From: Nitrospiria bacterium
Lineage (GTDB): Bacteria; Nitrospirota; Nitrospiria; DASWJH01
NCBI GenBank assembly: GCA_036397255.1
Contig: DASWJH010000090.1
Span: 1 to 40,277, forward strand
Direction of reading: 5' to 3'
Length of the DNA: 40,277 nucleotides
The position numbers and the translations under genes are program-made. Positions 1 to 40,277 of this stretch are shown here, piece after piece. The notes below the pieces were generated by a model. It had not been told where the DNA came from, ran no database searches, and saw only the letters and a program-made list of their open reading frames with translations. Numbering within the stretch: the stretch's first letter is position 1; every line of letters starts with the position of its first letter.

Positions 1-93
1 ATGACGAACTGGATTTTGCAGGAACCTCTAATACTTCAAAGGCTTCAACCACAGAATGACTTTGACTTGACCCTTGCCCTGTATGGACCTTAA
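1..93 (+). other. Possible 3' end of a truncated upstream gene
   Basis: The left edge may hold the tail of a gene that begins outside the window. Two + frames are open from the edge: frame 1 to a TAA at 91-93 (tail reads ...DFDLTLALYGP) and frame 3 to a TGA at 57-59 (a hydrophilic, Ser/Thr-rich tail ending ASTTE). Neither tail is recognisable and I cannot choose between them. No function is proposed. Confidence 0.2.
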
Positions 94-159
94 ACACTTT
101 TTAACAATTTTTACCCACTCGATTACACGAAGACCCTTAAAAACAAGAGGAAAATTAAA

Positions 160-327
160 ATGAAAAAGAAGAAAAACCTGATTTTTTATCTCATCCGTCT
201 TTTTTTATTTCTGGGAGTTTTGGGGTGCAGCGGTCCACAAGAAAAAGTAGACTCAACGGAAATTCGGAAAAATGCTGAAAAAGGAATGCAGGACCTTCGA
301 ATGGAAGAGGAGCGGCACAAACACTGA
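160..327 (+). CDS. Small lipoprotein (55 aa)
   Basis: A 55-residue protein with a basic N-terminus (MKKKKN), a hydrophobic stretch at about residues 8-21, and the lipobox LGC ending at Cys23, followed by a short charged tail rich in Glu, Lys and His (ends ERHKH). This is the layout of a lipoprotein matured by Lgt, LspA and Lnt. The site AGAGG at 146-150 lies 9 bases before the ATG, which supports translation. The mature peptide is only about 33 residues, so it has no room for a catalytic domain; small envelope lipoproteins of this size are often spacers or partners of larger proteins. It converges on rpe, and only 16 bases separate the two stop codons. No family recognised. Confidence 0.6.
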   Translation: MKKKKNLIFYLIRLFLFLGVLGCSGPQEKVDSTEIRKNAEKGMQDLRMEEERHKH

Positions 328-362
328 TTTTGATGAATCCGCATTAACCATTTTGTGCCGCT
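311..362. terminator. Inverted repeat spanning two convergent gene ends
   Basis: AGCGGCACAAA (311-321) and its exact reverse complement TTTGTGCCGCT (352-362) form an 11-bp stem with a 30-base loop that contains both stop codons. Its place between two converging genes suggests a shared terminator, but no strong T-run follows on either strand, so it may act by structure or together with Rho. Confidence 0.4.
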
Positions 363-1018
363 TTTCGCATTTGTTCAATGGTGTCCTTGTAGTTTTGGCT
401 CCCAAAAATAGCAGACCCAGCTACAAAAATATCAACTCCCGTTGCGGCAATTTGTTGAATGTTTTCTATCTTAATTCCCCCATCTACCTCTAGTTCAACC
501 TTTGGGTTTCCTTCATCAATTAGTTTTCGAGCTTTTGCTAACTTTTTTAAGGAGTTTTGAATGAAACTCTGGCCGCCGAATCCTGGGTTTACGGACATGA
601 CCAAAATTAAATCCACATCTTCAATTATGTTTTCTAAGGTCGTCAAAGGTGTGGCAGGATTAAGGGTTACCCCAGCTTTCACCCCCAGGTCTTTGATGGA
701 CTGGAGGGTTCTATGAAGATGGGGACAGGTTTCCACATGAACTGTGAGATAGTTGCTTCCAGCTTGGGCAAAGTCTTTTATATAGCGTTCCGGTTTTTCG
801 ATCATGAGATGAACATCCAACGGAAGGGAGCATATTTTTCGAATGGCTTCTATCACCACGGGACCAATGGTGAGGTTTGGAACAAAATGGCCATCCATAA
901 CATCGACGTGAATCAGGTCAGCACCCGCTTGTACCACCTGTTGCACCTCTTCTTCCAACCTTGCAAAGTTAGCCGAAAGGATGGAAGGAGCAATTTTTCT
1001 ATAAGGTTTTTTGGTCAT
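344..1018 (-). CDS. rpe: Ribulose-phosphate 3-epimerase
   Basis: Interconverts ribulose 5-phosphate and xylulose 5-phosphate in the pentose phosphate (or Calvin) pathway; cytosolic TIM barrel. The 224-residue length is normal. Visible signatures are SILSANF (12-18), HVDVMDGHFVPN (37-48, metal/acid Asp39), DVHLMI (68-73), MSVNPGFGGQ (141-150, phosphate and active-site loop) and VDGGI (178-182, the second catalytic Asp179). I start at the ATG whose first bases overlap the rsmB stop as ATGA; a longer frame up to 1084 would add 22 residues (MELTQYG...) that do not belong to the family. The 4-base overlap implies translational coupling with rsmB. Last gene of the minus-strand run. Confidence 0.96.
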   Translation of the reverse strand: MTKKPYRKIAPSILSANFARLEEEVQQVVQAGADLIHVDVMDGHFVPNLTIGPVVIEAIRKICSLPLDVHLMIEKPERYIKDFAQAGSNYLTVHVETCPHLHRTLQSIKDLGVKAGVTLNPATPLTTLENIIEDVDLILVMSVNPGFGGQSFIQNSLKKLAKARKLIDEGNPKVELEVDGGIKIENIQQIAATGVDIFVAGSAIFGSQNYKDTIEQMRKAAQNG

Positions 1019-2478
1019 TGGGCTTCTCCCGGGTATTTTTGAAGGACTGCTGCAAAGAAGAAATCCATATTGTGTGAGTTCCATAGCGTTGAAAAAAAAC
1101 CCTCCTCTGTTCTGAATACCTCAATATGGGGGATCTTTGAAAAGATTATATCATTTTTGAAAAAATGAGGGTGGTCCTTTAAAAAGTGGTGAATGCGCTC
1201 TTCGTTTTCCTCCGGTTCTGTTGAACAGGTGGAATATACCAAAAATCCTCCCGGATTTACCAACGGAGCCACTTGTTTCAGTATGCGATCCTGGCGCTTT
1301 GAATATTCTTGAATAATTCGTTCCTCTTTTTTCCATTTTCCTTCCGGATGCCTTCTTAAAACCCCCAATCCCGAGCAGGGTGCATCAACCAAAACTTTCT
1401 GAAAACGTTCTAACCCCAAAGAGGATAAATCTTTGGTCGCATCCATCCGGTGGGTTTTTACAATCCCAATTCCTAATCGTTTAAGGTTTTCCTTTAAAAG
1501 GGATAGTCGTTTTTCAAAGAGATCTAAAGCCACAATCACCCCTTTATTTTCCATGAGTTGTGCCAAATGAGTGGTTTTTCCCCCTGGGGTGGAGCAGACA
1601 TCTAAAATTCTTTCCCCTGGTGTGGGGTCGAGAAGGGGTGAAATAAATTGAGCCCCTTCGTCCTGAATATAAAAGAGGCCTTCCTGAAAGGCTTTTGAGT
1701 ACAAAAAATTTTCACCCTTTGATAGGAAAAGGGTGTCCTTTGAAAGGGGAGAAGGAGTTGAAACAATTCCCTCCTTTTGTAAAATCTCCTGTAATGTCTC
1801 CCTGTCTTGCCGTAGGGTATTCACCCGCAAGGTTAGGGGAGGTTTTTGATTGTTATATTGGCACAATTTCCGTGTTTTCTTTTCTCCCCATCGTTCAAGC
1901 CACCGGTTAACCAGCCATTCGGGATGGGAGGTGGAAATACTGATGTGTTTAAGGGATGAACCCGCTGGAATCACCGGTTCCTGAGTTTTTTGTTTCCTTT
2001 GCACTGTTCTTAAAACAGCATTGGCGAAGTTTGAGGGTTTAATCCCCGCTGTTTTTTTTACAAGATCGACTGTTTCATAGATTGCTGCATAAGAAGGGGT
2101 TCGATCTAAAAAATAAAGTTGGTAGCATCCTAACCGCAGGGCACATCGAAGGGATAGAGGAGTGGGAGGGTTTTTTTGCTTTGTGGCATGTTGGATGATC
2201 CAATCCAGAAAAGAACGGTGACGGATCACCCCCTGAATTAACTCATTGGCAAAAGCGCGATCCCGGATGTCTTTCAAAAAGGATCTTTCAAAAGACACTT
2301 CTCCGCGTGCAGACTCCCATTGAATAAGAAAATTTAAGGCCACCTGCCGTGGAGTGAGTGGCGAGAGACCGGGTACGGAATGGGCCGTCGTGGTTTTCGG
2401 TAAAGTCCCGCCTTTCTTTTGACGGTTTCCCCTTTTTTTTCCCTTTGTCGGCGGGGTGGGGGGTAATGCTTGTTTCAT
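1015..2478 (-). CDS. rsmB: 16S rRNA (cytosine-5-)-methyltransferase RsmB
   Basis: Methylates C967 (E. coli numbering) of 16S rRNA using S-adenosylmethionine. An N-terminal NusB-like RNA-binding domain (about residues 40-165) precedes the Rossmann methyltransferase. The SAM loop is DVCSTPGGKT (293-302), the motif IV cysteine is in DAPCSG (Cys368) and the motif VI catalytic cysteine is in YSTCS (Cys418). The family more often has CAAPGGKT, so CSTPGGKT is a mild variant. The ATG lies 5 bases after the htpX stop; a TTG at 2499 would add 7 residues and overlap htpX, and neither start has an ideal ribosome site. About 40 residues of basic, Pro-rich N-terminus precede the NusB-like part, longer than usual. 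Confidence 0.94.
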   Translation of the reverse strand: MKQALPPTPPTKGKKRGNRQKKGGTLPKTTTAHSVPGLSPLTPRQVALNFLIQWESARGEVSFERSFLKDIRDRAFANELIQGVIRHRSFLDWIIQHATKQKNPPTPLSLRCALRLGCYQLYFLDRTPSYAAIYETVDLVKKTAGIKPSNFANAVLRTVQRKQKTQEPVIPAGSSLKHISISTSHPEWLVNRWLERWGEKKTRKLCQYNNQKPPLTLRVNTLRQDRETLQEILQKEGIVSTPSPLSKDTLFLSKGENFLYSKAFQEGLFYIQDEGAQFISPLLDPTPGERILDVCSTPGGKTTHLAQLMENKGVIVALDLFEKRLSLLKENLKRLGIGIVKTHRMDATKDLSSLGLERFQKVLVDAPCSGLGVLRRHPEGKWKKEERIIQEYSKRQDRILKQVAPLVNPGGFLVYSTCSTEPEENEERIHHFLKDHPHFFKNDIIFSKIPHIEVFRTEEGFFSTLWNSHNMDFFFAAVLQKYPGEAQ

Positions 2479-2482
2479 TGTT

Positions 2483-3430
2483 TTATGAATAGGATCCAAC
2501 CTTTAATGCAGGATTTGAGTTCCACTGAGGCTTCCATTTCCCCTGGGTGGAGAGCCCATTATTAATTGCCCAAAAATAGATCCGGTTTTGTGCCATTTTT
2601 TCCAGTTCCAATAACCGGGCATGAATGGGTGGATGAGTTGAAAATAGGTGGGTGAACCCTTTTCCAGAAAGAGGGCTCACGGTAAACATATGAGCGGTTC
2701 CAGGGCCTCCCAACATAGGAAAATGTGCTATTCCATTTTGGATTTTTCGGAGAGCATTTGCAAGGAATAAGGGGTTTCCACATAATCTTGCTCCACATTT
2801 ATCAGCAAAAAATTCCCTGGAACTGCAATGAGGTACCCGAACGAAAAAAGCGGCCAGTGGTGCCAATATGACCAAAAAAAAGGCTCCGAAAGCACCGAAA
2901 GGTTTGTTTTCCCGTCTTGGACCTCCATGGCCCATATTCACCAGGGTTTGTGCTATACCTGCAAAAAAAGTAAGGCCTCCCGCGATCAGGGCGGCTGTTG
3001 TTGATATAAAAATATCCTTTTGTTGAAGATGAAATAATTCATGTCCGATGATCCCTGAAAGTTCATTTTGATCCAGGAGGGCCAATAAACCGGTTGTCAA
3101 AACCAATGATCCCTTTCTTGCATTCTTTCCCGTTGATAAAGCATTTGGGGTAGGATGGTTTATTAAATAAATGTTAGGGATCGGAACCCCCCCCCGTCTA
3201 GAAAGGGTTTTAACCATTTTATAAAGCTCTGGGCCTTCTTTCTCCGTGAGTTCTTTAGCGTTGTATAAATAAAGGATCATTTTATCACTTAACCCATAAG
3301 CTCCCAGAAGGAAAATTAAAACCAGGGCAAAACCCAACAAGGCACCCCACCCTCCATTAATTATAAATCCCAATCCAATTGGAAAGAAAGTAAGTATACT
3401 TAGGAAGAACACTGTTTTTAACCTCTTCAC
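2483..3430 (-). CDS. htpX: M48 zinc metalloprotease, HtpX-like
   Basis: Membrane-bound zinc endopeptidase of peptidase family M48, which degrades damaged membrane proteins. The zinc site is HELFH (130-134) with the third ligand Glu206 in REFFAD. Hydrophobic segments lie at about 5-25, 29-48, 141-165 and 178-198, leaving the active site on the cytoplasmic side as in HtpX. Length 315 is normal (about 290-320). The start is GTG, chosen because GGAGG lies 7 bases upstream. The C-terminal part carries THPPIHARL, a usual M48 feature. It is followed directly by rsmB. HtpX is often heat- or envelope-stress-regulated, but I see no specific site here. Confidence 0.88.
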   Translation of the reverse strand: MKRLKTVFFLSILTFFPIGLGFIINGGWGALLGFALVLIFLLGAYGLSDKMILYLYNAKELTEKEGPELYKMVKTLSRRGGVPIPNIYLINHPTPNALSTGKNARKGSLVLTTGLLALLDQNELSGIIGHELFHLQQKDIFISTTAALIAGGLTFFAGIAQTLVNMGHGGPRRENKPFGAFGAFFLVILAPLAAFFVRVPHCSSREFFADKCGARLCGNPLFLANALRKIQNGIAHFPMLGGPGTAHMFTVSPLSGKGFTHLFSTHPPIHARLLELEKMAQNRIYFWAINNGLSTQGKWKPQWNSNPALKVGSYS

Positions 3431-3483
3431 CTGTTTTCCTCCTTTTTGGGGTAAAAGGGACGGTCCAGGGGAGTCATGGTTGG

Positions 3484-4419
3484 TTATCTACCCAAAACCG
3501 TATTTTCAGTAATTGAATAACCTGCCAGAAATTCTTTAACTTCCATCCTCCTTTTATTTTCGGGTTGGATTTCTTGAATTAAAAGAATTCCTTTTCCGGT
3601 TACCACCTCCAGACTTTCCGAGGTTACTGCTGAAATTTTACCGGGTTTCCCTTCAAAAGAAGAAAGTGGTTCAGCGGTTGCACGCCAAATTCTAAGGCGT
3701 TTTGAACCCAAAAACGTAAAGGCCCCTGGCCATGGATCCGTTCCTCTAATCAAATTTACGATTTGTTCAGCGGATTTTTCCCACATAATTCTTCCATCTT
3801 CTTTTTTAAGGGATGGGGCATAACTGGCTTTTTGATGGTCCTGCTTTTGCGGGGTAAGGGAATGGGTTTCTATTTTTTTGAGGGTTTGCTGGAGAAGGTT
3901 GGCACCTTGGATGGAGAGGTTTGTGAATAATTCCCCTGCGGTTTCTTGATCACCGATAGGAAGCGATTTTTGATCTAGAATATCACCTTCATCCATGGCT
4001 TCATTCATTTTAATGGTTGTTACCCCTGTTTCTTTTTCGCCTTTAATAATTGCCCATTGTATCGGCGCGGCTCCTCGATAAAGGGGTAATAAAGACGCAT
4101 GAACATTAATGCATCCTAAAGGAGGAATTTCTAAAATGGATTTGGGTAAAATTTGTCCAAAGGCAACCACCACAATGATATCGGGGGCTAGGGTACGAAT
4201 CTCCCCTAAAAATTCAGGATCTTTGACTTTAATGGGTTGGTAAATCGGAAGCTGGTATTCAATCCCCTTTTTTTTTACCGGGGAGGGAATAACCTTTGAA
4301 CCTCTTCCTTGGGGTCGGTCCGGTTGGGTTACCACTCCAATTAAATCCCAATGGGATTTAAAGAGGGATTCCAGGCTGGGAATTGAAAATTCCGGTGTTC
4401 CCATGAAAAGGATTCGCAT
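3484..4419 (-). CDS. fmt: Methionyl-tRNA formyltransferase
   Basis: Formylates initiator Met-tRNA with 10-formyltetrahydrofolate, so translation can start with fMet. The N-terminal Rossmann-like formyltransferase domain (about 1-190) starts MRILFMGTPEFS and holds the catalytic triad Asn105, His107 (INVHASLLP) and Asp143 (MDEGD). The C-terminal tRNA-binding domain (about 205-310) includes WPGAFT. Length 311 is standard. It lies 7 bases after def, the usual def-fmt pair that adds and then removes the formyl group, followed by htpX and rsmB. No strong ribosome site precedes the ATG, so it may rely on coupling with def. Confidence 0.97.
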   Translation of the reverse strand: MRILFMGTPEFSIPSLESLFKSHWDLIGVVTQPDRPQGRGSKVIPSPVKKKGIEYQLPIYQPIKVKDPEFLGEIRTLAPDIIVVVAFGQILPKSILEIPPLGCINVHASLLPLYRGAAPIQWAIIKGEKETGVTTIKMNEAMDEGDILDQKSLPIGDQETAGELFTNLSIQGANLLQQTLKKIETHSLTPQKQDHQKASYAPSLKKEDGRIMWEKSAEQIVNLIRGTDPWPGAFTFLGSKRLRIWRATAEPLSSFEGKPGKISAVTSESLEVVTGKGILLIQEIQPENKRRMEVKEFLAGYSITENTVLGR

Positions 4420-4426
4420 AGAGAAT

Positions 4427-4939
4427 TTAGGTTACACTGAGTTTTGTCTTTTTTTTCATTTTTTTAAGAAGAATGCTTCTTTTCAGGCTACTGATTCGAT
4501 CAATTAGCAAAACCCCGTTCAAATGGTCCATTTCATGTTGAAAAAGCCTTGCAGCCAGGTTTTCACCTTCCAGTTCTATGGGGTTTCCTTCCCGATCAAG
4601 TCCCCTAATCGTAACCCGTTTTGGTCGCACCACTTTTAACCGTTTCTCAGGGATACTTAAGCACCCTTCGAGGTCGGAAACCTCACTCTCCGTTTGAAGA
4701 ATTTCAGGGTTAATCATAACCGTTAGTGGAAACAGGGGGTCATGTTGCCCCAGATCAAAAACAAACAATCTTTTTGAATAACCAACCTGAGGGGCCGCCA
4801 GGCCAAGCCCAGGCGCGTCATAAAGGGTTTCAACCATATCATCAATGAGGCGCTGAATATTTGAATCGATGACATTAATCGTATCTGCCTTCCGCCGAAG
4901 AATTGGATCCGGAAATTCTTTAATTTGCAGGATAGCCAT
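4427..4939 (-). CDS. def: Peptide deformylase
   Basis: Removes the formyl group from the N-terminal Met of new proteins; metal-dependent, ribosome-associated. All three family motifs are intact: GLGLAAPQV (44-52), EGCLS (91-95, metal ligand Cys93) and QHEMDH (134-139, ligands His135 and His139, catalytic Glu136). Length 170 is standard. It is the first gene of the minus-strand run def-fmt-htpX-rsmB-rpe, so its promoter should lie just upstream in the divergent spacer. The ATG is preceded by an A-rich stretch rather than a clear Shine-Dalgarno site. Confidence 0.97.
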   Translation of the reverse strand: MAILQIKEFPDPILRRKADTINVIDSNIQRLIDDMVETLYDAPGLGLAAPQVGYSKRLFVFDLGQHDPLFPLTVMINPEILQTESEVSDLEGCLSIPEKRLKVVRPKRVTIRGLDREGNPIELEGENLAARLFQHEMDHLNGVLLIDRISSLKRSILLKKMKKKTKLSVT

Positions 4940-5162
4940 TTTTATTTTTTTTATAAATTAGTAGGAAGGTGAATAAATGTATAAATTTATGGTACTTCTA
5001 ACATAGAACTTAAAGCAAAATCAAGGGTTGGATTCTTTTCCTATTCCCAATGAAAGTCATCCTAAGCGGGAAGGAGAATTTTTGAAAAGGGTTTACTAAT
5101 GGTAAGATTGTTTGAGATAGGGTAGGTTAAAAAGGCCCTTAAAGATTTAAAAAGATTAGAGG

Positions 5163-5192
5163 TTGACAAAATCAAATACCCTCATATATAAT
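5163..5192 (+). promoter_or_regulatory. Strong sigma70-type promoter
   Basis: TTGACA (5163-5168), an 18-base spacer and a perfect TATAAT (5187-5192) give one of the best housekeeping promoter matches in the window. Transcription would begin near 5199, about 500 bases before rho, so it makes either a very long rho leader or an independent small RNA. Confidence 0.7.
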
Positions 5193-5618
5193 CATAAGCG
5201 AATTTACTTCCCAGGAGGTTGCTTCCTCTGAAGCCTTGCAATCCAGGTCTTGTCGAATCCTATCCGGAAAACTAATGCCTTTAAGCCGTGATTGTCATTC
5301 TGGGGTAATCAAATCGAAATAAAAAATGAGTGTAATCTTAAATCTTTAAGATAGTTTTAATGCTTTGCTTTATATCCTTCTTTTTTTGGTGAATCCCAAT
5401 TACAAATCGGCCAATCCTCTCAGGTAGAAAACGGAAGACCCTATGTTTTGTTGAGAAGAACCAATTTCCATAAAGGGTAAAAGACAAAATCCTCACTTGC
5501 AACACACACCCGTGAATAAAAGATAATCTAAGAAGCATTGTCAGGTTTGAAAACTGCACCTTTCCTTAAGGTCTCAATTTCAAAGGGTGGGAAAGTATAT
5601 TTAAATGTCAGGAATTGG

Positions 5619-5630
5619 CCTTATATAAGG
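5619..5630. promoter_or_regulatory. 12-bp perfect palindrome CCTTATATAAGG
   Basis: A perfect palindrome 67 bases before the rho start. Its centre TATATA could serve as a -10 box, though no good -35 lies 17 bases upstream, or it could be a protein-binding site. It occurs once near rho; function is guesswork. Confidence 0.25.
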
Positions 5631-5697
5631 GCAAGGGTGGAAAATCATGGGTCAAAACGGGAGCCTAATGGCAAACTTTAATAAGGAGAGCGCATAG

Positions 5698-6945
5698 ATG
5701 AATCTGGTAGAACTCAAGGAAAAAAATATATCCGAGTTAAACGAGGTTGCGAAAGATTTAAAAATTGAGGGTGCGAGTAGCCTCAGAAAACAGGAACTGA
5801 TTTTCGCAATATTACAGGCTCAAACGGAAAAAAACGGACAAATTTTCGGTGAAGGTGTATTGGAAACATTACCCGATGGATTTGGTTTCTTAAGGGCACC
5901 TGATTACAATTATCTCCCCGGTCCCGATGATATTTATATTTCTCCCTCCCAAATTCGCCGTTTTAATTTAAGGACCGGAGATACGGTTTCGGGTCAAATT
6001 AGGCCTCCAAAGGAAAGCGAACGGTATTTTGCTTTGCTGAAAGTTGAAAAAGTAAATTTTGAAGACCCAGATGTTGCCCGCGATAAAATCCTTTTTGATA
6101 ATCTTACCCCTCTCTACCCCATGGAGCGGATTAAACTTGAATACAATACAGATGATTACTCCACGCGAATCATGGACCTGACAACTCCCATTGGAATGGG
6201 TCAGCGCGGTTTGATTGTCGCTTCTCCTCGAACCGGAAAAACCATGCTTTTGCAGGGAATTGCAAAGGCCATCATGAAAAATCACCCCGATATTGCTTTA
6301 ATTGTGCTATTAATCGATGAAAGGCCTGAAGAGGTGACCGATTGGCAACGCCAAGTGAAAGCAGAGGTAGTGAGCTCAACATTTGATGAACCCGCGCAGA
6401 GGCATGCACAGGTGGCTGAAATGGTGTTGGAAAAATCAAAGCGTTTGGTTGAACACAACCGGGATGTGGTTATTCTTTTGGATAGTATTACACGGTTGGC
6501 TCGAGCCTACAATGCGATTGCCCCTCCCAGCGGGAAAGTTCTTTCCGGGGGAATTGATGCCAATGCGCTTCAAAGACCAAAGCGGTTTTTTGGAACGGCC
6601 CGAAACATTGAAAATGGGGGGAGTATCACCATAATTGCAACGGCGTTAATCGATACAGGAAGCCGAATGGATGATGTAATTTTCGAGGAATTTAAGGGAA
6701 CCGGTAATATGGAATTGCATTTGGAGCGGAAGCTAGCGGATAAACGGGTTTTTCCTGCAATTGATATTAATTTATCTGGAACCCGAAAAGAGGAACTGCT
6801 GGTTGAAAAAGAAGATCTTAATAAAATGTGGATTTTGAGGAAGGTGTTGAATCCCCTCAGTACCGTGGAGAGCATGGAGTTTTTGTTGGAAAAAATACGT
6901 GCCACCAAATCCAATAAAGATTTCCTTGAATCCATGAATAAATAG
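5698..6945 (+). CDS. rho: Transcription termination factor Rho
   Basis: Hexameric RNA-dependent ATPase and helicase that ends transcription. Domains in order: SAP-like N-terminal domain (about 1-45), cold-shock-type RNA-binding domain (about 50-120, [16 protein letters not shown]), and the RecA-type ATPase (about 150-400). The Walker A is ASPRTGKT (175-182), Walker B ends DVVILLDS (256-263), and the secondary RNA-binding Q loop is around 282-295 ([14 protein letters not shown]). E. coli has APPKAGKT; here Lys181 of that protein is Arg178. Length 415 is standard, without the large insertion seen in some phyla. AAGGAG 9 bases before the ATG supports the start. Confidence 0.98.
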
Positions 6946-6990
6946 TTTTTTCGTAAATATAAATAGATCTATTCCTGAACCATTTTAATA

Positions 6991-6999
6991 TGTTATAAT
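6991..6999 (+). promoter_or_regulatory. Extended -10 promoter before rpmE
   Basis: TGTTATAAT is a perfect extended -10 element (TGnTATAAT), which can work without a good -35; none is obvious 17 bases upstream. It would start a transcript near 7006, leading into rpmE-prfA-prmC-murA, but two hairpins follow at once. The same nine bases precede the delta-60 gene at 39547. Confidence 0.55.
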
Positions 7000-7000
7000 G

Positions 7001-7044
7001 CCCTTCTTTGAGGAAGGGGAAAAAAGGCCCTTGAGGCCTTTTTT
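7001..7044 (+). terminator. Tandem hairpins ending in a T-run (rho terminator or rpmE attenuator)
   Basis: Hairpin 1 is CCCTTC (7001-7006) with GAAGGG (7013-7018). Hairpin 2 is AAAAAAGGCC (7020-7029) with GGCCTTTTTT (7035-7044), a textbook intrinsic terminator. It ends rho transcription, but also lies just after the extended -10 at 6991, so a transcript starting there would meet it immediately. Confidence 0.75.
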
Positions 7045-7108
7045 ATTTGGAAACAATAAAAAAAACCAAGCCAGTATTTCGATAATAATAGGAACCGGGG
7101 GTATAAAA

Positions 7109-7312
7109 ATGAAAAAAGAGATTCATCCTGATTATAAACTGACGAACATATCCTGTGCCTGTGGCTCAGTTATCCAAACCAGTGGAACGGTTCAGGATTT
7201 ACGGGTTGAAATCTGTTCAGCCTGTCATCCGTTTTTTACAGGAACACAAAAAATAGTGGATTCCGAAGGTCGTGTGGAACGGTTTAAAAAGAAATATTCA
7301 ATAAAGAAATAA
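7109..7312 (+). CDS. rpmE: 50S ribosomal protein L31
   Basis: Large-subunit ribosomal protein of the inter-subunit bridge. At 67 residues with Cys16, Cys18, Cys36 and Cys39 (SCACG and [10 protein letters not shown]), it is the zinc-binding form rather than the zinc-free paralogue. I start at the ATG before KKEIHPDYK; the frame runs upstream to 6998, but those 37 residues come from the terminator region and are not part of L31. GGGGG upstream gives a usable ribosome site. It follows rho and precedes prfA by 20 bases, a common gene order. Confidence 0.96.
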
Positions 7313-7332
7313 AGGGTTAGGAGGTTGTTGGC

Positions 7333-8421
7333 GTGTTGATTAAAGAGGGAGAGCTGACCCATAAACTAGATGCCATTGTGGAGCGGTTTGAACAATTGGG
7401 TCATTGTTTAAGCGATCCCAAGATTATTTCCAATCAGCCCGAATTTCAGAAAATCGCAAAAGAAAGGTCGGATCTTTTGGAAATTGCCCAAGGATACATG
7501 AAATATAAGGAACTGGTAAAACAACTGGAAGATACCATAGGCATTTTAGAAATCGAAGGGGTAGACCTGGAACTTCGTTCTCTTGCCGAGGAGGAGTTCA
7601 AAATTCTTAAGGAGAAAAAAGAAAAACAGGAGGAGTACCTTAAGATTCTTCTCGTTCCCAAAGACCCACTGGATGAGAAGAATACATTTTTAGAAATCCG
7701 CGCAGGAACGGGGGGAGAAGAGGCAGCACTATTCGCTGCTGTCCTTTTACGAATGTATTCCCGATATGCGGAAAAACGAAAATGGCAGATACAAACCCTG
7801 AGTCTAAATGAAACCGGCATAGGAGGTTTGAAAGAGGTGGTTTTGCTGATGGAAGGGAGAGGGGCCTATAGCCATCTCAAGTATGAAAGCGGGGTCCATC
7901 GGGTTCAAAGAATTCCCGTAACTGAAGCGGGGGGAAGGATACACACATCAACGGTTACGGTCGCTGTATTACCTGAGGCGGAAGAAGTCGATGTGGCAGT
8001 GGATCAAAAAGACCTTCGGATTGATACTTTTTGTTCTTCGGGACCGGGGGGCCAAAGTGTCAATACCACATACTCGGCCGTTCGGATAACCCATTTACCC
8101 ACAGGGATTGTTGTCAATTGCCAGGATGAACGGTCACAGATCAAAAACAAAGCGAAGGCCATGAGAATGCTTCGCTCCCGTCTTCAGGAAATTGAAAAGC
8201 AAAAGCAGGAAGATGAAATTTCTCAATCCCGGAAGGAGCAGGTGGGAACGGGGGACCGAAGTGAACGAATTAGGACCTATAATTTTCCTCAAAATCGAAT
8301 GACCGACCATCGTTTAGGGTTAACCTTACACAAATTGGATCAAATATTAGAAGGGGATTTAGATGAGGTGATTGATGCGTTAATTGCCAATGCCCACGCA
8401 GAACGGTTAAAAGGGTTATGA
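7333..8421 (+). CDS. prfA: Peptide chain release factor 1
   Basis: Recognises UAA and UAG in the ribosomal A site and triggers release of the finished protein. The peptidyl-tRNA hydrolysis motif GGQ is at 239-241 ([11 protein letters not shown]) and the codon-reading PxT motif is PVT (195-197), which separates RF1 from RF2 (SPF). Length 362 is standard. The start is GTG, supported by AGGAGG at 7319-7324 with an 8-base gap. The next gene, prmC, encodes the enzyme that methylates the Gln of GGQ, here Gln241. Confidence 0.98.
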
Positions 8422-8458
8422 CCCATCCGGTCCCTATTCCTTAAAAAAATGTGATGCC

Positions 8459-9373
8459 GTGATGATTCCTTTGAAAATAGAACCCTCTCCCACAATCCGA
8501 AGGGCCATTGATTTGGGTGTGGGTATCCTCGAAGAGTCGGGAATTCCCACTCCAAGAGAAGAGGTCCTTTTTTTTCTAAAACGGGTGACTGGCCTAAATG
8601 ATCTTACCTTATTCCTTCATGAAACAACCCCATTAACTCCTTTGCAAAAGGACTGTTTTCAGGAATGTCTTCAAAGAAGAATGGCCCGGGAGCCTTTTCA
8701 GTATATTTTGGGAGACCAACCCTTTTGGGATTATGAGATTAAGGTTTCTCAGGGTGTTTTTATTCCCAGGCCTGAAACAGAATTGCTGATTCAAGAAGCA
8801 ATGGACCTTTCTTGGACGCCCCGTGAAATTATCGATTTGTGTACGGGGAGCGGTTGTATTGCTATTTCCCTTGCCAAATGTTTTCCAGAGGCCAAGATTT
8901 ACGCGGTGGACCTATCGCAAAAAGCTTTGAACCAAGCCAAAAGGAATGCCGAAAAGGTTGGAATAGACGTCAAGGTCCAATTTTTGGAAGGAGATCTTTT
9001 TTCTCCTTTTGAAGAATCCAATTGTAATAAACAGGTTGACTTATTGGTTTCTAATCCCCCCTATGTTTCTTCGAGGGAATTTTGGGCGCTGACACCTGAA
9101 ATTAAATATTTTGAACCTCCTCTGGCCCTTTTGGGAGGGCCAGAGGGGATGGATATTATTGAAAAAATTTTAAGAGGGGCTTGCAGTGTACTAAGGGTGG
9201 GAGGGCTTTTACTGATGGAGGTGGGAGAAGGGCATTCCCATCTGATTCAGCAATATCTGGGGAAAAAACCTGTTGGGCTCGTTTTTGAAAAGGTGGTTCA
9301 GGATTGGGCGGGAATTGACCGGGTGGTTTGTTTGAAACGCGCAGAAAAAAGGAGTGGAGCGCTCATTGGATAA
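8459..9373 (+). CDS. prmC: Release factor glutamine methyltransferase
   Basis: SAM-dependent N5-glutamine methyltransferase that modifies the GGQ glutamine of release factors. The N-terminal helical domain (about 1-95) is followed by the Rossmann domain, with RPETE (104-108), SAM motif [10 protein letters not shown] (126-135) and the substrate-glutamine motif NPPY (199-202). The start is GTG at 8459 or the ATG right after it; the ribosome site is weak for both. Its end overlaps the start of murA. Length 304 is within the usual range (about 275-300). Confidence 0.95.
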
Positions 9374-10628
9374 AATTATTGTGACCGGGGGGGAAAGGCT
9401 TGTTGGAGAGGTTTCTGTCAGTGGGGCAAAGAATTCTGCTTTACCCATCTTGGCGTCAACCTTATTATCCAAAGGAGATCAAACCCTGTTCAATGTTCCC
9501 AGTTTAGTCGATGTAAAAACCATATTAAAGCTTTTGCAAGGTTTGGGGGCAAAAGTTGTTTCAGAACAGGAGACCTGTACCGTGTCTTTTTCATCGATTA
9601 CTCATTGCGAAGCTCCCTATGATTTGGTAAAAACCATGCGGGCATCTATTCTGGTTTTGGGTCCGTTGGTTGCTCGGTTTCGGGAGGCGAGAGTGTCTCT
9701 TCCCGGGGGATGTGCCATCGGGGCAAGACCGATTAACCTTCATCTAATGGGCCTGGAAAAAATGGGGGCCGATATTCGAATTGAACATGGCTATGTTATT
9801 GTTAAGGCAAAAAAAGGCCTTCATGGAGCCAGAATTCCATTAGACATTCCCACTGTTACGGGAACCGAGAATTTAATGATGGCTGCGGTATTGGCCAATG
9901 GGACAACCGTGATTGAGAATGCCGCCTGTGAGCCCGAGATTTTGGATCTTGCCCAATTTTTAGTGAAACGGGGGGCCCGGATTCGGGGGGCCGGTACGGA
10001 AACCATTACCATTGAAGGGGTTCCTCGATTAGATGGTGGTGAATACACCATAATGCCAGACCGAATTGAAGCCGGAACGTTTCTCATTGCAGGGGCTATT
10101 ACAGGAGGGGACCTTTTTGTGAAACAGGTTCCTCACCATACATTGGAAGCATTAATTGGAAAGCTGAAGGAATCAGGCATCGAGGTGAAAGGAAAAGACG
10201 GTGGGTTGCATGTAAGGGTATTAGATAAGGTAAAGGCGGTGGATATCAAAACCATGCCCTATCCTGGTTTTCCAACGGATATGCAAGCCCAAATGATGAG
10301 TTTAATGGTCCTATCCAGCGGGTTGAGCGTTATTACAGAGATGATATTTGAGAATCGTTTTACACACGTTTCAGAATTAAAGCGGATGGGAGCCGATATT
10401 AAAGTGCAGGGAAATCATGCCATTGTTCAAGGGGTAAAACACCTTAGTGGGGCCCCTGTGATGGCGTCCGACTTACGTGCCAGTGCGTGTCTCATCCTCG
10501 CCGGTTTAGCTGCAGAAGGTGAGACAGAAATCTCTCGAATTTATCATTTGGATCGAGGATATGAACGAATTGAAAAGAAACTCTCTCAATTGGGCGCAAA
10601 GATTTGCCGAGTAAAAGATCACCCATAA
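9366..10628 (+). CDS. murA: UDP-N-acetylglucosamine 1-carboxyvinyltransferase
   Basis: First committed step of peptidoglycan synthesis: moves enolpyruvate from PEP to UDP-GlcNAc in the cytosol. Catalytic residues are Lys22 (SGAKN) and Cys116 in GGCAIGARP; with Cys rather than Asp there, the enzyme should be fosfomycin-sensitive. I use TTG at 9366, giving MDKIIVTGG and placing Lys22 exactly as in E. coli MurA; GGAG lies 11 bases upstream. A GTG at 9354 would add four residues but overlaps that ribosome site. It overlaps prmC by 8 bases and hisG by 25. Confidence 0.96.
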
Positions 10629-11287
10629 ATTCAAACCTAACAGTTGCCCTTCCCAAAGGGAAACTTCTTTCCCCTTCCCTCGAATTATTTCGAAGTGTCG
10701 GGTTTAAACTTCCGAAGCAAGGTCAAGGAGACCGTCGCCTTTTATTTGCCCCAAAGGGGGAGACTATCCGATTTATGTTTATTCGGGCTGTTGATGTTCC
10801 TACTTATGTGGAGCATGGGGCTGCGGATTTAGGAATCGTTGGAAAAGATGTCCTCCTGGAACAAGGCCATCGGGATCTTTACGAACCCCTGGATTTAAAG
10901 TTTGGTTTTTGCCGAATTGTGGTTGCCGAAGCCAAAGGGAAAGGAAAACGCCCCGTAACCAAAGGGTGGACTAAATTAAGAATAGCCACCAAGTATCCCA
11001 GGATCACCGAACGTTATTTTAGCCAAAAGGGTTTTCCGGTGGAGATCATCAAACTTTATGGTTCCATCGAGTTGGCCCCCTTGGTGGGGTTGGCAGAGCA
11101 AATTGTGGATTTAAGCTCAAGCGGGCAGACTCTTCGGGAGCACCACCTGGTTGAGGTTGAAGAAATTGCCAATTCCACTGCTCGACTGGTGGTGAATCGG
11201 GCGAGTTTGAAAATAAAATATCAAGGTATTGGAGACCTCATTCAAAAATTACAGAAAGGATTAAAAACATTCCATGAAAATCGTTGA
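10604..11287 (+). CDS. hisG: ATP phosphoribosyltransferase, short form
   Basis: First step of histidine synthesis: joins ATP and PRPP. The catalytic core begins [11 protein letters not shown] and has the PRPP loop DLSSSGQTL (169-177). At 227 residues it lacks the C-terminal regulatory domain of the roughly 300-residue form. Short HisG normally forms an octamer with HisZ, a histidyl-tRNA-synthetase-like regulatory subunit; no hisZ is in this window. The only standard start ahead of the core is TTG at 10604, inside the end of murA, so the two genes are probably translationally coupled. It overlaps hisD by 14 bases. Confidence 0.95.
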
Positions 11288-12554
11288 ATTTTCTAAAAAG
11301 GGTTTTCAGCGGGAACTGAACCGGATTACCAACAGGTTTCAAATACTTGATGATTCCGTTCGGAAAAAAGTAGAAGGAATTTTAAAAGAAGTGAGGGTTC
11401 AAGGGGATTCTGCTTTAAAAAAGTTTGAGAAAAAATTTGATCGTGTTACCCTCCAACCCAAACAATTTAAGGTGCCACCCATAAAAATAAAAAAAGCTCA
11501 TCGTCATTTAACTCCAGATCAAATGAAGAGCCTTCGCTACGCAGCCCAGCGAATCCGGTTTTTTCATGAAAACCAAAAAGTTACTTCTTGGTCTCGACGA
11601 AGTGGTGGGGCGTTGGTTGGACAGATTGTTCGTCCCCTCTCCTGCGTGGGGATTTATGTTCCGGGTGGAAATGCTGCCTATCCCTCTTCGGTGTTAATGA
11701 ATGCCATTCCAGCTCATGTCGCAGGGGTACCCAGAATTGTCATGTGTACTCCCCCGTCCATTAAAGGGATTAACCCTTCTTTACTGGCTGCAGCGAAAAT
11801 GGCAGGGGTACATGAGGTGTTTCAAATTGGGGGAGCGCAGGCCATTGGGGCCATGGCTTTTGGAACCAGAACCATTCCAAAAGTTGACAAAATTGTGGGT
11901 CCGGGAAATATTTTTGTTGCCACTGCTAAACGGTTGGTCTTTGGGGTGGTGGATATCGATATGGTTGCCGGCCCTAGCGAAGTGTTAATTATTGCGGACA
12001 CCAGCGCCTCACCGGCTTATGTGGCTGCTGATCTTTTAGCGCAAGCAGAACACGATGAAAAGGCAGCATCCATTTTGGTTACCCCGTCCCTTTCCTTAGC
12101 GAGTGCGGTTCAAAAAGAAATTCAAAAGCAGTTAAAGGAGTTAAGTCGCCGTTCCATTGCTTCGGTCTCGATCAAAGCGTTCGGCGCAATTTTTGTGGTT
12201 AGAAATTTAAGAGAGGCAGTGGATTTGGCCAATTGCGTTGCCCCTGAACATTTGGAACTGGCGGTGAAGAAACCCCGGGCCCTCCTGCCAGGCCTCAAAA
12301 ATGCTGGCGCAATTTTTTTAGGCCATTTCACGACAGAACCGGTTGGGGATTATGTGGCGGGGCCCAACCATGTGTTGCCCACTGGGGGAACCGCCCGGTT
12401 TTTTTCCCCCCTCTGCGTTGAAGATTTTTTTAAGAAAACCAGTTTAATCGAATATGGAAAGGCAGAATTGGGACGCGCGAAAGAGGCCATTCTACAACTT
12501 TCAGCCTTGGAAGGTCTGGAGGCTCATGGAAAGGCTGTTCAAATCCGATTATAG
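11274..12554 (+). CDS. hisD: Histidinol dehydrogenase
   Basis: Zinc enzyme that oxidises L-histidinol to L-histidine in two NAD-dependent steps, the end of the pathway. The key residues line up with E. coli HisD: zinc ligands Gln257, His260 (AQAEHDEKA), Asp359 and His418, and the catalytic pair Glu325-His326 (APEHLEL). Other signatures are [14 protein letters not shown] and [14 protein letters not shown]. Length 426 is standard. The ATG lies inside the end of hisG, with AAAGGA about 13 bases upstream. Confidence 0.98.
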
Positions 12555-12589
12555 GTAGCTGGTGATTGTTCAAAAGAAGGAAAAGAAGG

Positions 12590-13210
12590 ATGAAATCAAA
12601 GGGTCGAAAAAGTTCCCCAAAAAAGCGTATTGGAGAATATAAACGCCGAACAAAGGAAACGTCCATCCAAGGGCACTGGGTTGTCGATGGAAAGGGAATT
12701 GGGAAAATCAACACCGGAATGCCTTTCCTAGATCATATGTTGGATGTGATGACACGCCACGGGTTTTTTAATTTAGAGCTTGCTGCCCGGGGCGATTTAG
12801 AGGTGGATTTTCATCACACGGTTGAAGACTTAGGCATTGTGATGGGGGAATTAATCCACCGGGCCATAAAAGAGAAAAGTGGAATTCGTCGTTTCGGACA
12901 GTCAGCCGTTCCAATGGATGAGACCCTGGCGGTTGTGACCATGGACCTTAGTGGTCGTCCCCATCTAATTTACCGAGTGGAAATTCCAAAACCTCAACGG
13001 ATTCGAAGTTTTGACGTTTCATTGGTGGAGCATTTTTTTGAAGCCCTGGTCAATCACAGTCGAATGACCCTTCATATTAATGTTGATTATGGAAAGAATC
13101 CCCATCATATTCTGGAGGCGGTTTTTAAAGCCTTCGGAAGAGCGCTGGACCAGGCCACTCAAATCGATGACCGTATAGAAGGGGTGTTGTCGACTAAAGG
13201 AAAGCTTTAA
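12590..13210 (+). CDS. hisB: Imidazoleglycerol-phosphate dehydratase
   Basis: Dehydrates imidazoleglycerol phosphate to imidazole-acetol phosphate; manganese-dependent 24-mer. It is the dehydratase only, without the histidinol-phosphatase domain fused in enterobacteria. Motifs: GMPFLDHML (43-51), FHHTVEDLG (74-82, metal-binding His pair and Glu) and, near the C-terminus, [17 protein letters not shown]. The ATG has AAGGA 8 bases upstream; a TTG at 12566 would add 8 residues. About 15 Lys/Arg-rich residues precede the normal family start, a mild oddity. A separate phosphatase (HisN or HisJ type) must be encoded elsewhere. Confidence 0.96.
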
Positions 13211-13227
13211 CCTCAGGTCTGGAAAGT

Positions 13228-13875
13228 ATGGGCAGAATTGCAATTATTGATTATGGGATGGGAAATGTCAGAAGTGTCCAGAAGGGCCTGGAACGATTGG
13301 GTTTTTTCGCCACCATTACACGCTCCACAAAAGTTTTAGAGGATTGCAGTCATTTAATCCTTCCGGGGGTAGGGGCTTTTCCGGATTGTATGAGGAATTT
13401 AAAGCACTATGGGTTGATTGATCCCATTTTCAGGGAACTGGAAAAAGGGAAGCCTTTTCTGGGAATTTGCCTTGGCTATCAACTTCTTTTTAAGGAAAGC
13501 GAAGAGTTTGGATTTCATCCCGGTTTAGGGGTTTTAGAGGGAAGGGTTTTACGGTTTCAAAATGAACTGGAAAGATCTGGGAAAGGAATTGAAACAAAAG
13601 AACGATTAAAAATTCCTCATATGGGATGGAATAAAATTCTGGTTCGCAAACCCTCTCCGCTTTTCAAGGGTCTCCCAGAGGAGTTGTACCTATATTTTGT
13701 TCATTCCTATTATGTGGTTCCCGATCACTCTGATATCATATCATCTTATACCACTTATGGGATTCAGTTTGCCTCCAGTATTTGGAAGGACCACATTTTT
13801 GCATGTCAATTTCATCCCGAGAAAAGTCAGGATTACGGACTGGAAATACTTAAAAATTTTGGTTCTTTGTCATGA
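13228..13875 (+). CDS. hisH: Imidazole glycerol phosphate synthase, glutaminase subunit
   Basis: Class I glutamine amidotransferase that supplies ammonia to HisF. The triad is Cys81 in GICLGYQLL, His196 and Glu198 in FHPEKS. The start is fixed by IAIIDYGMGNVRSV. Length 215 is normal (about 200-215). The usual nucleophile loop is CLGMQ; here Tyr replaces Met, a tolerated variant. Its stop overlaps the next ATG as ATGA, so the lipoprotein gene is translationally coupled to it. Confidence 0.97.
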   Translation: MGRIAIIDYGMGNVRSVQKGLERLGFFATITRSTKVLEDCSHLILPGVGAFPDCMRNLKHYGLIDPIFRELEKGKPFLGICLGYQLLFKESEEFGFHPGLGVLEGRVLRFQNELERSGKGIETKERLKIPHMGWNKILVRKPSPLFKGLPEELYLYFVHSYYVVPDHSDIISSYTTYGIQFASSIWKDHIFACQFHPEKSQDYGLEILKNFGSLS

Positions 13876-14543
13876 AAAACCATTGGAGGAAAATCAACCC
13901 AAATACCTTATCCCTTTTTTTGGGTGTGATGATCTTGGTCGGTTGTGCCTCGGGAAACATTCATAGTGTGTCGCTTCCTGAAAATGAAGAGGCTTCAATT
14001 GAACGGGTGGCGGTTATTCCATTCCAGATAGGGAAGACACCGGAAAAACAATTTGCCTTTAAAAGTTCAAGCGTCGCCCCAGGGGCACAAGAGGTGATCA
14101 CCCGTTTATTCTGGCAAAGATTAAACGAAAAAGGCGACTACCGTTTGGCTTCTCATTTAAATGTTAAAAAAGTTTTGGGAGAGGTGGAAAATGGAACCGG
14201 AACGATCACCTCAGAAAAAATCAAAATATTAGGGGAACGGCTTCGTGTAGAGGGGGTAGTGATCGGATTGATCGATGTGTATGAGGAGAGAAAGGGAACG
14301 AATTATGGGGTGGAGTCCCCGGCGGCGGTGGGTTTTGTTGTTCAATTTTATCGGGTAAAAGACGGTCAGTTGCTTTGGAAAGGAAGTTATTATGAACGCC
14401 AAAAGTCTTTAATGGAAGATATTCGTACATTTTCCCTATTTTTGAAGCGTGGCGGAAAATGGGTAACCGCAAGCGATCTTGCGGATTTCGGTATCCGTGA
14501 GCTGATTAAAAGGTTCCCTATTTTAAAAATGAAGGAAAGTTAA
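13872..14543 (+). CDS. CsgG/TolB-N-like lipoprotein inside the his operon
   Basis: Predicted 223-residue lipoprotein: basic start, hydrophobic segment 13-24 and lipobox LVGC with Cys25. The mature part opens with RVAVIPFQ, and later has GERLRVEGVVIGLIDVYEE and KDGQLLWKGSYYE, a pattern of strands and helices typical of CsgG/TolB-N-like domains (AVLPF ... LGVDAVVTG ... dG.llW). No barrel-forming segment is evident. Its ATG overlaps the hisH stop by 4 bases, and hisA begins one base after its stop, so it is embedded in the operon. The link with histidine synthesis is unknown; co-transcription may be accidental. Assignment is by pattern only. Confidence 0.7.
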   Translation: MKNHWRKINPNTLSLFLGVMILVGCASGNIHSVSLPENEEASIERVAVIPFQIGKTPEKQFAFKSSSVAPGAQEVITRLFWQRLNEKGDYRLASHLNVKKVLGEVENGTGTITSEKIKILGERLRVEGVVIGLIDVYEERKGTNYGVESPAAVGFVVQFYRVKDGQLLWKGSYYERQKSLMEDIRTFSLFLKRGGKWVTASDLADFGIRELIKRFPILKMKES

Positions 14544-14544
14544 A

Positions 14545-15309
14545 ATGCTAGTAATTCCAGCCATTGATATTAAGGGGGGAAAGTGTGTGCGCCTCCGCCA
14601 AGGATGTCTTGGACAGGCCACCGAATATGGAAATGACCCTGTGGCCATGGCAATTCAATGGGCCTCCTTAGGTGCGCACCGGTTGCATATTGTTGATTTG
14701 GACGGTGCCTTTTCTGGGGGACCTGTAAACAAAGCAATTATTGAACAAATATGCCGGTCGGTCTCCACCATCCCCATTCAAGTGGGCGGGGGAATTCGAA
14801 CCTTTCAAAGCATTGAGGATTATATAAAAATGGGAGTCAGTCAGGTGGTTTTAGGAACATCTATCTTAGAAGACCCCACTTTGTTCAAGCAGGTTTGCGG
14901 GAACTTCCCCGGAAAGATAATGGCAGCTCTTGACACCAAAAACGGAGAGGTGGCTTCTAAGGGTTGGGTGGAGACTTCGGGGGAAAAAATGGAGGATGTG
15001 GTGTCCCGAATGGTTTCATCGGGAGTGAAAGCCATTATTTTTACGGATATCCAGAAAGATGGAATGTTATCCGGGCCCAACATTAGAAGCATTAAAAACC
15101 TGCTAAAAAAGACAGGAGTTCCCATCATCGCCTCGGGTGGAATTTCCACCCTTGCGGATGTTGAGGCCTTACTGGCTTTAGATCAAAGAAACCTTTTTGG
15201 GATGATCATCGGAAAAGCTCTTTATGATGGTTTAATAGAATTGCCATTTTTACTTCGCTTCATTCGGGAGAGAGCCAATGTTATCCAAACGGATAATCCC
15301 TTGTCTTGA
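14545..15309 (+). CDS. hisA: Phosphoribosylformimino-5-aminoimidazole carboxamide ribotide isomerase
   Basis: Amadori isomerase converting ProFAR to PRFAR. A half-barrel-duplicated TIM barrel with catalytic Asp8 (AIDIKGG) and Asp130 (AALDTKNG), and phosphate loops VGGGIR (80-85) and ASGGIS. GAAGGAAAG just before the ATG gives a good ribosome site. Length 254 is slightly longer than typical (about 240-245), through the tail that overlaps hisF by 32 bases. Confidence 0.97.
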
Positions 15310-16054
15310 TGTAAAGGACGGCCGTGTCGTAAAAGGTGTAGGTTTTTTAAATTTAAAAGATGCGGGGGATCCTGTGGAGATTGCAGAGCTTTATGACCGC
15401 CAAGGGGCTGATGAGATCTGTTTTTTGGATATAACCGCTTCCCATGAAAAACGTTCGATTCTTTTAGATGTGGTTTCAAGAACGGCTGAAATGGTTTTTA
15501 TGCCCCTAACGGTGGGGGGAGGAATTAAGGAGTTGGAGGATATCAGCCAGCTTTTGCGGTCCGGGGCGGATAAGGTTTCCATTAATACGGCTGCTGTGGA
15601 AAGACCTGAATTTGTTGAAGAAGCGGCACAACGATTTGGTACACAATGCATTGTTTTAGCAATCGATGCCAAACGGGTGAATGGCGCGAAAAATCTCAGA
15701 TGGGAGGTTTATACCCATGGAGGCCGGAAGGAAACTGGTTTGGATATTGTGCAATGGGCCCAGCAGGGTGAAAAGTGGGGAGCGGGGGAACTGCTTCTAA
15801 CCAGCATGGACCAGGATGGGAGAAAAAACGGTTATGACTTAGAGCTTCTTAGGGCCGTTGCGGATGCTGTATCCATCCCAGTGATTGCATCCGGAGGGGC
15901 CGGAAATTCTGAGCATCTCTTTCAGGCACTGACACAAGGCCATGCGGATGCCGTTTTAGCCGCATCGATTTTTCATTATGGGGAAGTCAGTATTCCTGAA
16001 GTTAAAAAGTATTTAGAAGGGAAAGGAATCCCGGTTCGAAGGAGCGTTGAGTGA
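15278..16054 (+). CDS. hisF: Imidazole glycerol phosphate synthase, cyclase subunit
   Basis: Uses ammonia from HisH to turn PRFAR into imidazoleglycerol phosphate and AICAR, the latter feeding purine synthesis. Catalytic Asp11 ([13 protein letters not shown]) and Asp130 (VLAIDAKR) are present, as are VGGGI (79-83) and ASGGAG. The active-site stretch reads [13 protein letters not shown] where most HisF have TSMDRDGTKDGYD, conservative changes. Length 258 is standard. Its ATG is inside hisA, and its stop overlaps the hisIE start as GTGA. Confidence 0.97.
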
Positions 16055-16779
16055 TATTGCAAGTTCCAAAAAAGAATTTAAGAAAAGCAATTCCAATAAA
16101 TAAAAAAAAACTCAGTAATCTTTTAAAATTTGACCGTTGGGGGTTGATACCGGCAATTGTTCAGGATTATGAAAAAGGGAATGTTTTGATGTTGGCTTTT
16201 ATGAATAAAGAATCATTTTTAAAAACCCTGCAAACCGGTAAAACCTGTTTTTGGAGTCGGTCCCGAAAAAAACTCTGGACGAAAGGGGAAACCTCCGGAC
16301 ATATTCAAAAAGTTCGAGAATTATACCTGGATTGCGATCGGGATACCCTTTTGGTATTAGTGGATCAAAAAGGGGTGGCCTGTCATACCGGAAACACTTC
16401 CTGTTTTTTTACCGGTATCCTTCATTCGAAAAAAGTGAAGGGTTCCGATGGGGTTAGAAAAAATTTCTCCGAAAGAGGGTTGTCCATTTTAGAACAGGTG
16501 GAAGGTGTGATTCGCGATCGCAAGAGAAAACCCAAAAAAAATTCCTATGTGAGCTCCCTTTTTCAATCAGGCCAAGACCGGATTCTGAAAAAGATAACCG
16601 AAGAGGCCGGAGAGTTGGTGATAGGGTCCAAAAATAAGAAACGGCAGGAGATTATTTTTGAGACCGCTGATCTCTGGTTTCATTGCCTGGTGGTGTTAGG
16701 GCTCCATGGGATTCCTTTGTCGGAAGTATATCAAGAATTGAAGGGGCGGTTTGGAAAAACACCGTTTAAAAAAAAATAA
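16051..16779 (+). CDS. hisI: Bifunctional phosphoribosyl-AMP cyclohydrolase / phosphoribosyl-ATP pyrophosphatase
   Basis: Fused HisIE carrying out steps 2 and 3 of histidine synthesis. The cyclohydrolase domain (about 21-123) has [18 protein letters not shown], metal ligands Asp94, Asp96 and Asp98 (DCDRD) and zinc cysteines Cys95, Cys111 and Cys118. The pyrophosphatase domain (about 144-235) has KITEEAGE (181-188) and ETADLWFH (204-211). The N-terminus carries about 20 extra basic residues. The start is GTG with AAGGAG 7 bases upstream; it overlaps hisF by 4 bases. Last biosynthetic gene of the operon. Confidence 0.96.
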
Positions 16780-16797
16780 AGGGTTTTATATAGGGGC

Positions 16798-16834
16798 AAG
16801 CGGGCCCCTCCATTGGAGGAGCCCCCTTCCGCTT
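16798..16834 (+). terminator. Nested stem-loop after hisIE
   Basis: AAGCGG (16798-16803) pairs with CCGCTT (16829-16834), and inside it CCTCC (16807-16811) pairs with GGAGG (16815-16819). It sits about 20 bases after the hisIE stop, where an operon terminator is expected, but no T-run follows. It may be a Rho-assisted end or an mRNA 3'-end stabiliser. Confidence 0.35.
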
Positions 16835-16986
16835 ACCTGGACCAGAAAAAACGAGTGGAGTAAATCAGGGGGTTAAATAAAGTCCCAGAAGGTGCCAAGG
16901 GTATTTTCTTTATTTAAAAGTTCCGAAATTTTTGAAATTTTTGAACCTGGGGAATCCTAGGAAATCCAATAAAAAGGGGTTTGAAG

Positions 16987-17334
16987 ATGAACCAAGATTG
17001 TTTGTTTTGTAAAATTGTTTCTAAAACGGTGCAGAGTAAAATTTTATTTGAGGATGAAAATTTAATTGCAATAGAAGATATTAATCCTCAAGCTCCCGTA
17101 CATCTCTTAATGATTCCAAAAGTTCATCGGGAAAGCGCCATGGATCTTTTAGAAAGCGATCAGGCTCTTTTGGGTTCTCTTTTTTTAAGGTTAAGGGATT
17201 TAGCCCAGGAAAAAGGAGTTGGGAAATCTGGGTTTAGAGTGGTCCTCAACACAGGAAAAGAAGGGGGCCAAACCGTAGACCATATCCATTTTCATCTTTT
17301 GGGTGGCCGGGGTCTTGGGTGGCCTCCAGGGTAA
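16987..17334 (+). CDS. HIT family hydrolase (HinT-like)
   Basis: Histidine-triad nucleotide hydrolase of the HinT branch, acting on AMP-lysyl or aminoacyl-AMP type phosphoramidates. The triad is HIHFH with His99, His101 and His103. Cys5 and Cys8 (CLFCKI) with a conserved His form the usual zinc site. Length 115 is standard. I start at the ATG with GGGG 7 bases upstream rather than the in-frame TTG two codons earlier. It trails the histidine operon, as often seen in this gene order; it probably has its own promoter in the 200-base gap, but I see no clear one. Confidence 0.92.
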   Translation: MNQDCLFCKIVSKTVQSKILFEDENLIAIEDINPQAPVHLLMIPKVHRESAMDLLESDQALLGSLFLRLRDLAQEKGVGKSGFRVVLNTGKEGGQTVDHIHFHLLGGRGLGWPPG

Positions 17335-17718
17335 AAATCGCTGGAATATTAATGTTTGAGATGGTTTTGGATGGGGTTTAATTGGTTTGACTTTTAACAG
17401 TTGAAAAGTTAAACTACTCGTTCTTTTTACAAAGTTTTACAAATGGTTAAGGGGGAGATTTCAAAAACCTTCCCTGTTGAATACCTGCCCGGACGGGCTA
17501 ATATAGAAGCCATGCAAGTTTTGTGGGGTGGTTTTTGTTATTTTCAAAATAAAATCGAGTTTTGAGTTTTAAACCCAATCGGCCTGTCTCTACCATATTA
17601 ATTTTTGAAATTTGGCTTTAGATCCTGTATTTCCTACTTTGGGTTGAGGAAATGTGTATTTGAAAAGGTTTTTCAGTTGAAGAATTTATGTTTAGGTTAA
17701 GGTTTAAAAATTAAAACT
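17335..17718. other. Intergenic region upstream of the secreted FlgT/CsgG-like gene
   Basis: 384 bases with no gene. It contains a plausible + promoter at 17477-17504 with a palindromic spacer, and imperfect AT-rich repeats such as ACTTTT ... AAAAGT around 17395-17415. From the promoter to the next ATG is about 210 bases of leader. No RNA family is recognised. Confidence 0.5.
17477..17504 (+). promoter_or_regulatory. Promoter with palindromic spacer
   Basis: TTGAAT (17477-17482), a 16-base spacer, then TAATAT (17499-17504). The spacer holds the GC-rich inverted repeat GCCCG-GA-CGGGC (17487-17498), which stands out in an AT-rich region and lies where a repressor would block polymerase. Likely drives the gene at 17719. 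Confidence 0.4.
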
Positions 17719-18540
17719 ATGCAACAGGGATATTTTTTTATAAGGCAGAAGAAAAAGTTTATCCTGGTTTTTTTTCAAATGTTTTTTTTAATACTCCTTT
17801 TTAATGTTTCCTTTGTTTTTGCCGAAGAGGTTGAATTTCCTGAAACCCAAATTGCCTTGGAAGATATTTCACACGTTTTAACAACATTTTTCCCAAAAAC
17901 AGAGGGAAGAGTTGTTTTTCGGGAGGCAAACCAACTCATGTTGGATTTGGGTGGAAAAACACAGGCCGTTCCCGGGGTATTATTTTCGGTTCTCCGTCTT
18001 GGACCTCCTTTTTTTCATCCCTTAACGCAAGAAATCATGGGTTATTCTGAATCAGAGATTGGGACCATTCAATTGGATGAAACCTCAGGAGAATCCTTTC
18101 TGGGAATAGTGGTTCAGGAAAATGACCCCATCAAGGTGGGGGATAAATTTAGACTGAGCGGGGTAAATCTTCCTTTAGCACTTGTGACCCAGACCGAAAT
18201 AGATCAGGAACTTTTTGGGAGAAAATTAGCGATGGCTTTAGAGGAAACCGGCCGGTTTAGGGTTATAGAGAACCCACTGGGACCTACCCTTATCGGGTCA
18301 CCCCAGCGGGGGGCAAACCCCCTTGATGCCGAAGCTTTAAGACAATTGGGAAAAAATCTCGGGGTTCACTACATCCTTCTTTTAAATTCCAAACTGTCTT
18401 ATCCCCATGCAGAGGTTGATTTTCAATTAGTGGTAGTCCCATGGAACCATCTAATTACAAAAATGAGTATGCCGATTAAATTATCTGAGGAGGATTATTA
18501 TATTTTAAATGAAAATGGTTTAATCCAAATGGTTCAATAA
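17719..18540 (+). CDS. Secreted protein with FlgT/CsgG-like domains
   Basis: A 273-residue exported protein: long signal peptide with cleavage expected after VFA (residue 35). About 55-145 resembles the FlgT C-terminal type of beta domain (LMLDLGGKTQAVPGVLFSV, HPLTQEIMGYSE, VGDKFRL). About 150-260 looks TolB-N/CsgG-like (LAMALEETGRFRVIE, LRQLGKNLGVHYILLL). I assign these by pattern only; no flagellar genes are nearby, so a flagellar role is not implied. It precedes uppS by 126 bases and may not share its transcript. Ribosome site weak (AAGG well upstream). Confidence 0.7.
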   Translation: MQQGYFFIRQKKKFILVFFQMFFLILLFNVSFVFAEEVEFPETQIALEDISHVLTTFFPKTEGRVVFREANQLMLDLGGKTQAVPGVLFSVLRLGPPFFHPLTQEIMGYSESEIGTIQLDETSGESFLGIVVQENDPIKVGDKFRLSGVNLPLALVTQTEIDQELFGRKLAMALEETGRFRVIENPLGPTLIGSPQRGANPLDAEALRQLGKNLGVHYILLLNSKLSYPHAEVDFQLVVVPWNHLITKMSMPIKLSEEDYYILNENGLIQMVQ

Positions 18541-18666
18541 AGAAATATTTAGGGACTTTATCTTTGTTTTGAGGTTTTTTTATTAATCCGGGAATATAAA
18601 AAAAAAGAAGAAGAGGCTCTCCTTTCCGTAGGTTCCTTAAGCGCCGGGCAGAGGGGACAAAAGTTT

Positions 18667-19458
18667 ATGAAAAAAAGCGAAGAAAATTTTGCAGAGGAAC
18701 TCAATGTAGAGGATTTGATGGCCCTGCTGAACCGAAATCACCTACCAAAGCATATTGCAATTATAATGGATGGAAATGGAAGGTGGGCAGAAAAAAGAGG
18801 TTTGCCTCGAATTGCAGGTCACCAGGAAGGGATCCATTCCGTCCGTGAGATGGTTACCCTTAGCCGGGAATTGGACATTGGGGCTTTGACTATTTATGCA
18901 TTCTCCCTTGAAAATTGGAAGCGACCTTCACAGGAAATTCATGAGCTGATGGTTCTTTTGGAAGAATACCTTGAAAAAGAATTAGAGACCATGATGGAGC
19001 ATTCAATTCGCTTTAAAACAATCGGTCGCATGGAGCGGTTGCCTGAAACCGTGAGAGGATGTTTGGCCCGGGTGGAGGAGGAAACCAGTCACAATGATAA
19101 AATGACCCTAACCATTGCCCTGAGTTATGGAGGGAGAACTGAAATTGTCGATGCTGCCCGCGCCCTAATGAAAGAGTGCCTCGAGGGGAGAATGAAATTA
19201 GAGGACATTGAGGAAGAAGAGTTTTCCCTCTTTTTAGGGACGAGAGGAATGGTAGACCCGGATTTGATGATCAGGACCAGTGGAGAGGCCAGAATTAGCA
19301 ATTTTTTATTATGGCAACTGGCTTATACGGAACTTTATTTTACGGAAACACTTTGGCCTGATTTTAGGCGCCGGGATTTTTTGCTTGCTCTGTTGGATTA
19401 TCAACAAAGAGAGCGTCGGTTTGGGTTGGTCTCGGATCAGATCCACGGGAGAAAATAG
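18667..19458 (+). CDS. uppS: Undecaprenyl diphosphate synthase
   Basis: Cis-prenyltransferase adding eight isopentenyl units to farnesyl diphosphate to make the C55 carrier for peptidoglycan and O-antigen. Signature IIMDGNGRWAEKRGLPR with catalytic Asp35, GHQEG (51-55), and the C-terminal substrate motif RTSGEARISNFLLWQ. Length 263 includes about 20 acidic residues before the usual start (LPKHIAIIMDG). The ATG has GAGGGG about 12 bases upstream. First gene of the uppS-cdsA-dxr-rseP run. Confidence 0.97.
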   Translation: MKKSEENFAEELNVEDLMALLNRNHLPKHIAIIMDGNGRWAEKRGLPRIAGHQEGIHSVREMVTLSRELDIGALTIYAFSLENWKRPSQEIHELMVLLEEYLEKELETMMEHSIRFKTIGRMERLPETVRGCLARVEEETSHNDKMTLTIALSYGGRTEIVDAARALMKECLEGRMKLEDIEEEEFSLFLGTRGMVDPDLMIRTSGEARISNFLLWQLAYTELYFTETLWPDFRRRDFLLALLDYQQRERRFGLVSDQIHGRK

Positions 19459-20282
19459 TGCATCAAACGCGTCTCTGGGTTGCGTTGATTTTCCTTCCCG
19501 CCTTCTTTTTGATTGTGAAATATCTTCCAACGTTTTTTTTCCTGTTGCTCATAATGGTAGTGGTGGTGTTGGGACAATATGAGTTTTTTAGGTTGTTTTA
19601 TGCCGAGGAGCTTCCTCCAGTTGCCTATTTTGGTCTTTTTCTAGGTCCTCTTTCAACGATTGGATTTTATTTTAATCATTTTATTTTGGGTTTGTTTTCC
19701 TTGGTGGGAATCCTAGGTTTGCTTTTGATTTTTCAGGTTTTCTTTTTTAAGGATATCAAAAAGGTTTTTGCTGAAACCGGTGTAGTGTTTTTAGGGGTAG
19801 TTTATATTGGTTGGTTGCTGGGCCACCTGGTCTTGTTAAGAGGATTTCAAAATGGAGAATGGGTGGTCTTTTATTTATTTTTGGTGACCTGGGCAGGGGA
19901 TTCCGGGGCCTATTATACCGGGAAAATTTGGGGAAAGCGAAAACTCTATGAAGCGGTTAGCCCAGGGAAAACGATTGCAGGAAGTGTAGGGGGATTGGTT
20001 TCGAGCGTAGGGGTTTCCTTTGTGGGAAAGTTTCTCTTTCTCCCCTCCCTTTCTTACGTGGATTGTCTTGGATTAGGACTTTTATTGGGGGCCTTGGGCC
20101 AATTAGGGGATCTGACGGAATCTCTTTTTAAAAGAAGTTCCGGGAAAAAAGACTCAGGCCAATTGATTCCTGGGCATGGAGGAGTTTTGGATAAGGTGGA
20201 CAGCCTACTGTTTACTGGCCCTGCTTTTTACTATTTTTTATTATTTATAAAGGGACTGGGGAAAGGTTCAATGGTTTTATGA
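19458..20282 (+). CDS. cdsA: Phosphatidate cytidylyltransferase
   Basis: Makes CDP-diacylglycerol from CTP and phosphatidic acid, the branch point of phospholipid synthesis; integral inner-membrane protein with about eight hydrophobic segments. The family signature is at 222-248: SLFKRSSGKKDSGQLIPGHG followed by GVLDKVD, with the usual Lys-Asp, Gly-His-Gly-Gly and paired Asp. WAGDSGAYYTGK (145-156) is also typical. Start GTG overlaps the last base of the uppS TAG stop. Length 274 is normal. Confidence 0.96.
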   Translation: MHQTRLWVALIFLPAFFLIVKYLPTFFFLLLIMVVVVLGQYEFFRLFYAEELPPVAYFGLFLGPLSTIGFYFNHFILGLFSLVGILGLLLIFQVFFFKDIKKVFAETGVVFLGVVYIGWLLGHLVLLRGFQNGEWVVFYLFLVTWAGDSGAYYTGKIWGKRKLYEAVSPGKTIAGSVGGLVSSVGVSFVGKFLFLPSLSYVDCLGLGLLLGALGQLGDLTESLFKRSSGKKDSGQLIPGHGGVLDKVDSLLFTGPAFYYFLLFIKGLGKGSMVL

Positions 20283-20368
20283 AAAGCGTGGGAGCGGAAA
20301 TCATAAGATTCCCTTTTCCAAAGTTCGGTGAAAAGTGAGAATTATTCATTTTAAAACAGAGAGGTAAT

Positions 20369-21535
20369 ATGCGGAAAAATATTATTCTGCTTGGTTCTAC
20401 GGGGTCTATTGGTTGCAATACCCTTGATATTGTTAAGAAATTTCCTGATCAGTTCCAGGCAGTTGGTTTGACAGGAGGATCGAATGGTGATAAGCTCAAA
20501 GAACAAATTGAGGTTTTTAAACCGCGTGTTGTCGCGCTTTTAGATCACGGTGCGGCTCATCGATTACAAGGGGAATGCCGCCATTTACCGGTTGAAATCC
20601 TTTCCGGTATAGAGGGATTAAAGGCGGTTGCGACTCTTTCTGAAGGGCACATTGTTGTTTCTGCGATTGTAGGTGCTGCTGGATTGGTCCCGACGCTCTC
20701 CGCTATTCGCTCCAAAAAAGAAATTGCATTGGCCAATAAAGAAACCATGGTTATGGCAGGAGAATTGGTCAATAAAGAAGTCAGGGAACATCAGACAAGA
20801 CTCCTTCCCGTGGATAGTGAGCATAGTGCCATTTTTCAATCGCTAGAAGGTCATCGGAAAGAAGATTTATCGAAACTGATTCTGACCGCCTCTGGGGGTC
20901 CGTTGTGGGACCTCCCAAAAGCCGCCCAAGAAAACGTTACTCCCGAAGAAGCGCTCAATCATCCCAATTGGAAAATGGGGGCTAAGATCTCCATAGACTC
21001 AGCGACCATGATGAATAAAGGTTTAGAAATGATTGAAGCGAGATGGCTTTTTGATGTTATTGCAGAGAAAATTGAAATTTTAATTCATCGCCAAAGTGTT
21101 ATTCATTCGATGGTTGAATTCATTGATGGTTCGGTTATTGCTCAGCTTGGAATTCCTGATATGCGTGGTCCCATTGCCTATGCGTTAAATTATCCAAAGC
21201 GCCTACCATTAAAACTTCCCAGTTTGGATTTATCCAAAATCGGGAATCTTACCTTTTTTAAGCCTGATTTGGAACGCTTCCCGTGTATTTCTCTTGCCTA
21301 TGAGGCCATGGATTCGGGGGGAACCTTTCCCACAGTTTTGAATGCCTCCAATGAAGAAGCGGTGGGAGCTTTTTTGGAAAGGAAAATTCCTTTTTCAAAA
21401 ATTTCAGCTGTGATTCAACAAACCCTGGGAGCGCATAATCCAAAAAGCGGTACGAACCTGGATGATATCCTAATGGCTGATCAATGGGCCAGAGAGGAAG
21501 CAAGGCGGACGGTCAAATCTCATATTTGTCATTAA
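20369..21535 (+). CDS. dxr: 1-deoxy-D-xylulose 5-phosphate reductoisomerase
   Basis: Second step of the MEP isoprenoid pathway: DXP to MEP with NADPH. N-terminal Rossmann GSTGSIG (9-15); metal ligands Asp149 and Glu151 (VDSEHSAIFQ) and Glu219; substrate loop SIDSATMMNKGLEMIEA (207-223). Length 388 is standard. GAGAGG 6 bases before the ATG is a good ribosome site. Its product feeds IspA and UppS and hence hopanoids and cell wall, linking it to genes later in the window. Fosmidomycin target by family. Confidence 0.98.
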   Translation: MRKNIILLGSTGSIGCNTLDIVKKFPDQFQAVGLTGGSNGDKLKEQIEVFKPRVVALLDHGAAHRLQGECRHLPVEILSGIEGLKAVATLSEGHIVVSAIVGAAGLVPTLSAIRSKKEIALANKETMVMAGELVNKEVREHQTRLLPVDSEHSAIFQSLEGHRKEDLSKLILTASGGPLWDLPKAAQENVTPEEALNHPNWKMGAKISIDSATMMNKGLEMIEARWLFDVIAEKIEILIHRQSVIHSMVEFIDGSVIAQLGIPDMRGPIAYALNYPKRLPLKLPSLDLSKIGNLTFFKPDLERFPCISLAYEAMDSGGTFPTVLNASNEEAVGAFLERKIPFSKISAVIQQTLGAHNPKSGTNLDDILMADQWAREEARRTVKSHICH

Positions 21536-21559
21536 TTGGGTTCAAAGGTTAGGGAAACG

Positions 21560-22624
21560 ATGGTGATTACAGTTATTTCTTTTTTATTGGTTGTCTTAAT
21601 TGTGGTGGTTTTCCATGAGTTTGGCCATTTCATTGTGGCTAGGTTTTTTGGAATTAAAGTTTTGAGGTTTTCCATCGGATTTGGGCCTAAAATTTTTGCA
21701 AAACAAATGGGGGATACCGAGTATCAGGTTGCTGCAGTTCCTCTGGGTGGCTTTGTGAAGCTTTCTGGTGAAGACCCCTCCGAGGTTCTCCCCGAGGAAG
21801 AAAAGGCCCAATCTTTTTCCCACCAAAACGTTTGGAAAAGGATAGCCGTGGTGGCCGCAGGTCCGATTTTTAGCCTCCTTTTGGCACCTTTGTTTTTTGC
21901 GGGAATTTTTTTAACGGTTGGCGTTCAGGTGGCTACCTCTGAAATTGGAGAAGTGGTTGAGTCTCTTCCAGCGGATTCCGCTGGTTTAAAAACCGGAGAC
22001 CGGATTGTTTCGATTGAGGGTAAGCCGGTTCAGGAGTGGAACCAAATAAAGGATTTTGTCCAGGAAACGCAGGGAAGAGAAGTCAAAATGCTCATTGATC
22101 GGGGGGGAAGAGAAATTGAAACCACTATTACTCCGGAATTGGTGACTGACAAAGATATTTTAGGAGATGAATTTTCGGAGTGGAGAATTGGCATTTCTCC
22201 GGGTGGAGTGGAAACCAAACCCCTTGGGTTGTTTGAAGCCTTGGCTCTTAGCATTGAACGGACTTATTATTATACGGAGCTTACCCTTGAGGTTCTGGTC
22301 CGCATGATTCAAGGACGAATGTCTATGGATAACCTCGGGGGACCCATTATGATTGCCCAGGTTTCGGGGCAACAGGCTTCCCAAGGGGCGTTAAGTTTTC
22401 TGGTTTTCATCGCTATTTTAAGTTTAAACCTGGGTGTTTTTAATTTACTACCCATCCCGCCCCTCGATGGTGGGCACATTTCTTTTTTCTTGGTTGAAGC
22501 CCTCATCGGAAAACCCGTCAGCCTAAAAGCAAGAGAGGTGGTAACCCAGGTTGGGGTTTTTTGTATTTTTGCACTGTTGATTTTTGTCTCTTATAATGAC
22601 ATTATGCGTTTTTTTACAAAATAA
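21560..22624 (+). CDS. rseP: RseP-type site-2 protease (M50)
   Basis: Intramembrane zinc metalloprotease that cuts transmembrane anti-sigma factors and leftover signal peptides. HEFGH (19-23) in the first transmembrane segment supplies zinc ligands and catalytic Glu20, and LDGGH (302-306) supplies Asp303. A single PDZ domain spans about 127-192 (ADSAGLKTGDRIVSIEGKPV), against two in E. coli RseP. Length 354 fits one-PDZ members. I use the ATG at 21560; a TTG at 21536, right after dxr, would add eight polar residues. AGGGA sits about 5 bases upstream. Terminator follows. Confidence 0.94.
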   Translation: MVITVISFLLVVLIVVVFHEFGHFIVARFFGIKVLRFSIGFGPKIFAKQMGDTEYQVAAVPLGGFVKLSGEDPSEVLPEEEKAQSFSHQNVWKRIAVVAAGPIFSLLLAPLFFAGIFLTVGVQVATSEIGEVVESLPADSAGLKTGDRIVSIEGKPVQEWNQIKDFVQETQGREVKMLIDRGGREIETTITPELVTDKDILGDEFSEWRIGISPGGVETKPLGLFEALALSIERTYYYTELTLEVLVRMIQGRMSMDNLGGPIMIAQVSGQQASQGALSFLVFIAILSLNLGVFNLLPIPPLDGGHISFFLVEALIGKPVSLKAREVVTQVGVFCIFALLIFVSYNDIMRFFTK

Positions 22625-22708
22625 AAGAATATTTTCTTAGTTTTCTTTTAAACTGGAAATGAAACAAAAATCAATCCGTCCGGGGTATTCATAAAAACAG
22701 TTAAATGG

Positions 22709-22733
22709 AAAACGGCCTAATAGAGGCCGTTTT
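22709..22733 (+). terminator. Intrinsic terminator between rseP and proS
   Basis: AAAACGGCC (22709-22717) and GGCCGTTTT (22725-22733) form a 9-bp stem with a 7-base loop, followed by ATGTTTTT. It ends the uppS-cdsA-dxr-rseP transcript. It stops only 19 bases before the proS start, which leaves no room for a promoter in between. Confidence 0.8.
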
Positions 22734-22752
22734 ATGTTTTTGAGGATTTAAT

Positions 22753-24471
22753 TTGCGTTTCTCTCGGTTATTCATTCCAACCTTAAGACAGGATCCTGGA
22801 GAAGCGGAGGTCATTAGCCATCGATTGATGGTCCGGGCGGGAATGATTCGAAAAGTTGCTTCGGGGATTTATAGCTTTCTTCCCTTCGGTTTTCTTGCCC
22901 TTCAGAAAATTCAAAAAATTATCCGAGAAGAATTGGTAAAAGCGGGGGCCCAGGAGGTTTTGCTTCCCTTGGTCCAGCCTGCCGAACTTTGGAGGGAGAG
23001 TGGGCGATGGGAGGAATATGGCAAGGAGTTGTTGCGCCTTCAAGACCGGCATAATCGGGAATTTTGTTTGGGACCTACCCATGAAGAAGTCATTACAGAT
23101 CTTATTCGGCGTGAGGTTCGCTCTTACCGTCAGCTTCCTCTCAATTTATTTCAAATCCAATTAAAATTTCGAGATGAAATCCGGCCTCGGTTTGGTTTGA
23201 TGAGGGGCCGGGAATTTATTATGAAAGACGGATATAGTTTCGATGCCGATGACCAGGGAGCACGTTTGAGTTATGAAGTGATGGTTGAGGTTTACCATAA
23301 AATCTTTTCTCGGTGCGGTCTGGAGTTCAGGGCCGTGGAGGCGGATACCGGTTTGATTGGAGGAGATACTTCCCATGAGTTTATGGTCTTGGCTCAAACG
23401 GGAGAGGAGGGAATTGCCAGTTGCGACCAATGTTCCTATACCGCCAATGTTGAAAAGGCCCAGTCTGGAAGTCTGGAATCGGGAATTCATGAAGAATTGA
23501 AGCCCTTGGAAAAGAAAAAAACCCCTGGGAAAAAATCTGTCCAGGAGGTATCGTCTTTTCTTGGGATACCCACAAAAAACCTTGTTAAAACGCTGCTCTA
23601 CCGTAGTGAGGATAAACCCCTTGCGGTTTTAGTTCGAGGGGATCATGAGGTCAATGAAGTTAAACTCAAAAAGCTTACCGGTTGCACAAATCTGGTTCTG
23701 GGAGATTCGGAATGGGTTCGAAAGGTTACCGGGGCCCCTTCTGGTTTTTCAGGTCCCATCCATTTGAAGGGAACTCGGTTGGTTGCAGATTTTGCGGTAC
23801 AAAACATGTTGAATTTTATTGTGGGCGCCAATGAAGTGGATTATCATTTTATTAATGCCAATTGGAATCGTGATGTGGAGGGGCATGAATTTGGAGATAT
23901 CCGAAACGTCCAAAATGGAGATCCTTGCTCTCGCTGTGGGGGTGTTTTGACCCTATATAGGGGGATTGAAGTGGGGCATGTTTTTCTTTTGGGTGAAAAA
24001 TATAGTCAATCCATGGGAGCCACATTCCAGGATCAAAACGGAAAAGATAAACCCTTTGTGATGGGTTGTTATGGAATTGGAATCGGTAGAACCCTGGCAG
24101 CGGCCATTGAACAGAATCACGATAAGAAAGGAATTATTTGGCCCGAGCCTCTAGCTCCATTTCAAATTCATGTGATTCCAGTGAATGATAAGGCGGAAAG
24201 AGTGATGATCACTGCGGAGCTTATTTATAGTTCTTTAATTAAGGCAGGGCTGGATGTGTTAATTGATGATCGGGGAGAGAGACCAGGGGTAAAATTTAAT
24301 GATGCAGATTTATTGGGAGCCCCTTTCCAAGTGATTGTCGGTGAGAAAAACCTCGAGCAGGGGTTTGTCGAATTAAGGCGCCGTAGGGATGGCGAGATAA
24401 AGAAAGTTACGGCGGAAGAAATAATCGATATTGTTAAAGATTTATTCGGAAAAGGAGAGGCAAAAGAATAA
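22753..24471 (+). CDS. proS: Prolyl-tRNA synthetase, bacterial type with editing domain
   Basis: Charges tRNA-Pro with proline. Class II synthetase of 572 residues: catalytic motifs GPTHEE (107-112), FRDEIRPRFGLMRG (139-152) and GCYGIGIGRT (about 437-446); an inserted Ala-editing domain (about 224-405) typical of bacterial ProS; and a C-terminal anticodon-binding domain (about 470-565). The start is TTG, supported by GAGG 8 bases upstream and by RFSRLFIPTLRQDPGEAEV matching the family N-terminus. Ends at the base before the mtnA stop on the other strand. Confidence 0.97.
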   Translation: MRFSRLFIPTLRQDPGEAEVISHRLMVRAGMIRKVASGIYSFLPFGFLALQKIQKIIREELVKAGAQEVLLPLVQPAELWRESGRWEEYGKELLRLQDRHNREFCLGPTHEEVITDLIRREVRSYRQLPLNLFQIQLKFRDEIRPRFGLMRGREFIMKDGYSFDADDQGARLSYEVMVEVYHKIFSRCGLEFRAVEADTGLIGGDTSHEFMVLAQTGEEGIASCDQCSYTANVEKAQSGSLESGIHEELKPLEKKKTPGKKSVQEVSSFLGIPTKNLVKTLLYRSEDKPLAVLVRGDHEVNEVKLKKLTGCTNLVLGDSEWVRKVTGAPSGFSGPIHLKGTRLVADFAVQNMLNFIVGANEVDYHFINANWNRDVEGHEFGDIRNVQNGDPCSRCGGVLTLYRGIEVGHVFLLGEKYSQSMGATFQDQNGKDKPFVMGCYGIGIGRTLAAAIEQNHDKKGIIWPEPLAPFQIHVIPVNDKAERVMITAELIYSSLIKAGLDVLIDDRGERPGVKFNDADLLGAPFQVIVGEKNLEQGFVELRRRRDGEIKKVTAEEIIDIVKDLFGKGEAKE

Positions 24472-25515
24472 TTAGGATGATAAAAGGGTCTTTTTGAGTT
24501 TTTTGAGGTTTTGGGGTTTGAATATTCCCTTCTCGGTGATAATTCCTGTAATATATCTGGCCGGGGTTACATCAAAAGCGGGGTTAGCAATTAAAATTCC
24601 AGAAGGAGCCACATTGACTTTTCCCACCACATGACTCACTTCCATAGGGCTCCTTTCTTCAATTGGTATTTTCTCCCCAGTGGGCATGGAAAAATCAATA
24701 GTTGATGTTGGGGCCGCAACATAAAATGGAATTTGATGTTCATGGGCCAGGATGGCCACGCTGTAAGTGCCAATTTTGTTGGCTACATCCCCATTGGCTG
24801 CAATCCGATCCGCTCCGACAATACAAAGTGAAATAAGACCTTTTCCCATAAAATATCCAGCCATGTTATCCGTGATGAGGGTCACCGGAATTTTGTCCTG
24901 TTTGAGTTCCCAGGCCGTGAGGCGGGAACCCTGTAATACAGGACGAGTTTCATCCGCAAAAACGTGAACTTTTTTCCCGGATTCCTTCGCGGCTCGAATT
25001 ACACCCAGAGCCGTTCCATAACCTCCGGTTGCCAAAGATCCAGCATTACAATGCGTGAGAATGGTTTGTCCGTTTCCAATTAAATCGGATCCGAGTTTAC
25101 CCAGTGTTTTATTGGTTTGAATATCCTCTAATAGGATTCGCTGAGATTCTTCTATTAAAATTTTTTTCACCGTTTCAACGCTTTGGTCTTGGTTCCGCTC
25201 AGCGGTTTGTCTCATCCGGTGAACGGCCCAAGCAAGGTTAACGGCTGTGGGACGGGTGGCCAAGAGGTGGTTACAAATGACCTGAAGTTTTTTGTGGAAT
25301 CTTGAAAAATCCTTTTCTTTAATACCCTGGGCCCCCAAGGCAATCCCCATGGCTGCTGCAATCCCAATGGCAGGAGCTCCCCGAATCCAAAGCTCCCGAA
25401 TTCCTTGGGCCACCTTTTTGTAGTCATTACAGGGTACATAACATACCTTTTTGGGAAGGAGGGTTTGGTTCAAAATATAAACCTTACCCTTTTTCCATTC
25501 AATGGTGGGTATCAT
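24472..25515 (-). CDS. mtnA: Methylthioribose-1-phosphate isomerase
   Basis: Converts methylthioribose 1-phosphate to methylthioribulose 1-phosphate in the methionine salvage pathway. It belongs to the eIF2B-like family, with catalytic Cys156 (THCNAGSLAT) and Asp236 (VGADRIAANGDVANKIGT), plus RGAPAIG (45-51) and ETRPVLQGSRLTAWEL. Length 347 is standard. No other salvage gene (mtnP, mtnB and so on) is nearby. It converges on proS with no base between the two stop codons. Confidence 0.96.
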   Translation of the reverse strand: MIPTIEWKKGKVYILNQTLLPKKVCYVPCNDYKKVAQGIRELWIRGAPAIGIAAAMGIALGAQGIKEKDFSRFHKKLQVICNHLLATRPTAVNLAWAVHRMRQTAERNQDQSVETVKKILIEESQRILLEDIQTNKTLGKLGSDLIGNGQTILTHCNAGSLATGGYGTALGVIRAAKESGKKVHVFADETRPVLQGSRLTAWELKQDKIPVTLITDNMAGYFMGKGLISLCIVGADRIAANGDVANKIGTYSVAILAHEHQIPFYVAAPTSTIDFSMPTGEKIPIEERSPMEVSHVVGKVNVAPSGILIANPAFDVTPARYITGIITEKGIFKPQNLKKLKKTLLSS

Positions 25516-25626
25516 GGGTTTCCCATCGACAAGAAGTAATAAGAATTGGAAAACGGATCAACCTACATATGGGAGAGGAGCATATATAGGGATGGAAGGT
25601 TGTAATTTGGGGGTGTAGAAGGAACA

Positions 25627-25848
25627 TTAATTCGCGACAAGTCTTCTAAAACGTCTTTTCCAATAGTCCCTTCGCTGTTTTTTCCATAATTCTCTTTGCA
25701 TTTCAGGGTTTTTTTCACGGTTCACCGCTTTACCCTTACTCCGGACTTTCTTAACCTTTTTCCCCTTTTTGAGCTTATTGATTCGAGAGGCTGTTAATGT
25801 CCTAGGCTTTTTCTTGGTTGCAAGCCCTTGCGATCGTGCTTTTTTCAT
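25627..25848 (-). CDS. Small, very basic protein (73 aa)
   Basis: A 73-residue protein with roughly 40 percent Lys+Arg, no acidic cluster and no membrane segment; ends YWKRRFRRLVAN. AAGGGGG about 10 bases before the ATG makes a good ribosome site. Such composition suggests nucleic-acid or ribosome binding, but I recognise no family. The stop of a longer upstream frame (25845-26228) overlaps this ATG as ATGA, probably by chance. It sits 111 bases upstream of mtnA on the same strand. A real gene is likely but not certain. Confidence 0.5.
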   Translation of the reverse strand: MKKARSQGLATKKKPRTLTASRINKLKKGKKVKKVRSKGKAVNREKNPEMQRELWKKQRRDYWKRRFRRLVAN

Positions 25849-26396
25849 AAATGATAACCCCCTTTTGCCCTTGCAGAGGCAGATAATTTAAATTCATTGA
25901 ATATTGAAGGAAATGCATTAAACCGTTGGATTGGGGTTTCAGTGATCTCTGTTTTTTGAGGTAAAATTTTTTCCACCGTTAAAAATAAAGTCATATTAGC
26001 ATAGAAGCGGTGTTTTTTCAATACCCCCTCTATAATTTTTTCAAAAGATCGGAAAAAATTATAACTGATTGAATTATAAATAGTTTTTTGATTTAAGTCT
26101 TTATAAGGGTAGGGATGCCATAGAAAGCTTAAATTCATAACTAACTGAATTATCATGGTTATTCTAAAAATGGTGTTTCCTGGGGAAGGAGGGAAGTTAG
26201 GAATAAAAATGTTGCAAAAAAGCCACAAAACGTCATGGTTAGATTCAAATTTTGCTTTTCTGATTAAGATTTAATGTTAAAAAGTTTTCGAAATTGGACC
26301 CCAATCCCCCTTTGGCCAAAAATGTTTCCATTTTTTTAAATCCGGAAATCTTTAAATGATTGAAATGAAGGGAAGTCAACCCGGGAAGGGTTTTCA
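25849..26396. other. AT-rich intergenic region before the helicase gene
   Basis: About 550 bases with clearly lower GC than the neighbours. A minus-strand frame of 127 codons (25845-26228) starts at TTG, lacks a family match and a good ribosome site, and is probably not a gene. No RNA gene or repeat stands out; the helicase promoter starts at its right end. Confidence 0.4.
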
Positions 26397-26429
26397 TTGC
26401 GAATCAGAATAACCTGTGTTATATACAGG
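26397..26429 (+). promoter_or_regulatory. Helicase promoter with LexA-like palindrome
   Basis: TTGCGA (26397-26402), 17 bases, TATATA (26420-26425). The -10 is enclosed by the inverted repeat CCTGTGTTATATACAGG (26413-26429). Its outer part, CTG-N9-CAG, resembles the SOS box of E. coli (CTG-N10-CAG), one base shorter. A repressor there would block the promoter of a DNA-repair type helicase. The resulting leader is about 65 bases. Confidence 0.5.
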
Positions 26430-26498
26430 CCATTTCAATTGTTTAGGGAGATGGTTAACCCTTTTTTTAGCCCAAATTTAACAAGGGAAGAAAATAGG

Positions 26499-28484
26499 AT
26501 GAAACGCTACACCTTAAGAAGAAAAGAAGACGGAATCAATCCTAGACCCATCATTCATTATCAGTCGGAATTAAATAAAGCCCAATATGGGGTCGTGAAT
26601 ACACTTCAAGGCCCTGTATTGGTTATTGCTGGTGCAGGAAGCGGCAAGACTCGGACTTTGGTTTTCAGGGTTGCCCGGTTGATCGAAACCGGTATTTCAC
26701 CAGAATGCATTCTTCTCCTTACCTTTACGCGGCGCGCGGCCCAAGAAATGCTGCAGCGGGCGAGTTTATTGTTAGATTCCAGATGCGAGCGAGTTCAGGG
26801 GGGAACCTTTCATTCGGTGGCGAATCAATTGTTAAGGCAATATGGAACCCGAGTGGGGATTGACCAAAATTTTGTCATTATGGATCGCTCGGATTCAGAA
26901 GATGCGATTCAATTATTGAGGAACCAAGGCGGATTTCACGAAAAGAGTAAACGATTTCCAAGGAAAAAAACAATATGCGACATTTTCAGTAAAACTGTGA
27001 ATAAAATGATTACAGTGGAAGAGGTATTGGCCACAGGATATGATCAGTTTTTAGACTATTGCGGGGAGTTGGAGGTTCTCTACCAGGAGTTTTCCCTTTA
27101 TAAACAAAAAAACATGCTTTTGGATTATGATGATTTGTTGATTCAGTTTAAAAATTTATTGGTGCAAGACGAATTTACAAGAAAACATTTGTGGTCCCGA
27201 TATCAGTATATAATGGTGGATGAGTACCAAGATACTAATCGAATACAGGGAGATATTATTTTTTTGCTGGGGGAGGGCCATCGAAATGTCATGGTGGTGG
27301 GGGATGATTCCCAAAGTATCTATTCGTTTCGGGGAGCCTGTTTTCGAAATATTATGGATTTTCCAAAACAATTTCCGGATGCCCAAATATTGACATTGGA
27401 TGAGAACTATCGAAGTTCCCAGCCAATTCTCGATTTAACCAATCAAATCAACCGGCAAGCCTCTGAGCGATATTCTAAGGAGCTTTGGACCCAAAAGGTG
27501 GGGGGGGCGCTTCCTGTTTTAATTCAGGCTCCAACCGAAAAGGACCAATCCCGATTTATTTGCCAAAAAGTGCTAGAACTCCGTGAAGAAGGGGTCCCCC
27601 TCCATGAGATGGCTGTTCTTTTCCGCTCCAGTTACCATTCCTTTGATTTGGAAATTGAATTACTCCGCTCCAATATTCCTTTTGAAAAACGCGGGGGGTT
27701 TAAATTATTGGAAAGCCAGCACGTAAAAGATCTTCTAGCCCACCTAAGGGTTTTGGCCAATCCGAAAGATTCAGTTAGTTGGAACCGGCTCCTTCTCTTG
27801 GTGGAGGGAATAGGTCCAAAGAAATGCCAAAAAAACATTTCAAAAGTTTCCCTAAGTTTAAGCCCAATGGAAATTCCCGAGTATTTAAGGAACGTTTCGG
27901 AAGAAATGGGTATAGCCTCTCAGTTAAGGGTGCTGCTGCAAATGTTTCAAGAGGTTTCAGTTAACCCGATGACACCCGGGGAGTTGTTGGGTCCTCTTTT
28001 TGCGTATTATCTTCCCATTTTGAAGCAACACCATGATAATTATCCTAAGCGGATGAAGGATCTCGAACATCTTTACGCCATGGCTGAAAAATATGGAAAT
28101 TTGTTGGAATTTTTAACCGATATGACTTTGGAGCTTCCTGAAGGACCCGTGGCGGGGATTGAGCCGGACAACCCCGATCAGGAGCGGTTCATCCTATCTA
28201 CGATCCATTCGGCAAAAGGTTTAGAATGGAACACCGTTTTTATAATCTGGTTGCTGGATGGAAGGTTTCCTTCCCACTATTCCTTCTTAACCGAAGAGGA
28301 ATTGGAGGAAGAGAGGCGGTTGCTTTATGTTGCGAGCACCCGGGCGAAATCCCAATTATTTTTAACCTACCCCATCAACATTTACGATAAAATCACCGGA
28401 GCTTTACTATCGAAACCCTCCTGTTTCATTGATGAAATACCCAAAGATTTTTTAGATCAATGGATTTTAGATGAAGAAAGTTAA
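26499..28484 (+). CDS. UvrD/PcrA-type superfamily 1A DNA helicase
   Basis: ATP-driven 3'-5' DNA helicase of the UvrD/Rep/PcrA type, for repair or replication restart. Motifs in order: AGAGSGKT (44-51), LTFTRRAAQEM (74-84), DEYQDTN (241-247), GDDSQSIYSFRGA (268-280), ENYRSS, TIHSAKGLEW (568-577) and RRLLYVASTRAK (about 606-617). At 661 residues it is shorter than PcrA/UvrD (about 720-750) and lacks their C-terminal RNA-polymerase-binding Tudor region. I start at MKRYTLRRK with AAGGGA about 10 bases upstream; upstream in-frame starts (26451, 26397) overlap the promoter. Which family member it replaces is unclear. Confidence 0.9.
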   Translation: MKRYTLRRKEDGINPRPIIHYQSELNKAQYGVVNTLQGPVLVIAGAGSGKTRTLVFRVARLIETGISPECILLLTFTRRAAQEMLQRASLLLDSRCERVQGGTFHSVANQLLRQYGTRVGIDQNFVIMDRSDSEDAIQLLRNQGGFHEKSKRFPRKKTICDIFSKTVNKMITVEEVLATGYDQFLDYCGELEVLYQEFSLYKQKNMLLDYDDLLIQFKNLLVQDEFTRKHLWSRYQYIMVDEYQDTNRIQGDIIFLLGEGHRNVMVVGDDSQSIYSFRGACFRNIMDFPKQFPDAQILTLDENYRSSQPILDLTNQINRQASERYSKELWTQKVGGALPVLIQAPTEKDQSRFICQKVLELREEGVPLHEMAVLFRSSYHSFDLEIELLRSNIPFEKRGGFKLLESQHVKDLLAHLRVLANPKDSVSWNRLLLLVEGIGPKKCQKNISKVSLSLSPMEIPEYLRNVSEEMGIASQLRVLLQMFQEVSVNPMTPGELLGPLFAYYLPILKQHHDNYPKRMKDLEHLYAMAEKYGNLLEFLTDMTLELPEGPVAGIEPDNPDQERFILSTIHSAKGLEWNTVFIIWLLDGRFPSHYSFLTEEELEEERRLLYVASTRAKSQLFLTYPINIYDKITGALLSKPSCFIDEIPKDFLDQWILDEES

Positions 28485-28535
28485 ATCTGGTTTTATCTTT
28501 TTGCATGAAACCCCTAATAGTGGCATCTCCCATCA

Positions 28536-29465
28536 ATGAGTGACCTAAGCTGGGTTCAATCATCCGTTTTGATGGGGATCGGGTTTGGTCTGGTGACTGC
28601 TCTCAGCTGGGGTTGGAGTAATTTCCTTGCAAAACGGATGATTGATCAAATTGGTTTAAGAAAAACCCTGTTTTATTCCTTCTTGGTAGGTTCATTATTT
28701 CTAAGTTTATTTTTTATTTTGGATGACCCAAAAACCCTTCGTTGGTCCATTGAAAAAATCTCGGTTTCACTTCTTGCGTCGGTTTTGAGTCTCTTGGGAT
28801 TCTTATCAATATATCATGGGTTTAAAGTTGGATCGCTTTCTGTTGTGGCCACCATTTCTGCGGGGTGGGCCGTGGTCACCGTTTCTCTTTCCCTTTTCAT
28901 TTTGGGAGAGGCCCCCCAATTGTGGCAAAAAATCGGTATTTTTTTAACCATTGGGGGTGTGATGCTGGTGGCTTTTAGACGTTTCCCTCGGGTTTTTGGC
29001 CAAGAGAATAAAAAAAGTGAAAAGAATATTTCCCAAGAGAACAAAAGACTTGGGGTTTTTCCTGCGGCTTGTTCTGTTCTTTTTTTTGGGTCCTGTTATT
29101 TTCTAATGAAATTTGTAACAGAGGATTTAGGGCCAATTCTTCCCATATTGATTGCCAGGTCTTTGGGGATTCTTGTCATTGGCGGGCTTTTGTGGATTCA
29201 AAGAGAATTGGGTTTTCTTCCCGTTTCCCAAATGGGAACCCTTTCCCTCATAGGGGTTTTGGATGCAACAGGTTTTGTTGCTTTTAATAAGGGAATTGGA
29301 ACGACAATGGTCTCTTTGGTCTCACCCGCGGCTAGCCTCTTAACCCTTGTTACCGTATTATTAGCCCGTTTTTATTTGGGAGAGAAACTGGGTTTTATTC
29401 AACAGGTAGGGGTTTGGTTAACCTTGTTCGGTGTTTTTCTATTATCCATCTCAAAAGGATCATAA
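28536..29465 (+). CDS. EamA/DMT-superfamily transporter
   Basis: Inner-membrane protein of 309 residues with about ten hydrophobic segments, arranged as two EamA repeats (about 15-147 and 172-306) joined by a charged loop around 148-170 (ENKKSEKN...). The DMT superfamily exports amino acids, metabolites or drugs; substrate cannot be read from sequence. The ATG has no strong ribosome site; an ATG at 28572 is an alternative that would keep the first helix. Gene follows the helicase by 51 bases. Confidence 0.85.
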   Translation: MSDLSWVQSSVLMGIGFGLVTALSWGWSNFLAKRMIDQIGLRKTLFYSFLVGSLFLSLFFILDDPKTLRWSIEKISVSLLASVLSLLGFLSIYHGFKVGSLSVVATISAGWAVVTVSLSLFILGEAPQLWQKIGIFLTIGGVMLVAFRRFPRVFGQENKKSEKNISQENKRLGVFPAACSVLFFGSCYFLMKFVTEDLGPILPILIARSLGILVIGGLLWIQRELGFLPVSQMGTLSLIGVLDATGFVAFNKGIGTTMVSLVSPAASLLTLVTVLLARFYLGEKLGFIQQVGVWLTLFGVFLLSISKGS

Positions 29466-29511
29466 CCGATGATGTTTTCCCCAAGGGACATGGGGTGGAT
29501 ATTCAAAATGA

Positions 29512-29525
29512 GTAAGATGTCTTAC
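29512..29525. promoter_or_regulatory. Inverted repeat GTAAGA-TG-TCTTAC
   Basis: Perfect 6-bp arms around a 2-base centre, about 40 bases before the DUF4149 gene. Size and place suit a dimeric repressor site or a small mRNA hairpin. No promoter boxes are clear around it. Confidence 0.25.
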
Positions 29526-29566
29526 CTTGATGGATCGGATTTGCTTTTACCCTTTTTGGAGAAAAA

Positions 29567-30043
29567 ATGATTTCTAAAATTTTATGGGCCATTTACCTTA
29601 TTTCCCTTTCTTTTATGCTGGGGGGGATTGCTTTTTTATCTTTTTTTGTTGCCCCAATTGTATTTCAAAACTTTTCCAATGAGGAAGCGGGAAATATCAT
29701 GAACACCATTTTTCCCGGTTACCACATGCTGAAGATTGCCTGTGGTTTTTTAGCTGCCGGGTGTTTGATTTTTCTCGGCTTTCTTGAGCGAAAATGGCCG
29801 GTCATTCGTTTAACATCCATTGGGGTGGTTTTGGCGTTGAACCTATATTCCGGACTGGTTGCGGGGCCACAAGCGTCTAAAATTCGGGATCAAATTAATC
29901 AACAAAAAGCTAAGGGGGTTCTTTCCCAGGAACTGAAAGAACAGTTTAATCAAATTCACAAAAAAGCAGTTTTCTTAAACGGGAGTGTATTATTAGTGGG
30001 TCTGGGGCTTCTCTTGGAGGCTGGATTTCGAATTCGGTCCTAA
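29567..30043 (+). CDS. DUF4149 membrane protein
   Basis: 158-residue membrane protein with four hydrophobic segments (about 5-27, 53-72, 80-98 and 135-153) and a polar, helical loop at 103-130 (KIRDQINQQK...). The pattern, including SFMLGGIAFLSFFVAP at the start and LYSGLVAGP, fits the DUF4149 / TMEM205-like family, whose role is unknown. GGAG 6 bases before the ATG. It stands just ahead of the hopanoid genes, separated by 159 bases. Confidence 0.75.
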   Translation: MISKILWAIYLISLSFMLGGIAFLSFFVAPIVFQNFSNEEAGNIMNTIFPGYHMLKIACGFLAAGCLIFLGFLERKWPVIRLTSIGVVLALNLYSGLVAGPQASKIRDQINQQKAKGVLSQELKEQFNQIHKKAVFLNGSVLLVGLGLLLEAGFRIRS

Positions 30044-30202
30044 ACACCGTTGGTATCTAACTTTTTCTGGGCTTTGGTTTGACTTGGTAGAAGCCATTTG
30101 TTACCCTTTTCTATCTCCCAACCCCCTTTTAATTTTCCCCGTGTGAAAAGTTTAGAACAGAAAAAACTTTTCAACCGGTTTCATTTTTCAAAAGAGGACC
30201 CG

Positions 30203-31093
30203 ATGGACCTTCAGGCCTATTTAGAACAGAAGAAAAAAAGGGTAGATGAGTATTTGGAGCAGGTTGTTCCCTCCGAAAATACCTATCCCCAGGTTCTCCA
30301 TAAAGCCATCCGCTATAGTTTATTTGCGGGGGGAAAGCGCATTCGTCCCATACTGGCTATTGCTGCGTTTGAGGCGGTAGGTGGAGGGTCTGATGTCATC
30401 CTTCCATTTGCTTCTGCTCTTGAACTAATCCACACCTATTCGTTGGTTCACGATGATCTTCCCGCCATGGACAATGATGATTTTAGGAGAGGAAAACCCA
30501 CCAACCATAAGGTCTTTGGGGAGGCCATGGCCGTATTATCGGGGGATGCCCTTTTAACCTTGGCCTTTTCTCTGATGACGGAGGAACGTATTTTAAAAGA
30601 GATTGAACCCCAATTGGTTTTACAAGCCAGCCGAGAAATTTGCTTTGGGGCGGGAAATTTTGGAATGATTGGAGGACAGGTAGTGGATATCCTTTCTGAG
30701 GGTACCCATGTGGATTTTGGAACACTGGAATATATTCATACCCATAAAACAGGCGCCTTGATTCGGGCCGCTTTGCGGGTCGGAGGGGTCATTGGAAAAG
30801 CCAATAAAGAAAACCTTTTGGGTTTGACCCGTTATGGAGAGTGTGTTGGTTTGGCATTCCAAATTGCGGATGATCTTTTAGACATTGAAGGGACCAAAGA
30901 AGCTCTCGGAAAGAATACCAAAGGAGATGAAAAAAAAGGAAAAATCACCTACCCTGCTTTTTTAGGGCGGGAGCCCGCTCGACAAAAAGCCCAAGAATTA
31001 ATGGATATGGGAATTAAAAATTTGGATTCCCTGGGGGAATCGGCCAAGCCGTTGAGGGAACTGGCCTCTTTTATTGTTCACCGGAAGCATTAG
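30203..31093 (+). CDS. ispA: Farnesyl diphosphate synthase
   Basis: Trans-prenyltransferase condensing IPP with DMAPP and GPP to farnesyl diphosphate. GGKRIRP (43-49), first Asp-rich motif DDLPAMD (84-90) and second Asp-rich motif DDLLD (223-227) are complete. The DDLPAMDND form and 296-residue length suit an IspA-type (C15) enzyme. I start at the ATG with AGAGGA about 5 bases upstream; a longer frame from 30098 adds 35 non-family residues. FPP feeds UppS and squalene, the precursor of the hopanoids made by the genes that follow. Confidence 0.95.
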   Translation: MDLQAYLEQKKKRVDEYLEQVVPSENTYPQVLHKAIRYSLFAGGKRIRPILAIAAFEAVGGGSDVILPFASALELIHTYSLVHDDLPAMDNDDFRRGKPTNHKVFGEAMAVLSGDALLTLAFSLMTEERILKEIEPQLVLQASREICFGAGNFGMIGGQVVDILSEGTHVDFGTLEYIHTHKTGALIRAALRVGGVIGKANKENLLGLTRYGECVGLAFQIADDLLDIEGTKEALGKNTKGDEKKGKITYPAFLGREPARQKAQELMDMGIKNLDSLGESAKPLRELASFIVHRKH

Positions 31094-31095
31094 GA

Positions 31096-32082
31096 ATGAA
31101 AACCTTAGTGACGGGGGCAAATGGGTTTATTGGATCCGCTGTGGTTCGGGCACTCCTTCGATCCGGGGATGAGGTCAGGGTTTTCGTGCGCCCTGGCAGT
31201 GACGTTCAAAACCTGGAAGGGTTGAGGGTTGAGATTGCTCCGGGTGATTTACAAGATTTCACCTCTATGCGATCGGCACTAAAAGGGTGCCGCCGCCTTT
31301 TTCATGTTGCCGCATTGTACAGTCTTTGGCTTCCGAAACCATCAGAAATGTATAAAACCAATGTGACGGGAACTCGGCATCTGATGGAAGCGGCAATGGA
31401 AGAGGGCATTGAACGGGTGGTTTATACCAGTACTGTAGGAGCGGTGGGAATTCCTATTGACGGTGGATGGGGGAATGAATCCACTCCATTGGAATGGGAT
31501 GATGTGTTTGGGCATTATAAACGCTCAAAATATATGGCCGAAAAAGAGGTTTTAGGTTTGGTGGAAAAAGGATTGCCCGCTGTGGTGGTGAATCCCAGTG
31601 CCCCCATTGGTCCTCGGGATGTGAAACCTACGCCCACCGGACAAATTGTGGTTGATTTTTTAAAGGGAAGAATGTGGGCTTTTATGGAAACTGGATTAAA
31701 CCTGGTTGATGTTGAGGATGTTGCAGAGGGTCATCTTTTGGCAGCGGAGAAAGGCCGGATTGGGGAACGATATATTTTGGGGAATAAAAATATGATGCTG
31801 AAGGAGGTTCTAGAATTGTTATCGGGGATTACCGGGGGAAAAGCCCCATCCCTCAAAATTCCTTATAAGATTGTTCTTCCAATGGCTTATTTGAATACTG
31901 GACTCTCAAATTATATTACTCATCGGGCTCCCCGAATTCCCCTTGAGGGCGTTAAAATGGCAAAGAGGAGTATGTTTTTTGATTCCTCAAAGGCCGTTCG
32001 TGAGTTGGGTTTTCCTCAGCGTTCTGTAGAGGATGCCCTGCGGAGGGCGGTAGATTGGTTCCAAAATAACGGGTATATCTAA
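31096..32082 (+). CDS. hpnA: Hopanoid-associated sugar epimerase HpnA
   Basis: Extended short-chain dehydrogenase with NAD-binding TGANGFIG (6-13) and catalytic Tyr141-xxx-Lys145 (YKRSK) plus Ser/Thr at 111-113. Sequence features such as FHVAALYSLW, NVTGTRHLMEAA and NPSAPIGPRDVKPTPTGQIV fit the HpnA subfamily found in hopanoid clusters; its exact substrate is not settled. It starts 2 bases after ispA with AGGA right before the ATG, so the two are one unit. Length 328 is standard. Confidence 0.9.
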   Translation: MKTLVTGANGFIGSAVVRALLRSGDEVRVFVRPGSDVQNLEGLRVEIAPGDLQDFTSMRSALKGCRRLFHVAALYSLWLPKPSEMYKTNVTGTRHLMEAAMEEGIERVVYTSTVGAVGIPIDGGWGNESTPLEWDDVFGHYKRSKYMAEKEVLGLVEKGLPAVVVNPSAPIGPRDVKPTPTGQIVVDFLKGRMWAFMETGLNLVDVEDVAEGHLLAAEKGRIGERYILGNKNMMLKEVLELLSGITGGKAPSLKIPYKIVLPMAYLNTGLSNYITHRAPRIPLEGVKMAKRSMFFDSSKAVRELGFPQRSVEDALRRAVDWFQNNGYI

Positions 32083-32089
32083 ATAGAAA

Positions 32090-33013
32090 ATGGATTTTTT
32101 TCTCCTGCTTTTTTCAACTGTCCTATATCGTCCTTATGTTTTTATATTTCTTATTTTTTTTATCTTAGCGGGTGTCCTAACCCTTGGTGCGAAAAAAACG
32201 TTTGTTCTCCTTGGAATGACCTGGGTCATTGCATTCTTGTCCGAATATAGTTCTACCCGTATCGGTTTTCCATTTGGGGATTATTTTTATATTGAATCTA
32301 CGAGGGACCGTGAAATTTGGGTTTCTAATGTTCCCTTTATGGATTCCCTTTCTTTTACTTTTTTAGCTTTTGTTAGTTATACCTTTTCTCTTTTCTTTTT
32401 TCTGAAAGTCTCTTTCCAAAAAAAGGGAATTCTAAGCGATGAAGATGGAAGCAGACATTCATGGAGGGTACTGGGGCTTGCGGTTCTTTTGTTTGTATTT
32501 TTAGATGTGGTCATCGATCCGTTGGCACTCCGTGGCGATCGGTGGTTCTTGGGTAAGATTTTCGGGTATGCTTCGGAAGGGGTGTATTTTGGGGTTCCTC
32601 TTTCCAATTTTCTGGGATGGGCTTTCGTCGGAAGCACGAGTCTTTTTCTGTTCCAGTTATATGATCAAAAGAGCACCCCGAGAGGCCAGGTATGGGAGGT
32701 TCCCCTTCGTCGATTAGTTTTGGGTCCCATTCTTTATTACATTATTTTGATATTTAACCTCTCCATGACGTTTTGGATTGAGGAGAGCCTCCTTGGGGTG
32801 GTTGGAATTTTTATCCATTTTCCTATATTATTATTTTTTCTTTTTCGAATGGGTGAACTCCTCCAGTTTTCAAAAATGACACCTCTTTGGAGACCTTTGG
32901 AAAAGGGAAAAGACCCAAAGGGTTCTAATACACCTGGTTTTCTCTTGCATCAGCAAGTTTTTCCTTTTCAATCGGAGGGATTAAAATCTGGACCTTCGAA
33001 AAGTAAGGGATAA
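32090..33013 (+). CDS. CruF-like carotenoid hydratase family (DUF422) membrane protein
   Basis: A 307-residue membrane protein with about seven hydrophobic segments. Conserved blocks SEYSSTRIGFPFGDYFYI (51-68), DVVIDPLALRGDRWF and GVYFGVPLSNFLGW identify the carotenoid-biosynthesis / CruF (bisanhydrobacterioruberin hydratase) family. Known members add water across a terminal double bond of a C40-C50 isoprenoid. Here it follows hpnA by 7 bases, with no crtB or crtI nearby, so a role on a hopanoid or squalene-related lipid is possible. The polar C-terminal tail (about 265-307) is extra. Confidence 0.8.
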   Translation: MDFFLLLFSTVLYRPYVFIFLIFFILAGVLTLGAKKTFVLLGMTWVIAFLSEYSSTRIGFPFGDYFYIESTRDREIWVSNVPFMDSLSFTFLAFVSYTFSLFFFLKVSFQKKGILSDEDGSRHSWRVLGLAVLLFVFLDVVIDPLALRGDRWFLGKIFGYASEGVYFGVPLSNFLGWAFVGSTSLFLFQLYDQKSTPRGQVWEVPLRRLVLGPILYYIILIFNLSMTFWIEESLLGVVGIFIHFPILLFFLFRMGELLQFSKMTPLWRPLEKGKDPKGSNTPGFLLHQQVFPFQSEGLKSGPSKSKG

Positions 33014-33156
33014 GGGGTGGTGGATTTTAAACCCATGAAAAACAAATTTAAAAAGATAGGAAATCTTACCTTAGGGCCCGAAGGGTTGGTTGGGTGGGGA
33101 TCTCAAAAAAAGTTTTCTAGAGTTCGGTTTTCATTGAAAAAACTTTAAATTATCAA

Positions 33157-33185
33157 TTGACACCGACCAGGTTATCTGGTATAAA
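33157..33185 (+). promoter_or_regulatory. hpnH promoter with operator-like spacer
   Basis: TTGACA (33157-33162), a 17-base spacer and TATAAA (33180-33185): a near-consensus sigma70-type promoter. The spacer holds ACCAG-GTTAT-CTGGT (33166-33180), a 5-bp inverted repeat reaching into the -10, so a dimeric repressor could close it. It would drive hpnH-shc-hpnG from about 33192, with a leader near 75 bases. Confidence 0.65.
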
Positions 33186-33268
33186 TGGCCTTCGCGTTTG
33201 GAAAAGGCTCAATGGTATTCGGAAAATTCAAACCTTTTTTTTCCTAATCGAGGGGAAAGGGATTTCAA

Positions 33269-34267
33269 ATGAGATTCCCGATTCAATTAACGTTTTCCTT
33301 AACCAAGTACCTAATGAAAAACAAAATAAAAGGGAAAAAACGTTTCCCAATTGTACTCATGCTTGAGCCCCTTCACCTGTGTAACCTTGCCTGTGACGGA
33401 TGTGGTCGAATTAGGGAATATAAAGAGACCATTCAGGATTCCATGCCGTTAGAAAGGTGCCTTGAAGTGGTGGATGAATCGGAAGCCCCAGTGGTATCCG
33501 TTTGTGGAGGGGAGCCCTTGATATATCCCCATATCGATGCCTTGGTAAATGGAATTGTGAAACGAAAACGTCACCTTTATCTTTGCACCAACGCAATCAA
33601 TCTTGATAAGCATCTTCCTCATTTTCCAAAGAGCCCCTATTTCACCATCAATGTTTCAATGGATGGTTTAGAGAAAACCCACGATCTCACCCGAGGTCGG
33701 AAAGGGTTATACAAGCTCGATCTTCGCATGATCCGTCTTGCAAAAGAAAAGGGTTTCAGGGTGGTCACCAATACCACGGTTTATAAAGAAACGGATGTCA
33801 AAGAAATTGAACAGATGTTCGAAGAATTGTATTCCGCTGGAGTGGATGGTTTTTTGGTCAGTCCGGGGTATCATTATGAAGCCGTACAAGACGATATTTT
33901 TATGACCCGGGAAGAAATCCATGAGAAATTTAAAGCTATTTATCAACTCTCCAAAAAATTTCGGTTTTATAATACGCCTCTTTATTTAAAGTTCCTTACC
34001 GGGGAAAGGCATTTCGACTGTACCCCATGGGGAAATATTACCGTCAATCCTCAAGGGTGGAAAGGCCCATGCTATTTAATTACAGATCAGCATTTTAAGA
34101 GTATGGCAGATCTTTTGGATGGGACGGATTGGGAGCGCTTTGAGAAGAGGGAAGACCCTCGTTGCCGAAATTGCATGATGCATTGCAGTGTTGAACCGAC
34201 CGTGGTTCGTGAAACAGGCCAAAATTGGCGAGACATGGCGGAAATGATCCGCTGGAATCTTAGCTAA
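33269..34267 (+). CDS. hpnH: Hopanoid biosynthesis radical SAM protein HpnH
   Basis: Radical SAM enzyme that joins the 5'-deoxyadenosyl radical to a hopene to give adenosylhopane, the first step of side-chain extension. The cluster motif CNLACDGC gives Cys38, Cys42 and Cys45 (CxxxCxxC). GGEP (about 79-82) and NVSMDGLEKTHD are typical. Near the C-terminus are CTPWGNITVNPQGWKGPC and CRNCMMHC, extra cysteines shared by HpnH. Length 332 is standard. AAAGGGA 7 bases before the ATG. First gene of a new unit. Confidence 0.95.
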   Translation: MRFPIQLTFSLTKYLMKNKIKGKKRFPIVLMLEPLHLCNLACDGCGRIREYKETIQDSMPLERCLEVVDESEAPVVSVCGGEPLIYPHIDALVNGIVKRKRHLYLCTNAINLDKHLPHFPKSPYFTINVSMDGLEKTHDLTRGRKGLYKLDLRMIRLAKEKGFRVVTNTTVYKETDVKEIEQMFEELYSAGVDGFLVSPGYHYEAVQDDIFMTREEIHEKFKAIYQLSKKFRFYNTPLYLKFLTGERHFDCTPWGNITVNPQGWKGPCYLITDQHFKSMADLLDGTDWERFEKREDPRCRNCMMHCSVEPTVVRETGQNWRDMAEMIRWNLS

Positions 34268-34363
34268 CCTAAAAAAATCCCTAAAACATGTTGAATTTTT
34301 ATAGCCCGTTAAGATTTATTTGATTGGATTACTCGAGTCGAATTGCAGGAGGAAAAACCCGTC

Positions 34364-36388
34364 GTGAGAAGTCCTAACCTATTGGACAAAGATGCTACCC
34401 TACCCCGACCTACTACCCAAGAGCCCCATGGGCTCCCCTTGGATGAGGCCATTGACCGGTCGATCGGTTTTCTTTTAAATGTTCAAAATAAAGACCTTGG
34501 TTTTTGGGTAGATGAGTTAGAAGCCGATTCCACCTTGACTTCGGAGTATCTGATGCTTCGATTTTTCTTGGGAAATTTGGATCCCCTCCGGCGAAAACGA
34601 GCGATGACCTATTTGAAGAAAACCCAACTTCCCGAAGGGGGGTGGAGTATTTATTATGGTGCCCCCAGTAACATCAGTGCTTCGGTAAAGGCCTATTTTG
34701 CATTGAAGCTTTGTGGTGTTTCCCGACATGAACCTTTTATGAAAAAAGCCCGTGAAGTGATCATGGAAATGGGGGGCGTTCCTAACGTCAATGTATTTAC
34801 AAAAATTTCCCTTGCTTTATTTGGACAATACGATTGGCGGGACATTCCCTTTTTGCCTCCTGAAATTATTCTTTTATCCAAACGGTTTTATTTTAATTTG
34901 TATGAAGTTTCCTATTGGTCACGTGCAGTCATCGTTCCCCTCTTAATTATTTATGCCAAGAAACCGCTTTGTGTGGTCTCCCCCAATGCCCATTTGGATG
35001 AACTCTTCCCTGAAGGTCATTGGGATAAAAAAGGGCAAAAGAAGCGGGACTACGGAATCATTTCCTGGAAAAATGTTTTTTTAACTCTTGATTCCTGTTT
35101 GAAAGTTTTGGATCGGTTTCACCTTAAGTTTTTAAGGGAAAAGGCCGTTCAAAAGGCTCATCATTGGCTGGTGGAACATATGCGGGGAGAAGGGGGGCTG
35201 GGTGCTATATATCCAGCGATGGCCAATTCAATTGTTGCCTTGCGTGCAATGGGCAACCCTCCTGACCACACCCAAATTCAAAAAGCACTAGGCGAAATTG
35301 AGGATTTAGAAATAAATCAGGAAAATTCAATGCATCTGCAACCTTGCGTTTCCCCTATCTGGGATACACCTTTAACCATTAATGCACTCTTGGAGGCGGG
35401 TATAACACGGGACCATCCCAGTATTGTAAAAGGCGCCCAGTGGCTTCTATCCAAACAGGTGTCATCCGTTGGGGATTGGAAAGTAAAAGTTCCCGCAGCA
35501 GAACCGGGGGGGTGGTATTTCCAATTCGAAAACGAATTTTACCCAGACAATGACGATACCTCGGTTGTATTAGTTGCTTTATGCAAAAGTGTCCTTCCCG
35601 ATGAGGAAGAAAAAAGGAAACAAATGGTGCGAGGGATTCGGTGGTTTTTGAAAATGCAGGGAAGCGATGGCGGGTGGGGGGCTTTTGACAAAGATAACAA
35701 TAAAAAAATTCTAAATAACATCCCTTTTGCGGATCATGGGGCCCTTTTGGATCCAAGTACGGCCGATTTAACCGGGCGGGGACTGGAGTTTCTTGGGCTT
35801 TTGGGTTTTGATGAAGATTTTCCTCCAGCTAAAAAAGCGTTGCATTTTCTAAAAAAAGAGCAGGAAAAGGAGGGGGGATGGTATGGCCGTTGGGGAGTCA
35901 ATTATATTTATGGCACCTGGTCCGTCCTTAGCGGTTTAAAAACCATTGGTCAAGACCTCAACCAGGATTTTATCCGAAGGGCGGTGGATTGGTTAAAACG
36001 GTGTCAAAATCCTGATGGAGGATGGGGGGAATCCTGTGAATCCTATTCCAATCCTTCTTTGGCGGGGGTTGGCAACAGCACGGCATCTCAAACTGCCTGG
36101 GCATTGATGGGGTTGCTTCAAGCCGGAGAAGTAAACAGTTTAGAGGTTTTAAAGGGGGTTCTTTATCTCCTGAAACACCAGCGTGAGCAAGGGAAATGGG
36201 ATGAGGCGGAGTTTACAGGCACGGGGTTTCCCAAAGTGTTTTACCTTCGATATCATATGTATTCAAAATATTTCCCGCTTTGGGCTCTGGCCCAGTTTCG
36301 GTCCCTTAAGTTGAGGGGAAAATTGCTTTCCGATGATGTTCGAGAAGAAAACAAAAAATCCGGAATATTTCTGCGTTTGTTAAGGTGA
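34364..36388 (+). CDS. shc: Squalene-hopene cyclase
   Basis: Membrane-bound class II triterpene cyclase turning squalene into hopene/diplopterol. The acid motif DxDD is DNDD (395-398, in PDNDDTS), where DVDDTA is commonest. QW-type repeats such as GGWSIYYG, GGWGAFDKDN, GGWYGRWGVNYIYGTW and GGWGESCESY are intact. The start is GTG with AGGAGG (34347-34352) 11 bases upstream; a TTG at 34343 overlaps that site. About 674 residues, normal for the family (630-720). Also called hpnF. Squalene-forming hpnC/D/E are not in this window. Confidence 0.97.
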   Translation: MRSPNLLDKDATLPRPTTQEPHGLPLDEAIDRSIGFLLNVQNKDLGFWVDELEADSTLTSEYLMLRFFLGNLDPLRRKRAMTYLKKTQLPEGGWSIYYGAPSNISASVKAYFALKLCGVSRHEPFMKKAREVIMEMGGVPNVNVFTKISLALFGQYDWRDIPFLPPEIILLSKRFYFNLYEVSYWSRAVIVPLLIIYAKKPLCVVSPNAHLDELFPEGHWDKKGQKKRDYGIISWKNVFLTLDSCLKVLDRFHLKFLREKAVQKAHHWLVEHMRGEGGLGAIYPAMANSIVALRAMGNPPDHTQIQKALGEIEDLEINQENSMHLQPCVSPIWDTPLTINALLEAGITRDHPSIVKGAQWLLSKQVSSVGDWKVKVPAAEPGGWYFQFENEFYPDNDDTSVVLVALCKSVLPDEEEKRKQMVRGIRWFLKMQGSDGGWGAFDKDNNKKILNNIPFADHGALLDPSTADLTGRGLEFLGLLGFDEDFPPAKKALHFLKKEQEKEGGWYGRWGVNYIYGTWSVLSGLKTIGQDLNQDFIRRAVDWLKRCQNPDGGWGESCESYSNPSLAGVGNSTASQTAWALMGLLQAGEVNSLEVLKGVLYLLKHQREQGKWDEAEFTGTGFPKVFYLRYHMYSKYFPLWALAQFRSLKLRGKLLSDDVREENKKSGIFLRLLR

Positions 36389-36397
36389 GGAATATAC

Positions 36398-37219
36398 GTG
36401 CAACGGATTGCGATCTTAGGTGCGTTGGATCGTGAAATCCGAGGCATTCGTCGTGCCCTTGACAATCCCCGGAAAATTTCTATACCCGGTTTGATGGGCT
36501 GGTCCGGTTTTATCGGCTCAAGAGAAGTCTTTTTGGTTCAAACTGGAATAGGTCCTATTTCTGCCGGAAGTGCGGCAGAAAAAGTCCTCACCAAAATTTC
36601 CCCCCAAGCGATTCTCTCCGTTGGATTTGCCTGCGCTCTTCGATCAAAAATCCTTATTGGAGATATTATCCTTTCGGTCGCCATGGCACAATCCTCTCCC
36701 GATGGAACCCTCATCGGCAGGGTCCTTGAGAATCATTTTATTTCCTTTAAATCCTTATCTGGGTATCCATTTCATGAATTGGATTCTTTGGTGGATCCGA
36801 AGGGGTCTTTAGCTTTCTTAGGAAAAGAAAAAGGGTTTAATGTTTATACGGGGTTAATCCTGACCCTGGACCATATGGTTCAGAAGGCTCAGGATAAAAA
36901 AATTTTGGCCAAACAAACCCATGCCGTGGCCCTTGATATGGAGAGTGCTGTCATAGGTGAAAAGGCAAAAGGATTTCAGATCCCCTTTTTGGCGCTCCGG
37001 GGAATTTCTGACCTTCTGGATGAGGATCTAGAAGTGGAGTTTGACCGTATCATCCATCCTGATGGGTCTTTTCGCTTCTGGTCTGGGGTTCCTTATTTAT
37101 TTTCCCATCCCTTGACTTTCTTCGAGCTTTACCGTTTAAAGCAACAAACCCAATTGGCCTCAAAAAACTTGACCTGTTTAGTTTTTCGTTTACTTCAAAC
37201 TCAAGAGGACCTGATTTAG
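36398..37219 (+). CDS. hpnG: Adenosylhopane nucleosidase/phosphorylase HpnG
   Basis: Purine-nucleoside-phosphorylase-like enzyme that removes adenine from adenosylhopane to give a ribosyl-type hopane, the step after HpnH. Nucleoside phosphorylase features: VQTGIGPISAG (47-57), SVGFACAL (74-81), and DMESAVIGEKA (180-190), the ribose-binding Met-Glu. GISDLLDED supplies the base-binding Asp. Start GTG has GAGG 8 bases upstream and follows shc by 9 bases. Length 273 is a little long owing to the C-terminal tail. Confidence 0.9.
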   Translation: MQRIAILGALDREIRGIRRALDNPRKISIPGLMGWSGFIGSREVFLVQTGIGPISAGSAAEKVLTKISPQAILSVGFACALRSKILIGDIILSVAMAQSSPDGTLIGRVLENHFISFKSLSGYPFHELDSLVDPKGSLAFLGKEKGFNVYTGLILTLDHMVQKAQDKKILAKQTHAVALDMESAVIGEKAKGFQIPFLALRGISDLLDEDLEVEFDRIIHPDGSFRFWSGVPYLFSHPLTFFELYRLKQQTQLASKNLTCLVFRLLQTQEDLI

Positions 37220-37244
37220 CCCTAGGGGCAAATAAAGGGGACGA

Positions 37245-38468
37245 GTGGATTTTTTAAAAAATTTTAAGAATTTAAATTATAAATTTGGTTTTCTTTGCTT
37301 TTTGTTTCTTTATTTAGGCATTTGTTTTTTTTCCACCGTTGTCTTTGCTAAAAAAAAAATCATTCCCGTTCCCGCTATTTCAACTTCCCGAAATGATGGG
37401 GTGGAATATGGAACATTGGTTACCGTTCTTTTCGAGGATGAGGATGATGATGTGTATGCCATCTTAGCCCCTTCTTTAACTTATAATGAGTTTATTGGTC
37501 TCAAATCAGCATTTCGGTTTTTTTACTTCGGCGAAGATAATCAAGATTATGCGGTCATTGTTTCGAGTTCTACGGGAATTGATCAGAAGGTTTTTTTTGA
37601 ATATTCAAAACCAAAGTTTTTAGGTGAAAAACTTTTGTTTTATTCATCGGTGACCGCCTTCCGGGATTCCACAAGACGTTTTTTCGGTTTTACCGCAGAA
37701 AGTTTGGATGAAAACGAAAGTAATTTTACCCAAAGGGAGTTTGCTTATGATTTTTTGCTGGGACACCATTTTTTTGACCATTTCCGTTTATCTTTTGGAG
37801 AACGTCTCCGCTGGATATCCATCGGAAGAGGTAGTGTTCCCGATGAACCTTTTTTCAAAGACGAATTTCCATCCATTCCGGGGGCCGGAGGGGGGCTGGT
37901 ATTGGGCCACCGACTGGTGTTGGCGTTTGATTCCCGGGATGAACTCGATATCCCCTCTTTGGGTTCCTTGGTGAGATTTTACACGGAGGTTGGCCAGGTT
38001 TTCAATGCGGACAATGGGGACCATCTTTTTAATGGGACGGGATTAGATGCGAGGAAATGGTTCCCGATGAGGGATAGTCTTTTTGTTACCGTTCTTCGAG
38101 GGGCGGTTTTTTTTACCACTGGAAGTAAAACGCCTTTTTATGAAAAGGCGACTTTAGGTGGAGATGATACCTTGAGAAATTTTGGGGATGGACGATTTGT
38201 GGATGACCATTATTATCTTTTAAGTATTGAAGAAAGGTTTCGTTTGGTTCGTTTTAGACTCTTTGGGGTCTTGGCCGATTGGGAGCTTGCCACTTTTGTG
38301 GATATCGGAAGGGTTTTTGGAAAATTTCATAATCTTTTGGATGAATTACAGGTGAATCCGGGTTTTGGAATCCGTGCCTTGGTTAGACCCAATGTGGTGG
38401 GGCGTTTTGATGCGGGGTTTGGGCCCGAAGGGATGACCCTATTTTTGGGTCTGGGGTATCCTTTTTAG
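37245..38468 (+). CDS. Omp85/BamA-like outer-membrane barrel protein
   Basis: A 407-residue exported protein: signal peptide ending near VFA (residue 35), then alternating beta strands and a terminal Phe (GLGYPF), the usual outer-membrane signal read by BamA. LGGDDTLRNFGDGRFVDDHYYLLSIEERFRL resembles the Bac_surface_Ag barrel region (GG..LRGY..GRF.D......E.R) of Omp85 proteins. No POTRA domains precede the barrel, so it is a barrel-only member. The start is GTG; AAGGGG is only 4 bases upstream. It follows hpnG by 25 bases and may share its transcript. Possible role in surface lipid export is inference. Confidence 0.75.
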   Translation: MDFLKNFKNLNYKFGFLCFLFLYLGICFFSTVVFAKKKIIPVPAISTSRNDGVEYGTLVTVLFEDEDDDVYAILAPSLTYNEFIGLKSAFRFFYFGEDNQDYAVIVSSSTGIDQKVFFEYSKPKFLGEKLLFYSSVTAFRDSTRRFFGFTAESLDENESNFTQREFAYDFLLGHHFFDHFRLSFGERLRWISIGRGSVPDEPFFKDEFPSIPGAGGGLVLGHRLVLAFDSRDELDIPSLGSLVRFYTEVGQVFNADNGDHLFNGTGLDARKWFPMRDSLFVTVLRGAVFFTTGSKTPFYEKATLGGDDTLRNFGDGRFVDDHYYLLSIEERFRLVRFRLFGVLADWELATFVDIGRVFGKFHNLLDELQVNPGFGIRALVRPNVVGRFDAGFGPEGMTLFLGLGYPF

Positions 38469-38495
38469 TACAATTTTATTGAGAAATGATCTTTT

Positions 38496-39518
38496 ATGAA
38501 ACATTGGATTTTAATGGGCCTCAGTATTTTTATTTTTTCAGCATGCCAGGTGGAAGCTTTTGACCCTGAATGGGGGCATGGCCCCCTCCCCGCACGGAAT
38601 TATGCCCCCGTTGCCAATCATTTTCTGAATATGGTCGCCACCCCTGCCAAAACACTCTCAAAAAATCAGTGGCAAATTAAAACTGAATTTGTGGAATCCA
38701 ACGCGATTTTGTTAGAAGAAACCCCAGAGGTAAATGGGGTCATCAAACATGAAACCTTAAGGTTTTCTTTAAATGTCAATTACGGATTGACGGATCGTTT
38801 TCAGATTGGGGTTGAAGTTCCGGCTTTTTATCGGTTTGACGGATTTTTAAATTCTTTTATTGAAAGCGTAGAAGATGCTTTTGCCCATTTAAACCCTAGT
38901 CGGGTGAAGCTGATCAACAATGAATTTGATTACCGAATTGATTTAAACGGACAAAGAATTATTGAAGGGGAGGAAGATGATGTGGGTTTAGGGGATTTAA
39001 TATTGAACACACGATGGGTGGCGATAAAGGAAGGAGAAACACGCCCTGCAGTTGCCCTTCGATTGGCTTTAAAGGTTCCAACAGGAGATACCGCAAAATC
39101 TTTTGGAAGCGGGGACCCGGATGTGGGGTTGGGTTTAGCCGTCCAAAAGGGATTTGGAAAAAAGTGGGTATGGTATTCCAACGTGAACGGTGTATTCCCA
39201 ACGGGTGATTTTATGGATACGGGCCTCGATTTGGCCCCTTTTTTTAGCGGAATGTTAGCCATGGAATATCGGCCAATTCCACGTTTTTCCATTTTGACAC
39301 AGTTTGAATACTTTTCCACCCCCTTTCACGGGATAAACTCCCCTATTCTGGAAGATGGTGTGGGTGAAATTACCGCTGGAATTAGCTACCTGATCAGAGA
39401 GAATTTCCTGTTTCAAATGGGTGGAACGGAAAACTTTACGGATCCCTTCCCAGATGGCAGTTCCGCTGACTTTTCTTTTTTTGTAACGTTCGGTTACCAA
39501 TTTGAAAGGGAGGGGTGA
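38496..39518 (+). CDS. DUF3187-like outer-membrane protein
   Basis: A 340-residue exported protein with a short signal peptide. Cleavage could be after VEA (about residue 21) or lipid modification at Cys17, though Phe at -3 makes the lipobox poor. The body has repeated strand pairs such as RFSLNVNYGLTDRFQIGVEVP, VALRLALKVPTGD, and VGEITAGISYLI, the pattern of DUF3187 / transporter-like barrels. It follows the Omp85-like gene by 27 bases. Function unknown. Confidence 0.65.
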   Translation: MKHWILMGLSIFIFSACQVEAFDPEWGHGPLPARNYAPVANHFLNMVATPAKTLSKNQWQIKTEFVESNAILLEETPEVNGVIKHETLRFSLNVNYGLTDRFQIGVEVPAFYRFDGFLNSFIESVEDAFAHLNPSRVKLINNEFDYRIDLNGQRIIEGEEDDVGLGDLILNTRWVAIKEGETRPAVALRLALKVPTGDTAKSFGSGDPDVGLGLAVQKGFGKKWVWYSNVNGVFPTGDFMDTGLDLAPFFSGMLAMEYRPIPRFSILTQFEYFSTPFHGINSPILEDGVGEITAGISYLIRENFLFQMGGTENFTDPFPDGSSADFSFFVTFGYQFEREG

Positions 39519-39546
39519 AAAGGTGTAGGTATAAGGGTTTAAATTG

Positions 39547-39588
39547 TGTTATAATTTTTTCAGAATTTTCATTTAACATTTGAAAATT
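39547..39588 (+). promoter_or_regulatory. Extended -10 promoter and leader hairpin
   Basis: TGTTATAAT (39547-39555) is an extended -10 identical to the one before rpmE. Right at the likely transcript start, AATTTTCA (39564-39571) and TGAAAATT (39581-39588) form an 8-bp stem with a 9-base loop, which could protect or regulate the mRNA of the delta-60 gene. Confidence 0.5.
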
Positions 39589-39627
39589 TGGCTAATTTGA
39601 AAAAATTTAAAGGAGTGCTATTTTTTA

Positions 39628-40277
39628 ATGATTTTTCAACGTTTTACAATTTTCGGGTTTATTCTAATCTTTTTTTGTCTTTCCTTTGAAGGCTTGGTTC
39701 AAGGGGCTCCCGGGGATCTGGATACGACATTTGATCCGGTTGGTTTGGATGGAAAAGTGAGCACGGATTTTTCAGGAGGCAACGATGTTGCGTATGCGGT
39801 TGCGATACAGCCCGATGGGAAGATTTTGGTAGCGGGGAGTGCGGGACTTGGAAATCTGGATTTTGCTCTTGTTCGTTATAACAGTAATGGAAGCCTGGAT
39901 ACGACATTTGATCCGGTTGGTTTGGATGGAAAAGTGAGCACGGATTTTTCAGGGGGCAACGATGTTGCGTATGCGGTTGCGATACAGCCCGATGGGAAGA
40001 TTTTGGCAGCGGGGAGTGCGGGACTTGGAAATCTGGATTTTGGTTTAGCGCGTTATGACAATGATGGAAGCCATGATGAGGTTTTCTCCAATTTGATTCA
40101 GGCTGACGGTAAGATAGTGGTAGCCGGACGAACGGGGGTGAACGGTTTTTATGATTTTGCGCTTGCCCGTTACGATACGGATGGGAGTTTAGATGGGACC
40201 TTTGGAAGCAGCGGGAAGGTGAGCACAGGATTTAACAGTAATCATGATGAAGCCTATGCCATGGCCATTCAAGCCGA
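39628..40277 (+). CDS. Delta-60 repeat (DUF5122-type) secreted protein, truncated by the window
   Basis: The frame opens at ATG 39628 with AAAGGAG (39609-39615) 12 bases upstream and stays open to the last base; the rest lies outside. Residues 1-25 form a signal peptide (ends near VQG). Then come repeats of about 59 residues with the pattern LDTTFDPVGLDGKVSTDFSGGND, AIQPDGKILVAGS and FALVRYNSNGS. This is the delta-60 repeat, thought to form a beta-propeller on the cell surface. The first two copies are almost identical; the third is shortened to about 35 residues (NDGSHDEVFS joins directly), in frame. Confidence 0.88.
   Translation, partial: MIFQRFTIFGFILIFFCLSFEGLVQGAPGDLDTTFDPVGLDGKVSTDFSGGNDVAYAVAIQPDGKILVAGSAGLGNLDFALVRYNSNGSLDTTFDPVGLDGKVSTDFSGGNDVAYAVAIQPDGKILAAGSAGLGNLDFGLARYDNDGSHDEVFSNLIQADGKIVVAGRTGVNGFYDFALARYDTDGSLDGTFGSSGKVSTGFNSNHDEAYAMAIQA
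39718..40042 (+). repeat. Tandem 177-base coding repeats
   Basis: Bases 39718-39865 and 39895-40042 match at 146 of 148 positions by eye, with a period of 177 bases (59 codons). The two differences are in CAGGAGG/CAGGGGG and TTGGTAG/TTGGCAG. Such identity in a coding repeat points to recent duplication or gene conversion. Confidence 0.85.

Follow-up and report, generated by a model that had tools for sequence, protein, structure and literature searches.

A PF04240 membrane protein gene keeps company with hopanoid genes in several bacterial phyla and probably performs an unrecognised hopanoid step

Hopanoids are sterol-like lipids of bacteria that serve as sterol surrogates and are major geological biomarkers. 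In a study of hopanoid genetics, hpnA, hpnB, and hpnL are left without established function, and its main text mentions no carotenoid genes (PMC12583986). The accessory genes hpnA, hpnB, hpnL, and hpnM resemble the gene described here in that they are likewise co-located and co-occurring with shc and hpnH and have no established reaction. Among the unassigned genes in hopanoid clusters of Acidobacteria, ug2 is an alcohol dehydrogenase. The closest described enzyme by family is CruF; in E. coli that makes lycopene, the N. spongiae enzyme was shown to add water to acyclic psi-ends, yielding tertiary alcohols (PMC11855829). In the open-access literature, we found no paper that joins CruF or PF04240 with hopanoids or that names PF04240 in a hopanoid cluster, and an earlier notice elsewhere is possible.

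The window, the whole stretch of DNA analysed here, is an entire contig of 40,277 bases from a 3.35-Mb assembly that is 97.5% complete, and its features are listed in Table 1. The PF04240 reading frame begins with ATG and is free of stops, and the reverse strand opposite is full of them; it is a real gene, set within a hopanoid cluster as an earlier reading of the bare DNA (the sequence-only reading) had described. All genes run on the same strand in the order ispA-hpnA-PF04240 gene-hpnH-shc-hpnG, with 2 bases between ispA and hpnA and 7 between hpnA and the PF04240 gene, a spacing that agrees with the proposed single unit with ispA. The annotated start of ispA is TTG, and its family match begins only near residue 36-43. 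A 255-bp gap containing a promoter-like TTGACA-17-TATAAA, a pattern with a chance expectation of 0.65 in the window once one mismatch is allowed, separates the PF04240 gene from hpnH, so transcription may be split between ispA-hpnA-PF04240 gene and hpnH-shc-hpnG, and the former is the safer unit compared with the full run through hpnG. The position of the HpnG-like gene after shc matches that in relatives.

Table 1. Coordinates and profile scores of the hopanoid-related features in the window
Feature	Position	Strand	Remarks
ispA, farnesyl diphosphate synthase	30098..31093	+	NF045485 357 bits, cut-off 275
hpnA, hopanoid-associated SDR ('sugar epimerase')	31096..32082	+	TIGR03466 477 bits, cut-off 368
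hpn-type PF04240 (CruF-superfamily) membrane protein	32090..33013	+	307 aa; PF04240 82.8 bits; 293 relatives
promoter-like TTGACA-17-TATAAA, 5' of hpnH	33157..33185	+	only exact match in window
hpnH, adenosyl-hopene transferase (radical SAM)	33269..34267	+	TIGR03470 409 bits, cut-off 225
shc, squalene-hopene cyclase	34343..36388	+	TIGR01507 792 bits, cut-off 431
HpnG-like phosphorylase	36398..37219	+	TIGR03468 97 bits, below cut-off 187

Several features around this cluster were recorded in their own right. A DUF4149 membrane protein (29567-30043) lies immediately 5' of ispA, and an Omp85-like protein and a DUF3187 protein (37245-39518) lie downstream of hpnG. In a Nitrospira-family genome (L144), the same Omp85/DUF3187 pair comes after shc-hpnG, MlaE, an ABC ATPase, and MlaC, and the Omp85 is found there in L145 as well; going by gene content, the Omp85-like and DUF3187 genes with the Mla genes look like a module for the transport of hopanoids or other lipids to the outer membrane. 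The HpnH proteins of the window, G006, and three genomes of Methylomirabilota group together by their low scores (365-414 bits), compared with about 530-560 for Nitrospira HpnH, a hint that they are a divergent subfamily or that the hpnH-shc block was transferred.

The window protein matches PF04240 (Caroten_synth) with 82.8 bits (E 4.3e-23) against a cut-off of 25 bits, with residues 18-238 aligned to positions 7-205 of the 209 in the profile, and its relatives in other groups score 80-92 bits. All three CruF models fail on it (TIGR03460, 54.5 bits against a cut-off of 154.7; NF041333, 38.4 against 300; NF045693, 36.1 against 400), and relatives from other groups score similarly (26-51 bits), whereas the positive controls pass, with 377.5 against 300 for an annotated Halarchaeum CruF and 471 against 400 for a Nostoc member. 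The label "CruF-like" of the sequence-only reading is therefore apt at the superfamily level and does not extend to the CruF equivalogs, whose cut-offs the protein misses by far. In the phylogenetic tree, 48 hpn-type sequences cluster with support of 91/92, and the stem that leads to them measures 5.4 changes per column; where exactly this clade attaches is unsure because the outer branches are very long, as the tree program itself warned. The window protein belongs to a clade separate from true CruF within PF04240. The two types share the Pfam family, the character of a polytopic membrane protein of terpenoid metabolism, and an invariant core; they differ in that the hpn-type proteins are only 17-24% identical to the non-hpn members aligned, carry a short insertion (ALRGDRWFLGK) following D143-P144 and the conserved motifs RPYVF, SSTR, and PFMDS, and have ispA-hpnA or hpnH-shc as neighbours, in contrast to the order crtB-crtI-prenyltransferase-cruF in Halarchaeum. 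Other PF04240 genes, in G005 and on Bradyrhizobium and Legionella plasmids (L038 8616-9557, L141 2965-3882, L138 5887-6768), have neither carotenoid nor hopanoid neighbours in evidence, and since carotenoid neighbours are missing, the name "carotenoid biosynthesis" is probably wrong there too. In the plasmid collection, the sole match of the window protein was one distant Legionella PF04240 gene.

Scanning GTDB genomes with a 14-sequence alignment as the query yielded 293 relatives, and gene neighbourhoods were taken from the best 80 of these, which belong to Nitrospirota, Nitrospinota, Methylomirabilota, and Nitrosospira/Nitrosovibrio. Within these best 80 of 293, 73 loci extend far enough to test the upstream neighbour of the PF04240 gene, which is hpnA in 61 of them; the next gene downstream is hpnH in 6 of 72 testable loci, and 70 of the 80 carry one or more hopanoid or squalene markers. 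The order is ispA-hpnA-PF04240 gene in Nitrospirota and hpnA-PF04240 gene in Nitrospinota. In Methylomirabilota it is PF04240 gene-hpnH-shc-hpnG, with hpnA-ispA-hpnD further on in one locus (L126) and a 4-base overlap between the PF04240 gene and hpnH in another (L070). The window locus unites both neighbourhoods, ispA-hpnA and hpnH-shc-hpnG. As gene-order evidence, two distinct hopanoid neighbourhoods in separate phyla are stronger than a single inherited arrangement. In the four ammonia oxidisers examined (Nitrosospira/Nitrosovibrio), the gene lies away from hpn genes, and the only marker found with it in three of these is a squalene synthase, about 6 kb downstream. A Pyrinomonadaceae (Acidobacteriota) bin also carries a PF04240 gene on a 5.8-kb contig (L123 593-1558) and has no squalene-hopene cyclase; because in the tree its protein falls in with one from Nitrospirota, binning contamination or transfer is possible.

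Co-occurrence with squalene-hopene cyclase (SHC) was close to complete. Among 58 genomes of the class, 23 have both SHC and PF04240, three SHC alone, one PF04240 alone, and 31 neither (PF04240 in 24, SHC over cut-off in 26), giving a Fisher p of 6.5e-12 that is uncorrected for kinship and only descriptive because the genomes are related. All 23 class genomes with an hpn-type gene have SHC, and the one genome with PF04240 alone (G005) carries a distant member, 23-24% identical, in a different gene context. In 15 genomes reached via other loci, one of which (G071) is identical to G027 of the class set, SHC is present in 14, the exception being the Pyrinomonadaceae bin, HpnA is over cut-off in 12, and HpnH is found in most. 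One genome of the class (G039, 100% complete) has ispA-hpnA, hpnH, and shc without the PF04240 gene; a non-homologous substitute was considered there and set aside, the gene after hpnA being a cytochrome c and so not an obvious replacement. An action independent of HpnH, on C30 hopanoids only, was also considered on account of three Nitrospina genomes without HpnH; most other Nitrospinota have HpnH, so the Nitrospina gaps are probably assembly losses and were not taken as evidence for it. Recurrent linkage with hpn genes was the deciding test named in the sequence-only reading, and the adjacency to hpnA, the hpnH-shc-hpnG block of Methylomirabilota, and the near-perfect co-occurrence with SHC all bear it out. 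It is highly likely that the gene is dedicated to hopanoids.

The absence of carotenoid genes remarked upon earlier holds for the window, and the check proposed for crtB and crtI gave the same picture for the genome. One of its two PF00494 genes encodes HpnD, which passes its cut-off with 290 bits, and the other a squalene-synthase-like protein. Its five Amino_oxidase matches comprise two protoporphyrinogen oxidases and one sugar-locus oxidoreductase, assigned by profile scan, along with two GltD-type proteins, judged from sequence; CrtI, CrtN, and HpnE were not found among these matches in the 97.5%-complete genome. A crtI_fam match over cut-off occurred in none of the 58 genomes of the class and in 4 of 14 control genomes, and no crtI match at E 1e-20 was found in the 15 genomes reached via other loci with the PF04240 gene. 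The source genome (G000) has HpnD and the squalene-synthase-like protein (L033 10674-11582; L034 9237-10274) without HpnC or HpnE, so the product of HpnD has no obvious outlet via the HpnCDE route. The steady companionship with hopanoid genes in genomes without a recognisable carotenoid desaturase suggests that the PF04240 gene probably performs an unrecognised hopanoid step. To our knowledge, the gene is missing from well-known producers of hopanoids, and hence it cannot encode an essential core step.

Sequence comparison revealed residues that are identical in hpn-type proteins and in the proteins annotated as CruF from Halarchaeum and Nostoc (E52, G59, P61, P82, D139, D143, G164, P170, N173, G176, and W177), together with others that are nearly so across both types (Y65, Y67, P144, and G168). 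Invariant within the hpn-type clade, too, are the RPYVF motif, S55, R57, E75, M84, S86, and W152, among others. By analogy with CruF, a buried acidic residue (E52, D139, or D143) may donate a proton to a terminal isoprenoid C=C, leaving a tertiary cation that water would trap to give a tertiary alcohol, or the reverse reaction would remove one. On the chemistry of the family, the suggestion in the sequence-only reading that squalene or hopene may be hydrated is plausible. Applied to hopanoids, the isopropenyl group of diploptene would be hydrated to diplopterol, and the reverse would return diplopterol to HpnH; this pair is the best candidate because the isopropenyl group is the sole exposed isoprenoid C=C between SHC and HpnH. 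Our tentative reading, to which we give slightly less than an even chance, is that the gene encodes an integral membrane enzyme from the CruF/PF04240 family which the hopanoid pathway has recruited and which would hydrate or dehydrate an isoprenoid C=C there, with diploptene and diplopterol as the best candidate substrate. As to its parts, by this analogy we hold the case for a reaction that adds or removes water to be evenly balanced, and the assignment of diploptene/diplopterol as the specific pair to be doubtful; the next candidates would be squalene or some hopanoid intermediate on which HpnA acts. SHC alone already yields some diplopterol, which counts against the need for a hydratase.

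Predicted structures brought in a different lead. Modelled with AlphaFold2, the window protein (pLDDT 87.6, pTM 0.83) and a Methylomirabilota relative (89.5, 0.88) both show a short N-terminal helix followed by about seven long helices. Neither model had a significant Foldseek match in the PDB, and profile searches against PDB sequences yielded no credible hit and no support for Insig. VIA-align placed the mycobacterial Insig homologue MvINS at the top for both models, at Z 8.3 and 9.1, values under the level of about 13 below which such scores may be common among helical bundles; the superposition has an rmsd of 2.6-2.8 A over 139-140 residues, with a predicted core of residues 30-199, and the rows that follow fall to Z 6.1-6.4 with an rmsd above 4. 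The hpn-type protein differs from Insig and MvINS in having no detectable sequence similarity to them, and the resemblance may reflect an arrangement of helices that is common. Insig is a sterol binder, and hopanoids are sterol analogues; we know of no enzymatic role for Insig. The weak likeness to MvINS in these models is recorded as a lead. The nearest solved fold, weak match though it is, is a lipid-binding sensor rather than an enzyme, which counts against the enzyme reading. That this is a new, unnamed family of nitrifiers and Methylomirabilota, dedicated to hopanoids and with a membrane fold in common with Insig, the animal sterol sensor, seems improbable; if true, an Insig fold that serves as hopene hydratase/dehydratase or senses hopanoids would tie bacterial hopanoid handling to sterol sensing.

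Gene adjacency, in itself, fits equally well with a side-chain step taken jointly with HpnA and with a role that is not catalytic. A partner of HpnA could make or alter the C35 side chain, for example in the conversion of ribosylhopane to bacteriohopanetetrol, a step for which we know of no enzyme, rather than hydrate a C30 hopanoid. In keeping with such a partnership are the frequent position of hpnA directly upstream in the best 80 of 293 relatives, the presence of HpnA and HpnH alongside the PF04240 gene in most genomes, and the lack of an assigned function for hpnA itself (PMC12583986; PMC5462960). We nevertheless consider it unlikely, as four of the five Methylomirabilota loci adjoining hpnH show no hpnA within the stretch examined, one such genome (G062) has no HpnA at E 1e-60, G039 has HpnA without the PF04240 gene, and the C35 side chain offers no isoprenoid C=C of the kind that CruF chemistry needs. 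If the protein hydrated another isoprenoid, be it squalene not yet cyclised or the chain of a polyprenyl or quinone, the gene would be linked to hopanoids only via the supply of FPP or squalene. The Nitrospirota order with ispA, the nearby squalene synthase in three genomes of Nitrosospira/Nitrosovibrio, and the psi-like ends that squalene bears in common with lycopene are consistent with this; it is rendered rather unlikely by a co-occurrence that tracks SHC, by the Methylomirabilota genes adjoining hpnH-shc-hpnG, and by the consideration that SHC would lose any hydroxysqualene.

The structural lead raises a role other than catalysis, in which an Insig-like membrane protein would bind hopanoids or their precursors and regulate or scaffold the pathway. 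MvINS being the best structural match of two independent models speaks for it; yet Foldseek returned no significant match, Insig lacks support from sequence, the Z scores lie in a range that may be common for helical bundles, and the candidate catalytic residues of the true hydratases are invariant here, so we regard this role as quite improbable. An ordinary hydratase acting on C40 or C30 carotenoids, the latter a substrate suggested by the sequence-only reading and now disfavoured, would explain the Pfam name and the distant similarity to CruF. No desaturase was found in the source genome or the relatives, the CruF equivalog cut-offs are failed where controls pass, and the neighbours are hopanoid genes instead of the crtB-crtI-cruF set of Halarchaeum. 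With neither a desaturase nor HpnE found in the genome and the CruF models failing, the carotenoid role was rejected as hardly credible.

Several genes of hopanoid clusters still lack a reaction, and here a multi-phylum, hpn-linked gene consistently goes under the wrong name of "carotenoid biosynthesis protein." Its carriers include nitrifiers and the phylum of the nitrite-dependent methane oxidisers, and renaming it clears a false signal of carotenoid synthesis from their genomes. For hopanoid biology, the chemistry of the family leads to a simple guess, namely that the protein may control the balance of diploptene and diplopterol or take part in a step linked to HpnA.
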